Origin: Roseburia sp.
GTDB lineage: Bacteria; Bacillota_A; Clostridia; Lachnospirales; Lachnospiraceae
Length of the DNA stretch: 64,000 nt
Reading direction: 5' to 3'
Assembly (NCBI GenBank): GCA_019411365.1
Contig: DXQT01000001.1
Coordinates: 30,687-94,686 of the forward strand
Below are positions 1-64,000 of the stretch, in pieces; the first letter of the stretch is position 1, and the number at the start of each line of letters is the position of its first letter. The position numbers and the translations under genes were made by a program. The notes beneath the pieces were generated by a model. It did not search any database and was not told the origin of the DNA. It saw nothing but the letters and a program-made list of their open reading frames with translations.

Positions 1-455
1 CCATTAACATTTTTATGGTCTAATTTTGCCAGAAGATACTCTAACAGCTCATGAAATGATTTTCCTATCTCCTTTTCATTTCCAAAATAACAGCAAAAAC
101 TGACATTTTCTGTCTGATTGTCAAAAAAAATACTTTCCGGGCGCAGCAGCAATATATCCGGAGATATCAGCAAGCCATCCAGTACCTCCGCCATCGCAAC
201 AACCGCCTCACATATTTTAATAAATATCTCATAACTGATATCTGACAATTCCGCTAACATATCCACTGCCTGTTTTCCTGTTATGTCATACCACAACTGT
301 GTCTGTCCGTTTCTGCTATTATACTCCGGCAATATAAGTTCCCCGGGTCTGTTTCTCCAAAGCATTTCTTTTTCCCATGGTTCTCCTTCTAATGCCGGTG
401 TTAAAATCATATGACTGGCATGAATATTTCTGTAATAACTAAATTGAATACTCAA
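1..455 (-). CDS. DUF6382 domain protein, Tad-locus associated (3' end beyond window)
   Basis: The minus-strand frame opens with a TTG at 455-453 that overlaps the TGA of the upstream tadE-like gene (TTGA), with GGTGAGAG upstream as ribosome binding site. It stays open to the window edge, giving 151 residues. The start (LSIQFSYYRNIHASHMIL) and the stretch with LLISPDILLLRPESIFFD resemble the DUF6382 family, which in Lachnospiraceae sits at the end of Tad pilus operons and usually carries a C-terminal FHA domain; that part lies outside the window. The visible part looks like a degenerate kinase C-lobe (weak inference). A role in phosphothreonine-dependent control of the pilus is possible but unproven. 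Confidence 0.72.
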   Translation of the reverse strand, partial: MSIQFSYYRNIHASHMILTPALEGEPWEKEMLWRNRPGELILPEYNSRNGQTQLWYDITGKQAVDMLAELSDISYEIFIKICEAVVAMAEVLDGLLISPDILLLRPESIFFDNQTENVSFCCYFGNEKEIGKSFHELLEYLLAKLDHKNVN

Positions 456-652
456 AATAATTCTCTCACCCTTTCCAGCTCATAAAACAGTTTTACCGCA
501 TTTACTGTTTGATCTTTTATAATTCCCCCTGCAAGTGTTCTCGTCTCGTCATACAACTGCAGTCCAAGTTTCATAATAATGAAAAATAATAACATCGCCA
601 TTGACATAATGATTGCGGCCTCAATGGTAATGGATGCTTCCCATTCCTTCAT
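452..652 (-). CDS. TadE-like minor pseudopilin, short
   Basis: A 66-residue protein with the prepilin-type signature ASITIEAAI at residues 6-14, followed by one hydrophobic helix (about 14-33) and a short polar tail. The Glu after the processing site (E11) is the hallmark of Tad pseudopilins cleaved by an A24 peptidase. Its ATG overlaps the stop of the upstream peptidase gene (ATGA, 652-649), so the two are probably translationally coupled. It is shorter than the usual TadE protein and consists of little beyond the signal helix. It probably acts as a minor pilin or assembly priming subunit in the membrane. Confidence 0.7.
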   Translation of the reverse strand: MKEWEASITIEAAIIMSMAMLLFFIIMKLGLQLYDETRTLAGGIIKDQTVNAVKLFYELERVRELF

Positions 653-1089
653 TCCATCACCATTACGAACAGATAACCCGCCAGTAAAAAAGGGGCAAAT
701 GGAATCCTGTAGGTTCGTCCTTTCCTTCTGATCACCGATAAAAATAAAGATGTTATCCCAGCTAAAAATAGTCCCATAACAAATACCTCCACATTTTTTT
801 CAAATCCCAAAAATATCCCGCTGACCACCAGAATCATTCCATCTGCACGCCCGACACTTCCACCTGACCATAACCCAAAAAACAAGATCATCATTCCAAT
901 CCCCATTCCGAGTAAAATCTCTATGATACTCAACTCCATACTATAGAGATGAAATAAGAGTCCTATAATACCTCCGGTCAGTAAAAAATATATATTTATT
1001 TTTCTATTTCTGTAATCCTGAAATGCAGATATCGAAAAAAATCCAAGTATTAATGTATTTTGCAGCATTTTCCCATAATCCTCCTGCAT
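649..1089 (-). CDS. A24 family prepilin peptidase (second of two)
   Basis: A 146-residue polytopic membrane protein with the two aspartates of the A24 (GxGD) aspartic proteases: D25 in AFQDYRNRKI and the Asp of GRADGM, where the usual G-x-G-D is G-R-A-D. It should cleave the short leader of Flp and TadE-type prepilins at the cytoplasmic membrane face. It is a CpaA/TadV-like short form without the N-methylation domain. A second A24 gene lies at the head of the same operon, so the two may divide the substrates. The start at 1089 has a weak site; an in-frame ATG at 1068 follows an internal GGAGG and is an alternative. Confidence 0.85.
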   Translation of the reverse strand: MQEDYGKMLQNTLILGFFSISAFQDYRNRKINIYFLLTGGIIGLLFHLYSMELSIIEILLGMGIGMMILFFGLWSGGSVGRADGMILVVSGIFLGFEKNVEVFVMGLFLAGITSLFLSVIRRKGRTYRIPFAPFLLAGYLFVMVME

Positions 1090-1093
1090 TCTT

Positions 1094-1972
1094 CTAAGTT
1101 TCGCATCTACTGCATTTTTTTCTATTTCTCACTTCTGACAGACGTATCATATAAATTGTGCGTTTAATTCCACCACAATTTAAATCATAATGAAATCTGT
1201 TTCCCTGATCTGTAATAAACACCGTATTTTTTTCTTTTATTTTTTCCGCGCAGACTTCGCATTCGCGGTATTTTTCTCCATATTTATTTCTTTTATTCTT
1301 TATATCTGTATAATTAACAGCTGATATTGATAATTTCAAATATGTACATTCTCTCGATGTATGATATACACTCCCCTTTTCTGCCACATACACCCATATC
1401 TCCATATTACCGTTATCTTCCACCCATCCTGTCCACTTACGGCAAATGACATGCTGTCTGATTTTAAGATACGGCTTTCCGGGCAGCCACACCGGCATTT
1501 TGACACCATAAGATGCTACAAGATAAATTTTATCCTCCGTGAATTTTGATTTCAAAAGATTAATACCTGCCACTTTATTAACTACATAGTGGTTGATATT
1601 GTCACTTTTCTTTATATTTTTCTTGAAAAGTACATTTGCTGCAGCCATCCCAACGATCTTCTCATGATCTTCACCCTCCTGCGCTGCCATAACTGCAAGT
1701 TTACGCCCGGTATCATCCAATGCCTTTTGTACATCCATCTGAACCTGCATTACCCGGAAAAACATTAGAATCATTACAAAAAATAATGCCATAACCGGCA
1801 AGATAACAGCCGCCTCTAATGTAAATGATCCTTCCAGCCAGAGACATGGCGGTGTCTCCTGACGGCGGCAGGCCTCCGCCTGATGAGAAAGAATATTATT
1901 ACTTTCCGGGAGAGATCCTTTTTTGTATATTTTATATTTCTTTTTTTCCTTCTCTGTAAGAAACACCGCCAT
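1094..1972 (-). CDS. TadE-like pseudopilin with C-terminal paired-Cys motifs
   Basis: A 292-residue protein. After a charged N-terminal extension of about 47 residues comes GSFTLEAAVILPV, a TadE-type processing site plus hydrophobic helix. The C-terminal part carries two similar modules: one with C-x5-L and CEVC (near residues 208-245), the other with LNC and KKCSRC (about 265-290). The repeated C...C-x-x-C pattern could bind metal or form disulfides outside the membrane. The start has GGAGGGG a few bases upstream. It lies between the DUF5702 gene and the second prepilin peptidase. The unusually long leader and the Cys modules set it apart from ordinary TadE; their function is unknown. Confidence 0.75.
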   Translation of the reverse strand: MAVFLTEKEKKKYKIYKKGSLPESNNILSHQAEACRRQETPPCLWLEGSFTLEAAVILPVMALFFVMILMFFRVMQVQMDVQKALDDTGRKLAVMAAQEGEDHEKIVGMAAANVLFKKNIKKSDNINHYVVNKVAGINLLKSKFTEDKIYLVASYGVKMPVWLPGKPYLKIRQHVICRKWTGWVEDNGNMEIWVYVAEKGSVYHTSRECTYLKLSISAVNYTDIKNKRNKYGEKYRECEVCAEKIKEKNTVFITDQGNRFHYDLNCGGIKRTIYMIRLSEVRNRKKCSRCET

Positions 1973-1981
1973 ATCCCCTCC

Positions 1982-3520
1982 TTATTTATTTATGTATGAC
2001 AGTTTCTGTCTTTTAAAAAACGTATATCCCCCCATTTCCATATCTCCATATAAGCTTCTCTTTGCAAATAACGGCTTAGCTTCAAACCGCAGTTCGCAGA
2101 TCATATTGTCTATCATATGATCCATTCTGGCATTTTTACCATTCTGCTCCTTTTGCATGGCAAGTTCCATGATATCCATCATACGATATGCCATTTTTTT
2201 CTCTTTCATTGCAAATAGCAGCTGTTTTATATACGCCTGATAGGATAAGCCGTTTTTACATTCTCTTGCTTTTCCCTCACCCGTCACTATTTCACCCAGC
2301 TTTTTTAGATCCGTGGTCCACTCTGCTGCACTTTTAATGAGTGAAATTTTTCCACCGGAAAGAAGAGTTCGCAGATCAAGTATACTTTCCACATATGCCC
2401 ACGCTGCCACCACACCAATTTGAACAATCTTGACAACTGCCGGATTCCCGGAAAAACCGGCAAGTGATGTTGCAATCATTAATGTCTGATTTAATTTTTC
2501 TCTATCCGCTATAATATGTGCAACATTTGCAGCTTCGCGCATCCGCATCAGACGTTCTATGGATGATTCCAGGTTTTTCTTATCCGTATCTTTACCACAC
2601 AGGATATATTCCATCTCATAAGTTAGATCTCCTTTTCCCGGCTCTGTATAATCCGAAAAATGTTTTCCAATATATTCCAGTACCATGACACGATCAGATA
2701 CATTCATTTTTTCTGCCTTTTTCATATCATACCGCCCAGTTTCACACTGTCTGTTCGAAACCATATCTTTTGCTTCAACTGCTTTCGCCGATAAAGACGA
2801 CATATCTGATACCGTCATTCCAAGGAGCGCATTCTGTTTTAATTGCAGGACAATCTGGATTGGGCTTTCCTTTTTGCTGTCTTCTGCATCCTGTGCGTGA
2901 TTATTCTCATTGTCCTGGATGTTTTTTTCTCCAGCCTCCTCCTGCGGCGCACCCTCTTTGTCATTCTGATCCGCCTGTTCTTTTTCCTTTTTTGCATTTA
3001 TGATGGCCTGATCTGCATCCTCTACACTATATTCTGTTTTTCCATCTGCCTCCGCCTTTTTTCCATCCTGATATTGCTGATACATTTTCTTTGCAACATC
3101 CTCCGGCAGATGCCTCTTCATATATGCAGATGCCTGACGCAGCATACCTGTACCATCATTATCCGTTGCAAACATATATTCCAGCAGGGAAGCTTCGCAC
3201 AGCTTTGTTCGAAACACACTGTTTTCCCCGGTTTCAGACAAATTTCCAGCCACATAGTCCATGACACGGGAGCTCACTTTATTCTCATCAAACTGATCCC
3301 AACCATATGCACCATCCAAATACAGTAAATGATATTTATCCCATAATACCGTCTGATATTCCGCTGCCACACAGTCCATTCCTGTATCTGCCGCAAGGGT
3401 ATCCATCATTTGCAATCCCGATACCCTTGCTCCTTCCAGTAATGCAAGCAGAAAAGATAAAATCAACAACAGACTCAGGGCAGAAAATATGGTCAGACTT
3501 CCTTCTTCCTCTGTCTTCAT
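1982..3520 (-). CDS. DUF5702 domain protein of the Tad locus
   Basis: A 512-residue protein beginning EEEGSLTIFSALSLLLILSFLL, a TadG/TadE-like N-terminal transmembrane helix, followed by LLEGARVSGLQMMDTLAADTGMDCVAAEY, the typical DUF5702 opening. The bulk is predicted outside the membrane. Residues about 155-220 form a highly charged Glu/Lys/Gln/Asn-rich linker, and the rest is mostly helical. Its ATG overlaps the stop of the Flp pilin gene (ATGA at 3520-3517). In Gram-positive Tad loci DUF5702 proteins occupy the place of TadG; a structural role in the pilus or its envelope anchor is likely by position, but the biochemical role is unknown. Confidence 0.8.
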   Translation of the reverse strand: MKTEEEGSLTIFSALSLLLILSFLLALLEGARVSGLQMMDTLAADTGMDCVAAEYQTVLWDKYHLLYLDGAYGWDQFDENKVSSRVMDYVAGNLSETGENSVFRTKLCEASLLEYMFATDNDGTGMLRQASAYMKRHLPEDVAKKMYQQYQDGKKAEADGKTEYSVEDADQAIINAKKEKEQADQNDKEGAPQEEAGEKNIQDNENNHAQDAEDSKKESPIQIVLQLKQNALLGMTVSDMSSLSAKAVEAKDMVSNRQCETGRYDMKKAEKMNVSDRVMVLEYIGKHFSDYTEPGKGDLTYEMEYILCGKDTDKKNLESSIERLMRMREAANVAHIIADREKLNQTLMIATSLAGFSGNPAVVKIVQIGVVAAWAYVESILDLRTLLSGGKISLIKSAAEWTTDLKKLGEIVTGEGKARECKNGLSYQAYIKQLLFAMKEKKMAYRMMDIMELAMQKEQNGKNARMDHMIDNMICELRFEAKPLFAKRSLYGDMEMGGYTFFKRQKLSYINK

Positions 3521-3687
3521 AACAATTTGTTACTCTCTATTGTTATCTTCTTAAGAATTTTTGTATTTAAGCTCTTGATTTTCGTGTTAAATACAACGAT
3601 AAGCCCAATTAAAATAACAAGTATCAACACGATCTCAATAATGGCCACCCCGTCTTCTTCCCCTAAAAATTCTTTAAACCCCTTCAT
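3517..3687 (-). CDS. flp: Flp1-like type IVb pilin (major pilin candidate)
   Basis: A 56-residue prepilin: MKGFKEFLGEEDGVAIIEIVLIL, with a short hydrophilic leader, Gly13 before the cleavage site, and the Glu at mature position 5 (VAIIE) needed for pilin assembly, followed by one hydrophobic helix and a Lys-rich tail. The start at 3687 is chosen because GAAAGGAG lies 7-8 bases upstream; a longer reading of 75 residues has no site and adds an implausible leader. It is the only Flp-type gene in the operon, so it is the probable major subunit. It is processed by one or both A24 peptidases encoded nearby. Confidence 0.85.
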   Translation of the reverse strand: MKGFKEFLGEEDGVAIIEIVLILVILIGLIVVFNTKIKSLNTKILKKITIESNKLL

Positions 3688-3770
3688 ACAATTTCTCCTT
3701 TCTAATCTTACAATCCATAATTTCATGAAATGATCATTACACACTTTACCGGCAAATCCTTTGTTTTAAA

Positions 3771-5042
3771 TTATAATTCCATGGAACGCATAGCTGGAAA
3801 TGCCAGTATTAACATCACCGCACCGAGCATCAGAATCATCGGAAACAACATCTTTGTCCCGGCTTCCTCCCCCAGCTTTCGCGCCATACTTTTTCGTTCT
3901 TCAAAGGCATCTTCCGCCTCCTGCTCTAACAGCCTTGTCAGACCCCTGCTTCCTTTTCTCAGATTCTGCGCCAAAAGATTGCCAAATTTGCGGTAGCGGT
4001 AGCCGCCACATCTTTCTCCAAAACGCTCATAAGCACGTTCTTCCCCCATTCCATTTTTTATTTCAAATGAAGTCCGCTGCATCTCTTCATAGACTTCTTT
4101 TCTGCAAATTGTCCTTTTTTGCCGCTCATTCATATAATTTTCTGTCAATCTGTTCCATGCTTTAGAAACAGTCATTCCTGCGCCAAGTAAAAGTACCAGA
4201 TTACTTACCATATCCGCATACTGCAGTTCCAACAACGCTTTGCGCTTCTTTTCTCTTTCTTTTTTACGCGATTGCTCCACAAAAGGAAGGATGATTACTA
4301 TTCCCCCTCCAAGGAACAGAATTTTTTCAGATAAATGTTCTTTTTTGGTATTCCAGATCAGTTTTTTTCCGTTTAGCTGCTCCGGAAGTTTGATGCTATC
4401 CCCCGGATCTGCTGACTGCTTCTTTAAATAATTCTCTATTTCACGGATCATTTTGTGTTCTTCATCAAGCTCCTTTGGCATTACACGAAAATACCGTTCA
4501 CTGATGCACTCTGATGATTCGCATCTTAACGTTACTGCAGCTTTTACCAGAATCCCATTTTCGGGTATATTTTCCTCAACCACTCTCCCTTCATCGTCCA
4601 CTACATCATACGGTTCAAATTCCCAGTCTGCGCTTACCGCTCCCTCCTGGTAATTTTTTCTTATCTCTGCCTTTTCCCGCACTTCCCCATTGTTTTTCAC
4701 AAATTCATCATCAATTTCCTGCTGTGCAGCCTCAAGTAATTTTTGTTCCTCCTGTTTCGACAAAATACGTTCCGGAACCACCACCTGATAGGAATACCCA
4801 TCTAAAATACCTTCTGCATCGACCGTCATTTCTTCCTCATAATCCCCTTCCCCATATGATGGGCGCACAAGTTCTAATTCTATTCCACCGCTTTCCATTT
4901 CTTCTGAAATTTGTGCTAAAATTGCAAGAGCCGATACTAAAATCATAACAACTGCCGCACGTCTTACTTCTGATGATACTTTTTTTCTTCCCACAACCGG
5001 CACCAAAACTGCCACGCACAAAACTCCAATACACAAAATCAT
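3771..5042 (-). CDS. tadC: TadC-like platform protein with large extracytoplasmic insertion
   Basis: A 423-residue protein whose C-terminal half (about 230-420) is a type II secretion F-like platform domain, with cytoplasmic helices and terminal transmembrane segments (LFPMILMLGAVMLILAFP). Unlike standard TadC (about 300 residues), two short N-terminal hydrophobic segments (about 1-15 and 28-42) are followed by roughly 180 acidic residues up to the next transmembrane helix (ILFLGGGIVIILPF). This insertion begins with VVVPERILSKQEEQKLLEAA and is probably exposed on the outer side. Together with TadB it should form the inner-membrane base on which the CpaF ATPase drives pilin extrusion. The role of the insertion is unknown. 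Confidence 0.8.
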   Translation of the reverse strand: MILCIGVLCVAVLVPVVGRKKVSSEVRRAAVVMILVSALAILAQISEEMESGGIELELVRPSYGEGDYEEEMTVDAEGILDGYSYQVVVPERILSKQEEQKLLEAAQQEIDDEFVKNNGEVREKAEIRKNYQEGAVSADWEFEPYDVVDDEGRVVEENIPENGILVKAAVTLRCESSECISERYFRVMPKELDEEHKMIREIENYLKKQSADPGDSIKLPEQLNGKKLIWNTKKEHLSEKILFLGGGIVIILPFVEQSRKKEREKKRKALLELQYADMVSNLVLLLGAGMTVSKAWNRLTENYMNERQKRTICRKEVYEEMQRTSFEIKNGMGEERAYERFGERCGGYRYRKFGNLLAQNLRKGSRGLTRLLEQEAEDAFEERKSMARKLGEEAGTKMLFPMILMLGAVMLILAFPAMRSMEL

Positions 5043-5054
5043 CCGTTTCTCCCC

Positions 5055-5792
5055 TTACACCCTGATATCTGAAATTCGTCTGTTTATTGCCATTGCCCCC
5101 ACAAAAACCAATAATGCTGCACTCATGACAAGAACACCTGCCAGATTGCCATACAACGGATCGATAAATTCTCCTGATGCAAGATTCAGATAGGCGAGAA
5201 TAAAAAATGGCATCACACTCATAATCTTTCCCTCCAGCTTCTTTCCGGCAATGACTGTATCCACTTCCCTCTCTACTTCTATCTTTGCGGATATGCGTGC
5301 TGCTGTTGTCCGGATAATCTGAGGGAAGTCTCCCCCACTCCTTTTTGCAAAACCAAAAATCTCTGCAAAACTTTGGATTTCTTCCACACCGCTCCGCACT
5401 GCCAGATCATGCAGAATCTCTTCTACATTCCGGTTTAATTTTATTTCTGCATTCATCTGAATCAATTCCTTAGTGATCATTGCCTCTTTTCCATACAGAT
5501 CCATAATTTCCCGCTCCGCTTCTTTCCATGCATGTTCAATGGAATATCCTGCAAGCAATGCCGCTGCAACGGCCTGGATCGCATCCCGAAATTCAATCAT
5601 CAGCTTTTTTGCACGTTCATCTCTTTTTTTATTTTTGTAATAAGAAACGATTAGATAATTTACAGGAATAACCAGCACCATTCCATACCATGAACGGTAA
5701 AACAGCCACGCGATCGCTGCTGCGACTGCCGTCCCTGCTGCCAGACACCCCAGTCGTTCCCACAGATTACACCGATATTTACGATAATCCAT
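5055..5792 (-). CDS. tadB: TadB-like type II secretion F family protein
   Basis: A 245-residue membrane protein with N-terminal helices (about 14-50), a cytoplasmic T2SF domain (about 65-190, including AVAAALLAGYSIEHAWKEAE and FAKRSGGDFPQIIR) and two C-terminal transmembrane helices ending in GAMAINRRISDIRV. This is the TadB/GspF topology. It directly follows the cpaF stop codon and precedes tadC by 12 bases, the conserved cpaF-tadB-tadC order. It is the membrane platform partner of the ATPase. Confidence 0.88.
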   Translation of the reverse strand: MDYRKYRCNLWERLGCLAAGTAVAAAIAWLFYRSWYGMVLVIPVNYLIVSYYKNKKRDERAKKLMIEFRDAIQAVAAALLAGYSIEHAWKEAEREIMDLYGKEAMITKELIQMNAEIKLNRNVEEILHDLAVRSGVEEIQSFAEIFGFAKRSGGDFPQIIRTTAARISAKIEVEREVDTVIAGKKLEGKIMSVMPFFILAYLNLASGEFIDPLYGNLAGVLVMSAALLVFVGAMAINRRISDIRV

Positions 5793-7037
5793 TTATTCTC
5801 CTGTACCAGGAAGTGTGATTCCTGCTCTTTTACATTTTTCCTGATTAAAAAGTGTACCTACCCGCTGTAATTCTCCACAGACTGCTTCTCCGTCCGATGG
5901 TTTTTCCACATAACGATACAGATCTTTCAACACAATCTCCCCTTCCTGCATACCAGTCACTTCTGTAATTGTCAGGACCTTACGGCTTTTATCCCTCATT
6001 CTCCCAAGATGAACCAGAATATCCAGTCCGGATGCAATCTGACTTCGTATCGCAGTAAGCGGCAGCTCCATTCCCATCAGCACCATCGTTTCTAAACGAC
6101 TCATCATATCCCGACAGGAATTTGCATGCCCGGTAGATAAACTTCCATCATGTCCGGTATTCATTGCCTGCAGCATATCAAGCGCTTCCTCTCCACGACA
6201 CTCACCAACCACAATTCTCTCCGGCCGCATTCGAAGTGCCGTACGGATCAGATCCCGTATCGTAATCGGTTTTACTCCTTCAAACATCTGATTTCTTGTT
6301 TCAAGTCTTACCAGATTTGGTTTGTCGACAAGCCGGAGTTCTGCCGAATCTTCAATCGTAATGATCCTTTCCTCCCTCGGAATATACTGGGACAGCGCAT
6401 TTAAGAACGTTGTTTTTCCGGAGCCTGTCCCTCCTGATATAAATATGTTATATCCTGCCATCACAAGCACTTTTAAAAATGCTGCGGCTTCCTCTGTAAT
6501 TGACTCTATCCGTATCAGATCTTCCATTAAAATAGGTGTTTGTGGAAATTTTCGGATAGATACTGCAGCACCGTCTATGGAAATTGGCGAAAGCACAATA
6601 TTTACACGCGATCCATCTGCTAATCGTGTATCCACGATTGGAGATGCCTCATTTACCATACGGTTACTGTTTCCTGCCATCTGCTGTATCACATCACCCA
6701 ATTTCTGCTCAGATGAAAAATGTGTCTGCGCCCGAAATAATTTTCCTTTTTTCTCATAAAAAATACGGGACGCTCCATTGATCATAATCTCCGTCACTTC
6801 AGGATCCTCTAATAATTCCTGAATCGCATCATACTTTCTTAAAGAATTAAACAATAAATGTTCTAATTGTTCCCGTTCTTTCAGAGTTAACAGATTTTTT
6901 CTGGAGTATTCTTCCACTTCCTTTTCAATAAACCGGCAAACTTCTTCATCATTTTGTTCTCTGGACAAGTCAAGTGCTGCTATGATATTTGATCTTAAAT
7001 CATCAAATATTTCTTCACTCCACCTATATTTCTCCAT
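5793..7037 (-). CDS. cpaF: CpaF/TadA family pilus assembly ATPase
   Basis: A 414-residue secretion ATPase. Walker A is SGGTGSGKTT at about residues 201-210, the Asp box is ITIEDSAEL, Walker B is RIVVGECRGEEALD, and the His box contains GHDGSLSTGHANS. The N-terminal domain (VTEIMINGASRIF) is typical of CpaF. It hydrolyses ATP as a hexamer on the cytoplasmic face to power Flp pilus assembly through TadB/TadC. The start at 7037 is preferred because AGGGG lies six bases upstream; an ATG two codons earlier (7043) abuts that site. The gene overlaps the upstream tadZ-like gene by about 14 bases. Confidence 0.95.
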   Translation of the reverse strand: MEKYRWSEEIFDDLRSNIIAALDLSREQNDEEVCRFIEKEVEEYSRKNLLTLKEREQLEHLLFNSLRKYDAIQELLEDPEVTEIMINGASRIFYEKKGKLFRAQTHFSSEQKLGDVIQQMAGNSNRMVNEASPIVDTRLADGSRVNIVLSPISIDGAAVSIRKFPQTPILMEDLIRIESITEEAAAFLKVLVMAGYNIFISGGTGSGKTTFLNALSQYIPREERIITIEDSAELRLVDKPNLVRLETRNQMFEGVKPITIRDLIRTALRMRPERIVVGECRGEEALDMLQAMNTGHDGSLSTGHANSCRDMMSRLETMVLMGMELPLTAIRSQIASGLDILVHLGRMRDKSRKVLTITEVTGMQEGEIVLKDLYRYVEKPSDGEAVCGELQRVGTLFNQEKCKRAGITLPGTGE

Positions 7038-8073
7038 AAGCATCCCCTGCCAGATAGTCTCTTATATAATCTCCAAATTCACTCCAGACAAGCTGTTCTA
7101 ACATATTTCCCCCACCACGGATTCCTTTTGCGGTAAACGGAAGATTTACAAACTGTAACCGTTCGGACATTCCGTCCGGCTTTACCTGTTCCAGATAATG
7201 AACAAATTCCGCTTTCTGGCATTCATAGAAATATCCTTCTTTTACCGGACAATAAATACTGCTGCATTCTTCCAGAAACGCCGCTATGGATGGAATCCCA
7301 GTTCCAAAATCAAATACAACCGTATCAAACTTTGTATTTTCTTCCAGATGTGCCAGCAGTTTCCGGTAATCATCCATCTGAAACTCCCCCAGCTGCTCAG
7401 GATTGCGAAATGGTGCTACATACGAAAAATCTCCCATTTCATATATGCTCTGAAAAAACTGTTCTGATTCTGTTGTTCCCCTTCTCAATCGAAGGGTCAG
7501 ATCCCCGATATCGTATTCTGCCTGACTGTCAAACAACTGTAAAAATCCGGTATTTTGCATCAGATTGATATACAATATCCGTCGTTGTTTTGCCAGTACA
7601 GAAGACAGTACCATAGAAAACGGCATCTGCATTTCATGACCGATTGGAGAATATACCCCTATTATCTCCAGCTTGGTTAATCTGTCTGTAAATGATTCCT
7701 TTCCCGCTTTTTTCCCTCCTGTCACTACCATCATTTCATGAAGGATCGCCTCCATTGGCTGATATTTAAAAATGACCGTCAGCTTTCTCCCCGACTGCAG
7801 ATAAGAATTATCTTCTGACAGACGCTCCGGTATATTTTCTGACAGGATCAGCACGGTCATTCCCGACAAAACTGCCTGTTCGCCAAATTCTGAAAAGCCA
7901 CTCCCCAGCAAAACCAGATCAAATTTTTCATTTTTTATTTTCTGTAAAAATAATTCCGGCTCCGGAAATAAATGAACCGTAAATTCCTTTGCCTTATGTT
8001 CCATCAGATATGCAGCAAATCTTTCCCCGTACGTTTCATTCGTATCGCAGAATGCCACATCCAGTTTATGCAA
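7024..8073 (-). CDS. TadZ/CpaE-like protein with degenerate P-loop
   Basis: About 349 residues. An N-terminal receiver-like domain (LDVAFCDTNETYGERFAAYL, then FDLVLLGSGF) precedes a MinD/ParA-like domain. The usual Walker A (KGGxGKT) is replaced by SPIGHEMQMP, so the lysine and Ser/Thr needed for nucleotide binding are missing, while a FDTVVFDFG strand remains. TadZ proteins localise the Tad machine to a cell site, and atypical P-loops are known in them. The start is uncertain: TTG at 8073 follows GGGGGTGGGG, whereas an earlier TTG at 8106 has no site. It overlaps the end of the upstream peptidase gene. Confidence 0.78.
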   Translation of the reverse strand: MHKLDVAFCDTNETYGERFAAYLMEHKAKEFTVHLFPEPELFLQKIKNEKFDLVLLGSGFSEFGEQAVLSGMTVLILSENIPERLSEDNSYLQSGRKLTVIFKYQPMEAILHEMMVVTGGKKAGKESFTDRLTKLEIIGVYSPIGHEMQMPFSMVLSSVLAKQRRILYINLMQNTGFLQLFDSQAEYDIGDLTLRLRRGTTESEQFFQSIYEMGDFSYVAPFRNPEQLGEFQMDDYRKLLAHLEENTKFDTVVFDFGTGIPSIAAFLEECSSIYCPVKEGYFYECQKAEFVHYLEQVKPDGMSERLQFVNLPFTAKGIRGGGNMLEQLVWSEFGDYIRDYLAGDAYGEI

Positions 8074-8506
8074 TACCCCACCCCCAGACCACGATAAAAT
8101 ATCCAATTAAAATTGCTGTTGAAAAATGCATGAATGTCTTTGTCCCAATTGCATAACCAACCGTTACTTTTTTGTAAACGATCTTTCCTGCTCCTATCAC
8201 TGCCCCCACAACAAACGCCACAGGTATCAGATAGCAAAGCTGTGTCAGTGTCAGAAAACCTCCTGCAATGGAAAATAACTTGATATCGCCTGCACCCAGT
8301 ATGCACAGACTAAATAAAAGAAATAATAAGATAACCGGAATAGATATATTCATCAGAAAATGAACTGCACCTGCACTTCCTTCCCCCAGCAGTCGAAATG
8401 CAAGTCCCCAAATTAATCCGGAAACAATCAGCCGGTTACTGATCCTGCCGTTTCCAAAATCCATCACCACCGCTAACGTAAGATGCGTCAGCAATGTAAG
8501 ATTCAT
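8066..8506 (-). CDS. A24 family prepilin peptidase, first gene of Tad operon
   Basis: A 146-residue polytopic protein with catalytic Asp16 (VVMDFGNGRISN) and the canonical GAGDIKLF motif near residue 72. It should process Flp and TadE prepilins. It is the first gene of the minus-strand Tad operon, with about 107 bases separating it from bofA, so the operon promoter should lie in 8507-8613. Compared with the second A24 gene at 649-1089 it has the textbook GxGD motif. Confidence 0.88.
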   Translation of the reverse strand: MNLTLLTHLTLAVVMDFGNGRISNRLIVSGLIWGLAFRLLGEGSAGAVHFLMNISIPVILLFLLFSLCILGAGDIKLFSIAGGFLTLTQLCYLIPVAFVVGAVIGAGKIVYKKVTVGYAIGTKTFMHFSTAILIGYFIVVWGWGIA

Positions 8507-8613
8507 TAGTTCCCCAATTCATCACCTCTTTCGTAGTTTGTAAGTCGAATTATAGCAATGCTTTTTTTGTTTGTCCATACTTTTTTACAAAACAGCCTAT
8601 CTTTGTAGACTAT

Positions 8614-8886
8614 TCACAAAAATTTACATGCCAAAATTCCATAAAGCAGCGCAAACCCGCCTATACCAAGGATTCCAATTGTCAAAAGGCTTACCGGATT
8701 TAATCCCACGCTAATCGCTATTCCCTGTGAAGTAAAAAAATCATTTGCATAAATAATCCCGATTCCGCCTAAAACAATACGAATCATAAAATTTAACAGC
8801 ATCTGTATTTTTTTCCCGATTACAACAATAAAAAGGACCATACCAAGAACTCCTATGATTGCCCATTCTCCCTGTATTTGCTGCAT
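8614..8886 (-). CDS. bofA: BofA family protein (pro-sigma-K processing inhibitor family)
   Basis: A 90-residue protein with three hydrophobic segments; the C-terminal GLNPVSLLTIGILGIGGFALLYGI is the BofA signature. In Bacillus, BofA restrains the SpoIVFB protease during sporulation. The start at 8886 is chosen because AAAAGGAT lies about six bases upstream of ATG; an earlier TTG adds ten charged residues and has no site. It is divergently placed from the yaaL-like gene, whereas in most Firmicutes the two are neighbours in the same direction. Whether this organism sporulates cannot be told from the window. Confidence 0.82.
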   Translation of the reverse strand: MQQIQGEWAIIGVLGMVLFIVVIGKKIQMLLNFMIRIVLGGIGIIYANDFFTSQGIAISVGLNPVSLLTIGILGIGGFALLYGILACKFL

Positions 8887-9035
8887 ATAGATATCCTTTT
8901 CTCTTCTTTTTATCAAATTTATTCATCCGGACATATTTTATGCAAATAATTTCTTACAATTTTTCCGTTTTTTGTATAGAATGGAAATTTCGTGATTATA
9001 CTAAAAATAAAGAATTTTTCAGACGGAGGAATATT

Positions 9036-9287
9036 ATGTTTCGTTTTTTTCAACCAGAAAAAACAAATGATGCGCATTACACAGTGCTAATGAATGACCT
9101 CCATCAGACTGCGCAGGATCTACAGGATGCATACCGTAATTTAGAAAATGTAATTGACCCGGACATGATTGATTGCTGCATTTATGAACTATATTCTGTG
9201 CAAATGCGCTATAAATTTTTACTCGCTAGTATAAAAAAAATAGAGGATTCCTATACTAAGAATCCTCTGGAAGTATCAAAATCCTGA
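9036..9287 (+). CDS. DUF2508 (YaaL-like) family protein
   Basis: An 83-residue soluble helical protein. DLHQTAQDLQDAYRNLENVIDPDMIDCCIYELYSVQMRYKFLLASIKK matches the DUF2508/YaaL pattern (helix, DPDLID, then a Tyr/Arg-rich helix). The start is the ATG seven bases after GGAGG; the frame is open further upstream but without a site. YaaL usually lies between recR and bofA; here it keeps bofA as neighbour but in divergent orientation. Its last twelve codons overlap the end of fliS, which runs the other way. Function is unknown. Confidence 0.75.
   Translation: MFRFFQPEKTNDAHYTVLMNDLHQTAQDLQDAYRNLENVIDPDMIDCCIYELYSVQMRYKFLLASIKKIEDSYTKNPLEVSKS
9233..9268 (-). terminator. fliS terminator embedded in yaaL coding sequence
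   Basis: AGAGGATTC (9242-9250) and GAATCCTCT (9260-9268) form a perfect 9-bp stem, followed on the minus strand by eight T (9240-9233). The fliS stop codon at 9251-9253 lies in the loop, and the whole structure lies within the 3' codons of the convergent yaaL-like gene. Confidence 0.8.
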
Positions 9288-9727
9288 TACGTCTCAACCA
9301 AATCATTTTTTCCATACGTATATCCGGCATAAATCTGCTGGGTATTACGCATAAGCGGTGCGGAGGTATCCTCTTTCATTACCTCCGCAAACGCCGTGTA
9401 AAGTTTCTTCATCAGGTTCTCCGCAAGTTCAACCTCTTTTAAATCCCTTTTATACATTGCTTTTGCAAGTGTCTCCCTGCAAAATACATAGATGCGATAT
9501 AACTCTCCTGCAAGTTCATAGGAAAAATCAAGCGATGAGATCAATTCACTGATAGTTTTTGAGGCATTCCGCAATGCTGTCTTATAATTTTCCCATTCTC
9601 CGTTATCATGTGCCTCTTTTGTATCTTCCATATACGCAAAAAATATGTCATAAATCACAATGACCAGACCACCCCTGTTACTCTGACTGATCCTTCTTGT
9701 AAAATCCATTATCTGTTCTTTTTTCAA
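9251..9727 (-). CDS. fliS: FliS family flagellin export chaperone
   Basis: A 158-residue helical protein of the FliS family: an N-terminal helix with ISQSNRGGLVIVIYDIFFAYME, a central NASKTISELISSLDF and a C-terminal helix with LMKKLYTAFAEVMKE. FliS binds the C-terminus of flagellin in the cytoplasm, keeps it unfolded and delivers it to the export gate. The start is a TTG at 9727 with AGGAGGG seven to eight bases upstream. It lies 15 bases after the flagellin gene, so the two are co-transcribed. It is longer than typical FliS (about 130 residues) because of a C-terminal tail with QQIYAGYTYGKNDL. Confidence 0.85.
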   Translation of the reverse strand: MKKEQIMDFTRRISQSNRGGLVIVIYDIFFAYMEDTKEAHDNGEWENYKTALRNASKTISELISSLDFSYELAGELYRIYVFCRETLAKAMYKRDLKEVELAENLMKKLYTAFAEVMKEDTSAPLMRNTQQIYAGYTYGKNDLVETYQDFDTSRGFLV

Positions 9728-9742
9728 AACAGATCCCTCCTG

Positions 9743-11206
9743 TTACTGCAGAATCTGCAATACCTGCTGTGGCAGATCGTTTGCCTGTGTCAAAACAGAG
9801 ATTGCTGCCTGATTTAATACATTCTGATGTGTATAATCTGTCATTTCCGATGCCATATCCGCATCTGTCAGTCGTGACTGGGCTCCTGTCATATTTTCTT
9901 CAAACGTATCCAGGCTTGATACCGTACTCTCAAGACGATTCTGGTATGCACCAAGTCTTGAACGCACTTCACTGACCTTTGAAATGGCATCGTCAAACTG
10001 TGTGATACCTCTGCCTGCTCCATTTACAGTCGTCACGTCTGCATCATCAATGTAAAGGCTCTTGCAGGAAACCTCCGGAATACGCACTCTTGTTTCCTGA
10101 TCCTCATTTGCTCCAATATGAAGTGCCATCGTTCCGATATCCGTGACATCAAAATCCAGCTTACCCGTATAACCTGCATCAGCAAGAAATGACATCTCAA
10201 ATCCGGCTCTGTCTGTAACCGTAATCTTATTTCCATCTGTTTTTACCGTAGCTGTATCACCAAACCCGGTTCCATCACTCGGTTTTGTGAGCGTTACTTC
10301 GGCATCTGTACCGGAAGGTACGATCACTTTGCCATTCTGAATCTGTCCGTATACATAGCTGCCTTTATTCTCTGGATCTTCTACAACACTGTTTCCTCCG
10401 GATGCCGTAAATCCAAGTGCCGCAGCAAGCTGCTGATTATCAAATCCAATCTCTAATATGCTTGACATTCCATACCGGTCTGCAGTAAAGGAAAGTGCCC
10501 CGCTGGTTCCATCGATCTGCACGGTTGTTTCACCGGTCTCTGCTGCATTTCTGATCTTCTCAAAAGCCTCCGCATAGGTGTCGGCTGCCTCTATCTCTAC
10601 TTTAGAACCATTAATACTCATTGTTCCGGACGCACCGACCGGTGCTGTGGAATTATAATTCTGATTTGCTGTTACCGGTCCGGCCTGTGTAGCTGCAGTA
10701 TCAATGGAAAGCTGATACTGTCCTGCTTTCACATGATCAGAAATGTCCACTCTTGTTGCATTTTTGGTGTAAACCCTGGTATCTAATGAACCATCTAAAA
10801 GTGTTTTGCTGTTATACTCTGTATCTGTAGAAATACGGTCAACTTCATCTTTTAATGAAGTGATTTCTTTCTGGATTGCTTCTTTATCCGCCGGTGTCAT
10901 TGTTGCATCACTCGCTGCCTGCACGGAAAGTTCTCTCATACGCTGTAAAATACTGGTCGTTTCACTCAGAGCACCATCCGCAATCTGAATAACAGAAATA
11001 CCATCCGATGCGTTCTGGGAAGCCCGGTTTAAACCATCAATCTGTGCTTTCATCTTGTTGGAAATAGCCATTCCTGCCGGATTGTCCTTGGAATGGTTGA
11101 TCTTAAGTCCCGATGAAAGCCGTTCCATCGATGCACTTAAATTATCCTCAATTCCAAGTAAATGTTTATTCGCAATCGCTGCTGACACATTGTAATTAAT
11201 TCTCAT
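9743..11206 (-). CDS. hag: Flagellin
   Basis: A 487-residue flagellin. The N-terminal D0/D1 region has MRINYNVSAAIANKHL, ERLSSGLKINHSKDNPAGMA and LQRMRELSVQAASDAT; the C-terminal D1/D0 region has SRLGAYQNRLESTVSSLDT and ends in DLPQQVLQILQ. The middle (about 160-390) is a variable surface domain with Thr/Ser/Gly-rich beta segments. Start 11206 has GAAGGAG in front; an upstream open stretch has no site. The QRMREL segment matches the conserved TLR5-recognised region of D1. It is followed by fliS and preceded by a sigma-28-like promoter, as expected for a late flagellar gene. Confidence 0.97.
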   Translation of the reverse strand: MRINYNVSAAIANKHLLGIEDNLSASMERLSSGLKINHSKDNPAGMAISNKMKAQIDGLNRASQNASDGISVIQIADGALSETTSILQRMRELSVQAASDATMTPADKEAIQKEITSLKDEVDRISTDTEYNSKTLLDGSLDTRVYTKNATRVDISDHVKAGQYQLSIDTAATQAGPVTANQNYNSTAPVGASGTMSINGSKVEIEAADTYAEAFEKIRNAAETGETTVQIDGTSGALSFTADRYGMSSILEIGFDNQQLAAALGFTASGGNSVVEDPENKGSYVYGQIQNGKVIVPSGTDAEVTLTKPSDGTGFGDTATVKTDGNKITVTDRAGFEMSFLADAGYTGKLDFDVTDIGTMALHIGANEDQETRVRIPEVSCKSLYIDDADVTTVNGAGRGITQFDDAISKVSEVRSRLGAYQNRLESTVSSLDTFEENMTGAQSRLTDADMASEMTDYTHQNVLNQAAISVLTQANDLPQQVLQILQ

Positions 11207-11284
11207 TCTGTTTCTCCTTCTATTGTCTCCGCCACGCATCCATGCTGTATTTCCGACATTCCATGTCCCAATTCTCTGCTGTAT

Positions 11285-11311
11285 ATATCGGTTTCAACAC
11301 ACTTTCTCTAA
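11285..11311 (-). promoter_or_regulatory. Sigma-28-like flagellin promoter
   Basis: On the minus strand ACCGATAT (11292-11285) is preceded after exactly 15 bases by TTAG (11311-11308). The -10 fits the sigma-28/sigma-D consensus (TAAA, 15 bases, GCCGATAA) well; the -35 is weaker. It lies about 80 bases upstream of the flagellin start. The chemoreceptor gene at 37775-39175 has the same spacing and a near-identical -10. Confidence 0.6.
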
Positions 11312-11389
11312 AGAGCAGATTGTTTGAAAAATCATAAATTTTTTCACGGATTCTCCATGTTTATTTTTTCGTACTTCCGTTGGAACTGA

Positions 11390-11418
11390 TTGCAATCCCT
11401 GTCGATTCGTATTATAAT
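11390..11418 (+). promoter_or_regulatory. Sigma-A promoter for the DUF1858 gene
   Basis: TTGCAA (11390-11395), a 17-base spacer, then a perfect TATAAT (11413-11418), about 70 bases upstream of the DUF1858 start codon. The gene itself has AAGGAGG in front of its ATG. Confidence 0.7.
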
Positions 11419-11486
11419 GACCACATCCAGGCATAATAAGCTGTGATAAAAACTAAAAACACCTATTTTTTTATAAGGAGGACTAT

Positions 11487-11696
11487 ATGACACAGGTAAC
11501 AAAATCTACTATGATCGGCGAACTGCTTCAGATTGACGAAAACATCGCGCCAATTCTTTTAAATATCGGTATGCATTGTCTCGGATGCCCGTCTTCCCAG
11601 ATGGAGACCATCGAAGAGGCTGCTATGGTTCATGGAATTGAGCCGGATGCTCTTGTAAAAGAGATCAATGATTTTCTTGCAAAAGACCTTGCATAG
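11487..11696 (+). CDS. DUF1858 (hybrid-cluster associated redox disulfide) protein
   Basis: A 69-residue protein of the DUF1858 family: MIGELLQIDENIAPILLNIGMHCLGCPSSQMETIEEAAMVHGI. The two cysteines of HCLGC (C-x-x-C) are the putative redox pair of this family, which is often found beside or fused to hybrid-cluster proteins. No hybrid-cluster gene is seen here; the gene stands alone behind its own sigma-A promoter and ends before an inverted repeat. It is probably cytosolic; the partner is unknown. Confidence 0.85.
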   Translation: MTQVTKSTMIGELLQIDENIAPILLNIGMHCLGCPSSQMETIEEAAMVHGIEPDALVKEINDFLAKDLA

Positions 11697-11734
11697 TAAG
11701 TTTGGAATACCATCTTACAGGTAAAAATGATTAC

Positions 11735-11788
11735 ATCAGAAAAGGATCGTGAAAATGATTTTGCTCATCTTCACGATCCTTTTCTGAT
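11735..11788. terminator. 19-bp inverted repeat between convergent genes
   Basis: The segments 11735-11753 and 11770-11788 are perfect inverse complements (core GAAAAGGATCGTG). The repeat lies between the convergent DUF1858 gene and mecA, so it probably stops transcription from both sides. There is no long T run, which makes intrinsic termination less certain. Confidence 0.6.
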
Positions 11789-11828
11789 ATCAAACTGATC
11801 TATCGTTCATAAAATCATCGTCCGTCAG

Positions 11829-12602
11829 TTATAATGCGGCAAGCATCTGCAGCGCTTTTCCTTTTATCACCAGTCTGTAATGTTCGCCCAAAAAAGCCTC
11901 CGTCGCAGGTGAATATGCCTGCTGGGCTCCATACTCAGATAAAATATTGCACACCTTATTAAACTCCTCCGGTGACTGGCTGCTCTTACTTACCAGAAGA
12001 TAATATCTGTGTGTTGCAACATCCTCATACAGGTCATTTTTACCTTTATAAAAACCGCCTAACACAGCCGCGAGTTTTGACAGTTCAGTGAGATTCTGGA
12101 ACATAAACAATTTCGTAATGTCTACAAGGACCTTGACCGGATCTTCTTTTTCTTTCTGACCGCCATCTGACGGTACGAAATTGCTATTCTGCTGCGTTTT
12201 TGCTGCATTTCTCAATTCCTGTTGTTTTTTGAATAATCCAAGTATATCATCTGCCCCCTCGGAAATCGGAGCATTTCCACCAACAATAGCATCGTCATAT
12301 AAATCCTCAGGATCCGGATCAGAAAACTTGGAAAATCTCGTATCAAGCTCCTCCGGATACTCTACTTTTGTAATGACTAATATAATGGTATCTGCCGAAA
12401 GCGGAATCGCCTCTATCATCAGCGGAATATCATCTGCCTCAAACCCAAACTCGTATGCTGCCTGCTGCATCATGTCACGGAACAGCATCTTCGCTTTTTC
12501 CGTGCCATATGCCAACTCACTTAACTTGATCTGACGTTCTGCTAAATCTTCTCTCGTCAGTGTGCAGCGAATCTGATTATCATTTACTTTTTCAATTTTC
12601 AT
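11829..12602 (-). CDS. mecA: Adaptor protein MecA
   Basis: A 257-residue MecA. The N-terminal substrate-binding domain (MKIEKVNDNQIRCTLTREDL) is followed by an acidic linker (about 90-150) and a C-terminal ClpC-binding domain (VDITKLFMFQNLTELSKLA, then YLLVSKSS and AYLGEHY-like FLGEHYRLVI). MecA hands substrates to the ClpC ATPase for degradation by ClpCP in the cytosol. Start 12602 follows AAAAGGAAG; a longer open frame upstream has no site. A clean sigma-A promoter lies 45-75 bases upstream. Confidence 0.9.
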   Translation of the reverse strand: MKIEKVNDNQIRCTLTREDLAERQIKLSELAYGTEKAKMLFRDMMQQAAYEFGFEADDIPLMIEAIPLSADTIILVITKVEYPEELDTRFSKFSDPDPEDLYDDAIVGGNAPISEGADDILGLFKKQQELRNAAKTQQNSNFVPSDGGQKEKEDPVKVLVDITKLFMFQNLTELSKLAAVLGGFYKGKNDLYEDVATHRYYLLVSKSSQSPEEFNKVCNILSEYGAQQAYSPATEAFLGEHYRLVIKGKALQMLAAL

Positions 12603-12647
12603 ACAATCACTTCCTTTTATCCGGAAAACCTTGTAAACTGTACATCT

Positions 12648-12676
12648 ATTATAAACAAATGCAATATCGATGTAAA
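12648..12676 (-). promoter_or_regulatory. Sigma-A promoter of mecA
   Basis: On the minus strand TTTACA (12676-12671), 17 bases, then TATAAT (12653-12648), close to the vegetative consensus. It lies 46 bases before the mecA start codon. Confidence 0.75.
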
Positions 12677-12833
12677 GTATACCATTATTAAAACTTTCTA
12701 AAACCATAACTGCTTTTTTTCTGTAACATATGCTGTATTATAAGCATTAATCTTTGTATATATTACACAAACATTACAAAAGAAGTTGCAATGTAAAATA
12801 ATTCATGATATAAACTATGCATGAGATGCGAAT

Positions 12834-14273
12834 ATGACACGCCCAGAAAGGAGCGGATATCGCATAGATACCAAATTATTGTTTGGCAAATACCGTATTA
12901 TTTCGACTCTTGGTGCCGGCAGCAGCGGCACTGTCTATCTTGCCGAACATCTCAAACTGAAAGTTTATCGTGCTATTAAGTGTATCCCCAAAGACACGGC
13001 ACGAAACACTTCCAACTTTTCAGAAGAACAGCTTTTAAAGGAAGCCGGCCTTCTGAAGAATCTTAATCATCCTGGCATCCCCCTCATATATGATATCGAC
13101 GAAGACGATCATTTTTTTTATATGATAGAAGAATTTATTCAGGGTGATTCACTGGAGGATCTTATTCTCCATCAGGAAATAATTCCAGAGGAACAATTCA
13201 TAAATTACGGCATGCAGATTTGCGCCGTTCTTGATTATCTGCATCATTTATCTCCATACCCTATCCTGTATCAGGATTTAAAACCGGAGCATATTATATT
13301 ATGTGGAAATCAGGTAAAAATAATCGACTTTGGAATTGCTTCATTTATTACCGTTTTCGGTAAAAATTTCCAGTTATACGGAACAGAAGGATATGCAGCG
13401 CCGGAAGCTCTTAACGGAGATACCGTAACTACAGCTTCCGATATCTATTCTCTTGGGAAAGTGTTAGAAGCACTCGCCAGAGCATGCACACCTGACTGTT
13501 CTGAAACACTCACGCATATTATAGAAAAAGCGGCCGACCGGAATCCGGATTCCAGATACCAGACAGCCACAGATCTTATGCTTGCACTGTCAGAACTTGC
13601 CGGGGGAAAAAATCCGGTCAAAAAAGGTCTTATCTTCCGACAGTCATCCAAAAAGAGATATTCTGCGTGTCACTCATTTGCACATCTCATAAAAAACATA
13701 GCCGTGATCGGCAGCCGTTCCGGTGCCGGTGCAACATTTTTTTCAGTATCCCTGGTAAACACACTGAATCACAGACATATTCCCTGCTGTTATATACCAA
13801 TGGATCATTCTGACAACCTTATATCCATGACCCAGACAGGGATTTCGCTCACAGAACACGAGGGAATCTTTCAGTCAAAAAATTTTACCGCCACTCCCTG
13901 TTATGGTCCCGGAATTGAAGATCCTGTTTTACCATCTGTCATCCGGGTAAGGGATTTTGGCACTCACACCAGCGAATATTCTGACTTTGGTCATTTCGAC
14001 CTGACATTTATCCTGTTAAGCGGCAGTCCATGGGATTTTGCAGATACACTGTCTTTTATCAGCCGGCTTGAAAATACTGGATCTTACATATATATCTGCA
14101 ACCATGGCAATAAAAATGCTGCAAAAAAATATGCCAGATATCTGAAAAATCCGGTCTATTGTTTTCCTGAAGACACCAATCCTTTTTATGTGACTCCAGA
14201 GAAGGAACGTCTTATTATGCAAATTCTACAACGAAAGGAGCTGATACATCATCCGGAACATCGGAAAAACTGA
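12834..14273 (+). CDS. Hanks-type Ser/Thr kinase fused to degenerate MinD-like domain
   Basis: A 479-residue cytosolic protein. Residues about 16-265 are a Ser/Thr kinase: glycine loop LGAGSSGTVYLAEH, Lys of YRAIK, catalytic segment YQDLKPEHI (the usual HRDLKPxN has Tyr-Gln in place of His-Arg and His in place of Asn), IDFG and GTEGYAAPEA. There is no transmembrane helix and no PASTA repeats. Residues about 290-475 resemble a MinD/ParA fold: IAVIGSRSGAGATFFSVSLVN stands where a Walker A would be, but its Lys is missing. The next gene encodes a second protein of that kind, overlapping by 26 bases. Probably a signalling pair; the target is unknown. Confidence 0.8.
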   Translation: MTRPERSGYRIDTKLLFGKYRIISTLGAGSSGTVYLAEHLKLKVYRAIKCIPKDTARNTSNFSEEQLLKEAGLLKNLNHPGIPLIYDIDEDDHFFYMIEEFIQGDSLEDLILHQEIIPEEQFINYGMQICAVLDYLHHLSPYPILYQDLKPEHIILCGNQVKIIDFGIASFITVFGKNFQLYGTEGYAAPEALNGDTVTTASDIYSLGKVLEALARACTPDCSETLTHIIEKAADRNPDSRYQTATDLMLALSELAGGKNPVKKGLIFRQSSKKRYSACHSFAHLIKNIAVIGSRSGAGATFFSVSLVNTLNHRHIPCCYIPMDHSDNLISMTQTGISLTEHEGIFQSKNFTATPCYGPGIEDPVLPSVIRVRDFGTHTSEYSDFGHFDLTFILLSGSPWDFADTLSFISRLENTGSYIYICNHGNKNAAKKYARYLKNPVYCFPEDTNPFYVTPEKERLIMQILQRKELIHHPEHRKN

Positions 14274-14868
14274 CTTAAATAAGAGACTTACCATAGGTAT
14301 TTTAGGCTGCACAGCCGGTGCCGGTGTAACACACCTTGCAATTACACTTTCAAACCTGTGCCATTCCAAACTGCATAAAAAAACTGCACTGTTAGAGCTG
14401 CATAAGAGAAAAAACCTTTCAACGATTCCCTCTGAAACCACGCTCCCATGCAGATGCGGGTTTATGGGTGACCGGACTGTTTTTGACATTCATGGAGTAG
14501 ATTACTATCCGGACATAACACCGGACGAACTGCCGGAGCTATATAATCAGGGATACCATATCCTGCTCCTTGATTTTGGAAGTTTTAATGAATGCTGTAT
14601 CAATGAATTTCTGCGCTGTGACAGAAAACTTGTCATCGGAAGTCTCGCACCATGGAATATCAGGCAATATCGGGAATTATTAGAATCGATCAGTCACTAT
14701 ACAAACCTTGGGGAAGGTTTTTACTGTCTAACACGAACGGAAAGTCCAAAACAGATTCGTGATTTTTCCCGTCTTTATCAGATTTCCATAAGCAGTGTTC
14801 CATCCATTCCGGATCCATTTTATATAAAGAAAGAACACTTTTCCATTCTGCAGGAATTTATCTGCTGA
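14248..14868 (+). CDS. Degenerate MinD/ParA-like protein, probable ATC start
   Basis: The frame is open from 14245 to the stop at 14868 but has no ATG, GTG or TTG before 14464. AAAGGAG (14234-14240) lies exactly seven bases before an ATC codon at 14248, so an AUC start is the best reading (206 residues). The N-terminus then reads LTIGILGCTAGAGVTHLAITLSNL, a Walker-A-like loop where the GKT is replaced by GVTH; YHILLLDFGSF and SLAPWNIRQYRELL follow. A start at the ATG 14464 would delete this conserved loop. It resembles the C-terminal domain of the kinase just upstream. It could alternatively be made by frameshifting or carry a start-codon mutation. Confidence 0.62.
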   Translation: MIRNIGKTDLNKRLTIGILGCTAGAGVTHLAITLSNLCHSKLHKKTALLELHKRKNLSTIPSETTLPCRCGFMGDRTVFDIHGVDYYPDITPDELPELYNQGYHILLLDFGSFNECCINEFLRCDRKLVIGSLAPWNIRQYRELLESISHYTNLGEGFYCLTRTESPKQIRDFSRLYQISISSVPSIPDPFYIKKEHFSILQEFIC

Positions 14869-14991
14869 AAAGTTTCTGCACAAAACATTTTTTTAATATA
14901 TCACATAATTGTAACCAGCGAATTTCCTTTTGGGAACAAAGGACTTTGATCCGCTTTGTCATACAGTAAGTAATAACGGGGGATAACTACA

Positions 14992-15207
14992 TTGGATTCT
15001 AAACATATGAAAAAGCTTTATTTAGAGCTCTCTTCCTTAGAACATATGGGGACAACCATCTGGTTCGAAGGTGTGCCAAGCAATTCAAAAGAGGTCACAG
15101 AAGAGCTTTCCGTCACAGAAGAAAATTCTTACATGAGAGATTATATATTCAACGAGGGGGTGTTAACAGAATTACATTTTGATAAGATCAAAAAAACGAA
15201 CCTTTGA
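14992..15207 (+). CDS. Small hypothetical protein
   Basis: A 71-residue acidic soluble protein starting at a TTG with GGGGGAT nine bases upstream; an in-frame ATG at 15007 is a possible alternative. No domain is recognised. The pattern SYMRDYIFNEGVLTELHFDKI near the C-terminus looks conserved in character, with aromatic and acidic residues alternating. It follows the MinD-like gene by 123 bases that contain no clear terminator, so it could be co-transcribed with the kinase module. Function unknown. Confidence 0.55.
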   Translation: MDSKHMKKLYLELSSLEHMGTTIWFEGVPSNSKEVTEELSVTEENSYMRDYIFNEGVLTELHFDKIKKTNL

Positions 15208-15334
15208 TAACGGTCTGTACATTTTGCAGACAGATCCGGTATCATAACAGTTGACAGGGATGGAGTACCTCAATGCCCACCCGGTCAGAATAAGAAAAAA
15301 TATCTAAGACGATATACAAATCCGACAAAAAGAA

Positions 15335-15368
15335 ACGGCAGAGTTTTACCGAACATAAGCTCTGCCGT
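15335..15368. repeat. Inverted repeat, possible terminator
   Basis: ACGGCAGAG (15335-15343) and CTCTGCCGT (15360-15368) form a 9-bp stem. On the minus strand it is followed by TTTCTTTTTG, but no minus-strand gene ends here; on the plus strand it lacks a T tail. The rest of 15208-15458 holds only a promoter for the next gene. Confidence 0.4.
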
Positions 15369-15387
15369 AAAATAAGAGTAAATAACT

Positions 15388-15415
15388 TTGAATTTACATA
15401 TCATTATGCTACAAT
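15388..15415 (+). promoter_or_regulatory. Sigma-A-like promoter of the GH18 gene
   Basis: TTGAAT (15388-15393), 16 bases, TACAAT (15410-15415), 43 bases upstream of the start codon. Confidence 0.5.
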
Positions 15416-15458
15416 AGGAACACAAACGATAATTCTTAAGAAGAAGAGGGTTCTTAAC

Positions 15459-17291
15459 ATGAAGAAAAAATTTGTCCCTATTTTGGCTGCCGGCGCTCTG
15501 ATCGTCGTCATTATCTGTTTTATGCTTCTCGGAAGCATCATAGAAAAATATACACCTTCCAAAGAACATATGAATTTATCTGATTATTATAATCTGTCCG
15601 GCGAACAGGACGTAGCCCTGATCTTAGATAACCAGATTCTCGACGCAAAAGGAAAACTCCTTAACGGAACTGTCTATCTTGATTATGAAACTGTATGTTC
15701 TTATCTGAATGACCGTTTTTACTGGGATCACAATGAAAACAAACTTCTTTACACAACTGCAACAGATTTGATTTCTGCGGATGCAGACAGTACCAGCTAT
15801 TATGTGACAAAGGATTCTCATTCCTTAGATCACCCAATTGTCAAGGCGGATGCCCAGACTGCATATATCGCAATCGACTTTTTAAAACTGTACTCCGATT
15901 TCTCCTATGAAGTACTTGACTCACCAAACCGTGTAATTCTTACGACTGCCTGGGGTGACTACACCACTGCGCCGGCGAAGCAAAAAACACAGCTCCGTCA
16001 AAAAGGCGGCATCAAGAGTCCGATCCTCGCAGATATTGGCAAAAACACGGAAGTTACCGTTTTAGAAACAGGAGATACCTGGACAAAAGTATCCACTGCA
16101 GAAGGAATCATCGGATATATCAAATCAAAAGCACTTGGCGCAACATCCACAAAAACGCTGACCAGCGATTATGTTGCGGAAGAATTTACACATATAAAAA
16201 AAGATTTTAAGATCAATATGGCATGGCATCAGATCACAAACGCAGATGCCAATACAACCATTGCATCCGTGCTTCAGAACACCAAGGGGATCAATGTTAT
16301 CTCCCCTACATGGTTTTACCTGAATGACAATAACGGAAACATTGCCTCACTTGCAAGCTCCGACTATGTAAATTACTGCCACCAGAAAGGTATTGAAGTC
16401 TGGGCACTTGTAAGCAATCTGGAAAACAAAGATGTCGACACCACATCCGTTTTAACTTATACATCCAAACGTGAGAACCTGATCAATAACCTGATCTCCG
16501 CAGCTATTCAATATAATTTTGACGGTATCAATGTTGACTTTGAAGCATTAAGTTCTGAAGTCGGTGACTCTTATATTCAGTTCATACGGGAGTTGTCATT
16601 AAAATGTGCAAACAATGGCATTGTTCTTTCCGTGGACGATTATGTTCCCAGTAGTTTTACTGCATTCTATAATCGCGCAGAACAGGCAACTTTTGCAGAC
16701 TATGTTGTTGTCATGGCATACGATGAACATTATGCCGGTTCTGAGGAAGCAGGATCTGTAGCTTCGATCGGCTTTGTAAAAGAAGGCGTTGCCAATACCT
16801 TAAAAGAAGTTCCGGCAGATCAGCTGATCTTAGGCATGCCGTTTTATGCCCGTGTATGGTCCGAGACACCTGTTGATGACACCACAGGTGCTGACAGCAC
16901 AACACAGACATCCGATAACAATAATAACGACACTGATGAAACAGACAATGCTGCTGCCGATGCCCAGGCTGCCGATGAAGCTGCTGGCACCAGTGACTCA
17001 GCCGACAGCTATCAGCTTTTTACACTGGATTCCTATGCAACAAGCATGTCAGAGATTCAAAAACTGATCAGTACAAATGCTGCCGAACCGGTATGGTCAG
17101 ACATTGACGGTCAATATTATGTACAATACGAAAACAATGGTATCACTTACAAAATATGGGTGGAGAATGCTGCTTCCCTGGAAGAGAAATTAAAAGTCCT
17201 TCAGGAAAACCAGCTTGCCGGCGGCTCCTTCTGGAAACTTGGTTTAGAGCTGCCTTCTATCTGGGACACTATCATTAAATACATCAATTAA
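15459..17291 (+). CDS. GH18 family cell-wall hydrolase with SH3 domain
   Basis: A 610-residue membrane-anchored protein. A transmembrane helix (about 8-28) is followed by a copper-amine-oxidase-N-like region (about 50-155), an SH3-type domain (about 178-225, GDTWTKVSTAEGIIGYIKS) and a GH18 barrel (about 245-605). The active-site strand reads DGINVDFE (355-362), keeping the catalytic Glu362 with Asn instead of the middle Asp, as in YaaH/SleL-type peptidoglycan N-acetylglucosaminidases. Residues about 470-518 are a low-complexity Asp/Thr/Ala/Asn-rich insertion in the barrel. It probably trims peptidoglycan outside the cell. A CwlD-like amidase gene follows, separated by a terminator. Confidence 0.85.
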   Translation: MKKKFVPILAAGALIVVIICFMLLGSIIEKYTPSKEHMNLSDYYNLSGEQDVALILDNQILDAKGKLLNGTVYLDYETVCSYLNDRFYWDHNENKLLYTTATDLISADADSTSYYVTKDSHSLDHPIVKADAQTAYIAIDFLKLYSDFSYEVLDSPNRVILTTAWGDYTTAPAKQKTQLRQKGGIKSPILADIGKNTEVTVLETGDTWTKVSTAEGIIGYIKSKALGATSTKTLTSDYVAEEFTHIKKDFKINMAWHQITNADANTTIASVLQNTKGINVISPTWFYLNDNNGNIASLASSDYVNYCHQKGIEVWALVSNLENKDVDTTSVLTYTSKRENLINNLISAAIQYNFDGINVDFEALSSEVGDSYIQFIRELSLKCANNGIVLSVDDYVPSSFTAFYNRAEQATFADYVVVMAYDEHYAGSEEAGSVASIGFVKEGVANTLKEVPADQLILGMPFYARVWSETPVDDTTGADSTTQTSDNNNNDTDETDNAAADAQAADEAAGTSDSADSYQLFTLDSYATSMSEIQKLISTNAAEPVWSDIDGQYYVQYENNGITYKIWVENAASLEEKLKVLQENQLAGGSFWKLGLELPSIWDTIIKYIN

Positions 17292-17333
17292 ATACAATCA
17301 TTCAAATATTCAATCATTTTATTATGACATAAA

Positions 17334-17380
17334 CCCCGGATATCGTGAATATTTTATAAAAACGATACTCCGGGGTTTTT
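17334..17380 (+). terminator. Terminator directly abutting the amidase start codon
   Basis: CCCCGGATATCGT (17334-17346) pairs with ACGATACTCCGGGG (17362-17375, one bulge) and is followed by TTTTT (17376-17380), then immediately the ATG of the next gene at 17381. The GGGG of the right arm is the only ribosome-binding-like sequence for that gene. Confidence 0.85.
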
Positions 17381-18145
17381 ATGAAAAAAAAGATAGAACT
17401 TATCATGGCTGTCTGTCTGGTGATCGCCGCATTTTTTCTTGGAAGTCAAAGCGCCATACTTGTACAAAACAGTCACATAGACACAAAAGGCACACCGGAC
17501 ACAGATTCCGCACATAATACAGAGCTTACCGGGGACACCGGACAGACCAGCTCACCTTCCGGTAATTTATCGATCGTGATCGATGCCGGGCACGGCGGTA
17601 TCGATCCCGGCAAAGTCGGCACCAATGACGCACTGGAAAAGGACATCAATCTTGCACTGGCACTGAAACTTCGGGATAAATTCAAGCAGGATTCCATCCG
17701 GATTATCCTAACACGCGACTCGGACATCGGTCTTTATTCTGAGGGAAACACCAACAAAAAAGCGGAAGATATGCAAAACCGCTGTAAAATCATCACGGAG
17801 GCAGCCCCCATCTTTACGGTCAGCCTGCACCAGAACAGCTATCCGTCTCCGGAAGTCTGCGGTGCACAGGTATTTTATTTTGGTCAGTCGCAGGATGGAA
17901 AAAAACTGGCAGATACGATCCAGGACAGCCTGATCGCAAATGTTGATCCTGATAATCACCGCGTTGCAAAAGCAAATGAAAGCTATTATCTGCTCAAAAA
18001 AACACCCACACCTACCGTTATTGTAGAGTGTGGGTTTCTAAGTAATCCGACAGAGGCAGATCTTCTTTTGACAGACGACTACCAAAATAAGCTCGTAAAT
18101 GCCATATATATCGGTATACAAAATTATCTATCGGAATCCATGTAG
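17381..18145 (+). CDS. N-acetylmuramoyl-L-alanine amidase, CwlD-like
   Basis: A 254-residue exported amidase_3 enzyme: signal anchor (about 5-27), Ser/Thr-rich linker, then the catalytic domain with zinc ligands His71 (DAGHGG), Glu86 (ALEKDIN) and His150 (SLHQNSYP) and catalytic Glu216 (VECGFLSN). It cleaves the bond between N-acetylmuramic acid and L-alanine in peptidoglycan. CwlD in spore-formers makes muramic delta-lactam; that specific role is not shown here. The ATG follows the T run of a terminator with no free ribosome binding site, so expression may depend on read-through that melts the hairpin. Confidence 0.88.
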   Translation: MKKKIELIMAVCLVIAAFFLGSQSAILVQNSHIDTKGTPDTDSAHNTELTGDTGQTSSPSGNLSIVIDAGHGGIDPGKVGTNDALEKDINLALALKLRDKFKQDSIRIILTRDSDIGLYSEGNTNKKAEDMQNRCKIITEAAPIFTVSLHQNSYPSPEVCGAQVFYFGQSQDGKKLADTIQDSLIANVDPDNHRVAKANESYYLLKKTPTPTVIVECGFLSNPTEADLLLTDDYQNKLVNAIYIGIQNYLSESM

Positions 18146-18160
18146 TCCGAAAATCAATTT

Positions 18161-21100
18161 TTATGCCTCCTGTGCGAGTGTTCCTTTTACTGCTTTGATA
18201 AAATGCTCTGCAATTCCATACAAACGTGAGGTCTGCACACGGTAAGTATCCTGATCCTCAGAGGTCGGAGTTTCATTCTTTGCATCGACTCCAAACGCTC
18301 CCATGGAGAAATGATTCAGATCAAGGTCCTTTATGTGTGCACAGTGTAATTCTGTAACATCATCATTCTCTCCGCCAAGCGAATCCATAAGATTCTGTGC
18401 CTGTTCTTCAAAGAGTTCTGCCGTCTCCTCTGAATCTGTGGCGACCAGTCCATGTATACCATCTTCCTTTGCCTGGAATGTCGCCGCGATCTTTCCGCGC
18501 AATTCACTTTCCATCATTATATCGACGATTCCTTTTTTGTCCACACCGCGCACGATTTTAACAGAAACATTCATAAGTTCATCATTGACCATTACTGGAA
18601 CAGCATACTGCTCTTCTTTTGCAAGAATACTGTTTACGGAAAGCTGCGCGGAAAGCATTTTCATCTCACGCACATCAAGACTCGTCACATGATCGCTGTT
18701 TATCATCGTCTTCATCACATTTTCTGCGAGTTCGCCTAACTTCTCCTGCGCAGCCGCCATATCTGCCGGTTCTGAAACAGCTTCTCCAAATTCCTCTAAC
18801 AATTCCTGCTTAATTGCTTCTAAATCATCCGCATCTACCTGATTGTCTCCATTGTGGTCTGCCATACTGCTTCCAAAAATCTTACGAAACATCTGATTAC
18901 GCTGGTTGAGCATGGATTCCATTGCCAGCACATTTGATATTGTATTTGGAATATCATATTTATCCAAAATACGATAAATACTCTCATCCGCATTTGCTGC
19001 CTGCTCTAACTGCGCAAGCTGCTCTTTTGCATAATCTGCATCAATGCCACTCTCATCTGCCTGTTCTTTTGCCAGCTCCAGCGCTGCTTTAAATTCCTCC
19101 GGCGTCATGTTCTCCCAGTCAGAATCCTGATCAAACAACACTTTCGCACGCTCCGGTGTCAGTAATTCCGAAGCATCTTTTAAGCAGTTATTCTGATAGG
19201 CTGCCTCAATCTGATCCGTAATCGAGCTGCCATTGGATGTCCCGGATACGCCATTAAAATCAGAATCTACAGAATAATCCATCTTATTGCTGCGTTTTTC
19301 AGACCGCACAGCTGTCAGAAGATTTTTCATCGTAAGGGGCGATCCCTGCTGTATCAGTGCACCGATTGCTGCACCATCTGTATTTTCTACCTGTCGGATC
19401 AGACGATAGATTCCTATATAAGAGCTTCGCTCCTCCTCACTGATTTCGTGATTCTGTTCCATTTTCCAGAGATATTCACTGAATCTACGGTTATCCTCCC
19501 TACCAGACTCCTCGCTCTTAATATTCTCTGCCTCCTGGTTTAACGATGTAAAATCCATTTCCAGTGGGTTGATCCCACGTTTTATCATCTGTGTAACAAC
19601 CGCCGGAGTCATATTTTTAAAGACACGCTGCACTTCTTCATCTGCTGCTTTCATCTGAAACACAGAATCCTGGGTGATCTCGATACTGTTATATCCAAGA
19701 ATCCGAACCGCACGACGGTTTTCATCCGTCAGTTCCATATCAAGGTCGTTTAAAATATCATCCACGTTACGGAATGCCTTCTGGATGGAATCCCCCAGAT
19801 CAGTTCTCGGTGCTGTCATCAGGGTCTCATACTGCTGACTTGCCTTTTCAAAAGAACTTTTCAGTTCCATACCGGCTTTATGGACACCATTGATCGTCGA
19901 CACCTCGGCATCTTTCATTCCAAGCACATATGCCGGAACATAACGCATATCGGAAACTTTTTTATCGACCTCTCTAAAAAGTTCCACCTGCTCGTCGTTC
20001 ACATCCACACCTTCAGATATCAGGAGATTTTTATAATATGCATTTTCCTGATCCTTCAGCTGTTCCACCAGTTTTACCAACGGCTCGGTGTCAATGGAAA
20101 CCCCCTGTTTTAATAGACGGTAATTTGCTTCCACCGTCATTGCAAGACGAATTTCTTCTAACTGTCTGCGTGCCGTCAGAAGCTGCTGCCCTTTTGGGGT
20201 ATAACTCTCGTTCGCAATGCTCTGCGCTGCATCCTCACTCTGAGCTTCAGGTGATGCCACAGTTCCCACCGTCTGGCTTTCTGATGCCGCCGTTCCCGAT
20301 GTCCGATTTGCCGCAGCTTCCCTTAAACTGTCCAGGGTAAGTGGCAATCCTTTTTCCACGATATAAGCAAGATCTTCATCCGTGGCATTTTCTACGGTAT
20401 CCACAGCGTCTTTCGCCTGCTCCATCCATGTATAGCCGGACAGGATCACCGCATCCTGTGCGCTTTTCCCTTCGCTGACCGCCTCTGCTGCAAGTGCGGC
20501 AATATCTTCTGCCCCCGTGGTCAGTCCCGTCTGGCGCAGAGCCTGTGCATAAGTAAGATTCTCCTTCGTCAGCGGTATATCATTTTCTAACATCCACTTA
20601 CTGGTTGCAATGGTATCATCATTTACTTCCAGTCCTGCTGATGCGATCACGTTTTTCACCTGTGGAAGGAAGGACGAAATATCCTGCTGTTCTGCCGAAA
20701 TATAGCCTGCACTTGCAGAATGCTCAGCAAAATATATATTTCGCACCGTAGGCTCTAACCGATTATCAATCAGATATTTTACAGCGCCATCATCCAATGC
20801 GGATAAAGAATCCGCCATATTTACTGTCTCTGCGATCTGTTTAAAATTATCATCCGCAAGCGGCAGATCCGCTTCCCGCAGACTGTTTGCGATCTGAACT
20901 GCAAGTTCCGGACTGCCCGTGATCTGTGCAAGCTGTTCGAGATCAAGATCATCTCCAAATTTAGAAATATCCACCCCCGCCTTTGCCAGCTGTGCTTTGA
21001 TCTTATCCGTCACGGTCACGATCTTATTGCTCGTGGTATCATCCAGCGAAAAGCCATCCTCCTGCATTTTTTCATAATCTTCCGGTGAAGTAGTTTCCGC

Positions 21101-21370
21101 AAGCACAGCCATCTGTGCTTTTCGCTCGCCTGCATCCATGGAACCGGACTGCTCTATTTCATCTATGACCGTCTTTTTCTCTTCTTTTGCCGGATTCAGA
21201 TAAGTAATCTCTTTTGCCTGAAAAGACGTAGTTCCTGCAGATTTTTTACTACTCTCTGTCTTTACCGCATCCGCAAACATCTGAATTCCGTTTTTTTCTT
21301 CCACGGCGCCTGTCTGCGGCATTAAATCCATCACGCCCTTATTCTGCTGCTGTTGGTTATCTATTCTCAT
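18161..21370 (-). CDS. Large repeat protein, DUF6240-like, with EF-hand-type loop
   Basis: A 1069-residue, acidic, helix-rich protein with no signal peptide or transmembrane segment. It is reminiscent of the DUF6240 family of Lachnospiraceae. A short motif recurs: ADLPLADDNFKQ (about 165), NDIPLTKENLTYAQ (262), KGLPLTLDSLREA (340), GINPLEMDFTSL (600), GSPLTMKNLLTA (675) and DIPNTISNVLAME (about 815), each closing a helical unit. Near residue 836 lies DHNGDNQVDADD, a complete EF-hand-type calcium loop. The Gln-rich start (DNQQQQNK) resembles exported flagellar hook-length proteins; a FliK-like role is speculation. It has GGAG in front of its ATG. Confidence 0.65.
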   Translation of the reverse strand: MRIDNQQQQNKGVMDLMPQTGAVEEKNGIQMFADAVKTESSKKSAGTTSFQAKEITYLNPAKEEKKTVIDEIEQSGSMDAGERKAQMAVLAETTSPEDYEKMQEDGFSLDDTTSNKIVTVTDKIKAQLAKAGVDISKFGDDLDLEQLAQITGSPELAVQIANSLREADLPLADDNFKQIAETVNMADSLSALDDGAVKYLIDNRLEPTVRNIYFAEHSASAGYISAEQQDISSFLPQVKNVIASAGLEVNDDTIATSKWMLENDIPLTKENLTYAQALRQTGLTTGAEDIAALAAEAVSEGKSAQDAVILSGYTWMEQAKDAVDTVENATDEDLAYIVEKGLPLTLDSLREAAANRTSGTAASESQTVGTVASPEAQSEDAAQSIANESYTPKGQQLLTARRQLEEIRLAMTVEANYRLLKQGVSIDTEPLVKLVEQLKDQENAYYKNLLISEGVDVNDEQVELFREVDKKVSDMRYVPAYVLGMKDAEVSTINGVHKAGMELKSSFEKASQQYETLMTAPRTDLGDSIQKAFRNVDDILNDLDMELTDENRRAVRILGYNSIEITQDSVFQMKAADEEVQRVFKNMTPAVVTQMIKRGINPLEMDFTSLNQEAENIKSEESGREDNRRFSEYLWKMEQNHEISEEERSSYIGIYRLIRQVENTDGAAIGALIQQGSPLTMKNLLTAVRSEKRSNKMDYSVDSDFNGVSGTSNGSSITDQIEAAYQNNCLKDASELLTPERAKVLFDQDSDWENMTPEEFKAALELAKEQADESGIDADYAKEQLAQLEQAANADESIYRILDKYDIPNTISNVLAMESMLNQRNQMFRKIFGSSMADHNGDNQVDADDLEAIKQELLEEFGEAVSEPADMAAAQEKLGELAENVMKTMINSDHVTSLDVREMKMLSAQLSVNSILAKEEQYAVPVMVNDELMNVSVKIVRGVDKKGIVDIMMESELRGKIAATFQAKEDGIHGLVATDSEETAELFEEQAQNLMDSLGGENDDVTELHCAHIKDLDLNHFSMGAFGVDAKNETPTSEDQDTYRVQTSRLYGIAEHFIKAVKGTLAQEA

Positions 21371-21483
21371 GATCCGACTCTCCTTGTCATTTCTGTTCTT
21401 ACATACTTTCCGTACAGTTTTTCCTTGCCTGATTTCTGCTTTTCACTCAGTTATATCTGACCAATCCGGTTATATCAGGACAA

Positions 21484-21524
21484 AAGAATGGCGCATACTT
21501 TCACTTCCCTGAAATATCTGCGCC
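21484..21524 (-). terminator. Probable glgB terminator
   Basis: On the minus strand GGCGCA (21524-21519) and TGCGCC (21495-21490), with an inner TTTCA/TGAAA stem, are followed by ATTCTTTTG. A second hairpin, GCTGATGTAT/ATACATCAGC (21532-21541, 21549-21558), lies nearer to glgB. The rest of 21371-21616 shows nothing else. Confidence 0.5.
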
Positions 21525-21616
21525 ATCCATAGCTGATGTATATATCGGATACATCAGCACATTTATTAAGTTTTTCGATACGATTCCAAACGCTGTTCTG
21601 CTATTTTATACAGTTC

Positions 21617-23515
21617 TTAATAGCGGAATACTGCCACACCAAAGCCCGGAAGCGGATATGCAAACGAGTATGGTCTTCCATCACATTCCTTCGACACAGA
21701 TTTATAATTTACCGGACGCTCTTTGCCGCTTCCGCCAAATTCTGCATCGTCACTGTTTAAAATCAGTTTATAAGTCTTGTGTTTTGGTACGCCTACGCGG
21801 TAGTCGCTGCGTTCCACCGGTGTAAAATTGCATACAAAAAGCAGATTATTCTTTCCGTCTTTGCTCTTTCTGATAAAGCTGAAAATACTGCGCTCAGCAT
21901 CATTTGCATTGATCCATTCAAATCCACCCCAGCTGCTGTCAAGTTCATAGAGTGCCGGATTTTTCTGATAAATATGTAATAATTTCTTTACCCAGTTCTG
22001 CATATGCTTATGATCCGGGTTTTCCAGCAGATACCAGTCTAATTCTCTCGCCTCACTCCACTCCTGAAGCTGTGCAAATTCCTGTCCCATAAACAGAAGT
22101 TTTTTGCCAGGATGTCCCATCATAAACGCATAGCCGACCATCAGATTTTTAAATTTATCTTCCATCTCGCCCGGCATCTTATTGATCATGGAACATTTCA
22201 GATGTACCACTTCGTCATGGGAAAGCACAAGAATGTATTTCTCACTCTCGTTATAACTCATGGCAAAAGTCATTTTGTGGTGATTATCTTTGCGGAAATA
22301 CGGATCAAGTTTCATATAATCCAGGAAATCATGCATCCATCCCATATTCCATTTATAACTGAAATTCAGTCCGTCATCTTCCACACGGCCGGTGACTTTC
22401 GGCCATGCCGTAGATTCCTCAGCGATCATGACTGCTCCCGGGTTTCTTCCAAGGATCAGTGTATTGACATGCTTAAAAAACTCCACTGCCTCAAGATTCT
22501 TATTATCACCGTATTTATTCGGAACCCACTGTCCCGGCTGCTTTCCATAATCCAGATATAACATAGATGCCACTGCATCCACACGCAGCCCGTCAATATG
22601 ATAATGCTCGATCCACATCAATGCACTGCCGATCAGGAAATTCTTTACTTCATTCTTGCCGTAATCAAATATCTTTGTACCCCAGTCCGGATGTTCTCCT
22701 TTTCTTGGATCCGCATATTCATACAGACATGTTCCATCAAACTCAGCCAGTCCATGTGCATCTTTCGGGAAATGCGCCGGCACCCAGTCTAGGATCACAC
22801 TGATCTTGTGCTTGTGACATTCATTGATAAAATATGCAAAATCCTGCGGCGTTCCATAACGGGAAGTCGGTGCATAATAACCGGTTACCTGATATCCCCA
22901 GGAACCGTCAAACGGATACTCAGAAATACCCATCAGCTCAATATGTGTATATCCCATCTCCTTCACATACGGGATCAGATATTTCACAAGATCCCTATAA
23001 CTGTAAAATCCGTCATCCTCTCTGCCCGGATGGCGCATCCAGGATCCCGGATGTACCTCGTAGATCGCCATAGGTTTTGCATAGATATCTTTGGTCTTTG
23101 CACGCTCTTCCATCCATTTTTCATCGGTCCACTTAAAATGCTCTATATCCGTGACGGCAGATGCCGTTCCCGGACGAAGCTCTGCATAATTTGCATATGG
23201 ATCCGCCTTATAGAGCCGTTTTCCATCTTTCGTCTCTATCAGGTATTTATACAGTGCACCTTCCTCGATCCCCGGAATAAACAATTCGAATATTCCCATG
23301 GTATCCGGCTCTAACCTTGTCATTTCATCTGCCGTTTCATCCCATCCGTTAAAAGAACCAATCACCCATATTCTTGCGGCATTCGGAGCCCACACATCAA
23401 AACATACTCCACGAATTCCATATTGATCCGTAAAATGAGCCCCCAGTTTCCGGTAAATCTCGTAATGCGTCGCCTGTCCAAATAAATAGCGATCCAACTC
23501 TGAAAAATTAGCCAT
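21617..23515 (-). CDS. glgB: 1,4-alpha-glucan branching enzyme
   Basis: A 632-residue GH13 branching enzyme. The N-terminal CBM48 (VCFDVWAPNAARIWVIGSFNGWD) is followed by the catalytic barrel with the nucleophile Asp in GLRVDAVASMLY, the acid/base Glu in MIAEESTAWP and the transition-state Asp in LSHDEVVH, and a C-terminal beta domain (FVCNFTPVERSDYRVGVP). It makes alpha-1,6 branches in glycogen in the cytosol. No other glycogen genes are in the window. It lies 47 bases downstream of the TPR/P-loop gene and may share its transcript. Confidence 0.95.
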   Translation of the reverse strand: MANFSELDRYLFGQATHYEIYRKLGAHFTDQYGIRGVCFDVWAPNAARIWVIGSFNGWDETADEMTRLEPDTMGIFELFIPGIEEGALYKYLIETKDGKRLYKADPYANYAELRPGTASAVTDIEHFKWTDEKWMEERAKTKDIYAKPMAIYEVHPGSWMRHPGREDDGFYSYRDLVKYLIPYVKEMGYTHIELMGISEYPFDGSWGYQVTGYYAPTSRYGTPQDFAYFINECHKHKISVILDWVPAHFPKDAHGLAEFDGTCLYEYADPRKGEHPDWGTKIFDYGKNEVKNFLIGSALMWIEHYHIDGLRVDAVASMLYLDYGKQPGQWVPNKYGDNKNLEAVEFFKHVNTLILGRNPGAVMIAEESTAWPKVTGRVEDDGLNFSYKWNMGWMHDFLDYMKLDPYFRKDNHHKMTFAMSYNESEKYILVLSHDEVVHLKCSMINKMPGEMEDKFKNLMVGYAFMMGHPGKKLLFMGQEFAQLQEWSEARELDWYLLENPDHKHMQNWVKKLLHIYQKNPALYELDSSWGGFEWINANDAERSIFSFIRKSKDGKNNLLFVCNFTPVERSDYRVGVPKHKTYKLILNSDDAEFGGSGKERPVNYKSVSKECDGRPYSFAYPLPGFGVAVFRY

Positions 23516-23562
23516 ACCCTTACACCCCTTTATTTTTATGTCATGATTATAGCCTGTATATT

Positions 23563-26229
23563 TTAGATTCCAAAATCTTTTTCGCGAAGAATCACATAAT
23601 CTTCATCATCATATCTTCTGGACGTAATAATGCTAAATGCTTTTCGTAAACCGCCCTTCTCAGATTTATGAATCGCATCGTCCACAATCTCTTTTACCTC
23701 TGTAAGCGTTGTTGCCTTGTCATATTTCTGAATATTGCTGATACTGTTGTAAAGTGCCAGAATACCCATCTCATCTATTGTATAGCCAAGTTCGTTTGCA
23801 TACGCTTTCGCAAATGAAACAAGCTCATCACTGGTAAATATCGGAATATTGATCTTCTCAGAGAAACGGGAAGCAAATCCTTCATCTCTGCCGAGTGCCT
23901 TCTCAATTCCACGGTGTGTATCTTCCATAATGACAAATAATCCGCTTGTATCACTTTTCAGAAGAAGTGCCAGCCGGACTGCCGTTTCTTTGGAAATATC
24001 TCCGGCTTTCTCTATGATCAGACAGCCCCCGGAAATTTTCTTTAACAGTGATGCTACATCCTTTTTATTCAGTGCGGAAGCTTCAATCTTTCCAACCTTT
24101 CCTTTTGGTTTTCCGGTTTCTTTCTGAAGTGCTTTCACCATAGCCGTTGCAAGGACTGTTTTGCCACTTCCGCTGCCACCCTGGATCACCATATTTCCGG
24201 TAGAAGCATCCTTTCCTGTTATCAGATGTCTTGCCGCACCTGTAAGTGCCTGACAAATCTGTTCTTCCATTCCCTTGATCGAAACAAAATAGGTAAATAT
24301 CCCCCGAAGTTCTTCACCCAGTGATGTAACTGCCTCAAAACCGGTCTCATCCTCAGGCTCTGTGATCTCCGGAAGGACTCTTTCCACCCGGTCCTCTTTC
24401 TTAAGAACCTCTTTCGTTACCTCAACTGCCGTGTTGTCAGCCAGCTCTTTCTGTGTGATATCATCCGTCGCGCTTTCCGTATCGGTAATATGCTCTACCG
24501 CTTCGGCTAATGCCTGTTCCGTTACCACTTTGCCAAGATCGATCGTGTCTGCGGTAACTATATCAAAATCATCTGCTTCAGATGTTTTCTCTTCACTAAT
24601 ATCTGAAACTTCTTCTGCCGCCTTCTCCTCTGTACTGAGATCTACAGTTTCCTCATCCGTTTCTTCTGCGGAGAGATCTGCGATTTCCTCATCCGGCTGA
24701 GATCCCGGTATCTGCTCCTGTCCGGATATTTCCACATCTTCTGTCTCCTGCATCATCCCGGATACTTCTTCTGCAAGCTCCGCTGCATTCACTCCTGACC
24801 CAGATATCTCTCCCATTGACGCTGCCGGCTCCGGTTCCATTGCGGACGCTGCTGTTCCGGCTGCCTCTGCCAGCTGTTTATCGATATCCGCCGTCTCTGT
24901 CGATATCCGGTCAATCTCTTCCTGTAAGATCTGATTCATGTTTGCAACCATAGCTGCTGCCCTGTCATTTTCTAACGGCTTGCCTTCTATGTACTGATCC
25001 TGCAGTATATCTTTTGGAGCGACACCTGCATCAAGCTTTGGAATAATGTCTGCAAGACGTCCCATAATTTCTTCTGCTTCCTGCAGCGCACGCGCCTTTG
25101 CAGATTCAAGTCTGCGCTGCTTTGCATCTTCTAATGCAACTTCTGCGGCATATTTCGTCTTTTCCCACTCAGCAAGCACTTCTTCAATGCTCATCTGACC
25201 TGTGATCTGGTGCTCTAATGCCGTTTTCTCCGGCATATACATCCCAATCTGTCCATCATGTTCTTCTGCAAGCAGCTCTTTGAAATTGATCTTTAACGAA
25301 TCATCGATCTCGTGATCCGTCTCTATATGTTCCAGCGTATCTTCCTCTTCCTCAGATGGATCATATTCTTCTTTCGGAAGCTGCAGATATGGAATCTCCT
25401 CCACAAGCTTTTTGATGTTGTCCATACTGTCTGTAACAGTTTCTTTTTCCGTCGCCTGCATGATCTGCTGCATGCTCTTTTGCAGCTCTTCCTGCAGATT
25501 CTGTGTATTAAACCGTTCCGGTGAAAGCTTCACATCCGGTATCTGTACGGTTTCATTCACGATCTCACCGGAGTCAAGCTCCTCCTCCGGTCTGACCTCA
25601 ACAACACCTTCGCGTTTCTGACAAAATCTGCGATACTTTTCTTCCTGCTGTTTATTTAACGGCTGATAGATCATCTTCAGTTCTAAGGCACGCTCTACAT
25701 ATGGACCGTCACCAAACCACAGTACCAGTTCATCACATGCCTCCACACACTTATCTGCCATACCTGCTTTATGATACAGACATGCAAGTTCAAATGCCCA
25801 TTCTTCGGTATATTCCTGCTCTTTTAACTCCTCTAAAATTCCGATCAGAGTTTCTATATTTGCACCCTGGGCTTTGCAGATCTCGTATTTCAACACATAT
25901 TTCAAATTATCATGTGGTGCGATCTCCACAAATTCCTGATAATAATCTTTCGCCTCATCAAAATTTTTCATTTTAATGGCAACTTTTGCCAGGCGATAAA
26001 TGATCATTCTTCCAATTGGAGACCGGTCATATGCCATAAGCAAAACCTCACGGCTGTCTTCTAAACGACCGGTATTCTCATAAATCTCTCCAACTTTTAC
26101 AAGTGCATTTACATTTTTTATTTTATTCCAGTTAATCGTATCAGCTATCTCTGCTGCCTTTTCATAATTATGTTCGGCCGTCAGAGATTTCATCTGATCC
26201 AGCTTTAATTTATATTCATATTTATCCAA
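23563..26229 (-). CDS. TPR protein with C-terminal P-loop (AAA-like) domain
   Basis: An 888-residue cytosolic protein with three parts. Residues 1-215 are TPR-like helical repeats (KVGEIYENTGRLEDSREVLLMAY and similar). Residues about 215-640 are a long acidic, low-complexity Glu/Asp/Thr/Ala region. Residues about 650-888 form an ATPase domain with Walker A GGSGSGKT at 684-691 and a Walker-B-like strand GGCLIIEKAGD near 734. The domain resembles AAA proteins of the CbxX/SpoVK sort only in outline. The linker is compositionally unlike the two ends. The substrate or partner is unknown; TPRs suggest a scaffold. Confidence 0.75.
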   Translation of the reverse strand: MDKYEYKLKLDQMKSLTAEHNYEKAAEIADTINWNKIKNVNALVKVGEIYENTGRLEDSREVLLMAYDRSPIGRMIIYRLAKVAIKMKNFDEAKDYYQEFVEIAPHDNLKYVLKYEICKAQGANIETLIGILEELKEQEYTEEWAFELACLYHKAGMADKCVEACDELVLWFGDGPYVERALELKMIYQPLNKQQEEKYRRFCQKREGVVEVRPEEELDSGEIVNETVQIPDVKLSPERFNTQNLQEELQKSMQQIMQATEKETVTDSMDNIKKLVEEIPYLQLPKEEYDPSEEEEDTLEHIETDHEIDDSLKINFKELLAEEHDGQIGMYMPEKTALEHQITGQMSIEEVLAEWEKTKYAAEVALEDAKQRRLESAKARALQEAEEIMGRLADIIPKLDAGVAPKDILQDQYIEGKPLENDRAAAMVANMNQILQEEIDRISTETADIDKQLAEAAGTAASAMEPEPAASMGEISGSGVNAAELAEEVSGMMQETEDVEISGQEQIPGSQPDEEIADLSAEETDEETVDLSTEEKAAEEVSDISEEKTSEADDFDIVTADTIDLGKVVTEQALAEAVEHITDTESATDDITQKELADNTAVEVTKEVLKKEDRVERVLPEITEPEDETGFEAVTSLGEELRGIFTYFVSIKGMEEQICQALTGAARHLITGKDASTGNMVIQGGSGSGKTVLATAMVKALQKETGKPKGKVGKIEASALNKKDVASLLKKISGGCLIIEKAGDISKETAVRLALLLKSDTSGLFVIMEDTHRGIEKALGRDEGFASRFSEKINIPIFTSDELVSFAKAYANELGYTIDEMGILALYNSISNIQKYDKATTLTEVKEIVDDAIHKSEKGGLRKAFSIITSRRYDDEDYVILREKDFGI

Positions 26230-26338
26230 ATTATGCCACCTCAGAACGCGCTATTCTTTTGCTGCTTCTTTTGTTCTTAGTTTATCATACGCACATATAG
26301 ATGTCAAAATTTAATCTTAGAAAAAAAAGCCATGATAC

Positions 26339-26379
26339 AGGCAAAAAAAGAGGGTTTGCAGTCTGCCATACCCTCTTTT
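26339..26379 (-). terminator. Terminator of the AI-2E transporter gene
   Basis: AAAAGAGGGT (26346-26355) and ACCCTCTTTT (26370-26379) form a perfect 10-bp stem, continued by a T run on the minus strand. Confidence 0.85.
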
Positions 26380-26391
26380 CTATCATTGATC

Positions 26392-27780
26392 TTATTCTTC
26401 TTTTTTACTCTCTTCTATGGATTCCTCGATATGTTTTCCATGATGTTTTTTCAACTCTTTTTTTGACGGATTTTTATCATAAACAGGCTGATTACTCTCC
26501 TTGTCAACTTTAGTCAGATATACATATGCCAGTGTATCTGTTGTAAGTCCACGCTTCTTTAAGAAATAAGATACCGTTTTCTGTGCAACATAATAAATCA
26601 CTGCCATTAACGGCACACCGAGCAGCATTCCCGGGAATCCCCATAATCCGCCAAATACCAGAATTGCAAATACAACCCAGAATGCCGATAATCCGGTAGA
26701 GCTTCCAAGGATCTTCGGTCCAATGATATTTCCGTCGATCTGCTGTAACACAACGATAAAGATCAGGAAATATAATCCCTGTATCGGATTCTGAAGCACG
26801 ATAATGATAAAGGACGGCACCGCACCGATAAATGGGCCGAAAAACGGTATAACATTGGTGACACCGATGATCACGGCGACTAACACCGTATCCGGCATCT
26901 TCATGATTGCAAGCACGATATAGGCGAGCACACCAATGATCGCCGAATCTAATATTTTACCACTGATAAATCCACTGAAAATCTCATTGCTCTTACGGAC
27001 AGTATCAACGATAACATTTGCCCGCACCGGTTTAAACATCGCATATACGATCTTTTTCGCCTGTCCTGCAAAATGTTCCTGGTCTGCCATCACATAGACT
27101 GAAATGATCAGACCGACGATCACATTTAAAACGAATTTGACACCATAGATCACACCGCTTGTGATCGATGTAAGATAAGTCTGTACCTTTGAAAAAATAT
27201 CATCTTCAAAAAAGGTCTCAACCGTATCCGTTATTTTGTCCACGCCCTGCTGTATCATGGACGCAAGTTCCGTATCACCGTTTGTCACCTCGTCTACCCA
27301 TTTCGTCAGATCCTTTGCTTCCTGTGGAAACGATGTGATCATGCTCTGGATACTCGCAGAGATAGATGGAACGATCGCCGCCACTAAAAGCACACAGATT
27401 CCCACTAAAAATACCAGTGATCCGGTAATTGCTATTCCCCGTGATGTCTTTTTCGCTTTGCATTTGCTTTTCATCCGCGGCTCTAAAAACTTAAGCAGGT
27501 GTCCCTCTAAAAATTTCATGATTGGATTTAACAGATATGCGATCACTACACCGATAATGATCGGCTGTAAGATCAAAGACAGCTTCTTCCAGAAGTCTGT
27601 GAATCCATTGTAACGGTAGATCATAAAGAAAAACAGTATGCAGCAGCAGAAAGTCACAAATACGACCAGTGCGATGATGACATACTGTGGTTTTAATTCC
27701 CATTCTGTTTCCTGGGATGTTTTTTTTATCTTTTCCTGTTCGTCCAAATTGCCATCCTCCGTCTTATCTAATATTTTCAT
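26392..27780 (-). CDS. AI-2E family transporter
   Basis: A 462-residue polytopic membrane protein of the PerM/YdiK/TqsA family. About eight transmembrane helices are visible, including the conserved loop NVIPFFGPFIGAVPSFIIIVL and the C-terminal VFGGLWGFPGMLLGVPLMAVIYY. Family members export small molecules or ions (AI-2, sodium/proton exchange); the substrate cannot be read from the sequence. Both tails are long and charged (N-terminal NLDEQEKIKKTSQETEW, C-terminal Lys/Glu-rich). The ATG at 27780, preceded by GAAGG, is preferred to an upstream open frame. Confidence 0.88.
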   Translation of the reverse strand: MKILDKTEDGNLDEQEKIKKTSQETEWELKPQYVIIALVVFVTFCCCILFFFMIYRYNGFTDFWKKLSLILQPIIIGVVIAYLLNPIMKFLEGHLLKFLEPRMKSKCKAKKTSRGIAITGSLVFLVGICVLLVAAIVPSISASIQSMITSFPQEAKDLTKWVDEVTNGDTELASMIQQGVDKITDTVETFFEDDIFSKVQTYLTSITSGVIYGVKFVLNVIVGLIISVYVMADQEHFAGQAKKIVYAMFKPVRANVIVDTVRKSNEIFSGFISGKILDSAIIGVLAYIVLAIMKMPDTVLVAVIIGVTNVIPFFGPFIGAVPSFIIIVLQNPIQGLYFLIFIVVLQQIDGNIIGPKILGSSTGLSAFWVVFAILVFGGLWGFPGMLLGVPLMAVIYYVAQKTVSYFLKKRGLTTDTLAYVYLTKVDKESNQPVYDKNPSKKELKKHHGKHIEESIEESKKEE

Positions 27781-27845
27781 TATAACCTTCGCAGACAGGC
27801 AACGCAATCAGATTTTGCTGAAATTTTTGTTAATTACTGGATTTT

Positions 27846-27882
27846 GCAAAAAGGGACACCGGTGCTCATGCGCCGATGCCCC
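27846..27882 (-). terminator. Terminator of the hydratase gene
   Basis: On the minus strand GGGGCATCGGCG (27882-27871) pairs with CACCGGTGTCCC (27864-27853) with one mismatch and wobble pairs, followed by TTTTT. Confidence 0.8.
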
Positions 27883-27901
27883 AAAATATCAGTCTGCGGT
27901 T

Positions 27902-30205
27902 TTACCCTCTGTAATAATTGATCAGACAGCCCTTTAAGATGATCTCTCTCTCATCATCAGTCATCGCACCAAGTCCAAGTTTAAACTCTTCTGCCTTTCC
28001 ATCTTTGATCACATACGCTGTAATCTCGGACTGTTTGTCCTCGACTGCTTTACGGATATTCGGGATGTATAAGTAGTCAAGATTCTTGAACGGCAGTTCG
28101 CCCTCCGGGATGATGAACGGAAGCATACCCCAGTTGATGAGGTTCGAGCGGTAACGCTTGGTTGCATACTCATTTGCAATGTTTGCCCAGCCTCCAAGTA
28201 CTTTCTGGCAGGAAGCAGCCTGCTCACGCGCGGAACCGTCGCCAGGTTTTACTGCAAAGATGGTACTTCCGAAACCGATTTCTCCATTAGAATGGTTATC
28301 CTCAAACTTTGTCTCCGGAAATGCTTTATCGATCGCATCCATAACCGGTCTTAACTCCTCGACTGCTTCTAACGGGCAATTTCCGGCTTCTAAGGCTTTC
28401 TGCGCTTTCTGGATCTCTTTTGCCCGGCCCACGTACTGCGGATCTTTTCTGGAAAGTGCAAACTCTGCAAGTCCAAGCGGGTTGGAACGGAAGGAGGATG
28501 TCTCTCCGGACGGGATCAGCTCGTCTGTGGTCGTGACCGGATCGTGGATCTCGGATACCACTTTTAATACCATATTTTCCGGCAATGCACTCATTGCCGG
28601 CCAGTCTTTGATGTTTGGTCCAAACTGGATTTCAACGGAAGGATCTGCTACACCCTTGCTGTCAAAGACACGGTTTGCGTAAATATTTTTATCGAAGAAG
28701 TACTTCGGTTTGCTAAAGTTCACATCCACATCGGTTGCGGCTGTCAAAAATCCCTTGTTTGCGGCTGTTGCTGCGATCGAACGTGCATCCATCAGCGCAA
28801 CGGAGGCAACCTGTCCCTTCTGTACCTTGGAGCCTTCACGGTTCGGGAAGTTTCTGGTGGAGTGGCGGATGGAAAATGCGTTGTTTGCCGGTGTATCGCC
28901 AGCGCCAAAGCACGGTCCGCAGAATGCCGTCTTAACGATCGCACCTGTCTCCATCAGGGATGCAACTGCACCATTCTTTACTAACTCCATATAGATCGGC
29001 GTACTTGCCGGATATACGCTTAACGTAAACTCATCCGGTCCGATGCTCGCACCCTTTAAGATGTCTGCTGCATCACAGATATTCTCAAATCCACCGCCTG
29101 CGCAGCCTGCGATGATACCCTGATCTACATAGAGTTTTCCATCTCTTACTTTGCTCTTTAAGTCCAGTTTGACCGCACCGTCAAAACTTACCTCTGCACG
29201 TTTCTCACAGTCATCTAAGATGTCCATCAGGTTTGCGTTTAACTCTTCGATCGTGTAAGTGTTGCTCGGATGGAATGGCATTGCGATCATCGGTTTGATC
29301 TTTGAAAGGTCGATCTCGATCATTCCGTCATAATATGCCACGCTGCCCGGATTCAACTCTTTGTAATCCTGTGGTCTGCCGTGGATCGCATAAAACTCTT
29401 TTACTTTGTCATCTGTTTTCCAGATGGAAGAAAGACATGTCGTCTCTGTCGTCATAACGTCCACACCGATTCGGAAATCAACGCTTAAGTTTGCAATGCC
29501 CGGTCCGACGAACTCCATGACTTTATTCTTTACATAACCTTTATCAAATACTTCCCCGATAATGGCAAGTGCAATATCCTGCGGTCCGACACCTTTCATC
29601 GGTGTGCCTGTCAGATAAACGCCGATCACACCCGGCATATCGATATCATAAGTCTTGTTTAAAAGCTGTTTTACAAGCTCCGGTCCACCCTCGCCGACTG
29701 CCATGGTACCAAGTGCGCCATAACGTGTGTGGGAATCAGAACCAAGGATCATCGCTCCGCCTGCCGCAAGCATCTCGCGTGCAAACTGATGGATGACTGC
29801 CTGATGAGGCGGTACATAAACCCCGCCGTATTTCTTTGCACAGGTTAAACCAAACATGTGATCATCCTCGTTGATCGTACCTCCGACTGCACACAGGCTG
29901 TTGTGACAGTTCGTCAGCACATATGGGATCGGGAACTTCTCTAATCCTGATGCTCTTGCTGTCTGGATGATCCCGACAAATGTGATATCGTGGGATGTCA
30001 GCTTGTCAAACTTGATCTGAAGTTTGTCCATATTGCCGGATGTATTATGATTTTTTAAGATACCGTAAGCAATCGTATTTTCTGCCGCCTGCTCTTTGGT
30101 CACTGCTGCCCCGGTCTTTTTTACGACCTCTTCGATGGCATTTACACCGTCCGGTACCAGTTCATTTCCATTTACGAGATATACACCGCTATCGTATAAT
30201 TTCAT
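27902..30205 (-). CDS. Aconitase-family hydratase (YbhJ-like)
   Basis: A 767-residue protein of the aconitase superfamily. Cluster-ligand cysteines can be placed in [15 protein letters not shown] and further upstream; [23 protein letters not shown] and the C-terminal swivel domain ([21 protein letters not shown], then [14 protein letters not shown]) follow the aconitase pattern. It is closer in layout to the E. coli YbhJ type than to the citrate-cycle enzyme AcnA, so the substrate may not be citrate. The start at 30205 has GGAGG in front. It probably needs a [4Fe-4S] cluster. No other citrate-cycle gene is nearby. Confidence 0.82.
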
Positions 30206-30358
30206 GGTTTCCTCCATTCTTTTGCCCATTTTCTATTAGATCCATTGTTTAAAATTATATAGACAGCATCAGCAAAAATCAAGTACTTTTACACGTTAAA
30301 CCGAAAGCATTGGAAAGCGCATGCCCTATCTGCTGAAAACAGCCGTAAATTTACTCTC

Positions 30359-32380
30359 TTATTCATCCGTATCTATTGTTTCCCTGTACATCGGGAATGT
30401 GATCGAAGCCTTAAACAGATCTCCGTCCACCCCGATGAAAAAGATGCCGCCCATAAGCTGTGTCAGACTCTTTGCAATGGAAAGCCCCAGTCCGCTTCCC
30501 TCGGTCGTTCTTGAGGCATCCCCACGGATAAAACGCTCTGTCAGATCTCCCGCATTACTGTTTTCCAACGCAAGGGAACGCTCCGAAACATTTTTGATGG
30601 AAAATGTCACTTTTTCCTCCAGTACATGCACATCCACATAAACTCTTGTTTTTTCCAGCGCATATTTTGCAACATTATTATAAAGGTTTTCGATGACACG
30701 GTAGAGCTGTCTGCCGTCCGCAAGGATCATCACTTCCGTTTTCGGGAGTTTGGTGACGATTGTAAGCTCTTTCGCCTCAAATTTTTCATTAAACTCGCCT
30801 GCCGTCTGATAGATCAGCTCCACTAAGTCAATCTTTTGCATATCCAGTTTGACATTTCCGGATGTAATACGCGATGTCTCAACCAGATCCTCCGTCAGCT
30901 GCTTTAACCGCTGTGACTTGGCATCCAGGATCCGGATATAACCATTCACCCGTTCATTATCAATATGTTCCAGTTTGATCAGATTGACATAATTAATGAT
31001 CGAGGTCAGCGGTGTTTTGATGTCATGTGAAACATTTGTGATCAGGTCTGCCTTCATGCGCTCATTTTTCGTACTGTCATCCACCGCATGCAAAAGACCG
31101 CTGCCAATATTGTTGATCGCTTCGGCAAGTTTTTTATCCTCACCATGCAGTCCTTCTGTGTCGATCTTGTTGCTTAGTACACCTTCCGTAATTTTTTCCA
31201 CGCCTTCATATACCTGATAATGTTCCACTGCAGAACGCAGCAGGAGATATGCCTCCATGCCGCTGAAGATTAAAAGCAGTACCAGACAGATTACCCGGTG
31301 GTAATAAAAAGCTCCCATCGCAAGCACGAAACAGACGATCATGTGGACTGCAAAGACAACCAGCACGCTCACCGTCACCGTCCGTTTTTCAAAAAACTTG
31401 TCCATCCCTTTTACAAACCAGCAGGCAAGGCTGTTTTCCCACATCACTTCCGCCTTCATCCGGCGCACCATGCTCAGATAAAAAATGAGAAACAGTACAT
31501 CAATCAATAGACTGACCGTTCCCGATGCGACCAACAGTCCCGACACGTTCCACGTTTTATTATTTACATGGGACAAAAGCATGATGAGCTCACTGGTTGC
31601 TGCAATAAATACGGCGGTCACGATCTCTGTTTTTATCCGGTCCACAAAATTAAGATGAACTCCTTCTTCCCCATCTCTGTGTCCGGTTGCAAGTGTCAGA
31701 TATACAAGACTTAATACCCATCCCATCAGACTGACCAGCGCAGCAACAATACTGACTTTGATCCACGGATGCAGTCTTACATACTCCATCTCGGCATCAT
31801 ACAGATCGTCTTTTGCCGTCAGATCCGTATCCACTCCGATCACAAGCACCACATTTTCCAGTGGCAGATACATCTGGTTATTATAACTGTCAAAAAAGTA
31901 ATTCTCCATGCCGCGGATATCCGTTCCAAATTCCTTTTTCTCCATATCATAGATCAGATAATCCCCCATGGTCTTTGCCTCCATGAGAACAGTCTGTGTA
32001 TCAAACTCCTGGCCTTCCACCGAATCCGGCTGATTGGTATACCACACCCCATTCTGTTTATACCAGTAACAGAAATTGGTGTCTTCACGCTTAAACTCAT
32101 TTGTATACTGCAGATAACGCTTATCGTCCTCCGCACTCCGCTTATTGCCTTTTTGTAACAGATGCAGATAATCGGTCAGTTCACTGCATTTCTGCTCCAT
32201 GCATTTGGTATAGTAGCCCGAATTAAAAAAATCATCTGTACCGATATCCGTTACCTGCAGAATATTTTTGCTGATCAGTGATGCCAAAAGATAGACAGCG
32301 ATGGTAAGTATTACCGTAAAAAACAGGTGCAGGATCATCCCTGCCAGCTTACTGCCGTATGTGTATGATTTCTTTTCCAT
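30359..32380 (-). CDS. Sensor histidine kinase
   Basis: A 673-residue membrane histidine kinase. An N-terminal helix (about 12-35) is followed by an extracytoplasmic sensor region (about 36-165), several further transmembrane helices (about 180-375), then HisKA with His452 in VSHDIKTPLTSII and the ATPase domain (EGSGLGLSIAKSLTQLMGG). The seven-helix-like middle is longer than in simple two-helix kinases. It follows the response regulator gene by 64 bases and is its likely partner. The signal is unknown; the neighbouring LCP gene suggests an envelope stress link. Confidence 0.92.
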   Translation of the reverse strand: MEKKSYTYGSKLAGMILHLFFTVILTIAVYLLASLISKNILQVTDIGTDDFFNSGYYTKCMEQKCSELTDYLHLLQKGNKRSAEDDKRYLQYTNEFKREDTNFCYWYKQNGVWYTNQPDSVEGQEFDTQTVLMEAKTMGDYLIYDMEKKEFGTDIRGMENYFFDSYNNQMYLPLENVVLVIGVDTDLTAKDDLYDAEMEYVRLHPWIKVSIVAALVSLMGWVLSLVYLTLATGHRDGEEGVHLNFVDRIKTEIVTAVFIAATSELIMLLSHVNNKTWNVSGLLVASGTVSLLIDVLFLIFYLSMVRRMKAEVMWENSLACWFVKGMDKFFEKRTVTVSVLVVFAVHMIVCFVLAMGAFYYHRVICLVLLLIFSGMEAYLLLRSAVEHYQVYEGVEKITEGVLSNKIDTEGLHGEDKKLAEAINNIGSGLLHAVDDSTKNERMKADLITNVSHDIKTPLTSIINYVNLIKLEHIDNERVNGYIRILDAKSQRLKQLTEDLVETSRITSGNVKLDMQKIDLVELIYQTAGEFNEKFEAKELTIVTKLPKTEVMILADGRQLYRVIENLYNNVAKYALEKTRVYVDVHVLEEKVTFSIKNVSERSLALENSNAGDLTERFIRGDASRTTEGSGLGLSIAKSLTQLMGGIFFIGVDGDLFKASITFPMYRETIDTDE

Positions 32381-32444
32381 ATGAAGTCTCCATCCCCGTG
32401 CCGGACATTATCCTGTATGCCGGCGTACGGAATCCCTCCCAGAA

Positions 32445-33137
32445 TCAGTTCTTCTCGATCTTATATCCAACGCCCCACACAACCTTTAAATAGCGCGGCT
32501 CCTTCGGATTGATCTCGATTTTTTCACGGATGTGGCGGATATGTACTGCCACCGTATTGTCCGCTCCGATCGCATCCTCATTCCAGATGCTCTCATAGAT
32601 CTGATTAATGGAAAATACCTTTCCCTGATTTTTGACCAGTAATAAAAGGATGTTGTACTCGATCGGTGTCAGCTTTACCACTTCTCCATCCACGGTCACT
32701 TCTTTTAAATCATCATTGATCGACAATCCACCGACTGTATACACCGATGCGCTGCTCTCTGCCGCATTTCCAAGCTGGGTATAACGCCTTAACTGTGATT
32801 TGACCCTCGCTACCAGTTCAAGCGGATTAAACGGTTTCTCCACATAGTCATCTGCCCCGATGTTAAGTCCTAAAATTTTATCCGCATCCTCCGTCTTTGC
32901 AGACAAAATAATGATCGGAATGCTGCTCTCCTCACGGATTTTTAAGGTCGCACGGATTCCGTCCAGACGCGGCATCATCACATCCATGATCAGAAGATGA
33001 ACCTCATTTTCTTTTAAGATCTCCAGTGCTTCTTCGCCGTCATATGCCTTTAAAATATGATACCCTTCCTGCTGTAAATATATTTCGATCGCTTCCACGA
33101 TTTCCTTATCATCATCACACACTAAAATTGTCTGCAT
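32445..33137 (-). CDS. OmpR-family response regulator
   Basis: A 230-residue regulator: receiver domain with phospho-acceptor Asp52 (LLIMDVMMPRLDG) and Lys in SAKTEDADK, then an OmpR/PhoB winged helix (KLTPIEYNILLLLVKNQGKVFS, VAVHIRHIREKIE). The start at 33137 is chosen because GGAGG lies five bases upstream; an ATG four codons earlier overlaps that site. It is first in the operon with its kinase. The divergent intergenic region towards the LCP gene contains four TTAAGAAA sites that could be its operator. Confidence 0.95.
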   Translation of the reverse strand: MQTILVCDDDKEIVEAIEIYLQQEGYHILKAYDGEEALEILKENEVHLLIMDVMMPRLDGIRATLKIREESSIPIIILSAKTEDADKILGLNIGADDYVEKPFNPLELVARVKSQLRRYTQLGNAAESSASVYTVGGLSINDDLKEVTVDGEVVKLTPIEYNILLLLVKNQGKVFSINQIYESIWNEDAIGADNTVAVHIRHIREKIEINPKEPRYLKVVWGVGYKIEKN

Positions 33138-33229
33138 AAGTTCCTCCATTCTTTTTGTGTCTTACTTCAAGTATTACACCAGATCTTACATTTATTTTAA
33201 CAGGAAAGTTTAAATTGTTATAGAGCGGA

Positions 33230-33320
33230 TTTCTTAATATTCCTTTAAATTCCCACTGCATATACAACATTTTCCACATTTCTTAATTTAATTTAAGAAA
33301 TTGGCCTTAAATTTAAGAAA
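33230..33320. promoter_or_regulatory. Cluster of TTAAGAAA sites, candidate operator
   Basis: TTTCTTAA occurs at 33230-33237 and 33279-33286, and its complement TTAAGAAA at 33293-33300 and 33313-33320. The second and third form an inverted repeat with a 6-base centre; the third and fourth are direct repeats 20 bases apart, on the same helix face. The cluster lies between the divergent response regulator and LCP genes. Confidence 0.5.
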
Positions 33321-33452
33321 TACTTTATTGCATCCTATTCATCCCCGCCTTATGATATCTTTCGTACCCGTACTGGTACACACAGGAATTCCGTAGATTT
33401 TCCACAGTTTTCCCGTAAATAAAATAAGTTTTACACAAAACGGAGGATTCTT

Positions 33453-34520
33453 ATGAAAAAAAATGTGCACACTGCAGGCAAAAGCAGAAAGCAGAAAAAA
33501 ATCATGCTCCTTATTCTGGAGTTTGTGATCATTCTGCTCCTCGCCATTGCCCTTTTTATCACAACCAAATTATCAAAAATTGAAAAGAATAAGCTGGACA
33601 TGAACGACGTTTCCATCAATGACGATCTCTCCGATGAGACAAAAGAAGCGATGGCTCATTACAAAACGATCGCACTCTTCGGACTCGACAACCGTTCCAA
33701 CGGCAGCCTCTCCAAAGGAAACAGCGACGTTATCATGTTGGCAAACATCGATACGAAACAGCATACCATCAATCTGGTATCTGTTTACCGTGATTCTTAT
33801 TTAGATACCGGAAACGGCACTTACCAGAAATGCAACGCAGCCTACGCAAAGGGCGGACCGGAACAGGCACTGTCCATGTTAAATACCAATCTTGATCTTG
33901 CAATCACCGACTATGTAACCGTCGACTTCAATGCGATCATTGAATGTGTCGACCTGTTAGGCGGTGTCGACATCACGATCACCGATGATGAGGCAAGTCT
34001 GATGATCGGTTATATGAAAGAATTAAATGAACTGACCGGACACAATTCCACACCACCTGCCTCCGGCGGAACTTACACCTTAGACGGCGTACAAGCATGC
34101 GCCTACGCACGAATCCGTTATGGCGGCGGTGATGACTACCGCAGAACCGAACGCCAGCGTACTGTTTTGACCGCAATGATGCAGAAAGCGCAGAAATCCA
34201 ACATTCTGACACTCAACAAACTGATCAACGCAGCTTTTGGGGACATTCAGACCAGTTTTTCCAACACGGATCTCCTTGCCCTTGCCACAAAAGTTTTCAG
34301 TTATGACATTGGAGATACAACCGGTTTTCCATATGAAAAAACAACGCACAAATATGATAAGATCGGCGATGTTGTCATTCCGTGCGATCTTGCTTCTAAC
34401 GTTACACAATTACATCAGTTTTTATTTAATGATGAAAATTATACCCCATCTGCAACAGTTCTTTCAAACAGCCAGCAGATCATCTCTAATACAGGATATA
34501 AACAGGGAGACGGCCATTAA
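33453..34520 (+). CDS. LytR-CpsA-Psr (LCP) family protein
   Basis: A 355-residue membrane protein: Lys/Arg-rich start, one transmembrane helix (about 18-40), then an extracellular LCP domain with YKTIALFGLDNR, NLVSVYRDSYLD, NAAYAKGGPEQAL and the Arg-rich ARIRYGGGDDYRRTERQR. LCP enzymes transfer polyprenyl-linked polymers (teichoic acid or capsule) to peptidoglycan. GGAGG lies seven bases before the ATG. The gene is divergent from the two-component operon and may be its target. Its stop codon sits in the loop of its own terminator. Confidence 0.93.
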   Translation: MKKNVHTAGKSRKQKKIMLLILEFVIILLLAIALFITTKLSKIEKNKLDMNDVSINDDLSDETKEAMAHYKTIALFGLDNRSNGSLSKGNSDVIMLANIDTKQHTINLVSVYRDSYLDTGNGTYQKCNAAYAKGGPEQALSMLNTNLDLAITDYVTVDFNAIIECVDLLGGVDITITDDEASLMIGYMKELNELTGHNSTPPASGGTYTLDGVQACAYARIRYGGGDDYRRTERQRTVLTAMMQKAQKSNILTLNKLINAAFGDIQTSFSNTDLLALATKVFSYDIGDTTGFPYEKTTHKYDKIGDVVIPCDLASNVTQLHQFLFNDENYTPSATVLSNSQQIISNTGYKQGDGH

Positions 34521-34536
34521 GGCTGTCTCCCTGTTT
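34501..34536 (+). terminator. LCP gene terminator with stop codon in the loop
   Basis: 34501-34515 pairs with 34521-34535 over 15 bp (one G-T pair); the 5-base loop ATTAA holds the TAA stop of the LCP gene, and TTTT follows. The last five codons form the left arm. Confidence 0.85.
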
Positions 34537-34542
34537 TGTCAG

Positions 34543-34857
34543 TCAATTTCCCAGTTCATTTATTTTTTCCCTGATGGCGTCCATTTGTCCGGCCACATCC
34601 TGTATGGACTGCTCTATCTTTCTTTTCCGTCTTTTTACCAGCAGTCCCCATTGTAAAAACAATACTCCATCGATGATAAGATACAACACCGGCAGACTGA
34701 TCCGTTTCCCTGCTACATACCCGATAAAGACATACAGGATCATTGGATTTATGACCGCAATGGAAATCATCGTTGTCAGGTCACTTCTGCGTCCCGTAAA
34801 AACATACAGGCTTTCCCATTTTTTGTGAAACTCTTTTTCCTCCGGCTTCTCTAGCAT
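34543..34857 (-). CDS. Small membrane protein, unknown
   Basis: A 104-residue protein with a charged N-terminus, two hydrophobic helices (about 30-50 and 57-75) and a basic, coiled-coil C-terminus (RRKRKIEQSIQDVAGQMDAIREKINEL). It is last in an operon with the coiled-coil protein (12 bases upstream) and the 5'-nucleotidase. Start 34857 is preferred to the adjacent GTG because GGAG is six bases away. No family recognised. Confidence 0.65.
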   Translation of the reverse strand: MLEKPEEKEFHKKWESLYVFTGRRSDLTTMISIAVINPMILYVFIGYVAGKRISLPVLYLIIDGVLFLQWGLLVKRRKRKIEQSIQDVAGQMDAIREKINELGN

Positions 34858-34869
34858 CACATTCTCCTT

Positions 34870-35649
34870 TTACTCTTTATGATGTCTGGAGAAGAAAGAA
34901 TGTTTCTCCGGTTTCTTCTCGCCGGAAGCTTCCCCGCCCTCTTTCCAGTGGAAATATTCCGCATCCAGATTGACATTGACATTTACCTCTGCTTTTGGCG
35001 CAGCTTCCTCTGGCGTATCTTCGGGAATTTCTTCGGGCAGTTCATTTTCCGGCACGATTCCTGCCTTTTCAAAATACTCCTGGTTGATCTTAATTTCCGG
35101 TTTGATCGCAGAATAAGGCGATGGCTCTGTCTCCCCCTTTTCCTTTGCCCTTTCTTTTTCAATCTCACGGTTACGATCCTCGATCAGATTCAGATATTTG
35201 TCCGTATCAGCAAGATTCTGCAGATGTCCTTTCAGGTCTGACTGGTCTCTCCTTACAACATCTTTTTCTTTCTGAAGTTTTTCATTGGCATCTTTATAAA
35301 TTTCCTGCATGGCATCCGTCGCCCTCTGCATGATTTCCTGTACATGCCGCAGTGCCTCATTGGTATACATAACAGACGCAGCATACACATCCTCCGCTTT
35401 CCCGCTGGCATCTTTTAAGATATCTTCTCCGATTTTTGCTGCCTCACGTCTTGCACGCTCCTTGCCCTGCGTTGTCAGTTCATACTCTTCCATCATCGCG
35501 TAGATGGCCTTATTTAGCTCTGCAAGCAGCTCTAACATTCTTTTTTTATCAAGGATAATTTTACTGCCAATACTGTCATAAGCTTCACTGCCTGCAAGCA
35601 ATATATGCATTTGTCTTAAAATTTCTTCCGTTTTGTCCTGCGCGCTCAT
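34870..35649 (-). CDS. Coiled-coil protein, unknown
   Basis: A 259-residue cytosolic protein. Residues about 25-180 are strongly helical and charged (KKRMLELLAELNKAIYAMMEEYELTTQGKERARREAAKIGEDIL), like DivIVA or the stalk of ATP synthase b, but no DivIVA membrane motif is seen. The C-terminal part is Glu/Pro-rich and ends in KPEKHSFFSRHHKE. Its ATG overlaps the stop of the nucleotidase gene (ATGA, 35649-35646), so the two products are made together. A scaffold role is plausible; no function can be assigned. Confidence 0.65.
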   Translation of the reverse strand: MSAQDKTEEILRQMHILLAGSEAYDSIGSKIILDKKRMLELLAELNKAIYAMMEEYELTTQGKERARREAAKIGEDILKDASGKAEDVYAASVMYTNEALRHVQEIMQRATDAMQEIYKDANEKLQKEKDVVRRDQSDLKGHLQNLADTDKYLNLIEDRNREIEKERAKEKGETEPSPYSAIKPEIKINQEYFEKAGIVPENELPEEIPEDTPEEAAPKAEVNVNVNLDAEYFHWKEGGEASGEKKPEKHSFFSRHHKE

Positions 35650-37646
35650 GGTTCTTCTCCTGCTTTACTTCCGCTGCGTCTTTTTCCTGTCTGGTGTTTT
35701 ACTAATTTTAACACTAACCGTATCAGCAAAACAACCAGTAAAATAGCGATCAATACGACTCCTGCGATCATGACGGCATATTTATTCGGATTCTTTATTA
35801 ATTTTATGAGATTGAACGAATCATCTACCACTTTTCTTTCATGCAATCCAGCATAATATTGTGGAATATCCGCAATTCCATCTCCATTTTCATCCGGAAA
35901 CGACTCCATATAATGTGCGATCGCCGTCCATGCCTTTAATTCCCCGCCATTATCTGTCAAAATCACATCTTCAAAATTTTCAATCGGTGTTCCGTCTGCC
36001 TTTTTCGGCACAACAGACAACAGTCCATACGATGTTTTCGTCACCGCAGACAGCATCTGCCCACTGTAAAGATCTGCCACCACGCGATACAGTTTATCGT
36101 CCTCTAACTCCCTGCGATTGCCATCTGCATCCAGCAGATACACGTCGGTAACACGGTTTAAGATCATACGGTGCGGATTATAAGTAAACTGCAGGCCGTA
36201 CATATACAAACGTGCGGATGTCATCAGATCCGACACGGATGCGTCGATCTCTGCCACGGTTTTTAACTCTTTTCCTGTCAGATATGCCTCGATCAGCGGA
36301 TAACCCGGCACACCGTCTGCACCGATTCCAAGTGAAAATGAATTGAAAACATCTTCTACTGTAATATTTCCCTTTGTGTAGGTGTCACGGATCGTTCCAC
36401 TCGGCGCGATTGCCACATCCACGGGAGTGCCATTATAATCCGTACTGTTTGTGACCGCATAAGCATAGGCATCTGCGATGAGATCCCCCAGATTATGCTC
36501 GGTATGGATGTTGTAGAGATCCTCCAGGCTGTCAAATGCTACATCATTTTCCGCAAGTACCTGTTCTCTCGTAAACCCAAACTGTGCCAGATAATCGGTA
36601 TCCACCGTCGCCATAAAAGAATTGATTTCTTCCTGTGTAGCAGCATTCTCTGCAATGTCCGTCTCGATTGAAGTAAGTTTATATTCTTTCATGTTCCATC
36701 GGCCATCATCCTTTTGTTCTAAGGATAAGGAACCTAAATACTTGCCGTACTCACCTGCGGAAACGATATAAGTATCCCCATGCACAATCGGCTCATCCAG
36801 TTTCGTATGCGTATGTGCGCTGACGATCACATCCAGATCCGGCACTTTTTTCGCAAGAATCTCATCTTCTGACTTTGACTCATCCTCTGAAGTTCCACTA
36901 TGGGAAAGACAGACGATAATATCCGCATCTTCGTTTTTCTTAATTTCAGCTACGGTCTTTTTTACTGCTTCCACCGGATCCGTAAACTGCAGTTCGCAGG
37001 TCGGTGCACATGCCAGTGCATCTTTTCCGAATACGCCAAGCAGTGCCACCCGGACATCGCCCTTTTGCACCATCACATAATCTTTCACACCGTATTCCGT
37101 AAATGCATCACGGATCTGCTGCTGTCCTTCTGAGAATCCCTGCTGTTCCATGGCATCCCAGTTGATATTACAGACAAGAAGCTCCGGCACGGTATCTCCG
37201 CTTTCCGCCGCGGTTTCAAGCATCTTAGCAAGCCCCTTTGAACGATAATCAAATTCATGGTTGCCAAGTGTTGTCGCCTCACAGCCCAGTGCCCCTAACA
37301 TCCGAATCTCTGCCGCCTGTGTCTCAAAAACGGTCTGCACCAGCGTTCCCATGGAAAAATCTCCGCCATCCACCACCAGTGTATCCGGGTCTTTTTCTTT
37401 CTGTTCATCGATCAGTGTCTTAATCCTTGCAAACCCGCCGATCATTTCCTGTTTTTCATCTACTACCGTTGAAAAGCTGTTCAGATGAGAATGTGTGTCA
37501 TGCACGAACATGATATCTATTGTTTTCAAGTCCGTCTGGTCTGCCGCCTTCACACTGCCGGATAGCCCCGTCATTCCCAAAACCAGAACAAAAACAAGGA
37601 CTGCAGCCAGTTCCATTTTCCAATTTTTAATCTTTTCCCGTAACAT
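35646..37646 (-). CDS. Membrane-anchored 5'-nucleotidase/metallophosphatase
   Basis: A 666-residue surface enzyme of the UshA/YfkN type: signal peptide (about 10-34), metallophosphatase domain with VHDTHSHLNSF, VDGGDFSMG, GNHEFDYRSKG, CLSHSGTSEDE and SAHTHTKLDEP (two-metal site), a C-terminal 5'-nucleotidase domain (AYAYAVTNSTDYNG onwards), and a terminal transmembrane helix (YAVMIAGVVLIAILLVVLLI) with a basic tail. It probably releases phosphate and nucleosides from external nucleotides. No LPxTG. It heads an operon with two genes of unknown function. Confidence 0.9.
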   Translation of the reverse strand: MLREKIKNWKMELAAVLVFVLVLGMTGLSGSVKAADQTDLKTIDIMFVHDTHSHLNSFSTVVDEKQEMIGGFARIKTLIDEQKEKDPDTLVVDGGDFSMGTLVQTVFETQAAEIRMLGALGCEATTLGNHEFDYRSKGLAKMLETAAESGDTVPELLVCNINWDAMEQQGFSEGQQQIRDAFTEYGVKDYVMVQKGDVRVALLGVFGKDALACAPTCELQFTDPVEAVKKTVAEIKKNEDADIIVCLSHSGTSEDESKSEDEILAKKVPDLDVIVSAHTHTKLDEPIVHGDTYIVSAGEYGKYLGSLSLEQKDDGRWNMKEYKLTSIETDIAENAATQEEINSFMATVDTDYLAQFGFTREQVLAENDVAFDSLEDLYNIHTEHNLGDLIADAYAYAVTNSTDYNGTPVDVAIAPSGTIRDTYTKGNITVEDVFNSFSLGIGADGVPGYPLIEAYLTGKELKTVAEIDASVSDLMTSARLYMYGLQFTYNPHRMILNRVTDVYLLDADGNRRELEDDKLYRVVADLYSGQMLSAVTKTSYGLLSVVPKKADGTPIENFEDVILTDNGGELKAWTAIAHYMESFPDENGDGIADIPQYYAGLHERKVVDDSFNLIKLIKNPNKYAVMIAGVVLIAILLVVLLIRLVLKLVKHQTGKRRSGSKAGEEP

Positions 37647-37774
37647 ATAAGTCTCCCTGTTTTACAAAGCATAATTTTACTTATATTTTACTTGAACTTT
37701 TAAAATTAGTAAATGGTGGTGCAGTCCTAATTTTCACTTTATCCAAAATATTTTTTACAATAGATTGATCCTGT

Positions 37775-39175
37775 CTATGCAACCGTAAATTTCTTTGTGT
37801 CCTTCCGCAGCATCAAAGATGCTTCCTGCGTCTGTTTCATCAGTACACGCATATCTTCTGCCTGTCTGTCAACATTGGTAACACGCTCTGCAATGCTTCC
37901 GGTACTTGCCGCACCATCATTCGCAGCTTTCGTTACCTCCTGTATATTTGCAACCACTCCGCTGACTGAAGCTAAAAGCTGTTCGGATGCCGCACTGAAA
38001 TCCGTTACAAGTTCTTCAACATAGTTTGCATCTTCATTATAATTATCTGCCATTTTTTCAAAATCATTAAAACTCTCCGTGACGTCTCCTCCCACAAACT
38101 CTAACAGACGTTTTGCATCTGTGGTCAGTCTTGCAACTGCTGTCTGGACACGCTCTGTCACTTCCTGGATATTCCCGACCGTGCTCGCCGACTGCTCCGC
38201 AAGATTACGGATCTCATCTGCAACAACTGCAAATCCTTTTCCCGCCTCTCCGGCTCTTGCGGCTTCAATTGATGCATTCAAAGCCAGCAGATTTGTCTGC
38301 GAAGTGATTCCCATGATGGACTCCGCAAGAACACCGATCTGCTCCACGACTTTTGCATTTTCCAGTGCTTCCGATAAGCTCTCATTGATTTCCCCATGCA
38401 CTTTCCTGATATTTGCACGGCTTGCACTGATTTTTTGTTTCGTATCAGCCGCTCTGGTATGGATCTCGTCAACTTTTCCGTTTCCCTCCTGCGCATGCTC
38501 TGCAATTCCTTTTGCAGCTTCCTCAATCTCTCCGGACATCGTATTCACTTCCTGTGCAGCTGCTGCGGTCTCCTGATTTCCGGCTGCAAGTTCCTGCGTG
38601 ATACCGGATACACTGTCGATCTCGTCCGCAAGTTTTGCCAGTGCCGTCTCTGCTGTTCCAACCGTTTCATCCAATGTATCCGCTTCGCGCTGTACATGGC
38701 CGATCAGATGTCTCATATTGTGATGAATGTCACGGATGCTGCGTGCCAGAATACCGATCTCATCTTCACGTTTCAGGTATTTTTCCTCCACACGCTGCGT
38801 AAAATCGCCCTGTCCCATTTTTTTTGCAAACAGCGCAGATCTTTTGACGCCCGATGTAATGTCGAATGTAAGATACAGTACCCATATATCCGTGAGTATA
38901 CACATAATAACCATAAAATAGAAAAACTGATCCTGTTTTGCTTTCTTTTCCTGCTGCATTTTCTGCAATATCGGCTGCAGTTCCTGTTGTATTTCTTCCT
39001 GGGAATATTCCGGATGTTCCTCACTTACATATTCTTCCATGCTGGCGATCGCATCATTACGGATAGCACCCATATTTTTATCTCCGACAACTACTCCATA
39101 TGATCCGATTATTAAAATCTCAATAATCAGAATCGTCATTTTTACCTTTAATGATACTTTTCCACTTAGGGTCAC
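37775..39175 (-). CDS. Methyl-accepting chemotaxis protein
   Basis: A 466-residue chemoreceptor. Two transmembrane helices (about 10-30 and 85-106) enclose a short sensor region of about 55 residues, too small for a typical dCache or four-helix sensor. A HAMP-like segment follows (about 107-160), then the signalling domain with the hairpin tip [33 protein letters not shown]. It controls CheA in the flagellar chemotaxis pathway. The promoter at 39224-39250 resembles that of flagellin, supporting a shared sigma-28 regulon. Confidence 0.93.
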
Positions 39176-39223
39176 ATCAATATCCTCCTTTGTTCTTTCT
39201 GATTTATTCTCATAAACGGTCCT

Positions 39224-39250
39224 ATATTGGTTTCATTCTACTATCATTTA
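39224..39250 (-). promoter_or_regulatory. Sigma-28-like promoter of the chemoreceptor gene
   Basis: On the minus strand TAAA (39250-39247), 15 bases, ACCAATAT (39231-39224). This fits sigma-28 spacing and differs by one base from the flagellin -10. An overlapping sigma-A-like pair also exists: TTGCAA (39263-39258), 17 bases, TAGAAT (39240-39235), so the gene may have two promoters. Confidence 0.6.
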
Positions 39251-39324
39251 ATTTTGATTGCAATATACATCTTTGACAATTTATCAGGCTTTTGTTTCCT
39301 GTCTGGTGTATTCCAGTCATGAAT

Positions 39325-39363
39325 TTTTAAATTCATAGGACGTAATTTCCTATGAATTTAAAA
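39325..39363. repeat. 16-bp perfect inverted repeat
   Basis: 39325-39340 and 39348-39363 are inverse complements (core AAATTCATAGGA) with a 7-base loop. It lies between thrS and the chemoreceptor promoter. Neither strand has a T tail after the stem, so it is recorded as a repeat, not as a terminator. Confidence 0.6.
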
Positions 39364-39383
39364 AAATACGGCATATCCTGCCG
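39357..39383 (-). terminator. thrS terminator
   Basis: On the minus strand CGGCA (39383-39379), loop GGATA, TGCCG (39373-39369), then TA and a run of seven T. The stem is short but GC-rich. Confidence 0.6.
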
Positions 39384-39409
39384 GACACACCGCATTTTCA
39401 TATTTCTGT

Positions 39410-41185
39410 TTATTTTAATGCTGCAGGATTGATCTTCTTTGTGCGGATATCCTCTTTTAACAGTGCAAGGAAATCTTCCCTGGAAACTGTGGTGGAATTC
39501 TGCTCTCCATGCAGTCTGTAGCTTACGGTTCCGTCAGCTGCTTCGTTCTTACCAAGTACTAACAGATACGGCACTTTCTCCATCTGTGCTTCACGGATAC
39601 GGTAGCCGAGTTTCTCGTTTCTCTCATCGATCTCAACACGGATTCCGTTATCATCGAGATATTTGTATAAGTCATGTGAGTATGCGTTAAGTTCCTCATC
39701 CTCATTTTTTACCGGAAGGATCTTAGCCTGAACCGGAGCTAACCATAACGGCAGGTTTCCTTTTGTCTCCTCTAAAATATATGCCATGAAACGGTCGAGG
39801 GAACCAAGGATCGCTCTGTGTAAAACGACCGGCGTTTTCTTTGTTCCGTCACTGTCAATATAGGACAGATTGAATTTTGCCGGCAGACAGAAGTCTAACT
39901 GGCAGGTGGAAAGTGTATACTCATTACCGATCGCCGGTTTTACGTTTACATCCAGTTTTGGTCCGTAGAAAGCAGCCTCACCGATCTCCTCTGTATACTC
40001 AATACCGATATCATCAAGTACTTTGCGGAGTGCGTTCTCTGCGTTGTTCCACATCTCATCATCATCATGATATTTTACTTTATCTTCCGGATCTCTTAGG
40101 GAGAGTACACAGCGGTAATCTGTGATATTGAAATCTTTGTAAGTATCAAAGATCAGCTCAACCACTTTTGCAAACTCTGATTCGATCTGCTCCGGTGTTA
40201 CAAATAAATGTGCATCATTCTGGCAGAAATGTCTTCCTCTCTCGATACCCTTTAAAGTTCCACTTGCCTCAAAACGGAAGTCATGTGCGATCTCACCGAT
40301 ACGGATCGGAAGATCTTTATAGGAATGCATTCTGTTTGCGTAGATCATCATGTGATGCGGGCAGTTCATCGGACGGAGTACGAAAGACTCTCCCTCAACT
40401 TCCATTGCCGGGAACATGTTCTCTTTGTAGTGATCCCAGTGACCGGAAGTCTTGTACAGATTTACCGTACCGACACAAGGTGTCATAACATGCAGATAAC
40501 CAAGTTTGCGCTCTTTTGCTTTGATATAATTTTCAAGCTCCTGCCATACGGTATATCCCTTTGGAAGAAACATCGGAAGTCCACGTCCAACCAGATCATC
40601 GGACATGAACAGATGCATCTCTTTGCCGATCTTTCTGTGGTCACGGTCTTTCGCTTCCTCTAAAAGTTTTAAATGCTCCTCTAACTCTTCTGCGGTCGGG
40701 AAACATACACCGTAGATACGCTGCATGACATGGTTGTTTGCATCACCTTTCCAGTAAACACCGGAATATTTGATCAGCTTAAAGTTTTTACATAACTTGG
40801 TATTGTCGACATGCGGTCCACGGCAGAGATCTGTGAAATCGCCCTGATCGTAAACGGAAATGTTTCCATCCTCCAAGCCATCGATTAAGTCAAGCTTATA
40901 CTCATCATCTTTGAACAGCTCTAATGCTTCTGCCTTTGAGATCTCACGTCTGTAAATCTTTTTACCTTCTTTGCAGACTTTTTTCATTTCTTTCTCGATC
41001 GCTGCGATCACATCATCATTGACTGCGGTATCGCCAAGATCGATATCATAATAAAATCCTTCTTTTACAACAGGTCCTACCCAGAACTTTGCGTTCGGAT
41101 ATAAATGTTTTACTGCCTGTGCCATCACATGTGCACAGGAATGGTTGAGCGTATTCAGTCTCTCGTCTTCTTTAAAATCTACCAT
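39410..41185 (-). CDS. thrS: Threonine-tRNA ligase without TGS domain
   Basis: A 591-residue class II synthetase. The protein begins directly at the editing domain: HSCAH (His15, His19) and CRGPH supply the editing-site residues. The aminoacylation domain has the zinc Cys in RPMNCPHHMMIY, motif 2 HDFRFEASGTLKGIERGRHF and motif 3 HRAILGSLDRFMAYI. The N-terminal TGS domain of about 60 residues found in most bacterial ThrRS is absent; GGAG before ATG 41185 supports this start. It charges tRNA-Thr in the cytosol. It is controlled by the T-box leader directly upstream. Confidence 0.95.
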   Translation of the reverse strand: MVDFKEDERLNTLNHSCAHVMAQAVKHLYPNAKFWVGPVVKEGFYYDIDLGDTAVNDDVIAAIEKEMKKVCKEGKKIYRREISKAEALELFKDDEYKLDLIDGLEDGNISVYDQGDFTDLCRGPHVDNTKLCKNFKLIKYSGVYWKGDANNHVMQRIYGVCFPTAEELEEHLKLLEEAKDRDHRKIGKEMHLFMSDDLVGRGLPMFLPKGYTVWQELENYIKAKERKLGYLHVMTPCVGTVNLYKTSGHWDHYKENMFPAMEVEGESFVLRPMNCPHHMMIYANRMHSYKDLPIRIGEIAHDFRFEASGTLKGIERGRHFCQNDAHLFVTPEQIESEFAKVVELIFDTYKDFNITDYRCVLSLRDPEDKVKYHDDDEMWNNAENALRKVLDDIGIEYTEEIGEAAFYGPKLDVNVKPAIGNEYTLSTCQLDFCLPAKFNLSYIDSDGTKKTPVVLHRAILGSLDRFMAYILEETKGNLPLWLAPVQAKILPVKNEDEELNAYSHDLYKYLDDNGIRVEIDERNEKLGYRIREAQMEKVPYLLVLGKNEAADGTVSYRLHGEQNSTTVSREDFLALLKEDIRTKKINPAALK

Positions 41186-41205
41186 GATTAATCTCCTTTT
41201 CCTGA

Positions 41206-41445
41206 ACTAAAAAGTCCCTTATACAGACAACTTATCTGTATAAGGGACGAATAAACATTTTTATCCGCGGTTCCACCCCGTTTATCTCCATGTGGAAAAT
41301 CACTCATTTTGATGATAACGGAATCACCGGACCGGATTAGGGCCGCTCAGAGATGGTCTTCCTGAAGTTCCATTTTAAGATACTCACACCAAAATGTATC
41401 TCTCTCTTTAAAATTTCCGATCAGTACTCTTCTCTTCAATGCGTT
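41206..41445 (-). promoter_or_regulatory. T-box leader of thrS
   Basis: On the minus strand the leader of about 240 bases contains the T-box sequence GGGTGGAACCGCGG (within 41280-41265) and, just after it, a terminator of 14 bp (41248-41235 with 41227-41214) followed by TTTTT. An AGTA S-turn-like element lies in the first stem, and an ACC (Thr codon) in GAAGACCATCTC is a possible specifier. Uncharged tRNA-Thr should favour the antiterminator and allow thrS transcription. Confidence 0.92.
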
Positions 41446-41451
41446 TCTTTG

Positions 41452-41480
41452 ATTTTATTTCATAGAATGCATTCTGTCAA
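41452..41480 (-). promoter_or_regulatory. Sigma-A promoter of thrS
   Basis: On the minus strand TTGACA (41480-41475), 17 bases, TAAAAT (41457-41452), immediately before the T-box leader. It lies 18 bases past the stop of the nucleotidase gene, and no terminator is seen between them. Confidence 0.75.
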
Positions 41481-41497
41481 GTTTATTCTTTCGTACA

Positions 41498-42985
41498 TCA
41501 CACCTCAATATATGGATATTCGTGGAAATAATCCATGATCAGTTCCACCATCTCCACATTGATTTCTTTGACCAGCGGACACTCCGTGTAAACATCATAT
41601 CCACCGGCACCGCTGTAACGGTAATTGTTGAGACAGATCGTAAATTTATCATCATCAAGAACCGGTTTTCCGTCCTTTGACAATCCCTCGATCCGGCTGC
41701 CGATTGGATTCTCCGGGTTGATCTTAAAATCCACACCCATATAGTAGTCGTAATTATAGTGCTCGACTTTCGGAATCAGAAAACTGTCGGAAACACAGAC
41801 ATTTCCATCCTTATCATAAGCAAAATATTCCGCACTGCGCTCCATCACGGTCTTTAACTGTTTTCCGGTGATCTCGCAGACTACCAGCGTATTCGGATAC
41901 GGGTATGTCGCAATAATATCGCGCGTGCTCACTTCACTGCGGAATCCGGCGATCTCATTGGCCAGACCGACCGATGAGAGCATTGCCCCGGAAAAATGAA
42001 GCTGGATGCGGTTTAAAAAGTCAGCGATCGGTGAGCCGTACAATGCCATTTTCACTTTCTCTTCCGGCAGGATCGCGCGGCTTAAATGACCGATCGGCTG
42101 GTTCAGCCATGCCTGCACCGCATTTTCTGTGGAACGGTACTTGTCCGCAAGCACCGTTCCCTTTGCCGCGTCTGACTGACGCAGTTCGGAGCGGATACTT
42201 TTTTCATGATCTGTCATCGTAACCTCCAGATACTGATACTCCTTCGCATTATCACAAGGCTGTACCGTATAAGTACAGGATATATCCCTTCCCGGCACGG
42301 ACATATGCTGATGTCCGGTCAGTAAAATATCAAAATCCAGTTCCTTACAGATACGGTATCCGACATTTTCAGTCGTCTGGGACAATGTCTCTCCGCTCTC
42401 TAAGTCGCACTCAAAACCGCCGTGATAGATGCAGATCGTAAGGTCTGTCTGTTCTTTCATCTGCGCAAGTGCATTTTTTGCTGCCTCAAAAGGATCCGTG
42501 ATGTGAATTCCTTTTAAATTTTCTTCTTTTTCCCAGATATTAACATAATCGGTCACAATACCCACGATGCCGACACGCAGTCCGTTTTTCATCGTATGAA
42601 GTTTCCATGGAAACAGGGTGTTTCCTTCCTCATCCATGATATTCTGGCACACACATACACCGTTATTTCTATTGCGATATGCCGCCTGATAATCTAGTCC
42701 GTAATTAAAGTCATGATTGCCAAGTGTATAATAATCGTATCCGCAGTCGTTCATAATATCTGCGATCACTTCCGGAGAGTTTGCAACCTGACGGCAGTAA
42801 TAAGCAAAGGCGGAGCCTTGTAAAATATCTCCGCCATCTATGATGAGTGTCTCATCATCCTTGTTAAAATCTGCCGCACAGCCAAAAAGTCCTACCGGTT
42901 TTACATCCATATCCCCATAAGTCGTCGGATAAAAATATCCGTGCACATCTGAGGTAAAATAAACTTTTAACTTTTTCTGCTGCAT
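41498..42985 (-). CDS. Cytosolic 5'-nucleotidase/cyclic phosphodiesterase family enzyme
   Basis: A 495-residue metallophosphatase plus 5'-nucleotidase C-terminal domain, with FTSDVHGYFYP, IIDGGDILQGSAFAYY, GNHDFNYGLDYQ, IYHGGFECDLESGE and LTGHQHMSVPG giving a complete two-metal site. Unlike the homologue at 35646-37646 it has no signal peptide or transmembrane helix, so it acts inside the cell. It lies 88 bases downstream of the phnE genes in the same direction and is probably part of the transporter operon, suggesting that the imported compound is a phosphate ester or nucleotide. Confidence 0.87.
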   Translation of the reverse strand: MQQKKLKVYFTSDVHGYFYPTTYGDMDVKPVGLFGCAADFNKDDETLIIDGGDILQGSAFAYYCRQVANSPEVIADIMNDCGYDYYTLGNHDFNYGLDYQAAYRNRNNGVCVCQNIMDEEGNTLFPWKLHTMKNGLRVGIVGIVTDYVNIWEKEENLKGIHITDPFEAAKNALAQMKEQTDLTICIYHGGFECDLESGETLSQTTENVGYRICKELDFDILLTGHQHMSVPGRDISCTYTVQPCDNAKEYQYLEVTMTDHEKSIRSELRQSDAAKGTVLADKYRSTENAVQAWLNQPIGHLSRAILPEEKVKMALYGSPIADFLNRIQLHFSGAMLSSVGLANEIAGFRSEVSTRDIIATYPYPNTLVVCEITGKQLKTVMERSAEYFAYDKDGNVCVSDSFLIPKVEHYNYDYYMGVDFKINPENPIGSRIEGLSKDGKPVLDDDKFTICLNNYRYSGAGGYDVYTECPLVKEINVEMVELIMDYFHEYPYIEV

Positions 42986-43008
42986 GTTTTATCCCTTTCA
43001 ATAACCTG

Positions 43009-43035
43009 CAAATTTGAGTATGCGACTCAAATTTG
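43009..43035. repeat. Intercistronic 11-bp hairpin
   Basis: CAAATTTGAGT (43009-43019) and ACTCAAATTTG (43025-43035) with a 5-base loop, between phnE and the nucleotidase gene. There is no T run; it may stabilise the upstream mRNA. Confidence 0.5.
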
Positions 43036-43073
43036 TGTGCGTAAAATCTTTCATATATGGATTTTTCGCACTA

Positions 43074-43883
43074 CTAACCCCTTGCTAATTTTGTACGGAT
43101 CTTTGATGAGATAACTTCAATAATTAAGATCAGTACGATCAGTCCGGCAAGAATTGCTCCTACCTGATTCCATTTGTATGCACTCATCGCAAAGATAAGC
43201 GGTGCACCGATACCACCGGCACCAACCAGACCAAGTACTGTTGCATCTCTCAAGTTCATGTCAAAACGATAGATCAAAGTAGACATAAAATCCGGGAACA
43301 ACTGGGATAAGATACCGTAACGGATCTTCTGGAACATCGTACATCCTGCTGCATCTAAGGATTCCAGAATCTTAGTATCCAGATCCTCAATGCTCTCGAT
43401 AAACATTTTACTGATCATACCGATCGAACAGAGTGACATGGTAAGCAGTCCGGCAAATGGTCCAGGTCCTGTCACACGGATAAACATAAGTCCGTATACA
43501 AATGCCGGAATCGTACGGATCGCCATAATAAATACACGGAAGATCAGTGCAACCGGCTTCGGCATCAGATTTGCTGCCGCAAGGAAAGAAAGCGGAATGG
43601 ATAATACTGCACCGACGATCGTTCCTAAGAATGCGATACACATGGTTTCCAGTAACAGATAAGCCACTCCGGATGTAGAAAGGTCAAACAATAATCCGGT
43701 GTCTGGATGGAAAATACCACTGATGATCTTTCCTGCAACGGAAAGGCCGCTTCCGTTTGATCCGGTAGACTGGACCGTAGAGAGTGACCATGCAAGTAAC
43801 GCTGCAACAATCAAAGCTACAATGATCTTTGCATACCAGGTTTTCGGTTCCTGCTCATACATTTTTTTGATTGATTCATTCAT
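43074..43883 (-). CDS. phnE: PhnE-type ABC transporter permease (second)
   Basis: A 269-residue permease with about six transmembrane helices and the binding-protein-dependent transport signature (LDAAGCTMFQKIRYGILSQLFPDFMS). The segment GAVLSIPLSFLAAANLMP and VLGLVGAGGIGAPLIF are typical of PhnE. It pairs with the other permease in the membrane to move a phosphonate- or phosphite-like substrate powered by PhnC. The gap to the preceding gene is 14 bases. Confidence 0.9.
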   Translation of the reverse strand: MNESIKKMYEQEPKTWYAKIIVALIVAALLAWSLSTVQSTGSNGSGLSVAGKIISGIFHPDTGLLFDLSTSGVAYLLLETMCIAFLGTIVGAVLSIPLSFLAAANLMPKPVALIFRVFIMAIRTIPAFVYGLMFIRVTGPGPFAGLLTMSLCSIGMISKMFIESIEDLDTKILESLDAAGCTMFQKIRYGILSQLFPDFMSTLIYRFDMNLRDATVLGLVGAGGIGAPLIFAMSAYKWNQVGAILAGLIVLILIIEVISSKIRTKLARG

Positions 43884-43897
43884 TTTGCCGGTTCCTC

Positions 43898-44719
43898 CTA
43901 CGTTAATTTCTTTCTGATATAATGGCTGATCGCTTCAATGATAAGAACGGTGCCAAAGAGAACGATCAGGATCATTCCTACACTGTCATACTCGCGCCAT
44001 CCGATCTTTTCATTTAAGATCAGTCCAAGTCCGCCTGCTCCAACATATCCCAGGATCGCTGCGTAACGCACATTTCCCTCGAAACAGAATAAACATACAG
44101 ACATATATGCCGGCAATACCTGCGGCATGATCGCAGAAATAAAGGAGTACGCCTTTCCTGCACCCATGGCCTCCATTGCCTCATAAGCTCCCATGTCGAC
44201 CGTCTCGATCATCTCGTATAACTGTTTTCCAACATAAGCAAAAGTAAATACTGCGATTGCAAAGGTACCTGCCATGGTGCCAAGTCCCCAGATATAGGTT
44301 GCGATCAGGGCTGCAACCAGCGTCGGAATCGTACGCACGATACTTAAAAATACGCGGACCACACCGATCACAACTTTATTTTTGATCAGGTTGCTGGATG
44401 CCAAAATCGCAAAAGGAATCGCAAGCACACCACCCACAAAAGAGCCGAGCAGAGACATTTTGATCGTATCAAAAAGTGGTCCCCAGATGCTTGAAATATA
44501 ACCAACCTTCGGTGGAAACATCTGTCCTAAAATATCAAAGAAATACCGGATTCTCGTCACAAGCGTTGTCATGGAAAAACCAGTAACCTTTACGGAGATC
44601 CATGTTGCGATCAGAACCAGAAGAATGATAAGCGGTGCACGGGAGCATTTTTCTTCCACAACTTTGCCGTTTGCAAGCACAAGTTTTTTCGGTTTAAATA
44701 TTTTATCGTATAATCCCAT
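43898..44719 (-). CDS. phnE: PhnE-type ABC transporter permease (first)
   Basis: A 273-residue permease, paralogous to the next gene: GGVLAIPFAILASSNLIKNK, MGAGKAYSFISAIMPQVLPAYMS (the EAA loop) and AILGYVGAGGLGLILNEKIGW. A longer N-terminal cytoplasmic part precedes the first helix. The ATG overlaps the last base of phnC (44719), so translation is coupled. Two different PhnE subunits imply a heterodimeric channel. Confidence 0.9.
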   Translation of the reverse strand: MGLYDKIFKPKKLVLANGKVVEEKCSRAPLIILLVLIATWISVKVTGFSMTTLVTRIRYFFDILGQMFPPKVGYISSIWGPLFDTIKMSLLGSFVGGVLAIPFAILASSNLIKNKVVIGVVRVFLSIVRTIPTLVAALIATYIWGLGTMAGTFAIAVFTFAYVGKQLYEMIETVDMGAYEAMEAMGAGKAYSFISAIMPQVLPAYMSVCLFCFEGNVRYAAILGYVGAGGLGLILNEKIGWREYDSVGMILIVLFGTVLIIEAISHYIRKKLT

Positions 44720-45480
44720 TACGCTTCCTCCGTTTTCTCCGGAATCTTTCCTTCGTAAATTGTGTTCAACACGTCCTGTGTCACATTTTCGGAAGGGCCG
44801 TCATAGACGATCTTTCCGGCACGGATTCCGATGATGCGGTCTGCATATTCGAGTGCTAATTCCACATGATGAATATTGATAAGGATAGAAATATTCATAT
44901 CCTGATTAATTTTTCTGAAATCGCTCATAACCTGTTTTGCCGTTACCGGATCAAGTGCTGCAACCGGCTCATCTGCTAAGATAATCTCCGGATTCTGCGC
45001 AAGTGTACGTGCTAAGGCAACACGCTGCTGCTGACCACCGGAAAGCTGATCTGCACGGATATATGCTTTATCCAGAATACCGACTTTATCCAGGCTCTCA
45101 AGTGCCTGCATTTTGTCTTCCTTTTTAAACACACCAAGCAGAACTCTCCAGAAAGGCATTTCCGGCACTTTTGCCATCAATACGTTACGGATTACTGTTG
45201 TTCGTGTGACAAGATTGAATGACTGGAAGATCATTCCGATCTTTCTGCGGAAAGTACGAAGCTCTTTTCCTTTTAAGTTCTTAACCTCTAATCCATCCAC
45301 CGTCAGAGTTCCTGATGTGATGTCATGCATACGGTTGATCGTCCGCAGTAACGTGGACTTTCCTGCACCGGAAAGACCGATGATCGCTACAAATTCACCC
45401 TGTTCGATCTTTAAATTGACATTATCCAGTCCCACTACCCCGTTCGGATATACCTTCGATACGTCCTTAAACTCGATCAT
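44719..45480 (-). CDS. phnC: PhnC-type ABC transporter ATP-binding protein
   Basis: A 253-residue ATPase with Walker A GLSGAGKSTLLR, Q-loop FQSFNLV, signature LSGGQQQRVALARTLAQNPE, Walker B IILADEPVAALDP and His of INIHHVELAL. It closely follows PhnC family layout. It energises the two PhnE permeases from the cytoplasmic side. It is separated from the binding-protein gene by 187 bases that contain a terminator-like hairpin. Confidence 0.93.
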   Translation of the reverse strand: MIEFKDVSKVYPNGVVGLDNVNLKIEQGEFVAIIGLSGAGKSTLLRTINRMHDITSGTLTVDGLEVKNLKGKELRTFRRKIGMIFQSFNLVTRTTVIRNVLMAKVPEMPFWRVLLGVFKKEDKMQALESLDKVGILDKAYIRADQLSGGQQQRVALARTLAQNPEIILADEPVAALDPVTAKQVMSDFRKINQDMNISILINIHHVELALEYADRIIGIRAGKIVYDGPSENVTQDVLNTIYEGKIPEKTEEA

Positions 45481-45554
45481 AAATTTAAACCAAACCTTTC
45501 TTTTACCTGCTGTTTTTATGGTGTGTGTTTTTTATAGGTGTATACTCATTGAAA

Positions 45555-45592
45555 GGCTGCCGCAAAACCGGTTTCCCGGCTCTGCAGCAGCC
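45555..45592 (-). terminator. Terminator-like hairpin between phnD and phnC
   Basis: On the minus strand GGCTGC (45592-45587) pairs with GCAGCC (45560-45555); inner CCGG/CCGG pairs strengthen the stem, and TTTCAATG follows. It would lower expression of the membrane genes relative to the binding protein. Confidence 0.5.
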
Positions 45593-45667
45593 CTCCTGCT
45601 GCCCGTCATACTGCCTGTTATTATTTAGTCGATACTGTCCACTCCCTGTCAGACGTTCCAGTAACGA

Positions 45668-46780
45668 TTAGTTTGCTGCACTTAATTCCTGGATCAGTTT
45701 CTGTGCTTCTCTCTCTTTATCATAATCAGAAGACTGTGCTGGCTCATATCCGTTGTGGCTGTAGATAGAGATAACTGCCTTACCTTCCTCTGTGTTACCG
45801 ATATTGATGAGTGCTGTCTGGATTGCTGATTTTAAGCCGTCATCCATGATTGGAGATGTCTTGCTGACACAGACTGTATCGTTGTAAATCGGATCTGTTA
45901 CACCGATTACGTTTGTCTCTTCCCAGATAGATTTTGTACGGCCAAATTCACTTGTCCAGCTCTCTTCGTAGTCACGTCTTGCATCTGCATAAGTTACAAG
46001 TACGTCGATCTGTCCGGAAGCAAGTCTTGCGAATGCGCTTGCGTAAGAATCAGACTGTACTGCGGAAGAAAGATCTGTGATACCCTTCTGGTATTTATCC
46101 TGTAACCATAAAGCCGGGTAAATGTAACCTGCCGGTGAGGAGGAGGACATAACGCTCCAGTTTGCGCCGTTTAAATCATCCCAGGTAAGTTCTTCGCCGG
46201 AGTTAACTTTATCAGCAAGTTCCTGTCCTTTGTCAGAAGGACCTGCGATGAATAATGCACGGTAAGAAACTGCCTGTTTGTCAGTACCTTCTGTAGGCTG
46301 TCCGTCATTCCAGTCTGCAGGGTTGTCCGAATCTTTATTTAAACCATCTCTGGTTGCTGTTAAGATCACATCTGCTCCATCATCATAAAGTACATAGGTA
46401 CCACCCGGAATAAATCCAACATCAGCAGTTCCTGCTGCAAGTGCCTCACCTACTGCCTCAAAAGTTGTACCAACGGTAATCTTTACTTCTCCGATATCAT
46501 ATCCTAAGCCTGCTAACTCTGTCTGCATTAAATTTGCAAGCGGCTCTGTTGCAGTTACGATCTCATCCGGATCTCTGGATGGAACGAAATATACGTTTAA
46601 CGTATCGATCTTTACGTTATCAGCAGAAGCTGTCACGTCAGAACTTTCTGTTGCAGCTGCCGTATTATTTGTCGTATTGTTGTCTGCTGCGCTGCTGTTG
46701 TTTGATGTGCTGTTTCCACATCCTGCAAATGTACCCATGCATAATGCTGCTGCAAGTAACATAGCAATTTTTTTCTTCAT
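45668..46780 (-). CDS. phnD: PhnD-type substrate-binding lipoprotein
   Basis: A 370-residue lipoprotein: signal peptide with lipobox FAGC (Cys about 20), an Asn/Thr/Ser/Ala-rich linker, then a phosphonate/phosphite-type binding domain (LNVYFVPSRDPDEIVTATEPLANLMQTEL, VGFIPGGTYVLYDDGADVIL, SSSPAGYIYPALWLQ). It captures the substrate outside the membrane for the PhnE pair. The start at 46780 fits the signal peptide; GGAG lies 11 bases upstream. No phosphonate catabolism gene (phnX, C-P lyase) is nearby, so the true ligand is open. Confidence 0.92.
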   Translation of the reverse strand: MKKKIAMLLAAALCMGTFAGCGNSTSNNSSAADNNTTNNTAAATESSDVTASADNVKIDTLNVYFVPSRDPDEIVTATEPLANLMQTELAGLGYDIGEVKITVGTTFEAVGEALAAGTADVGFIPGGTYVLYDDGADVILTATRDGLNKDSDNPADWNDGQPTEGTDKQAVSYRALFIAGPSDKGQELADKVNSGEELTWDDLNGANWSVMSSSSPAGYIYPALWLQDKYQKGITDLSSAVQSDSYASAFARLASGQIDVLVTYADARRDYEESWTSEFGRTKSIWEETNVIGVTDPIYNDTVCVSKTSPIMDDGLKSAIQTALINIGNTEEGKAVISIYSHNGYEPAQSSDYDKEREAQKLIQELSAAN

Positions 46781-46871
46781 AATGAAATGTTCTCCTCTCT
46801 CTCCTGCATCCATTCCCATGCAGGCGTGCACACTTTTGTTGTTGCTCTTTCAGGAATTGTCCAGCCAATGA

Positions 46872-47846
46872 TCAGGCACTGTCTCCAAGTTCAAGCTTTG
46901 TTGGCAGATATACCTTCATCGTATCTCTCCTGCCATCTAAGAGCCGCTCCAAAAGAAGCTTTATGGCAGTCGTCCATACGATATCCGGCAGCATGCGAAG
47001 ACTTGTGTACGTCGGGTATTTTGTCGAAAGTGTCTCAATATCGCGGTAAACCACAACCGCGACATCTTTCGGAATCCGGTACTTTAATTCTTTGATCGCT
47101 TCAAGAGCTCCCTCTGCAACCTCATCATTTCCCAGAATCAGAACCTCCGGCACGTCCTTCGTCAAAAGCATTTCCTTCGTAAGTGAATATCCACTTTCAT
47201 GACTGATCTCTCCAACCTTAAAATAGTCTTCCCGATAACAGCCTTTTTTTTGCAGGATCTGCTTTAATCCATTCAGACGCCGTGCTCCGATACGCACCAT
47301 ATCATCTTCATAAATACCGCCAATATAGCCAATGCTGCGATACTCCTTCTCATCCATCAGGTAATGCACCATATCGCTTAACCCCTGATCGTAATCCATA
47401 AGGATCTGATCAAACTCATAATCCTTCTTATCTGAATTAACAAACAGGATCTCCGTGCTCAGTGACCGCAAAAAGTCAACTTCCACTTCCGAGAACAAGC
47501 CAAATGCAATGATACCGTCCACCTGTTTTACTTCTCCATAAATCAGACGTAAAAAGGCGATATCTGCTTTCTGCGCAATACTTCCGGATAAGATATCCTC
47601 CGATGTAATGCTCACATCCGGTCTGTCTCTTCTTACGATATGCCAGTCCGCAACTCCGATGACGATCTGTCTGTCTCGTTTGGCATGACGCATCTTAGGC
47701 GGGACATATTTCAACTCATGAGCGATTTTAATTATTTGGTTTTTTACCTCAGGTGTCACAGATAATGTCTCATCCTGATTCAACACTCTCGACACCGTTG
47801 CCGCCGACACATGTGCCAGCTTGGCAATCTCTTTGATTGTTGCCAT
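46872..47846 (-). CDS. LacI family transcriptional regulator
   Basis: A 324-residue repressor: N-terminal helix-turn-helix MATIKEIAKLAHVSAATVSRVLN and a periplasmic-binding-like effector domain (DGIIAFGLFSEVEVDFLRSL, YRSIGYIGGIYEDDMVRIGARRLNGL). The start 47846 follows AAAGGCG; the frame is open further upstream without a site. It is the first gene of the presumed lacI-phnDCEE-nucleotidase operon, with a 20-bp palindrome just upstream of its own promoter. LacI regulators usually sense sugars or nucleosides, unusual for a phosphonate-type transporter. Confidence 0.92.
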   Translation of the reverse strand: MATIKEIAKLAHVSAATVSRVLNQDETLSVTPEVKNQIIKIAHELKYVPPKMRHAKRDRQIVIGVADWHIVRRDRPDVSITSEDILSGSIAQKADIAFLRLIYGEVKQVDGIIAFGLFSEVEVDFLRSLSTEILFVNSDKKDYEFDQILMDYDQGLSDMVHYLMDEKEYRSIGYIGGIYEDDMVRIGARRLNGLKQILQKKGCYREDYFKVGEISHESGYSLTKEMLLTKDVPEVLILGNDEVAEGALEAIKELKYRIPKDVAVVVYRDIETLSTKYPTYTSLRMLPDIVWTTAIKLLLERLLDGRRDTMKVYLPTKLELGDSA

Positions 47847-47867
47847 ATAATCACGCCTTTCTTCTGC

Positions 47868-47896
47868 ATTATATTTCACGATTTTGCAGATTTCAA
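47868..47896 (-). promoter_or_regulatory. Sigma-A promoter of the lacI-phn operon
   Basis: On the minus strand TTGAAA (47896-47891), 17 bases, TATAAT (47873-47868), 22 bases before the start codon. Confidence 0.75.
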
Positions 47897-47900
47897 TAGC

Positions 47901-47920
47901 TTTAGTAAAGTTTTACTAAA
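47901..47920. promoter_or_regulatory. 20-bp palindrome, candidate LacI-type operator
   Basis: TTTAGTAAAGTTTTACTAAA: two perfect 9-base inverse halves around GT. It ends four bases upstream of the -35 box of the regulator's own promoter, suggesting autoregulation. No second copy was noticed in front of phnD. Confidence 0.65.
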
Positions 47921-47944
47921 ATTTTACCCAGTTTATACAAAAGA

Positions 47945-48001
47945 GAGAATATTTATCAGGTACGTTAATAAAAATCATTAATTCTGCTGATAAATATTCT
48001 C
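47945..48001 (-). terminator. Probable terminator of surE
   Basis: GAGAATATTTATCAG (47945-47959) and CTGATAAATATTCTC (47987-48001) are a perfect 15-bp inverted repeat with a 27-base loop, followed on the minus strand by TCTTTTG. Confidence 0.6.
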
Positions 48002-48036
48002 CCGTTTACTGAAAAACAAACCTGTTTTTTCCTTTT

Positions 48037-48750
48037 TTATATGATCATATTTTTGATTGTTCCGATGGATATGTAATTGGAAAGAACTGCTCCCGCATCC
48101 GTTCCATCCGCCGCTTCCGTTTCCGGCAGCCCTGCCGCTGAAAAAATACAGCTTCCGTCCGGTCTGTCCGTTCTCTTGTAGTTATCCCGGTAATACTGGT
48201 TCTGATCCGGGATACGATCCCACAGGATTCCTTTGTATTCCTCTAAAGTGCATCCCGGGAAATTGACGTTCCAGATCTCATTTTGCGGTAATGTTTTGGA
48301 GATCAGTTCTTTTGCAACCGGTTCTAAATATGTATTTAAAACCTCACACTCATCTTCCTCCGCAACGGAAAATGCGATCGCCGGGACACCCCAGCAGAGA
48401 GCCTCCATCGCCGCTCCGATCGTACCGGAATATAAGATATCCCGTCCAACGTTATAGCCTGCATTGATCCCGGAAAATACAATATCCGGTTTTTCTGTCA
48501 TCAGACATCCAAGTGCCACTTTCACACAGTCTGCCGGGGTTCCCCCCACACTGTACGCCGTCACACCTGTGGCCGGAAAATCATACGGTTTTACCTCTAA
48601 ATCGCCACGCACGGTGATCCGGTGTGACATGGCACTGCACTGTGCTGCCGGAGCCACCACCCATACTTCGCCAAGTCCTGCTGCCATCTGCACAAGACGC
48701 TTTATGCCCGGTGCTTTAATTCCATCATCGTTTACTACTAAAATCCGCAT
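48037..48750 (-). CDS. surE: 5'/3'-nucleotidase SurE
   Basis: A 237-residue SurE: metal-binding NDDGIKAPG at residues 7-15, then AQCSAMSHRIT and SGINAGYNVGRDILYSGTIGAA, the conserved Asn and Ser motifs. It dephosphorylates nucleoside monophosphates in the cytosol. It lies 12 bases downstream of the VanW-family gene. With the two metallophosphatases it is the third nucleotidase within 13 kb. Confidence 0.95.
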   Translation of the reverse strand: MRILVVNDDGIKAPGIKRLVQMAAGLGEVWVVAPAAQCSAMSHRITVRGDLEVKPYDFPATGVTAYSVGGTPADCVKVALGCLMTEKPDIVFSGINAGYNVGRDILYSGTIGAAMEALCWGVPAIAFSVAEEDECEVLNTYLEPVAKELISKTLPQNEIWNVNFPGCTLEEYKGILWDRIPDQNQYYRDNYKRTDRPDGSCIFSAAGLPETEAADGTDAGAVLSNYISIGTIKNMII

Positions 48751-48762
48751 AAATTCTCTCTT

Positions 48763-49632
48763 CTATTGTAATGTAAGTGTTACCGTCAATGTGCCGCCCG
48801 ACGCAGATGCCTGGATCAGTAATGGCTGTGAAAATGTATTGGTAAATTTAAGATCTTTGCTCGTTCCCGCGATTGCTGCATCATATCCATCCGGAAGATA
48901 AGTTACCGGCAAAGAATGCGGATAACGCTCCGTTGCCGGAAGATTGGCATACCGCATTGCGGCATAAAGTGTCGATGACACCTGACATACACCTCCACCG
49001 GTTCCGGTACCGACAGTTCCGCTGATATAAATCGGTGCTACGACATATCCGTTTGCCGCTGTACGCGGTAAAATAGTAGAACTGAATGAAAATGATTTTC
49101 CCGGCTGAACTACGACTCCGTTAATACGGGCTGCTGCCAGTTCTACGTTATTTGCACGTGGAACGGTCGCATCATACTGTGTCGTACAGCTGCTTAAAAT
49201 ATTTCCCTGTCCGACTGTCGCTGCAGAAGTCTGCGTTGTGGCAGATACACTTCCTGTTCCGCCTCCATCTCTGCCCTCTGCCTTACCACATGTCACATAA
49301 TGGCGGCAATATGCTGCCATGTCGTCACCAAATGCCTGCTGCAGATCTGCGTATTTTGCCCGGTATGCCTGTGGATTGAAATCCGCAGAACAGCTTCTTC
49401 CTTCTCTTAATCCGTAATTTACAAAATGATTAAAAAGTGCTGCTTTATTATTGCCAAAAGCAGCGGCTACATCCGGATATGCACTGCGGTAATAATCTGC
49501 ATCAAAAACTGCCTGATATGCGCTGCGTTCTGCCGCTGTTGCAGCTTCAGTAAACGCCGGGTTCGTCATCAGAAGCCCTGCACATGCCGCAACCGCCAAC
49601 ATCTTTTTCGTCCAATTTTTTCTTTTTATCAT
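48763..49632 (-). CDS. Exported VanW family protein with two N-terminal repeats
   Basis: A 289-residue secreted protein: signal peptide (about 8-31, ending TEAATA), then two tandem modules, FDADYYRSAYPDVAAAFG...FNHFVNYGLREGR and FNPQAYRAKYADLQQAFG...CRHYVTCGKAEGR, about 40 residues each, as seen in surface proteins of Lachnospiraceae. After a Thr/Ser linker follows a VanW domain (VVQPGKSFSFSSTILPRTAANGY, TGGGVCQVSSTLYAAM). VanW function is unresolved; it occurs with glycopeptide resistance genes, but none are here. GGAGG precedes the ATG. Confidence 0.85.
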   Translation of the reverse strand: MIKRKNWTKKMLAVAACAGLLMTNPAFTEAATAAERSAYQAVFDADYYRSAYPDVAAAFGNNKAALFNHFVNYGLREGRSCSADFNPQAYRAKYADLQQAFGDDMAAYCRHYVTCGKAEGRDGGGTGSVSATTQTSAATVGQGNILSSCTTQYDATVPRANNVELAAARINGVVVQPGKSFSFSSTILPRTAANGYVVAPIYISGTVGTGTGGGVCQVSSTLYAAMRYANLPATERYPHSLPVTYLPDGYDAAIAGTSKDLKFTNTFSQPLLIQASASGGTLTVTLTLQ

Positions 49633-49733
49633 GGTATCCTCCCCGTGATTTTACTCTTTATCTGGTACTATAGATATGGATTCATCATATCAGACATGAC
49701 AAAATTATACAATAGTGCTCTTTCACAATCCGT

Positions 49734-50996
49734 TTATGCTTTCTCCCCCTCGTACACCACATTTCCATCAATGATCGTATACAAAATATGAGTATCCACA
49801 GCAAATGGATTTTCCCCCGTCAACACGAAATCCGCATCCTTTCCCGCCTCAATACTTCCGACACGGTCTTCGATTCCGATATGTTTCGCTGCATTGATCG
49901 TGATTGCCTTTAACGCATCAAATTCACTTAACCCGTTAAATACCGCCCTTCCTGCGCAAAGTGCCAGATAGCGCTCCTCGATCACCGGGGAATCCGTAAT
50001 GATAGAAACCTGACATCCCGCTTTTGCAAGTGCCGCAGGGGTATGAAATCCTTTGTGGCGCAGTTCATATTTGGTTGCATGTCCAAAAGACGGTCCAACC
50101 GCAACCGGAAATCCTTCCTTTGCAAGATCATCTGCGATCAATGCTCCGTCCGTTGTATGATCAATCCGAAGATCCACATGAAATTCCTTTGCAATGCGGA
50201 TTGCGGTGTAGATATCATCGGCGCGGTGCGCATGGGCTTTTAACGGCATCTCGCCGCGGATAACTGGAAGAAGCGCCTCCATTTTTGCATCGTAAGCAGG
50301 CATCTTTGAAAAATCCACCTTCCTATCCGCGTCTGTTTTCTGCGAATCGTCCATCACTTGTTCCTGTGCCTGTTCCATCTCAAGTTCATTCCAGCCCTCC
50401 GGACAGCCGGCAGCGTGTAATTTTGTGTCATATATTTTTGCCTTTGTGAGTGCCTCCCGCAGCTTCGCGGCAACAGACATTCTCGAATAAACACCTTTTT
50501 CCTTATAACAGTTTTTCGGATTCTCACCGAAAGCGATCTTCATGGCTGTTTTTTCTTTGACTAACATGTCATCCACACGCTTTCCGTAAGTCTTGATGGC
50601 GCAGAATGTTCCGCCAATGACATTTGAGCTTCCCGGTCCGGTGCACACACAGGTCACACCGCCTTCGCGTGCCATCTGGAAAGTCTCATCCTGCGGATTG
50701 ACTGCATCCACCGCGGAGAGCTGCGGTGTCACAGGATCCCCTGATTCGTTATAATCCTCGCCGGCAAATCCGGTCGCATACCCGTCTAATCCCATGTGAC
50801 AGTGCGCATCCACAAATCCCGGATAAACATCGATCCCGGTTGCATCGATCACATCCGCGTCATTGATGATCTTCCCCTCTAAGACCGGTGCGATCTTTTT
50901 TATTTTTCCATTCTCCACTAAAATATCTGCCACAAATGGCTCTTTCTCTATGGCGTTGTGGATCGTTCCCTGTTTGATCAGTAAGTAATTGCTCAT
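49734..50996 (-). CDS. Amidohydrolase (imidazolonepropionase-like)
   Basis: A 420-residue metal-dependent hydrolase. Metal ligands are visible in DAHCHMGL (HxH), KAHAHRADD, RIDHTTDG and the Asp of ITDSPV. The flanking beta domain (MSNYLLIKQGTIHNA, ADFVLTGENPFAVDTHILYTIIDGNVVYEG) is typical of the superfamily. The substrate is unknown; it lacks the carboxylated-Lys signature of urease-like members as far as can be seen. GGAGG precedes the ATG. Confidence 0.85.
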   Translation of the reverse strand: MSNYLLIKQGTIHNAIEKEPFVADILVENGKIKKIAPVLEGKIINDADVIDATGIDVYPGFVDAHCHMGLDGYATGFAGEDYNESGDPVTPQLSAVDAVNPQDETFQMAREGGVTCVCTGPGSSNVIGGTFCAIKTYGKRVDDMLVKEKTAMKIAFGENPKNCYKEKGVYSRMSVAAKLREALTKAKIYDTKLHAAGCPEGWNELEMEQAQEQVMDDSQKTDADRKVDFSKMPAYDAKMEALLPVIRGEMPLKAHAHRADDIYTAIRIAKEFHVDLRIDHTTDGALIADDLAKEGFPVAVGPSFGHATKYELRHKGFHTPAALAKAGCQVSIITDSPVIEERYLALCAGRAVFNGLSEFDALKAITINAAKHIGIEDRVGSIEAGKDADFVLTGENPFAVDTHILYTIIDGNVVYEGEKA

Positions 50997-51192
50997 GTGT
51001 GCCTCCTGTTTTATGTCCGGTGACTGTAAAAATCCTGTTTACCGTTGTTTTGATCAGAATCCGCATTTTGCGCCTTTCTGTCTTACATAATTAATTCCCA
51101 TATCATACCAACATTATACCATGTATTCTTTTTATCCGGCTCCTCATTTTCCATATACAGGAAAAACCTTGTGATTATGCCCAAAATCACAC

Positions 51193-51232
51193 AAAAAAAT
51201 AAGCATAACAGCAGCGTTTCTGCTGTATATGC
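51193..51232 (-). terminator. Second terminator downstream of ptsI
   Basis: On the minus strand GCATATACAGCAG (51232-51220) pairs imperfectly with CTGCTGTTATGC (51214-51203), followed by a T-rich run (51200-51193). It backs up the terminator at 51285-51323. The rest of 50997-51334 holds no gene. Confidence 0.55.
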
Positions 51233-51284
51233 CCATTTCACCGCACAACTGACAATCATGCCGACACCTTATAGCGTTATCCTA

Positions 51285-51323
51285 CAAAAAAGGATCTGCA
51301 TGCGAATCATACGCTGCAGATCC
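51285..51323 (-). terminator. ptsI terminator
   Basis: On the minus strand GGATCTGCAGCG (51323-51312) pairs with CGCATGCAGATCC (51304-51292, one bulge), followed by TTTTTT. Confidence 0.8.
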
Positions 51324-51334
51324 CTGATGCACTT

Positions 51335-52960
51335 TTATTTCACTGACAAATCCGTATTCCTGATCTTATCCCTGATCCGAAGGATCATGGACGGTGATAC
51401 GGAAAGCTCGTCAAATCCCATCCGAAGGAATGTCTCTGTGAGCGTTTCATCCGCGCCAAGCTCACCGCAGATGCCAACCCAGCATCCTTCCTTATGTCCG
51501 TTATCCACAACCATTTTTAACATCCGAAGGACTGCTTCATGGTGTGAATCATAAATATTATCCAGTTTCGGATTCTGCCTGTCGATTGCAAGTGTATATT
51601 GTGTCAGATCGTTTGTCCCGATCGAAAAGAACTCAACCTCTTTCGCTAAAAGATCACTGATCATAACTGCCGCCGGTGTCTCGATCATAATACCGAGTTC
51701 CACATCCTTATACGGAATGCCGTCGGCATCAAGTCCCGCTTTCACTTCCGCAATGATTTCTTTGATCTTTTTCACCTCATTTACGGAAATGATCATCGGG
51801 AACATGATCGCAATCGTTCCATAATAGCTGGCACGGTAGATTGCCCGAAGCTGTGTCTTAAAAATTTCAGTGCGGTCGAGGCAGATCCGGATCGCACGAT
51901 AACCCATTGCCGGGTTTTCTTCTTTCTCAAGGCCAAAATAACCGACCTGTTTATCTGCTCCGATATCAAGTGTACGGATAATAACTTTTTTACCCGCCAT
52001 ATTTTCCGCAACTGTCTTATATGCTGCAAACTGCGCTTCTTCTGTCGGGTAATCCTCCGACTCTAAATAAAGGAACTCACTCCGGAACAGTCCGATTCCA
52101 CCTGCATCATTGGCAAGTACATTTGCCACATCGGAAACACCCCCGATATTGGCATAAAGATTGATCTTCGTTCCATCCTTTGTGATATTTTCCTTCCCCT
52201 TTAATTCCTGAAGCAGACGTTTCTTCTGCTCATTTTCTTCTTTTAACTTCCGGTATTCCGCTTTCGTATCCTCATCCGGTTCTACGAAAAACTTTGCATC
52301 AAATCCATCCACGATACCGAACTGTCCGTCCACGCCCTCTTCCGGAAAATCAACTCCGATCAATGCCGGAATATTCATGGTTCTCGCTAAGATCGCCGTG
52401 TGGGAATTGGTGGAACCGTGACGTGTTACAAAAGCAAGTACTTTTGATTTATCAAGCTGCACAGTCTCGCTCGGTGCAAGATCATCCGCTAAAAGGATAA
52501 ACGGTTCATCACCGCTTAAGCCTGCATCGCCGTTTCCCTGTAAAATAGAGATCACGCGATTGGAGATATCTTTGACATCCGCCGCACGTTCTCTCATATA
52601 ATCATCATCCATCGCAGCAAACATCTGCGCAAAATTATCTCCGGTGGAAGCAACTGCAAATTCTGCATTGACCTGCTGGGTTTCGATCATGTTTGTGATC
52701 GACTCTACATAGTCGAGATCATCCAGCATCATCTGGTGCATCTCAAAAATTGCCGCATTGACTTCACCGACTTCCCTGACTGCTTTTTCATAAAAAACAC
52801 CAAGCTGCCTTTGGGCTTCTTCTTTTGCATCCTCAAAACGTTTTTTTTCTGCTTCTATATCCGTTATCTTTGTTCGTTTTACTGCGTTATCCGTCTTATG
52901 ATAGACAGACAGTCTGCCCATGGCAATTCCGCCGAATACACTTTTGCCGTGCAGTTCCAT
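51335..52960 (-). CDS. ptsI: PTS enzyme I (PEP-protein phosphotransferase)
   Basis: A 541-residue enzyme I. Phospho-acceptor His187 lies in HGSTNSHTAILAR; the PEP-binding barrel has GGIGLFRSEFLYL, ARIRT-like IIRTLDIGADKQ, MIETPAAVMISD and the catalytic Cys of GICGELGAD. It transfers phosphate from PEP to HPr in the cytosol. Start 52960 has GGAGG eight bases upstream; an ATG five codons earlier overlaps that site. It is last in the fru-pts cluster, 46 bases after ptsH. Confidence 0.96.
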   Translation of the reverse strand: MELHGKSVFGGIAMGRLSVYHKTDNAVKRTKITDIEAEKKRFEDAKEEAQRQLGVFYEKAVREVGEVNAAIFEMHQMMLDDLDYVESITNMIETQQVNAEFAVASTGDNFAQMFAAMDDDYMRERAADVKDISNRVISILQGNGDAGLSGDEPFILLADDLAPSETVQLDKSKVLAFVTRHGSTNSHTAILARTMNIPALIGVDFPEEGVDGQFGIVDGFDAKFFVEPDEDTKAEYRKLKEENEQKKRLLQELKGKENITKDGTKINLYANIGGVSDVANVLANDAGGIGLFRSEFLYLESEDYPTEEAQFAAYKTVAENMAGKKVIIRTLDIGADKQVGYFGLEKEENPAMGYRAIRICLDRTEIFKTQLRAIYRASYYGTIAIMFPMIISVNEVKKIKEIIAEVKAGLDADGIPYKDVELGIMIETPAAVMISDLLAKEVEFFSIGTNDLTQYTLAIDRQNPKLDNIYDSHHEAVLRMLKMVVDNGHKEGCWVGICGELGADETLTETFLRMGFDELSVSPSMILRIRDKIRNTDLSVK

Positions 52961-53006
52961 GCCCGTTACCTCCATTTTAGATTTTTATTTCTGTTTTTAT
53001 CAATTT

Positions 53007-53264
53007 TTACAGATTTGCTTTCAAAAATGCCTCGATTGCAGCACTTGCTGCCTCTTCATTCTCTCCATCGGTGCAGACTGTGATCTCCTCGCCGCATTTT
53101 ACACCAAGTCCCATAACTCCAAAAATACGTTTTGCATCTGCTGCTTTTCCATCTTTTGCAATGGTAATGCTGCATGGAAATGCGGCTGCTTCCTTTACAA
53201 GTGCGCCTGCCGGTCTTGCATGGATTCCCCCTTTGTCTGTGATCACGTATTTAAATTCTTTCAT
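53007..53264 (-). CDS. ptsH: HPr phosphocarrier with Arg at position 46
   Basis: An 85-residue HPr with the active-site His15 in GIHARPAG. The second regulatory region reads AKRIFGVMGLGV where Firmicutes HPr normally has KSIMGVMSLG, so Ser46, the target of HPr kinase, is Arg46. The protein should pass phosphate from EI to EIIA but cannot be Ser-phosphorylated to work with CcpA. It lies between fruA and ptsI. Start 53264 follows AAAGGAG. This is the opposite of Crh, which keeps Ser46 and loses His15. A second, standard HPr elsewhere in the genome is likely. Confidence 0.92.
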   Translation of the reverse strand: MKEFKYVITDKGGIHARPAGALVKEAAAFPCSITIAKDGKAADAKRIFGVMGLGVKCGEEITVCTDGENEEAASAAIEAFLKANL

Positions 53265-53371
53265 GATTTTCTCCTTTCTTTGTACATAACACATTGTTTT
53301 ATGATTACATATTCACAGGCTCTATATTGTTGCAACATAAAGACTGCGATTTTAATTACCTTTTCCGTTTC

Positions 53372-55309
53372 CTATCTTTTTGATACATCCTTCTTTAAAA
53401 GTCCAAGGATTACGCATCCTACAACAGAACCAACTGCCAGTGATATGAGATATAACAGCGGATGGCCTACGGTTAAGAATACGAAGATTCCACCATGTGG
53501 TGCCATTAATGTACAGTTAAATGCCATGGATAATGCTCCTGCAACTGCGGAACCAATGATACAGGACGGCAGCACACGCAATGGATCCGATGCTGCAAAC
53601 GGGATTGCTCCCTCTGAGATAAAGGAAAGTCCCATAACAATGTTTGTCGGTCCTGCTTTTCTCTCTTCTTCGGTAAATTTGTTTTTAAAGAACATGGTTG
53701 CAAGTGCGATTGCAAGCGGTGGAACCATACCACCGACCATAACAGCTGCCATGATATTGTAATTGCCTGCTGCGATAGATGCGGTACCAAATACATATGC
53801 TGCTTTGTTTACCGGGCCACCCATATCTACGGACATCATTCCGCCGAGCAGTGCGCCAAGCAGGATTGCCTTTGCACCATTCATGCTGTTTAATCCGTTG
53901 TTGATCATAACGTTTAATGCTCCGATCGGAGGCTCTACCACATAAGTCATGATCACTCCGATCAAAAAGATACCGATTACCGGATAGAGAAGCATTGGCT
54001 TGATACCCTCTAAGCCTTCCGGCAGTTTCTCAAACAGTTTCTTTAACAGACGTACCAGATAGCCTGCAACAAAACCTGCAACGAGAGCTCCAAGGAATCC
54101 GGATGTTCCGTTTGCTGCGATTGCTCCGCCGATAAAACCGACCGCAAGACCAGGACGATCTGCAATACTCATTGCGATAAATCCGGCTAAGATCGGAAGC
54201 ATAAATCCGAATGCAACACCACCGATCGATTTAAACATTGCCGCCATCGGTGTGATCGTACCAAAGTTTGAACGCTCATCAAATGGAAGGCTGTTTAAGT
54301 CAACTGCAAAACCATCGATCAGAAATGCGATCGCAATCAGGATACCACCGCCGATAACGAACGGTAACATATGGGAAACTCCATTCATCAGGTGTTTGTA
54401 AATCTGGTGTCCAACGCTGTCAGATTCTTCCTCACTGTCTGCTGCCTGACTGCTTCCCTTCGCCTGATACAATGGAACATTGCCGTTTAACGCTCTGTCT
54501 AACAATTCTTCCGCCTTACTGATTCCATCAGAAACCTTACACTGGATCACAGGTCTGCCTGCAAAACGATCCATCGGAACCTGTGTATCCGCTGCAACAA
54601 TAATACATGCAGCCTCTGCAATTTCAGCTTTTGTCAATACATTTTTGGCACCGCCGGAACCTCTTGTCTCAACTTTCACACGGCATCCAAGCTCTTTCGC
54701 TTTTTTCTCAATATTTTCTGCCGCCATATAAGTATGTGCGATTCCGTTCGGGCATCCGGTTACAGCGAGGATCAGCTTTCCATTCTCTGTGTTTTTCTCC
54801 TCTGCCGCATTCTTTGTATCTGCGCTGTTCTTTTTCTCTTCTTCGGCATCTTTCTCAGCTTCCGCGCGGTCGATCACACTTAAAAATTCCTCAACCGTCT
54901 TTGCATTGCGAAGTCCGCTTGTAAAATTCTCATCCATCAGAAGAACAGATAACTTGCTAAGTACATCCAGATGTACGTTGTCTTCCGTATTTGGTGCTGC
55001 GATCAGGAAGATCAGGCTGACCTTTTCTCCATCTAATGCATCAAAATCCACCCCGTCTTTGATGACCATTGCTGCAAGACCAGGTCTGCTGACTGCATCT
55101 GACTTGCAATGTGGAATGGCGATTCCCTCACCAATTCCGGTTGTTCCTTCTTCCTCTCTGGCGTATACGCCCTTGCGGTACTTCTCAACATCGTTGATCT
55201 TTCCGCTCTTAGCCATCAATGCAACCATTGCATCAAGGGTTTCGTTCTTTCCAGTGACTTTGCCATTTAAGTCAATACTCTCTACGGCAAGTAAATCCCT
55301 GATTTTCAT
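53372..55309 (-). CDS. fruA: PTS fructose transporter EIIABC
   Basis: A 645-residue three-domain permease. EIIA (1-150) carries His67 (GIAIPHCKSD), EIIB (about 178-280) carries Cys186 (VTGCPNGIAHT), and EIIC (about 300-640) has about eight to ten transmembrane helices with GGPVNKAAYVFG and FIGGAIAANGTSGFLGALVAGF. It imports fructose as fructose 1-phosphate. A Glu/Lys/Asn-rich linker (150-177) joins A and B. The gene follows fruK after a 176-base spacer holding a tandem repeat. GGAGG precedes the ATG. Confidence 0.96.
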   Translation of the reverse strand: MKIRDLLAVESIDLNGKVTGKNETLDAMVALMAKSGKINDVEKYRKGVYAREEEGTTGIGEGIAIPHCKSDAVSRPGLAAMVIKDGVDFDALDGEKVSLIFLIAAPNTEDNVHLDVLSKLSVLLMDENFTSGLRNAKTVEEFLSVIDRAEAEKDAEEEKKNSADTKNAAEEKNTENGKLILAVTGCPNGIAHTYMAAENIEKKAKELGCRVKVETRGSGGAKNVLTKAEIAEAACIIVAADTQVPMDRFAGRPVIQCKVSDGISKAEELLDRALNGNVPLYQAKGSSQAADSEEESDSVGHQIYKHLMNGVSHMLPFVIGGGILIAIAFLIDGFAVDLNSLPFDERSNFGTITPMAAMFKSIGGVAFGFMLPILAGFIAMSIADRPGLAVGFIGGAIAANGTSGFLGALVAGFVAGYLVRLLKKLFEKLPEGLEGIKPMLLYPVIGIFLIGVIMTYVVEPPIGALNVMINNGLNSMNGAKAILLGALLGGMMSVDMGGPVNKAAYVFGTASIAAGNYNIMAAVMVGGMVPPLAIALATMFFKNKFTEEERKAGPTNIVMGLSFISEGAIPFAASDPLRVLPSCIIGSAVAGALSMAFNCTLMAPHGGIFVFLTVGHPLLYLISLAVGSVVGCVILGLLKKDVSKR

Positions 55310-55319
55310 GCTTAAATCC

Positions 55320-55480
55320 TCCTTGTTTTACGGAGCAAAATGTCTGCTATGCCTGCATAGCATGTGCCCTTGCAGGAGCAGAGGATTTTACTCCTTGTTT
55401 TGCGAAGCAAAATGTCTGCTATGCATGCTATGCCTAATAGCTTGCATAGCATGTGCCCTTGCAGGAGCAGAGGATTTTAC
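55320..55480. repeat. Tandem structured repeat between fruK and fruA
   Basis: Two copies of one unit: 55320-55391 (72 bases) and 55392-55480 (89 bases). Both contain GCAAAATGTCTGCTATGC, GCATAGCATGTGCCCTTGC and GGAGCAGAGGATTTTACTCC; the second has about 17 extra bases (CTATGCCTAATAGCTTG region). GCTATGC/GCATAGC and GGAG/CTCC can pair inside each unit. The spacer lies inside the transcribed fru operon. Confidence 0.8.
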
Positions 55481-55485
55481 TCCTC

Positions 55486-56403
55486 CTACTTAAATATGCC
55501 TTTGTTTTTATCTAAAAGCGCCAAAACTTCCGGTTCTGTTGCCAGTTCCTCGGAAAATGCCGATGCACTTCCAGTACAAACCCCCATCTGGAAAGCTTCT
55601 TTATAGCTTCCCGTCTTTAAATAACCTGTTACAAATCCGGCTACCATGGAGTCCCCGGCGCCAACCGAATTGACGACCTTACCATTTGGTGCCTCCGCCT
55701 GAAAGATGCTGCCGTCTTCAGCAACCAGCACTGCTCCGTCGCCAGCCATGGAAACGAGGACATTTCCTGCACCCTTTTCCTGCATCTTCTTTGCGTAAGT
55801 GATCACATCTTCTTTTTCTGTTATTTTCACACCGAAAATCTCACCAAGCTCATGATTATTCGGTTTAATTAAAAACGGATGATACTGTAATACATTTACG
55901 AGCAGATCTTTTGTCGCATCCACAACAATCTTTAAATCCTTATCTGCAAGATATTTCATGATATCCATGTAGATGGTCTGCGGCATCACATCCGGGATAC
56001 TTCCCGCCATAACCAAAACATCTCCATCTGAAAGCCGATCCAGTTTTTCATAAAGTGTTTTTATGTCAGCTTCTGATATCGCCGGTCCCTGTCCGTTGAT
56101 CTCACTCTCCTCGTCGGAACGCATTTTTACATTGATCCTTGTCATTCCTTCTTTTACCGGAATAAAATCCGCCCGGATTCCTTTTTCCCTGATCAGACGC
56201 TCCAGTTCGTTTCCGGTAAATCCGGCATAAAACCCAAGTGCCGTGTTCTCCAGTCCAAGATTTTTTAACACCATGGATACATTGATTCCTTTTCCACCCG
56301 GAAAAATCTTCTCCTCTGATGTCCGGTTGACCATTCCGCAGGTGAAATGCGGAACTGTCACAATGTAGTCCAGTGATGGATTAAATGTAACAGTGTAAAT
56401 CAT
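55486..56403 (-). CDS. fruK: 1-phosphofructokinase
   Basis: A 305-residue PfkB-family kinase: MIYTVTFNPSLDYIV start, GGKGINVSMVLKNLG, and the catalytic C-terminal motif VNSVGAGDSMVAGF with the base Asp. It converts fructose 1-phosphate to fructose 1,6-bisphosphate. It lies between fruR and fruA, the classical order. AAAGGAG precedes the ATG. Confidence 0.95.
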   Translation of the reverse strand: MIYTVTFNPSLDYIVTVPHFTCGMVNRTSEEKIFPGGKGINVSMVLKNLGLENTALGFYAGFTGNELERLIREKGIRADFIPVKEGMTRINVKMRSDEESEINGQGPAISEADIKTLYEKLDRLSDGDVLVMAGSIPDVMPQTIYMDIMKYLADKDLKIVVDATKDLLVNVLQYHPFLIKPNNHELGEIFGVKITEKEDVITYAKKMQEKGAGNVLVSMAGDGAVLVAEDGSIFQAEAPNGKVVNSVGAGDSMVAGFVTGYLKTGSYKEAFQMGVCTGSASAFSEELATEPEVLALLDKNKGIFK

Positions 56404-56459
56404 TTTCTCAGTCTCCTTTCTGCTTTTCCCGCGTTTTTGTTCCGCAGTCTTTGTATTTT

Positions 56460-57203
56460 TTATACTTCAATTACATTTTTACATTTACGGTACGCAGGTT
56501 TTGTAAGCCCTGTTGTTATAATTTTTGCACTCTCAAACGGAGCAAATGTCACGCTTGATATCTGGTTGAATTTACTGTCATCTGCTAAAATATAACAATC
56601 TCTGCAGTTTTCCATGGAGCGTTTTTTTACGAGCGCTTCTTTTAACTCCGGTGTGGAAAATCCGCGCTGCATACTGATTCCGTTTGCTCCCCAGAATCCT
56701 TTTGTAAAATTATATTTTTCAACCGAAGAAACAGCTTCCTCTCCAACGATTGCCTCTGTCACCGTCTTGAACTCGCCGCCAAGAATATATACCGTACAAC
56801 CTTTCTGCGCAAGTTTTTTTGCATGTGTGATCGCATTTGTCACAAACACTGCCTGTCTGACCGTAATAAAATCGATCATCAGATCCGTCGTCGTACCTGC
56901 ATCAATATAAACAAAATCTCCAGGTTCGATCAGCCCTGCCGCATATTTTGCGATCTTTTCTTTTGCACCTTTGTTCCGTTCTCTACGCTGCATGACTTCG
57001 TCATCCTCGGTACTGTATGAGGTGTTTTTTAAAATTGCACCGCCATGGACTTTAATGAGCTGACCATTTGCATCCAGTGTATTTAAATCTCTCCGGATCG
57101 TTGACTCTGATGCATCCAGTTCTGTCATAAGCTGCTGAACGGTCACGCTGCCCATACTCTCTAGTATGGATAAAATTCTTGTAAATCTTTCTTCTGTCAG
57201 CAT
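56460..57203 (-). CDS. fruR: DeoR/GlpR-family regulator of the fru operon
   Basis: A 247-residue repressor: N-terminal winged helix (MLTEERFTRILSILESMGSVTVQQLMTELDASESTIRRDLNTLD) and a DeoR sugar-phosphate sensor domain (DFVYIDAGTTTDLMIDFI, FWGANGISMQRGFSTPE). It probably senses fructose 1-phosphate or fructose bisphosphate. Start 57203 has GGAGG seven bases away; earlier in-frame codons lack a site. Seven 10-bp repeats flank its own promoter, so it is likely autoregulated together with fruKA. Confidence 0.93.
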   Translation of the reverse strand: MLTEERFTRILSILESMGSVTVQQLMTELDASESTIRRDLNTLDANGQLIKVHGGAILKNTSYSTEDDEVMQRRERNKGAKEKIAKYAAGLIEPGDFVYIDAGTTTDLMIDFITVRQAVFVTNAITHAKKLAQKGCTVYILGGEFKTVTEAIVGEEAVSSVEKYNFTKGFWGANGISMQRGFSTPELKEALVKKRSMENCRDCYILADDSKFNQISSVTFAPFESAKIITTGLTKPAYRKCKNVIEV

Positions 57204-57216
57204 ATCTTTTCCTCCA

Positions 57217-57246
57217 ATTTCATTCACAACCGTTCAAATTCGTTCA
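57217..57246 (-). promoter_or_regulatory. FruR operator candidate, downstream block of three decamers
   Basis: On the minus strand three consecutive 10-bp units: TGAACGAATT (57246-57237), TGAACGGTTG (57236-57227), TGAATGAAAT (57226-57217). The block lies between the promoter and the ribosome binding site of fruR. Confidence 0.65.
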
Positions 57247-57260
57247 TCTTTGATAGCTTT

Positions 57261-57289
57261 ATTATATGATTTCGTTCCGTCATAGTCAA
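57261..57289 (-). promoter_or_regulatory. Sigma-A promoter of the fru operon
   Basis: On the minus strand TTGACT (57289-57284), 17 bases, TATAAT (57266-57261). Confidence 0.8.
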
Positions 57290-57312
57290 TCAAAATCCGT
57301 CAAAATCATTCA
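57273..57312 (-). promoter_or_regulatory. FruR operator candidate, upstream block of four decamers
   Basis: On the minus strand four consecutive 10-bp units: TGAATGATTT (57312-57303), TGACGGATTT (57302-57293), TGATTGACTA (57292-57283), TGACGGAACG (57282-57273). The block covers the -35 box, so a bound repressor would occlude it. Confidence 0.7.
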
Positions 57313-57346
57313 TAAAAATTCATTTTAAAAATTGTGGAAAGTGCAA

Positions 57347-57408
57347 AAAAACTGTCGGAAGAATCGTCTCTGTTTCCACGACAGAATACGATTCTTCCGA
57401 CAGTTTTT
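57347..57408. terminator. Bidirectional terminator, 21-bp stem
   Basis: 57347-57367 and 57388-57408 are perfect inverse complements (core CTGTCGGAAGAATCG) with A runs on one side and T runs on the other, giving T tails on both strands. It ends the histidine phosphatase transcript before the fru promoter. Confidence 0.88.
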
Positions 57409-57515
57409 ACATTTTTGATCTGATTCATACGAATCTCTGTTATTGCGCTATGTTTTTGCACATCCAAAGTCTATTTTTCACACTGCTTTCCGTTATTCAC
57501 ACGATCATGAACGCT

Positions 57516-58130
57516 TTACTCCCCCTTTTGAAAACGTTCGATCGCATCTTTTACGTCATCCGCAAAAATTTCAACCACCTCTGCATTTTTCGTCTTATAC
57601 CGTATGATACCCATTTCCTCAAATGTCTGTCCGGCAATATAACACCGCAATGCCATCAGTACGCCACTATGCGTTACGATCAACACATCTTCCGTCTCCC
57701 GTTCTAAGATCATTCCGAGTGTATCAAGCGCACGCCTCAGCACTTCATTGTAACATTCTCCATGCGGTGTATGGACATAACGCCTGTTGGCATCCCAGTC
57801 CTGATACTCTTTCGCATTTTCCTGCGTAATGCTTTCCCAGCTTCTGCCTTCCCAGTCGCCCATATCCATTTCCCTCAGACCATCCGCCGCAATACATGGA
57901 ATATCAAGCGCGATCGCCGCCTCCTGTGCCGTCTGTGCTGCACGAAGCTGTGGGGATGTATATGCCCGCACAACCTGAAGAGTCCCTTCCTTTTTCCGAT
58001 CCAGAAGCATGTCCGCAAGCTCTTTTGCCTGCTGCTTTCCTGTCGCATTCAACGGCACATCTGTCTTGCCCTGTATTTTCTTTTTTACATTCCAGTCCGT
58101 CTCTCCGTGACGTACAAAATATAAAATCAT
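57516..58130 (-). CDS. Histidine phosphatase family protein
   Basis: A 204-residue phosphoglycerate-mutase-like enzyme with the phospho-His motif YFVRHGETDWN at residues 4-14, the Arg/Glu region LREMDMGDWEGRSW and the second His in VTHSGVLMALRCYI. Such enzymes in Firmicutes include cobalamin/alpha-ribazole phosphatases and broad phosphatases; the substrate is not readable. It stands alone between the fru promoter region and the rpn genes. Confidence 0.88.
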   Translation of the reverse strand: MILYFVRHGETDWNVKKKIQGKTDVPLNATGKQQAKELADMLLDRKKEGTLQVVRAYTSPQLRAAQTAQEAAIALDIPCIAADGLREMDMGDWEGRSWESITQENAKEYQDWDANRRYVHTPHGECYNEVLRRALDTLGMILERETEDVLIVTHSGVLMALRCYIAGQTFEEMGIIRYKTKNAEVVEIFADDVKDAIERFQKGE

Positions 58131-58247
58131 TAATTTCTCCTCTTTTGGGTGATGTTGTCATAAATCAAGTATAAACAATTCGTTTTGATTTGTCTATGTG
58201 AATCCATACAACGGCAGATTCTTCTTGCAATTTATGATTTCCCCATG

Positions 58248-58391
58248 TATACTACATCTATCGCAATTCTATTTTATTTCCATAAGATCATTTTCTGAAT
58301 ATCACTTTTTTCATTCCGGCATTTCGCCAGCTATTTCAGAAAACTATTGTGAAAAACGTTTCAATTTTTTATAATCAAAGGAGAAAACTAC
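58248..58391 (+). repeat. Conserved upstream block of rpn copy 1
   Basis: About 144 bases ending at the start codon are nearly identical to 59727-59871 and 61013-61156, including TATACTACATCTATCGCAAT, CATTCCGGCATTTCGCCAGC and the ribosome binding site AAAGGAG. The copies of gene plus leader arose by tandem duplication. 58131-58247 shows nothing recognisable. Confidence 0.9.
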
Positions 58392-59483
58392 ATGGGGAAA
58401 AACAAAAGAAAACGCAGTCACACAAAACATGTTTTTGTGCAGAAGAAGTACCGGGATGCCTTATTCCGCAGAATTTTTAATGAGAAACCGGTTTTGCTGG
58501 AGTTATACAATGCCCTGAATCAGACAGATTATGACGATGCAGATGAACTGATCTTTTACACGATCGATGACGTGATCTATCTCGGATATAAAAATGATGT
58601 ATCATTTATTGTCCGTGGTACATTAAATCTGTATGAACACCAGAGTACCTTAAACCCAAACATGCCGATCTGCGGACTGATCTATTTCGGCAAACAGTAT
58701 GAAAGCTATATCAAACAAAATAACCTGAACATTTACGGGAAAAAACTGCTTTCACTGCCGTTTCCCCAGTTTGTTATTTTTTATAATGGGGTTGAACCGT
58801 TGGAAGATAATAAAGATTACATAGAGCTGCATCTTTCAGATGCGTTTATATGTGCTGAATCAAACCACCTGACAACAGATGCTGCACCCAGACAGCCAGT
58901 CGTTACTACTGATATGCCTGTTTCTGATATTGATGTCCCTGACTCCACTGCGAAAAATACCCCTGACTCTGTCAGCACCCGTCCCTGCTTAGAGTGTACT
59001 GCACGGGTTTACAACATTAATTATGGACACAATCAGGAATTAATGGCACGATGCCGGACTTTAGAGGAATATTCTATCCTGATTGGCAGAATTTCTTCGA
59101 AGGTCAGAAACGGTATTCCATTAGAACCGGCAGCGGATGCTGCTGTACAGGAATGTATCAGGGACGGTATTTTGCAGGATTTTCTTATCAAACACAGATC
59201 GGAGGTCGTTGGTATGTTATTGGAAGAATTCGATATGGATGAGTATATTAAAATGGAACGCAGGGACAGTTATGAGGATGGACATGAGGATGGCTTAGCC
59301 GAGGGCAAACGTCTTGAGCAGTTACACGTCGTCCACAACCTGTTTCAAAAAAGCATCCCTGCCGAAAACTGCGCCGACCTGCTTAATGAAAACACAGATT
59401 TTGTCAATAAAATATATTCACTGTGCCATGCTCACCCTGACTGGTCAGATGAAGATATTTACAATGCATTAAAAGAAAAATAA
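58392..59483 (+). CDS. Rpn family PD-(D/E)XK nuclease, copy 1
   Basis: A 363-residue protein of the Rpn (recombination-promoting nuclease/putative transposase) family. The N-terminal PD-(D/E)XK domain has Asp69 (KNDVSF) and Glu82-x-Gln84 (YEHQS) as catalytic residues, followed by MPICGLIYFGKQYESY and LPQFVIFYNG-like PFPQFVIFYNG. A variable Thr/Asp/Pro linker (about 160-200) precedes the C-terminal helical domain with EDGHEDGLAEGKRLEQ. It lacks the eight-residue GLAMGLAE expansion of copies 2 and 3. An internal ATG at 59214 (Met275) has its own GGAGG. Family members cut DNA and are linked to phage defence. Confidence 0.88.
   Translation: MGKNKRKRSHTKHVFVQKKYRDALFRRIFNEKPVLLELYNALNQTDYDDADELIFYTIDDVIYLGYKNDVSFIVRGTLNLYEHQSTLNPNMPICGLIYFGKQYESYIKQNNLNIYGKKLLSLPFPQFVIFYNGVEPLEDNKDYIELHLSDAFICAESNHLTTDAAPRQPVVTTDMPVSDIDVPDSTAKNTPDSVSTRPCLECTARVYNINYGHNQELMARCRTLEEYSILIGRISSKVRNGIPLEPAADAAVQECIRDGILQDFLIKHRSEVVGMLLEEFDMDEYIKMERRDSYEDGHEDGLAEGKRLEQLHVVHNLFQKSIPAENCADLLNENTDFVNKIYSLCHAHPDWSDEDIYNALKEK
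59201..59483 (+). other. Candidate intragenic antitoxin (RpnS-like) in copy 1
   Basis: GGAGG at 59201-59205 is eight bases before the in-frame ATG 59214, which would give an 89-residue C-terminal product (MLLEEFDMDEYIKMERRDSY to the end). In E. coli, Rpn genes make a small C-terminal protein from such an internal start that blocks the toxic full-length nuclease. Confidence 0.5.
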
Positions 59484-59498
59484 AGCTTTATTAAAATT

Positions 59499-59689
59499 CC
59501 TGTAAGTATATCATTTTATCAATATGTTACTGTTCACTCGTACCTCGTTCCAGTAACGGATTTTGCCGATGCTTCGCATTCCAAATCGGCAAAATCTGCT
59601 GCCACCACTGTATCATACGGCATTTTCAGTTCAGAAAATGCCTGCCTGTGAACAGTAACATCAATATCCCATACTTGCAGGGATCTTTT
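59499..59689 (+). terminator. rpn copy 1 terminator split by a MITE
   Basis: The arms CCTGTAAGTAT (59499-59509) and ATACTTGCAGG (59671-59681), followed by GATCTTTT, would form the terminator; a 134-bp element with target duplication now separates them. The matching terminator of copy 2 at 60931-60972 is intact. Confidence 0.65.
59526..59659. mobile_element. 134-bp MITE with 8-bp target site duplication
   Basis: Terminal inverted repeats GTTACTGTTCAC (59526-59537) and GTGAACAGTAAC (59648-59659) are flanked by the direct repeat ATCAATAT at 59518-59525 and 59660-59667. Inside are two more hairpins: GATTTTGCCGAT/ATCGGCAAAATC (59559-59570, 59585-59596) and GGCATTTTC/GAAAATGCC (59619-59627, 59634-59642). 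It has no coding capacity, so it depends on a transposase elsewhere. Confidence 0.85.
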
Positions 59690-59726
59690 CTTTCTATTCT
59701 ACTTTTGTATAATAATATCTTTATGT

Positions 59727-59871
59727 TATACTACATCTATCGCAATTCGATTTTATTTCCATAAAATCATTTTCTGAATACCATTCTTTTTCATTCCGGC
59801 ATTTCGCCAGCTATTTCAGAAAACTATTGTGAAAAACGTTTCAATTTTTTATAATCAAAGGAGAAAACTAC
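59727..59871 (+). repeat. Conserved upstream block of rpn copy 2
   Basis: Nearly identical to 58248-58391 and 61013-61156, with scattered single-base changes, and ending at the start codon. Confidence 0.9.
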
Positions 59872-60924
59872 ATGGGGAAAAACAAAAGAAAACGCAGTCA
59901 CACAAAACATGTTTTTGTGCAGAAGAAGTACCGGGATGCCTTGTTCCGCAGGATTTTTAATGAGAAATCAGTTTTGATGGAGTTATACAATGCCCTGAAT
60001 CAGACAGATTACGATGATGCAGATGAACTGATTTTCTATACGATTGACGATGTAATCTATCTCGGATATAAAAATGACGTGTCATTTATTGTTCGCGGAA
60101 CACTGAATCTGTATGAACACCAGAGTACCTTAAACCCCAACATGCCGATCCGCGGATTGATCTATTTCGGCAAACAGTATGAAAGCTATATCAAACAACA
60201 TAACCTGAACATTTATGGGAAAAAAATGCTTTCGCTGCCGTTTCCGCAGTTTGTTATATTTTATAATGGATTTGAACCGTTGGAAAATGATAAAGATTAC
60301 ATGGAACTGCATCTTTCGGATGCGTTTGTATATGCCGGATCAAATCACCTGGCAACAGATGCTGCATCCAGCCCCATCAGCACCCGCCCCTGCTTAGAAT
60401 GTACTGCGCGGGTTTACAATATTAATTATGGGCACAATCAGGAACTGATGGCGCGATGCCGGACTTTAGAGGAATATTCCATTCTGATTGGCAGAATCTC
60501 TTCGAAGGTCAGAACCGGCATTCCATTAGAACAGGCAGCAGATACCGCTGTACAGGAATGTATCAGGGACGGTATTTTGCAGGATTTTCTTATCAAACAC
60601 AGATCGGAGGTCGTTGGTATGTTATTGGAAGAATTCGATATGGATGAGTATATTAAGATGGAACGCAGGGACAGCTATGCGGATGGACATGAGGATGGCT
60701 TAGCGATGGGTTTAGCGGAGGGTTTAGCGGAGGGCAAACGTCTTGAGCAATTACACATCATCCACAACATGTTCCAGGAAAATATTCCTGCACAAAGCTG
60801 TGCTAAGTTGCTTGACAAGGACGTTACATTTATCAGCAAAGTGTATTCTCTATGTCAGGCTCACCCTGACTGGTCAGATGAAGATCTTTACCATGCATTA
60901 AAAGAAAAATGGATTTCACTATAA
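59872..60924 (+). CDS. Rpn family PD-(D/E)XK nuclease, copy 2
   Basis: A 350-residue paralogue with the same catalytic Asp69, Glu82 and Gln84. The linker between nuclease and C-terminal domain is about 21 residues shorter than in copies 1 and 3 (TDAASSPISTRPCLE). The C-terminal domain has the expanded GLAMGLAEGLAEGK and an end extension KWISL. Silent and conservative changes across the nuclease domain show it diverged before the exchange that made copy 3. The internal GGAGG plus ATG (60619) is kept. Confidence 0.88.
   Translation: MGKNKRKRSHTKHVFVQKKYRDALFRRIFNEKSVLMELYNALNQTDYDDADELIFYTIDDVIYLGYKNDVSFIVRGTLNLYEHQSTLNPNMPIRGLIYFGKQYESYIKQHNLNIYGKKMLSLPFPQFVIFYNGFEPLENDKDYMELHLSDAFVYAGSNHLATDAASSPISTRPCLECTARVYNINYGHNQELMARCRTLEEYSILIGRISSKVRTGIPLEQAADTAVQECIRDGILQDFLIKHRSEVVGMLLEEFDMDEYIKMERRDSYADGHEDGLAMGLAEGLAEGKRLEQLHIIHNMFQENIPAQSCAKLLDKDVTFISKVYSLCQAHPDWSDEDLYHALKEKWISL
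60606..60924 (+). other. Candidate intragenic antitoxin (RpnS-like) in copy 2
   Basis: GGAGG at 60606-60610, eight-base spacer, in-frame ATG at 60619; product 101 residues. Confidence 0.5.
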
Positions 60925-60930
60925 AAATCT

Positions 60931-60973
60931 CTGTAAGCATATATCCATTATCGCATACTTACAGGGATTTTTT
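60931..60973 (+). terminator. rpn copy 2 terminator
   Basis: CTGTAAGCAT (60931-60940) pairs with ATACTTACAG (60955-60964, one mismatch), followed by GGATTTTTT. Confidence 0.75.
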
Positions 60974-61012
60974 CTCTATATATTCTGCTTGTCTATAATA
61001 GCATCTTCATGC

Positions 61013-61156
61013 TATACTACATCTATCGCAATTCGATTTTATTTCCATAAGATCATTTTCTGAATACCACTCTTTTCATTCCGGCATTTCGCCAGCTATT
61101 TCAGAAAACTATTGTGAAAAACACCTAAATTTTTTATAATCAAAGGAGAAAACTAC
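61013..61156 (+). repeat. Conserved upstream block of rpn copy 3
   Basis: Third copy of the 144-base leader; it differs near the end (AACACCTAAATT where copies 1 and 2 have AACGTTTCAATT). Confidence 0.9.
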
Positions 61157-62272
61157 ATGGGGAAAAACAAAGGAAAACGCAGTCACACAAAACATGTTTT
61201 TGTGCAGAAGAAGTACCGGGATGCCTTATTCCGCAGAATTTTTAATGAGAAACCGGTTTTGCTGGAGTTATACAATGCCCTGAATCAGACAGATTATGAC
61301 GATGCAGATGAACTGATCTTTTACACGATCGATGACGTGATCTATCTCGGATATAAAAATGATGTATCATTTATTGTCCGTGGTACATTAAATCTGTATG
61401 AACACCAGAGTACCTTAAACCCAAACATGCCGATCTGCGGACTGATCTATTTCGGCAAACAGTATGAAAGCTATATCAAACAAAATAACCTGAACATTTA
61501 CGGGAAAAAACTGCTTTCACTGCCGTTTCCCCAGTTTGTTATTTTTTATAATGGGGTTGAACCGTTGGAAGATAATAAAGATTACATAGAGCTGCATCTT
61601 TCAGATGCGTTTATATGTGCTGAATCAAACCACCTGACAACAGATGCTGCATCCAGACAGCCAGTCGTCACTACTGATATTCCTGTTTCTGATATTGATG
61701 TCCCTGACTCCGCTGCGCAAAATACGTTCAGCGCCATCGGCACCCGCCCCTGCTTAGAGTGCACTGCGAGGGTTTACAACATTAATTACGGACACAATCA
61801 GGAACTGATGGCACGATGCCGGACTTTAGAGGAATATTCCATTCTGATCGGCAGAATTTCTTCGAATGTCAGAAACGGTATTCCATTAGAACCGGCAGCG
61901 GATGCTGCTGTACAGGCATGTATCAGGAACGGTATCCTAAAGGATTTTCTTATCAAACACAGATCGGAGGTCGTTGGTATGTTATTGGAAGAATTCGATA
62001 TGGATGAGTATATTAAGATGGAACGCAGGGACAGCTATGCGGATGGACATGAGGATGGCTTAGCGATGGGTTTAGCGGAGGGTTTAGCGGAGGGCAAACG
62101 TCTTGAGCAATTACACATCATCCACAACATGTTCCAGGAAAATATTCCTGCACAAAGCTGTGCTAAACTGCTTAACAAGGATACTGCTTTTATTGATAAA
62201 GTATATTCACTGTGCCAGGCTCACCCTGACTGGTCAGATGAAGATCTTTACAATTCACTAAAAGAAAATTAA
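61157..62272 (+). CDS. Rpn family PD-(D/E)XK nuclease, copy 3 (mosaic)
   Basis: A 371-residue paralogue. Its N-terminal 160 residues equal copy 1 except Arg6 to Gly, down to synonymous bases, while its C-terminal 90 residues follow copy 2 (SYADGHEDGLAMGLAEGLAEGKRLEQLHIIHNMFQENIP). It is therefore a recombinant of the two or the product of gene conversion. The catalytic residues and the internal GGAGG with ATG (61979) are intact. It ends before a strong bidirectional terminator. Confidence 0.88.
   Translation: MGKNKGKRSHTKHVFVQKKYRDALFRRIFNEKPVLLELYNALNQTDYDDADELIFYTIDDVIYLGYKNDVSFIVRGTLNLYEHQSTLNPNMPICGLIYFGKQYESYIKQNNLNIYGKKLLSLPFPQFVIFYNGVEPLEDNKDYIELHLSDAFICAESNHLTTDAASRQPVVTTDIPVSDIDVPDSAAQNTFSAIGTRPCLECTARVYNINYGHNQELMARCRTLEEYSILIGRISSNVRNGIPLEPAADAAVQACIRNGILKDFLIKHRSEVVGMLLEEFDMDEYIKMERRDSYADGHEDGLAMGLAEGLAEGKRLEQLHIIHNMFQENIPAQSCAKLLNKDTAFIDKVYSLCQAHPDWSDEDLYNSLKEN
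61966..62272 (+). other. Candidate intragenic antitoxin (RpnS-like) in copy 3
   Basis: GGAGG at 61966-61970, eight-base spacer, in-frame ATG at 61979; product 97 residues. Confidence 0.5.
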
Positions 62273-62322
62273 ACTCATTATTTCAAACAACAGACTACAC
62301 ACTCCACGCATATTCTATTTTC

Positions 62323-62372
62323 AAAAACACCTGTAATTACATACCCAACAACATATAATTACAGGTGTTTTT
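62323..62372. terminator. Bidirectional terminator between rpn copy 3 and MATE gene
   Basis: 62323-62339 and 62356-62372 are a perfect 17-bp inverted repeat (core CACCTGTAATTA) with five A at one end and five T at the other, serving both convergent genes. Confidence 0.88.
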
Positions 62373-62373
62373 A

Positions 62374-63702
62374 TTACTGAAATATTTCTTTTTTACAGAT
62401 CACATAGGAAATCCCTGCCACAACCACTTCCGTGATCCAGAACGCATGCCAGACGCCCGCAGCCCCCAATATTCTACTCAAAATAAATGCCAATGGTAAA
62501 ATAACTGCTATGTACCTGAGCACAGAAATTACCAACGATTCTTTTCCCTTTCCCAGTCCTTCCAACGCACCTGATACCGTGACGGAGACCGATGACGCAA
62601 TAAATCCAATGCTGATCAGACGAAGCGCCTCTTTTCCAAATTGTATCGTCTCCGGATTACTGGTAAACAATCCAATAAGCGTCTGCGGCACTGCCATACA
62701 AAGTATCGTTCCGATTACCATGACCCCCGCGATCAATACCAGCGCTGACCGGAAAATTTCTCTGACACGTTTTGACTCTCCCGCACCGTAGTTATATCCG
62801 ATCAGAGGACGCATCCCCTGCACGACACCATTTCCTGTCAGATATAAAAATGTCTGTAATTTAAAATAAGCTCCCAGCACAAGTACATAGCTGGCGGAAT
62901 AAACCGCAAGAATCGCATTTAATGCAGAGACCTGTACAGACGGCAGGGCGATGCTCAACGTTGCCGGGACACCGATTGAGTACATTTTCCTGCTAAGTTC
63001 CGCTTCCGGTTTCATATCTTTCCATCTTATCTTTACCGGAATCGGTTTAAAAAAATAAAACAGCAGATAGCTGACAAGAGAAGCCATCTGACCGATCCCG
63101 GTTGCGATAGCAGCTCCCCGGATCCCCATTTCAGGAAAGAAACCAATTCCAAATATCATAAAAGGATCTAAGATAATATTGGTCACACAGCCGATCAGCA
63201 TACAGAGCATGGACGTTTTCATGCGCCCCACTGACTGAAAAATTTTTTCAAAGCAAAGCCCTGCCGCATTGGGTACTGCAAAAAGAAATACGATCTGCGC
63301 GTATGCTGCGCCCATGTCTATGATCGACCTTTTATCTGTAAACATGGCAAGAAAAGGTGCTGTGATTGCAATGCAGACTACCGCTAAGATCAGTCCGTGG
63401 ATCATGTTAAAAAGTGTTCCAAGCGACGCCGCCTTATCCGCCGTGTTCTGTTTTTGTGCTCCAAGAAAATATGCGATTGTCGCATTGATTCCGATTGCAA
63501 ATCCGATAACAACTGCATTGACCAGATTCTGCAATGGGAACACCAAAGATAGTGCCGTCATCGCATCTTCGCTGATGCGCGCCACAAAATAACTGTCAAT
63601 GATATTGTAGAGCGCATTGACTAACATGGAAAATGTCATTGGCAATGCCATGGAGATCACAAGCGGCATGACCGGTTTTTCTTTCATAAAATTCTGGTTC
63701 AT
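62374..63702 (-). CDS. MATE family efflux transporter
   Basis: A 442-residue, twelve-helix transporter of the MATE family: MALPMTFSMLVNALYNIIDSYFVARI at the start, AIGINATIAYFLGAQ in the first half and GVVQGMRPLIGYNYGAGESKRV in the second. It uses a sodium or proton gradient to export cationic compounds. The start at 63702 follows GAAAGGAA. Substrate unknown. Confidence 0.93.
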   Translation of the reverse strand: MNQNFMKEKPVMPLVISMALPMTFSMLVNALYNIIDSYFVARISEDAMTALSLVFPLQNLVNAVVIGFAIGINATIAYFLGAQKQNTADKAASLGTLFNMIHGLILAVVCIAITAPFLAMFTDKRSIIDMGAAYAQIVFLFAVPNAAGLCFEKIFQSVGRMKTSMLCMLIGCVTNIILDPFMIFGIGFFPEMGIRGAAIATGIGQMASLVSYLLFYFFKPIPVKIRWKDMKPEAELSRKMYSIGVPATLSIALPSVQVSALNAILAVYSASYVLVLGAYFKLQTFLYLTGNGVVQGMRPLIGYNYGAGESKRVREIFRSALVLIAGVMVIGTILCMAVPQTLIGLFTSNPETIQFGKEALRLISIGFIASSVSVTVSGALEGLGKGKESLVISVLRYIAVILPLAFILSRILGAAGVWHAFWITEVVVAGISYVICKKEIFQ

Positions 63703-63805
63703 TTTTCATTCCTTTCGTTTCATGACATGAGGACACATCGTGGTTTCAGACTTCTTAATTGGCAGATTCCACAAAACCGGGACTGCTTATGTGCAATCTG
63801 ACAAC

Positions 63806-63848
63806 AAAAAAACGCCACATAGTTGCAAATCATTGCAGCTGTGTGGCG
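63806..63848 (-). terminator. Terminator of the gene entering from the right edge
   Basis: On the minus strand CGCCACACAGCTGCAA (63848-63833) pairs with TTGCAACTATGTGGCG (63828-63813, with mismatches in the middle), followed by seven T (63812-63806). Confidence 0.8.
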
Positions 63849-63942
63849 AAAAATAGAGTTCATCACTCAAGAAAAGTCCACTCCATAAAATGGTTTTGGA
63901 GCTATATTATAACCAGTAAATTTTATTTCTGTCAAGTAAATC

Positions 63943-64000
63943 TTATTTTGCAATATCAATACGCACCAGTGCTTTGCGAAGTGCAAATTCAGCACGTTTG
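63943..64000 (-). CDS. atpC: C-terminal end of probable F1 ATP synthase epsilon subunit
   Basis: Only 18 codons lie in the window, reading KRAEFALRKALVRIDIAK before the stop at 63945-63943. The pattern RAExALRKALVRI fits the last helix of the F-ATPase epsilon subunit. A terminator follows 95 bases later, as expected for the last gene of an atp operon. The call rests on a very short stretch and the rest lies outside the window. Confidence 0.5.
   Translation of the reverse strand, partial: KRAEFALRKALVRIDIAK

Follow-up and report, generated by a model that had tools for sequence, protein, structure and literature searches.

The array at positions 58,392 to 62,272 of the window, the whole 64,000-nucleotide stretch of Roseburia sp. 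DNA that was analysed, raises the question of whether each of its three genes encodes a second, shorter protein that restrains the first. Rpn nucleases of E. coli are known to be paired with an antitoxin translated from within the same gene (the full-length and short products being termed RpnL and RpnS, PMC10327210), and the window array is a further member of this published class. What is new here is the codon-level evidence, the exchange of C-terminal modules between alleles, and the replacement of Arg94 by Cys in copies 1 and 3.

The array consists of three open reading frames of 363, 350 and 371 codons in direct tandem on the forward strand. These encode predicted full-length Rpn-like nucleases termed L1 (58392..59483, 363 aa), L2 (59872..60924, 350 aa) and L3 (61157..62272, 371 aa). 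Their neighbours are a histidine phosphatase gene (57516-58130) on one side and a MatE transporter gene (62374-63702) on the other, both on the reverse strand. Each copy has its own repeated leader, with a promoter-like TTGTGA-17-TATAAT on the forward strand (58347..58375, matching 10/12 consensus positions, for copy 1; 59827..59855 for copy 2; 61112..61140 for copy 3) and a GGAG ahead of the main ATG. These promoter-like sequences are taken as consensus matches only, since the region holds 21 such sites compared to 14.0 ± 4.1 in shuffled sequence. After copy 1, a palindromic element of 134 nt (59526-59659) lies inside a terminator-like stem. Its ends are 12-nt inverted repeats, GTTACTGTTCAC, and it is flanked on both sides by ATCAATAT. 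It folds strongly (z -7.8), is found in seven near-full copies among nine matches in the nearest genome, G001, and has the appearance of a small, non-autonomous mobile element.

Within each gene, the earlier note had reported a GGAGG followed, after a spacing of 8 nt, by an in-frame ATG, and these coordinates are confirmed on the forward strand: GGAGG at 59201..59205, 60606..60610 and 61966..61970, with ATG at 59214, 60619 and 61979. The lengths it gave for the C-terminal products are likewise correct. These putative antitoxins are S1 (59214..59483, 89 aa), whose start is kept in relatives, S2 (60619..60924, 101 aa) and S3 (61979..62272, 97 aa). The note had also described a stretch identical in all copies amid diverged surroundings. 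The identity is borne out by a run of 76 nt (59176..59251, 60581-60656 and 61941-62016), the longest invariant run in the three-copy alignment; the next-longest, of 55, 50 and 44 nt, fall in the gene 5′ end and leader, and a run of at least 76 nt arises in 0.3% of 5000 shuffles of the 129 variable among 1017 ungapped coding columns. The divergence holds only in part: variable sites exist, but the surroundings are a mosaic in which copies 1 and 3 hardly differ over their N-parts (789/822 nt). Local mRNA folding is predicted to be stronger at the internal start (-10.3 kcal/mol) than at the main one (-2.1). Taken alone, identity among three recent copies would be weak evidence for a functional start, and the argument rests on the comparison with relatives described below.

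The assignment of the encoded proteins to Rpn, made by the earlier note, holds as distant homology. None of the three window proteins matches any Pfam family at E ≤ 0.001, nor the Rpn model PF04754 at E ≤ 10, and no NCBIfam or PADLOC match was found for them. Among 77 relatives, however, 11 match PF04754 at E ≤ 0.01, one of them (P0102) scoring 28.6 bits against a cut-off of 21. In a single profile-profile comparison with hhalign, the family of 77 was related to 29 PF04754 proteins with a probability of 97.7% over 271 aligned columns; the EHQ of the family was aligned with the EHK/EHQ block of PF04754, placing the catalytic ExQ in register. Because the window proteins miss PF04754 while 11 of 77 relatives match it, they are filed as an Rpn-like sister lineage rather than as PF04754 members. 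This lineage is common: of 397 genomes sampled from the taxonomic family to which the nearest genome belongs, 158 contain it (E ≤ 1e-20).

The core of the window proteins is a D..D..ExQ motif, accompanied by variable four-residue repeats. D22, D69, E82 and Q84 are invariant in the 77 relatives, and in a larger set of 139 related genes the catalytic residues are retained almost throughout (D in 137, with 2 gaps; E in 136; Q in 136). The first Asp, equivalent to D11, is Asp in 107 of the 139 and Ser in 24. An S of the Rpn type would be expected to form a dimer as a three-helix bundle. In an AlphaFold2 model of the full-length protein (pLDDT 74.5), a mixed alpha/beta N-part is followed by a helix at 257-302 and three short helices; the model of S alone is poor (pLDDT 61.5). 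Fold matches are weak, with PD-(D/E)XK nucleases (10-252) and helix-turn-helix domains (286-347) among the better rows; no RpnA-S entry is among the fold-match rows listed. D69, E82, Q84 and R94 align with residues that have been mutated in RpnA (PMC5350276). In that work, D63A, E82A and Q84K abolished all three phenotypes of RpnA, while Q84A and R94A abolished recombination and kept toxicity; in E. coli, R94A was SOS-inducing, and its toxicity exceeded that of the wild type about threefold. The R94 position is Arg in 135 of the 139 rows and a gap in two, and the remaining two are copies 1 and 3 of the window, which have Cys (codons 58671-58673 and 61436-61438). Copy 2 keeps Arg94.

The three copies also differ in their descent from one end to the other. 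Copy 1 is less close in its N-part to copy 2 (683/747 nt) than to copy 3, whereas the C-part of copy 3 resembles that of copy 2 (272/294 nt) more than that of copy 1 (233/270 nt). Copy 3 is therefore a mosaic, with an N-part near copy 1 and a C-part near copy 2. The same modularity is seen in database alleles: P0011 matches copy 2 in its N-part (231/233 aa) and copy 1 in its C-part (89/89), P0007 matches copy 1 in its C-part (89/89) and has a different N-part (232/248), and P0005 matches copy 1 in its N-part (272/274) and copy 3 in its C-part (96/97). These alignments show that C-terminal modules are exchanged between alleles. Just past the internal start lie hypervariable four-residue repeats, which copy 1 has as a single 12-nt unit in the three-copy alignment (59295..59306) and copies 2 and 3 have as 12-nt tandem repeats of 2.9 copies (60700..60734 and 62060..62094), all on the forward strand. 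Copy 1 has a repeat segment of 13 aa, copies 2 and 3 have one of 21 aa, and its length is 9, 13, 17 or 21 aa in 18 of the 19 close alleles that were compared, one being truncated. The nearest genome, G001, has a single gene of this kind at L151, with copies 1 and 2 absent and its leader holding about 2.2 kb of foreign sequence (L151:1380-3619) that includes an IS66-type transposase gene. The G001 gene is interrupted by a TAG at codon 115 (L151:4044), while the internal start is kept and the frame of S is unbroken, the C-part being identical to that of copy 3 (294/294 nt).

This combination of features bears on the function of copies 1 and 3, which could be toxins that are altered or in decay and are retained chiefly for S, so that the array would be above all a bank of antitoxins. 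The Cys94 of these two copies, found in no other of the 139 rows, and the stopped G001 gene with its intact S frame both speak for such a history. However, RpnA R94A remains toxic and SOS-inducing in E. coli (PMC5350276), the reading frames of copies 1 and 3 are open with D, D, E and Q kept, and most variable sites between copies in the N-part (49/77) are at third codon positions. The Cys is not private to the source strain, since the database allele P0006 also has it, and the truncation is one case examined. This reading is rather unlikely.

The preferred reading, to which we assign a probability of roughly 0.78, is that each copy is an Rpn-like toxin/antitoxin gene within a gene. From its own promoter, each copy would produce the full-length PD-(D/E)XK nuclease (L), and from the conserved internal ribosome-binding site and start it would produce S, a protein of 89-101 aa made up of just the C-terminal domain. 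Most likely, S would pair with the same domain in L via the repeat-bearing long helix, and this pairing would hold the nuclease inactive until an infecting phage or some other stress tips the balance. The C-domain would then act as an exchangeable specificity module. The sequence itself shows the selected internal start, the distant Rpn homology with its catalytic residues, the variation in repeat number and the exchange of C-modules. The production of S, the toxicity of L and the neutralisation of L by S are inferred, and S would probably be an antitoxin. Defence against phage, also inferred, is somewhat favoured. Several observations count against the reading: the window proteins match no Pfam, NCBIfam or PADLOC model, the D11-equivalent Asp is often Ser, the fold matches are weak and the model of S alone is poor, mRNA folding is predicted to be stronger at the internal start than at the main start, no internal promoter was seen ahead of the site, and four relatives seem to lack it.

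The closest known system comprises RpnA-E and RpnP2 of E. coli (PF04754 Transposase_31, COG5464; Zhong et al. 2023, PMC10327210; Kingston et al. 2017, PMC5350276), and both groups have a PD-(D/E)XK core with D..D..ExQ followed by Arg, a ribosome-binding site and start inside the gene where the C-terminal domain adjoins the rest, variable numbers of four-residue repeats past that start, and tandem arrays. In the published systems, binding of S to its counterpart domain in L prevents cutting, and altered repeat number breaks the pairing, a rule of L-S specificity demonstrated for RpnC (PMC10327210). Production of a short product has also been shown, in E. coli, for a C. difficile rpn gene (PMC10327210). 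There are differences as well. The window proteins score too low for the Pfam model; their S products of 89-101 aa are longer than that of RpnA (about 49); and the Shine-Dalgarno codons are in a different register, within A/S-E-V-x-x-M here compared to K240-E241-x-x-M244 in RpnA. Furthermore, internal transcription starts have been reported for E. coli rpn genes, whereas a scan of the region for promoter-like sites revealed no internal promoter upstream of the internal start. The earlier note's suggestion of partial cross-inhibition can be made more specific. Copies 2 and 3 have their repeat length and most of the C-domain in common, and because their repeat segments are both 21 aa and that of copy 1 is 13, the RpnC rule predicts cross-inhibition for S2 and S3 and none for S1.

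A second alternative accepts the internal start and gives S another role, such as a partner subunit or a DNA-binding autoregulator with a helix-turn-helix-like tail. A helix-turn-helix resemblance is reported for RpnA-S as well, however, and RpnA-S acts as an inhibitor although it, too, is translated from an internal start at the corresponding domain border (PMC10327210). This family also has the sort of repeat variation that governs L-S specificity in RpnC. A role other than antitoxin for S is unlikely.

Genes within genes are hard to separate from chance, and codon choice at this site in a large gene family of gut bacteria provides strong alignment-based evidence for the internal start, which includes shifted starts where the ribosome-binding core has moved along. 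Matching of 150 loci and the window gave 149 open reading frames, of which 146 are distinct; seven distant, poorly aligned rows were dropped, leaving the 139 genes, among them the three window copies. The loci are the best-scoring places among the matches listed, with 11 from another search, and are not a random sample. Six of the seven dropped rows also have a Shine-Dalgarno sequence with ATG at the start column or one codon past it.

In 136 of the 139 genes, an in-frame start with a Shine-Dalgarno core is found within two codons of the site (124 at the column, 12 shifted), the three without one being L037, L039 and L147. The earlier note had asked whether the internal GGAGG and ATG are kept beyond protein constraint and had named loss of the GGAGG in most homologues as the result that would tell against it; retention in these 136 genes, together with the codon choices that follow, answers the first question strongly in the affirmative, and no such loss has occurred. 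The start column is ATG in 84 genes, GTG in 37, TTG in 5 and another codon in 13. Where it is Val, the codon is GTG in 37 of 38 cases, compared to a background of 34.5% in the same genes. The preceding codons are similarly skewed: Glu at -4 is GAG in 129/133 (background 40.6%), and at -5 Ala is GCG in 62/75 (27.2%) and Ser is TCG in 19/26 (13.4%), each against the background of the same genes. A scan of 318 columns for synonymous skew puts column -4 at the top with a z of 82, the runner-up having a z of 30. It still ranks first in sets thinned to below 60% identity (101 rows) and below 50% identity (65 rows), which are the sole control for shared descent. High z values at the Ser columns -101 and -179 were discounted, since in our judgement they reflect the split of serine codons into TCN and AGY.

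Pairing with the 16S tail follows the same pattern. The pairing energy at the site is -9.66 kcal/mol compared to -4.85 in synonymous resamples, and among 287 columns the outliers are confined to the surroundings of the internal start. A Shine-Dalgarno core is present in 82 of the 84 rows with Met at the internal-start column, compared to 11/72, 2/90, 1/110 and 0/95 at the four other columns where half of the rows or more have Met. Of the 13 rows that have no start at the column, 12 have one, with a Shine-Dalgarno core, one or two codons away. In six rows with a start two codons upstream, the Shine-Dalgarno sequence is upstream too, and in all four of these that keep Glu -4 it is encoded by GAA.

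Further loci were fetched once the two-codon definition had been fixed, comprising 38 genome loci and 3 phage-collection contigs with 47 open reading frames, 2 of which do not cover the site and are omitted. The internal start is present in 44 of the remaining 45 (all but L235), with Val encoded by GTG in 15/15 and Glu by GAG in 42/42. These genomes are those of the earlier search for relatives, and several frames are second copies or near-duplicates (L226, L227, L237 and L253, for example, contribute more than one each, and the genome of L249 had already been used), so the further loci repeat the result rather than confirm it independently. The three phage-collection contigs (L252, L253 and L254) are unannotated 'Bacteriophage sp.' sequences from human faeces, marked UNVERIFIED; their family members have 38-40% identity and all have the internal start, and two are in tandem on L253. 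L037, L039, L147 and L235 are rare members that seem to have lost the internal Shine-Dalgarno sequence or start; they may be nucleases that have no antitoxin within the gene, or else dead genes.

The alignments thus argue strongly that the internal start is under selection, conserved well beyond protein constraint, and it is almost certainly in use. That the motif reflects only protein constraint or homogenisation by gene conversion, with no second product, is very improbable: E-V-x-x-M/V is indeed conserved at the protein level and the copies do exchange segments, but the synonymous skew at -4 and -5, the valines encoded by GTG, the loss of GAG in precisely those rows whose start, together with its Shine-Dalgarno sequence, lies two codons further upstream, the lack of such a signal at other Met columns and the repetition of the pattern in further loci all speak against it.

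A comparable signal is found in some related nucleases. PF04754 proteins of other Bacillota (L152-L181) have a Shine-Dalgarno signal at the same domain border, with an observed minus synonymous expectation of -3.09 (column sd 0.59; 29 rows), encoded by E-G/R-S-E-x-x-M or W-E-V-E-x-M, unlike in the window family. Four of them (L170, L171, L172 and L174) have no in-frame start at the border, and L168 does not cover it. PDDEXK_2 (PF12784), which we take to be a nuclease or putative transposase family related to Rpn, belongs to the same broad nuclease class as the window family, judging by the name of its Pfam model. In PF12784 proteins of Bacillota (L182-L211, 28 rows), no comparable internal signal was seen; the strongest is at the main start (-2.04). 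Their variable C-parts align less well, so a signal there may have escaped notice. The internal start is thus a feature of some branches and not clearly of all.

Beyond marking a start of translation, the conserved region may also serve as the joint at which C-domains are exchanged between alleles, a tentative idea. Because L and S share the C-domain, each exchange would re-pair toxin and antitoxin together. The array would then contain private or shared pairs set by repeat number, with copy 1 orthogonal and copies 2 and 3 shared, and the Cys94 copies would be toxins of altered activity.

No codon-level or shifted-start analysis was found in the main text of PMC10327210 or in the literature searches made, and within the same scope no treatment of this Lachnospiraceae Rpn-like lineage was found. 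The three-copy array provides a natural test of repeat-based toxin-antitoxin specificity. In addition, because three domain libraries give the window proteins no label, possible defence genes that are common in gut Lachnospiraceae may be left without a name.
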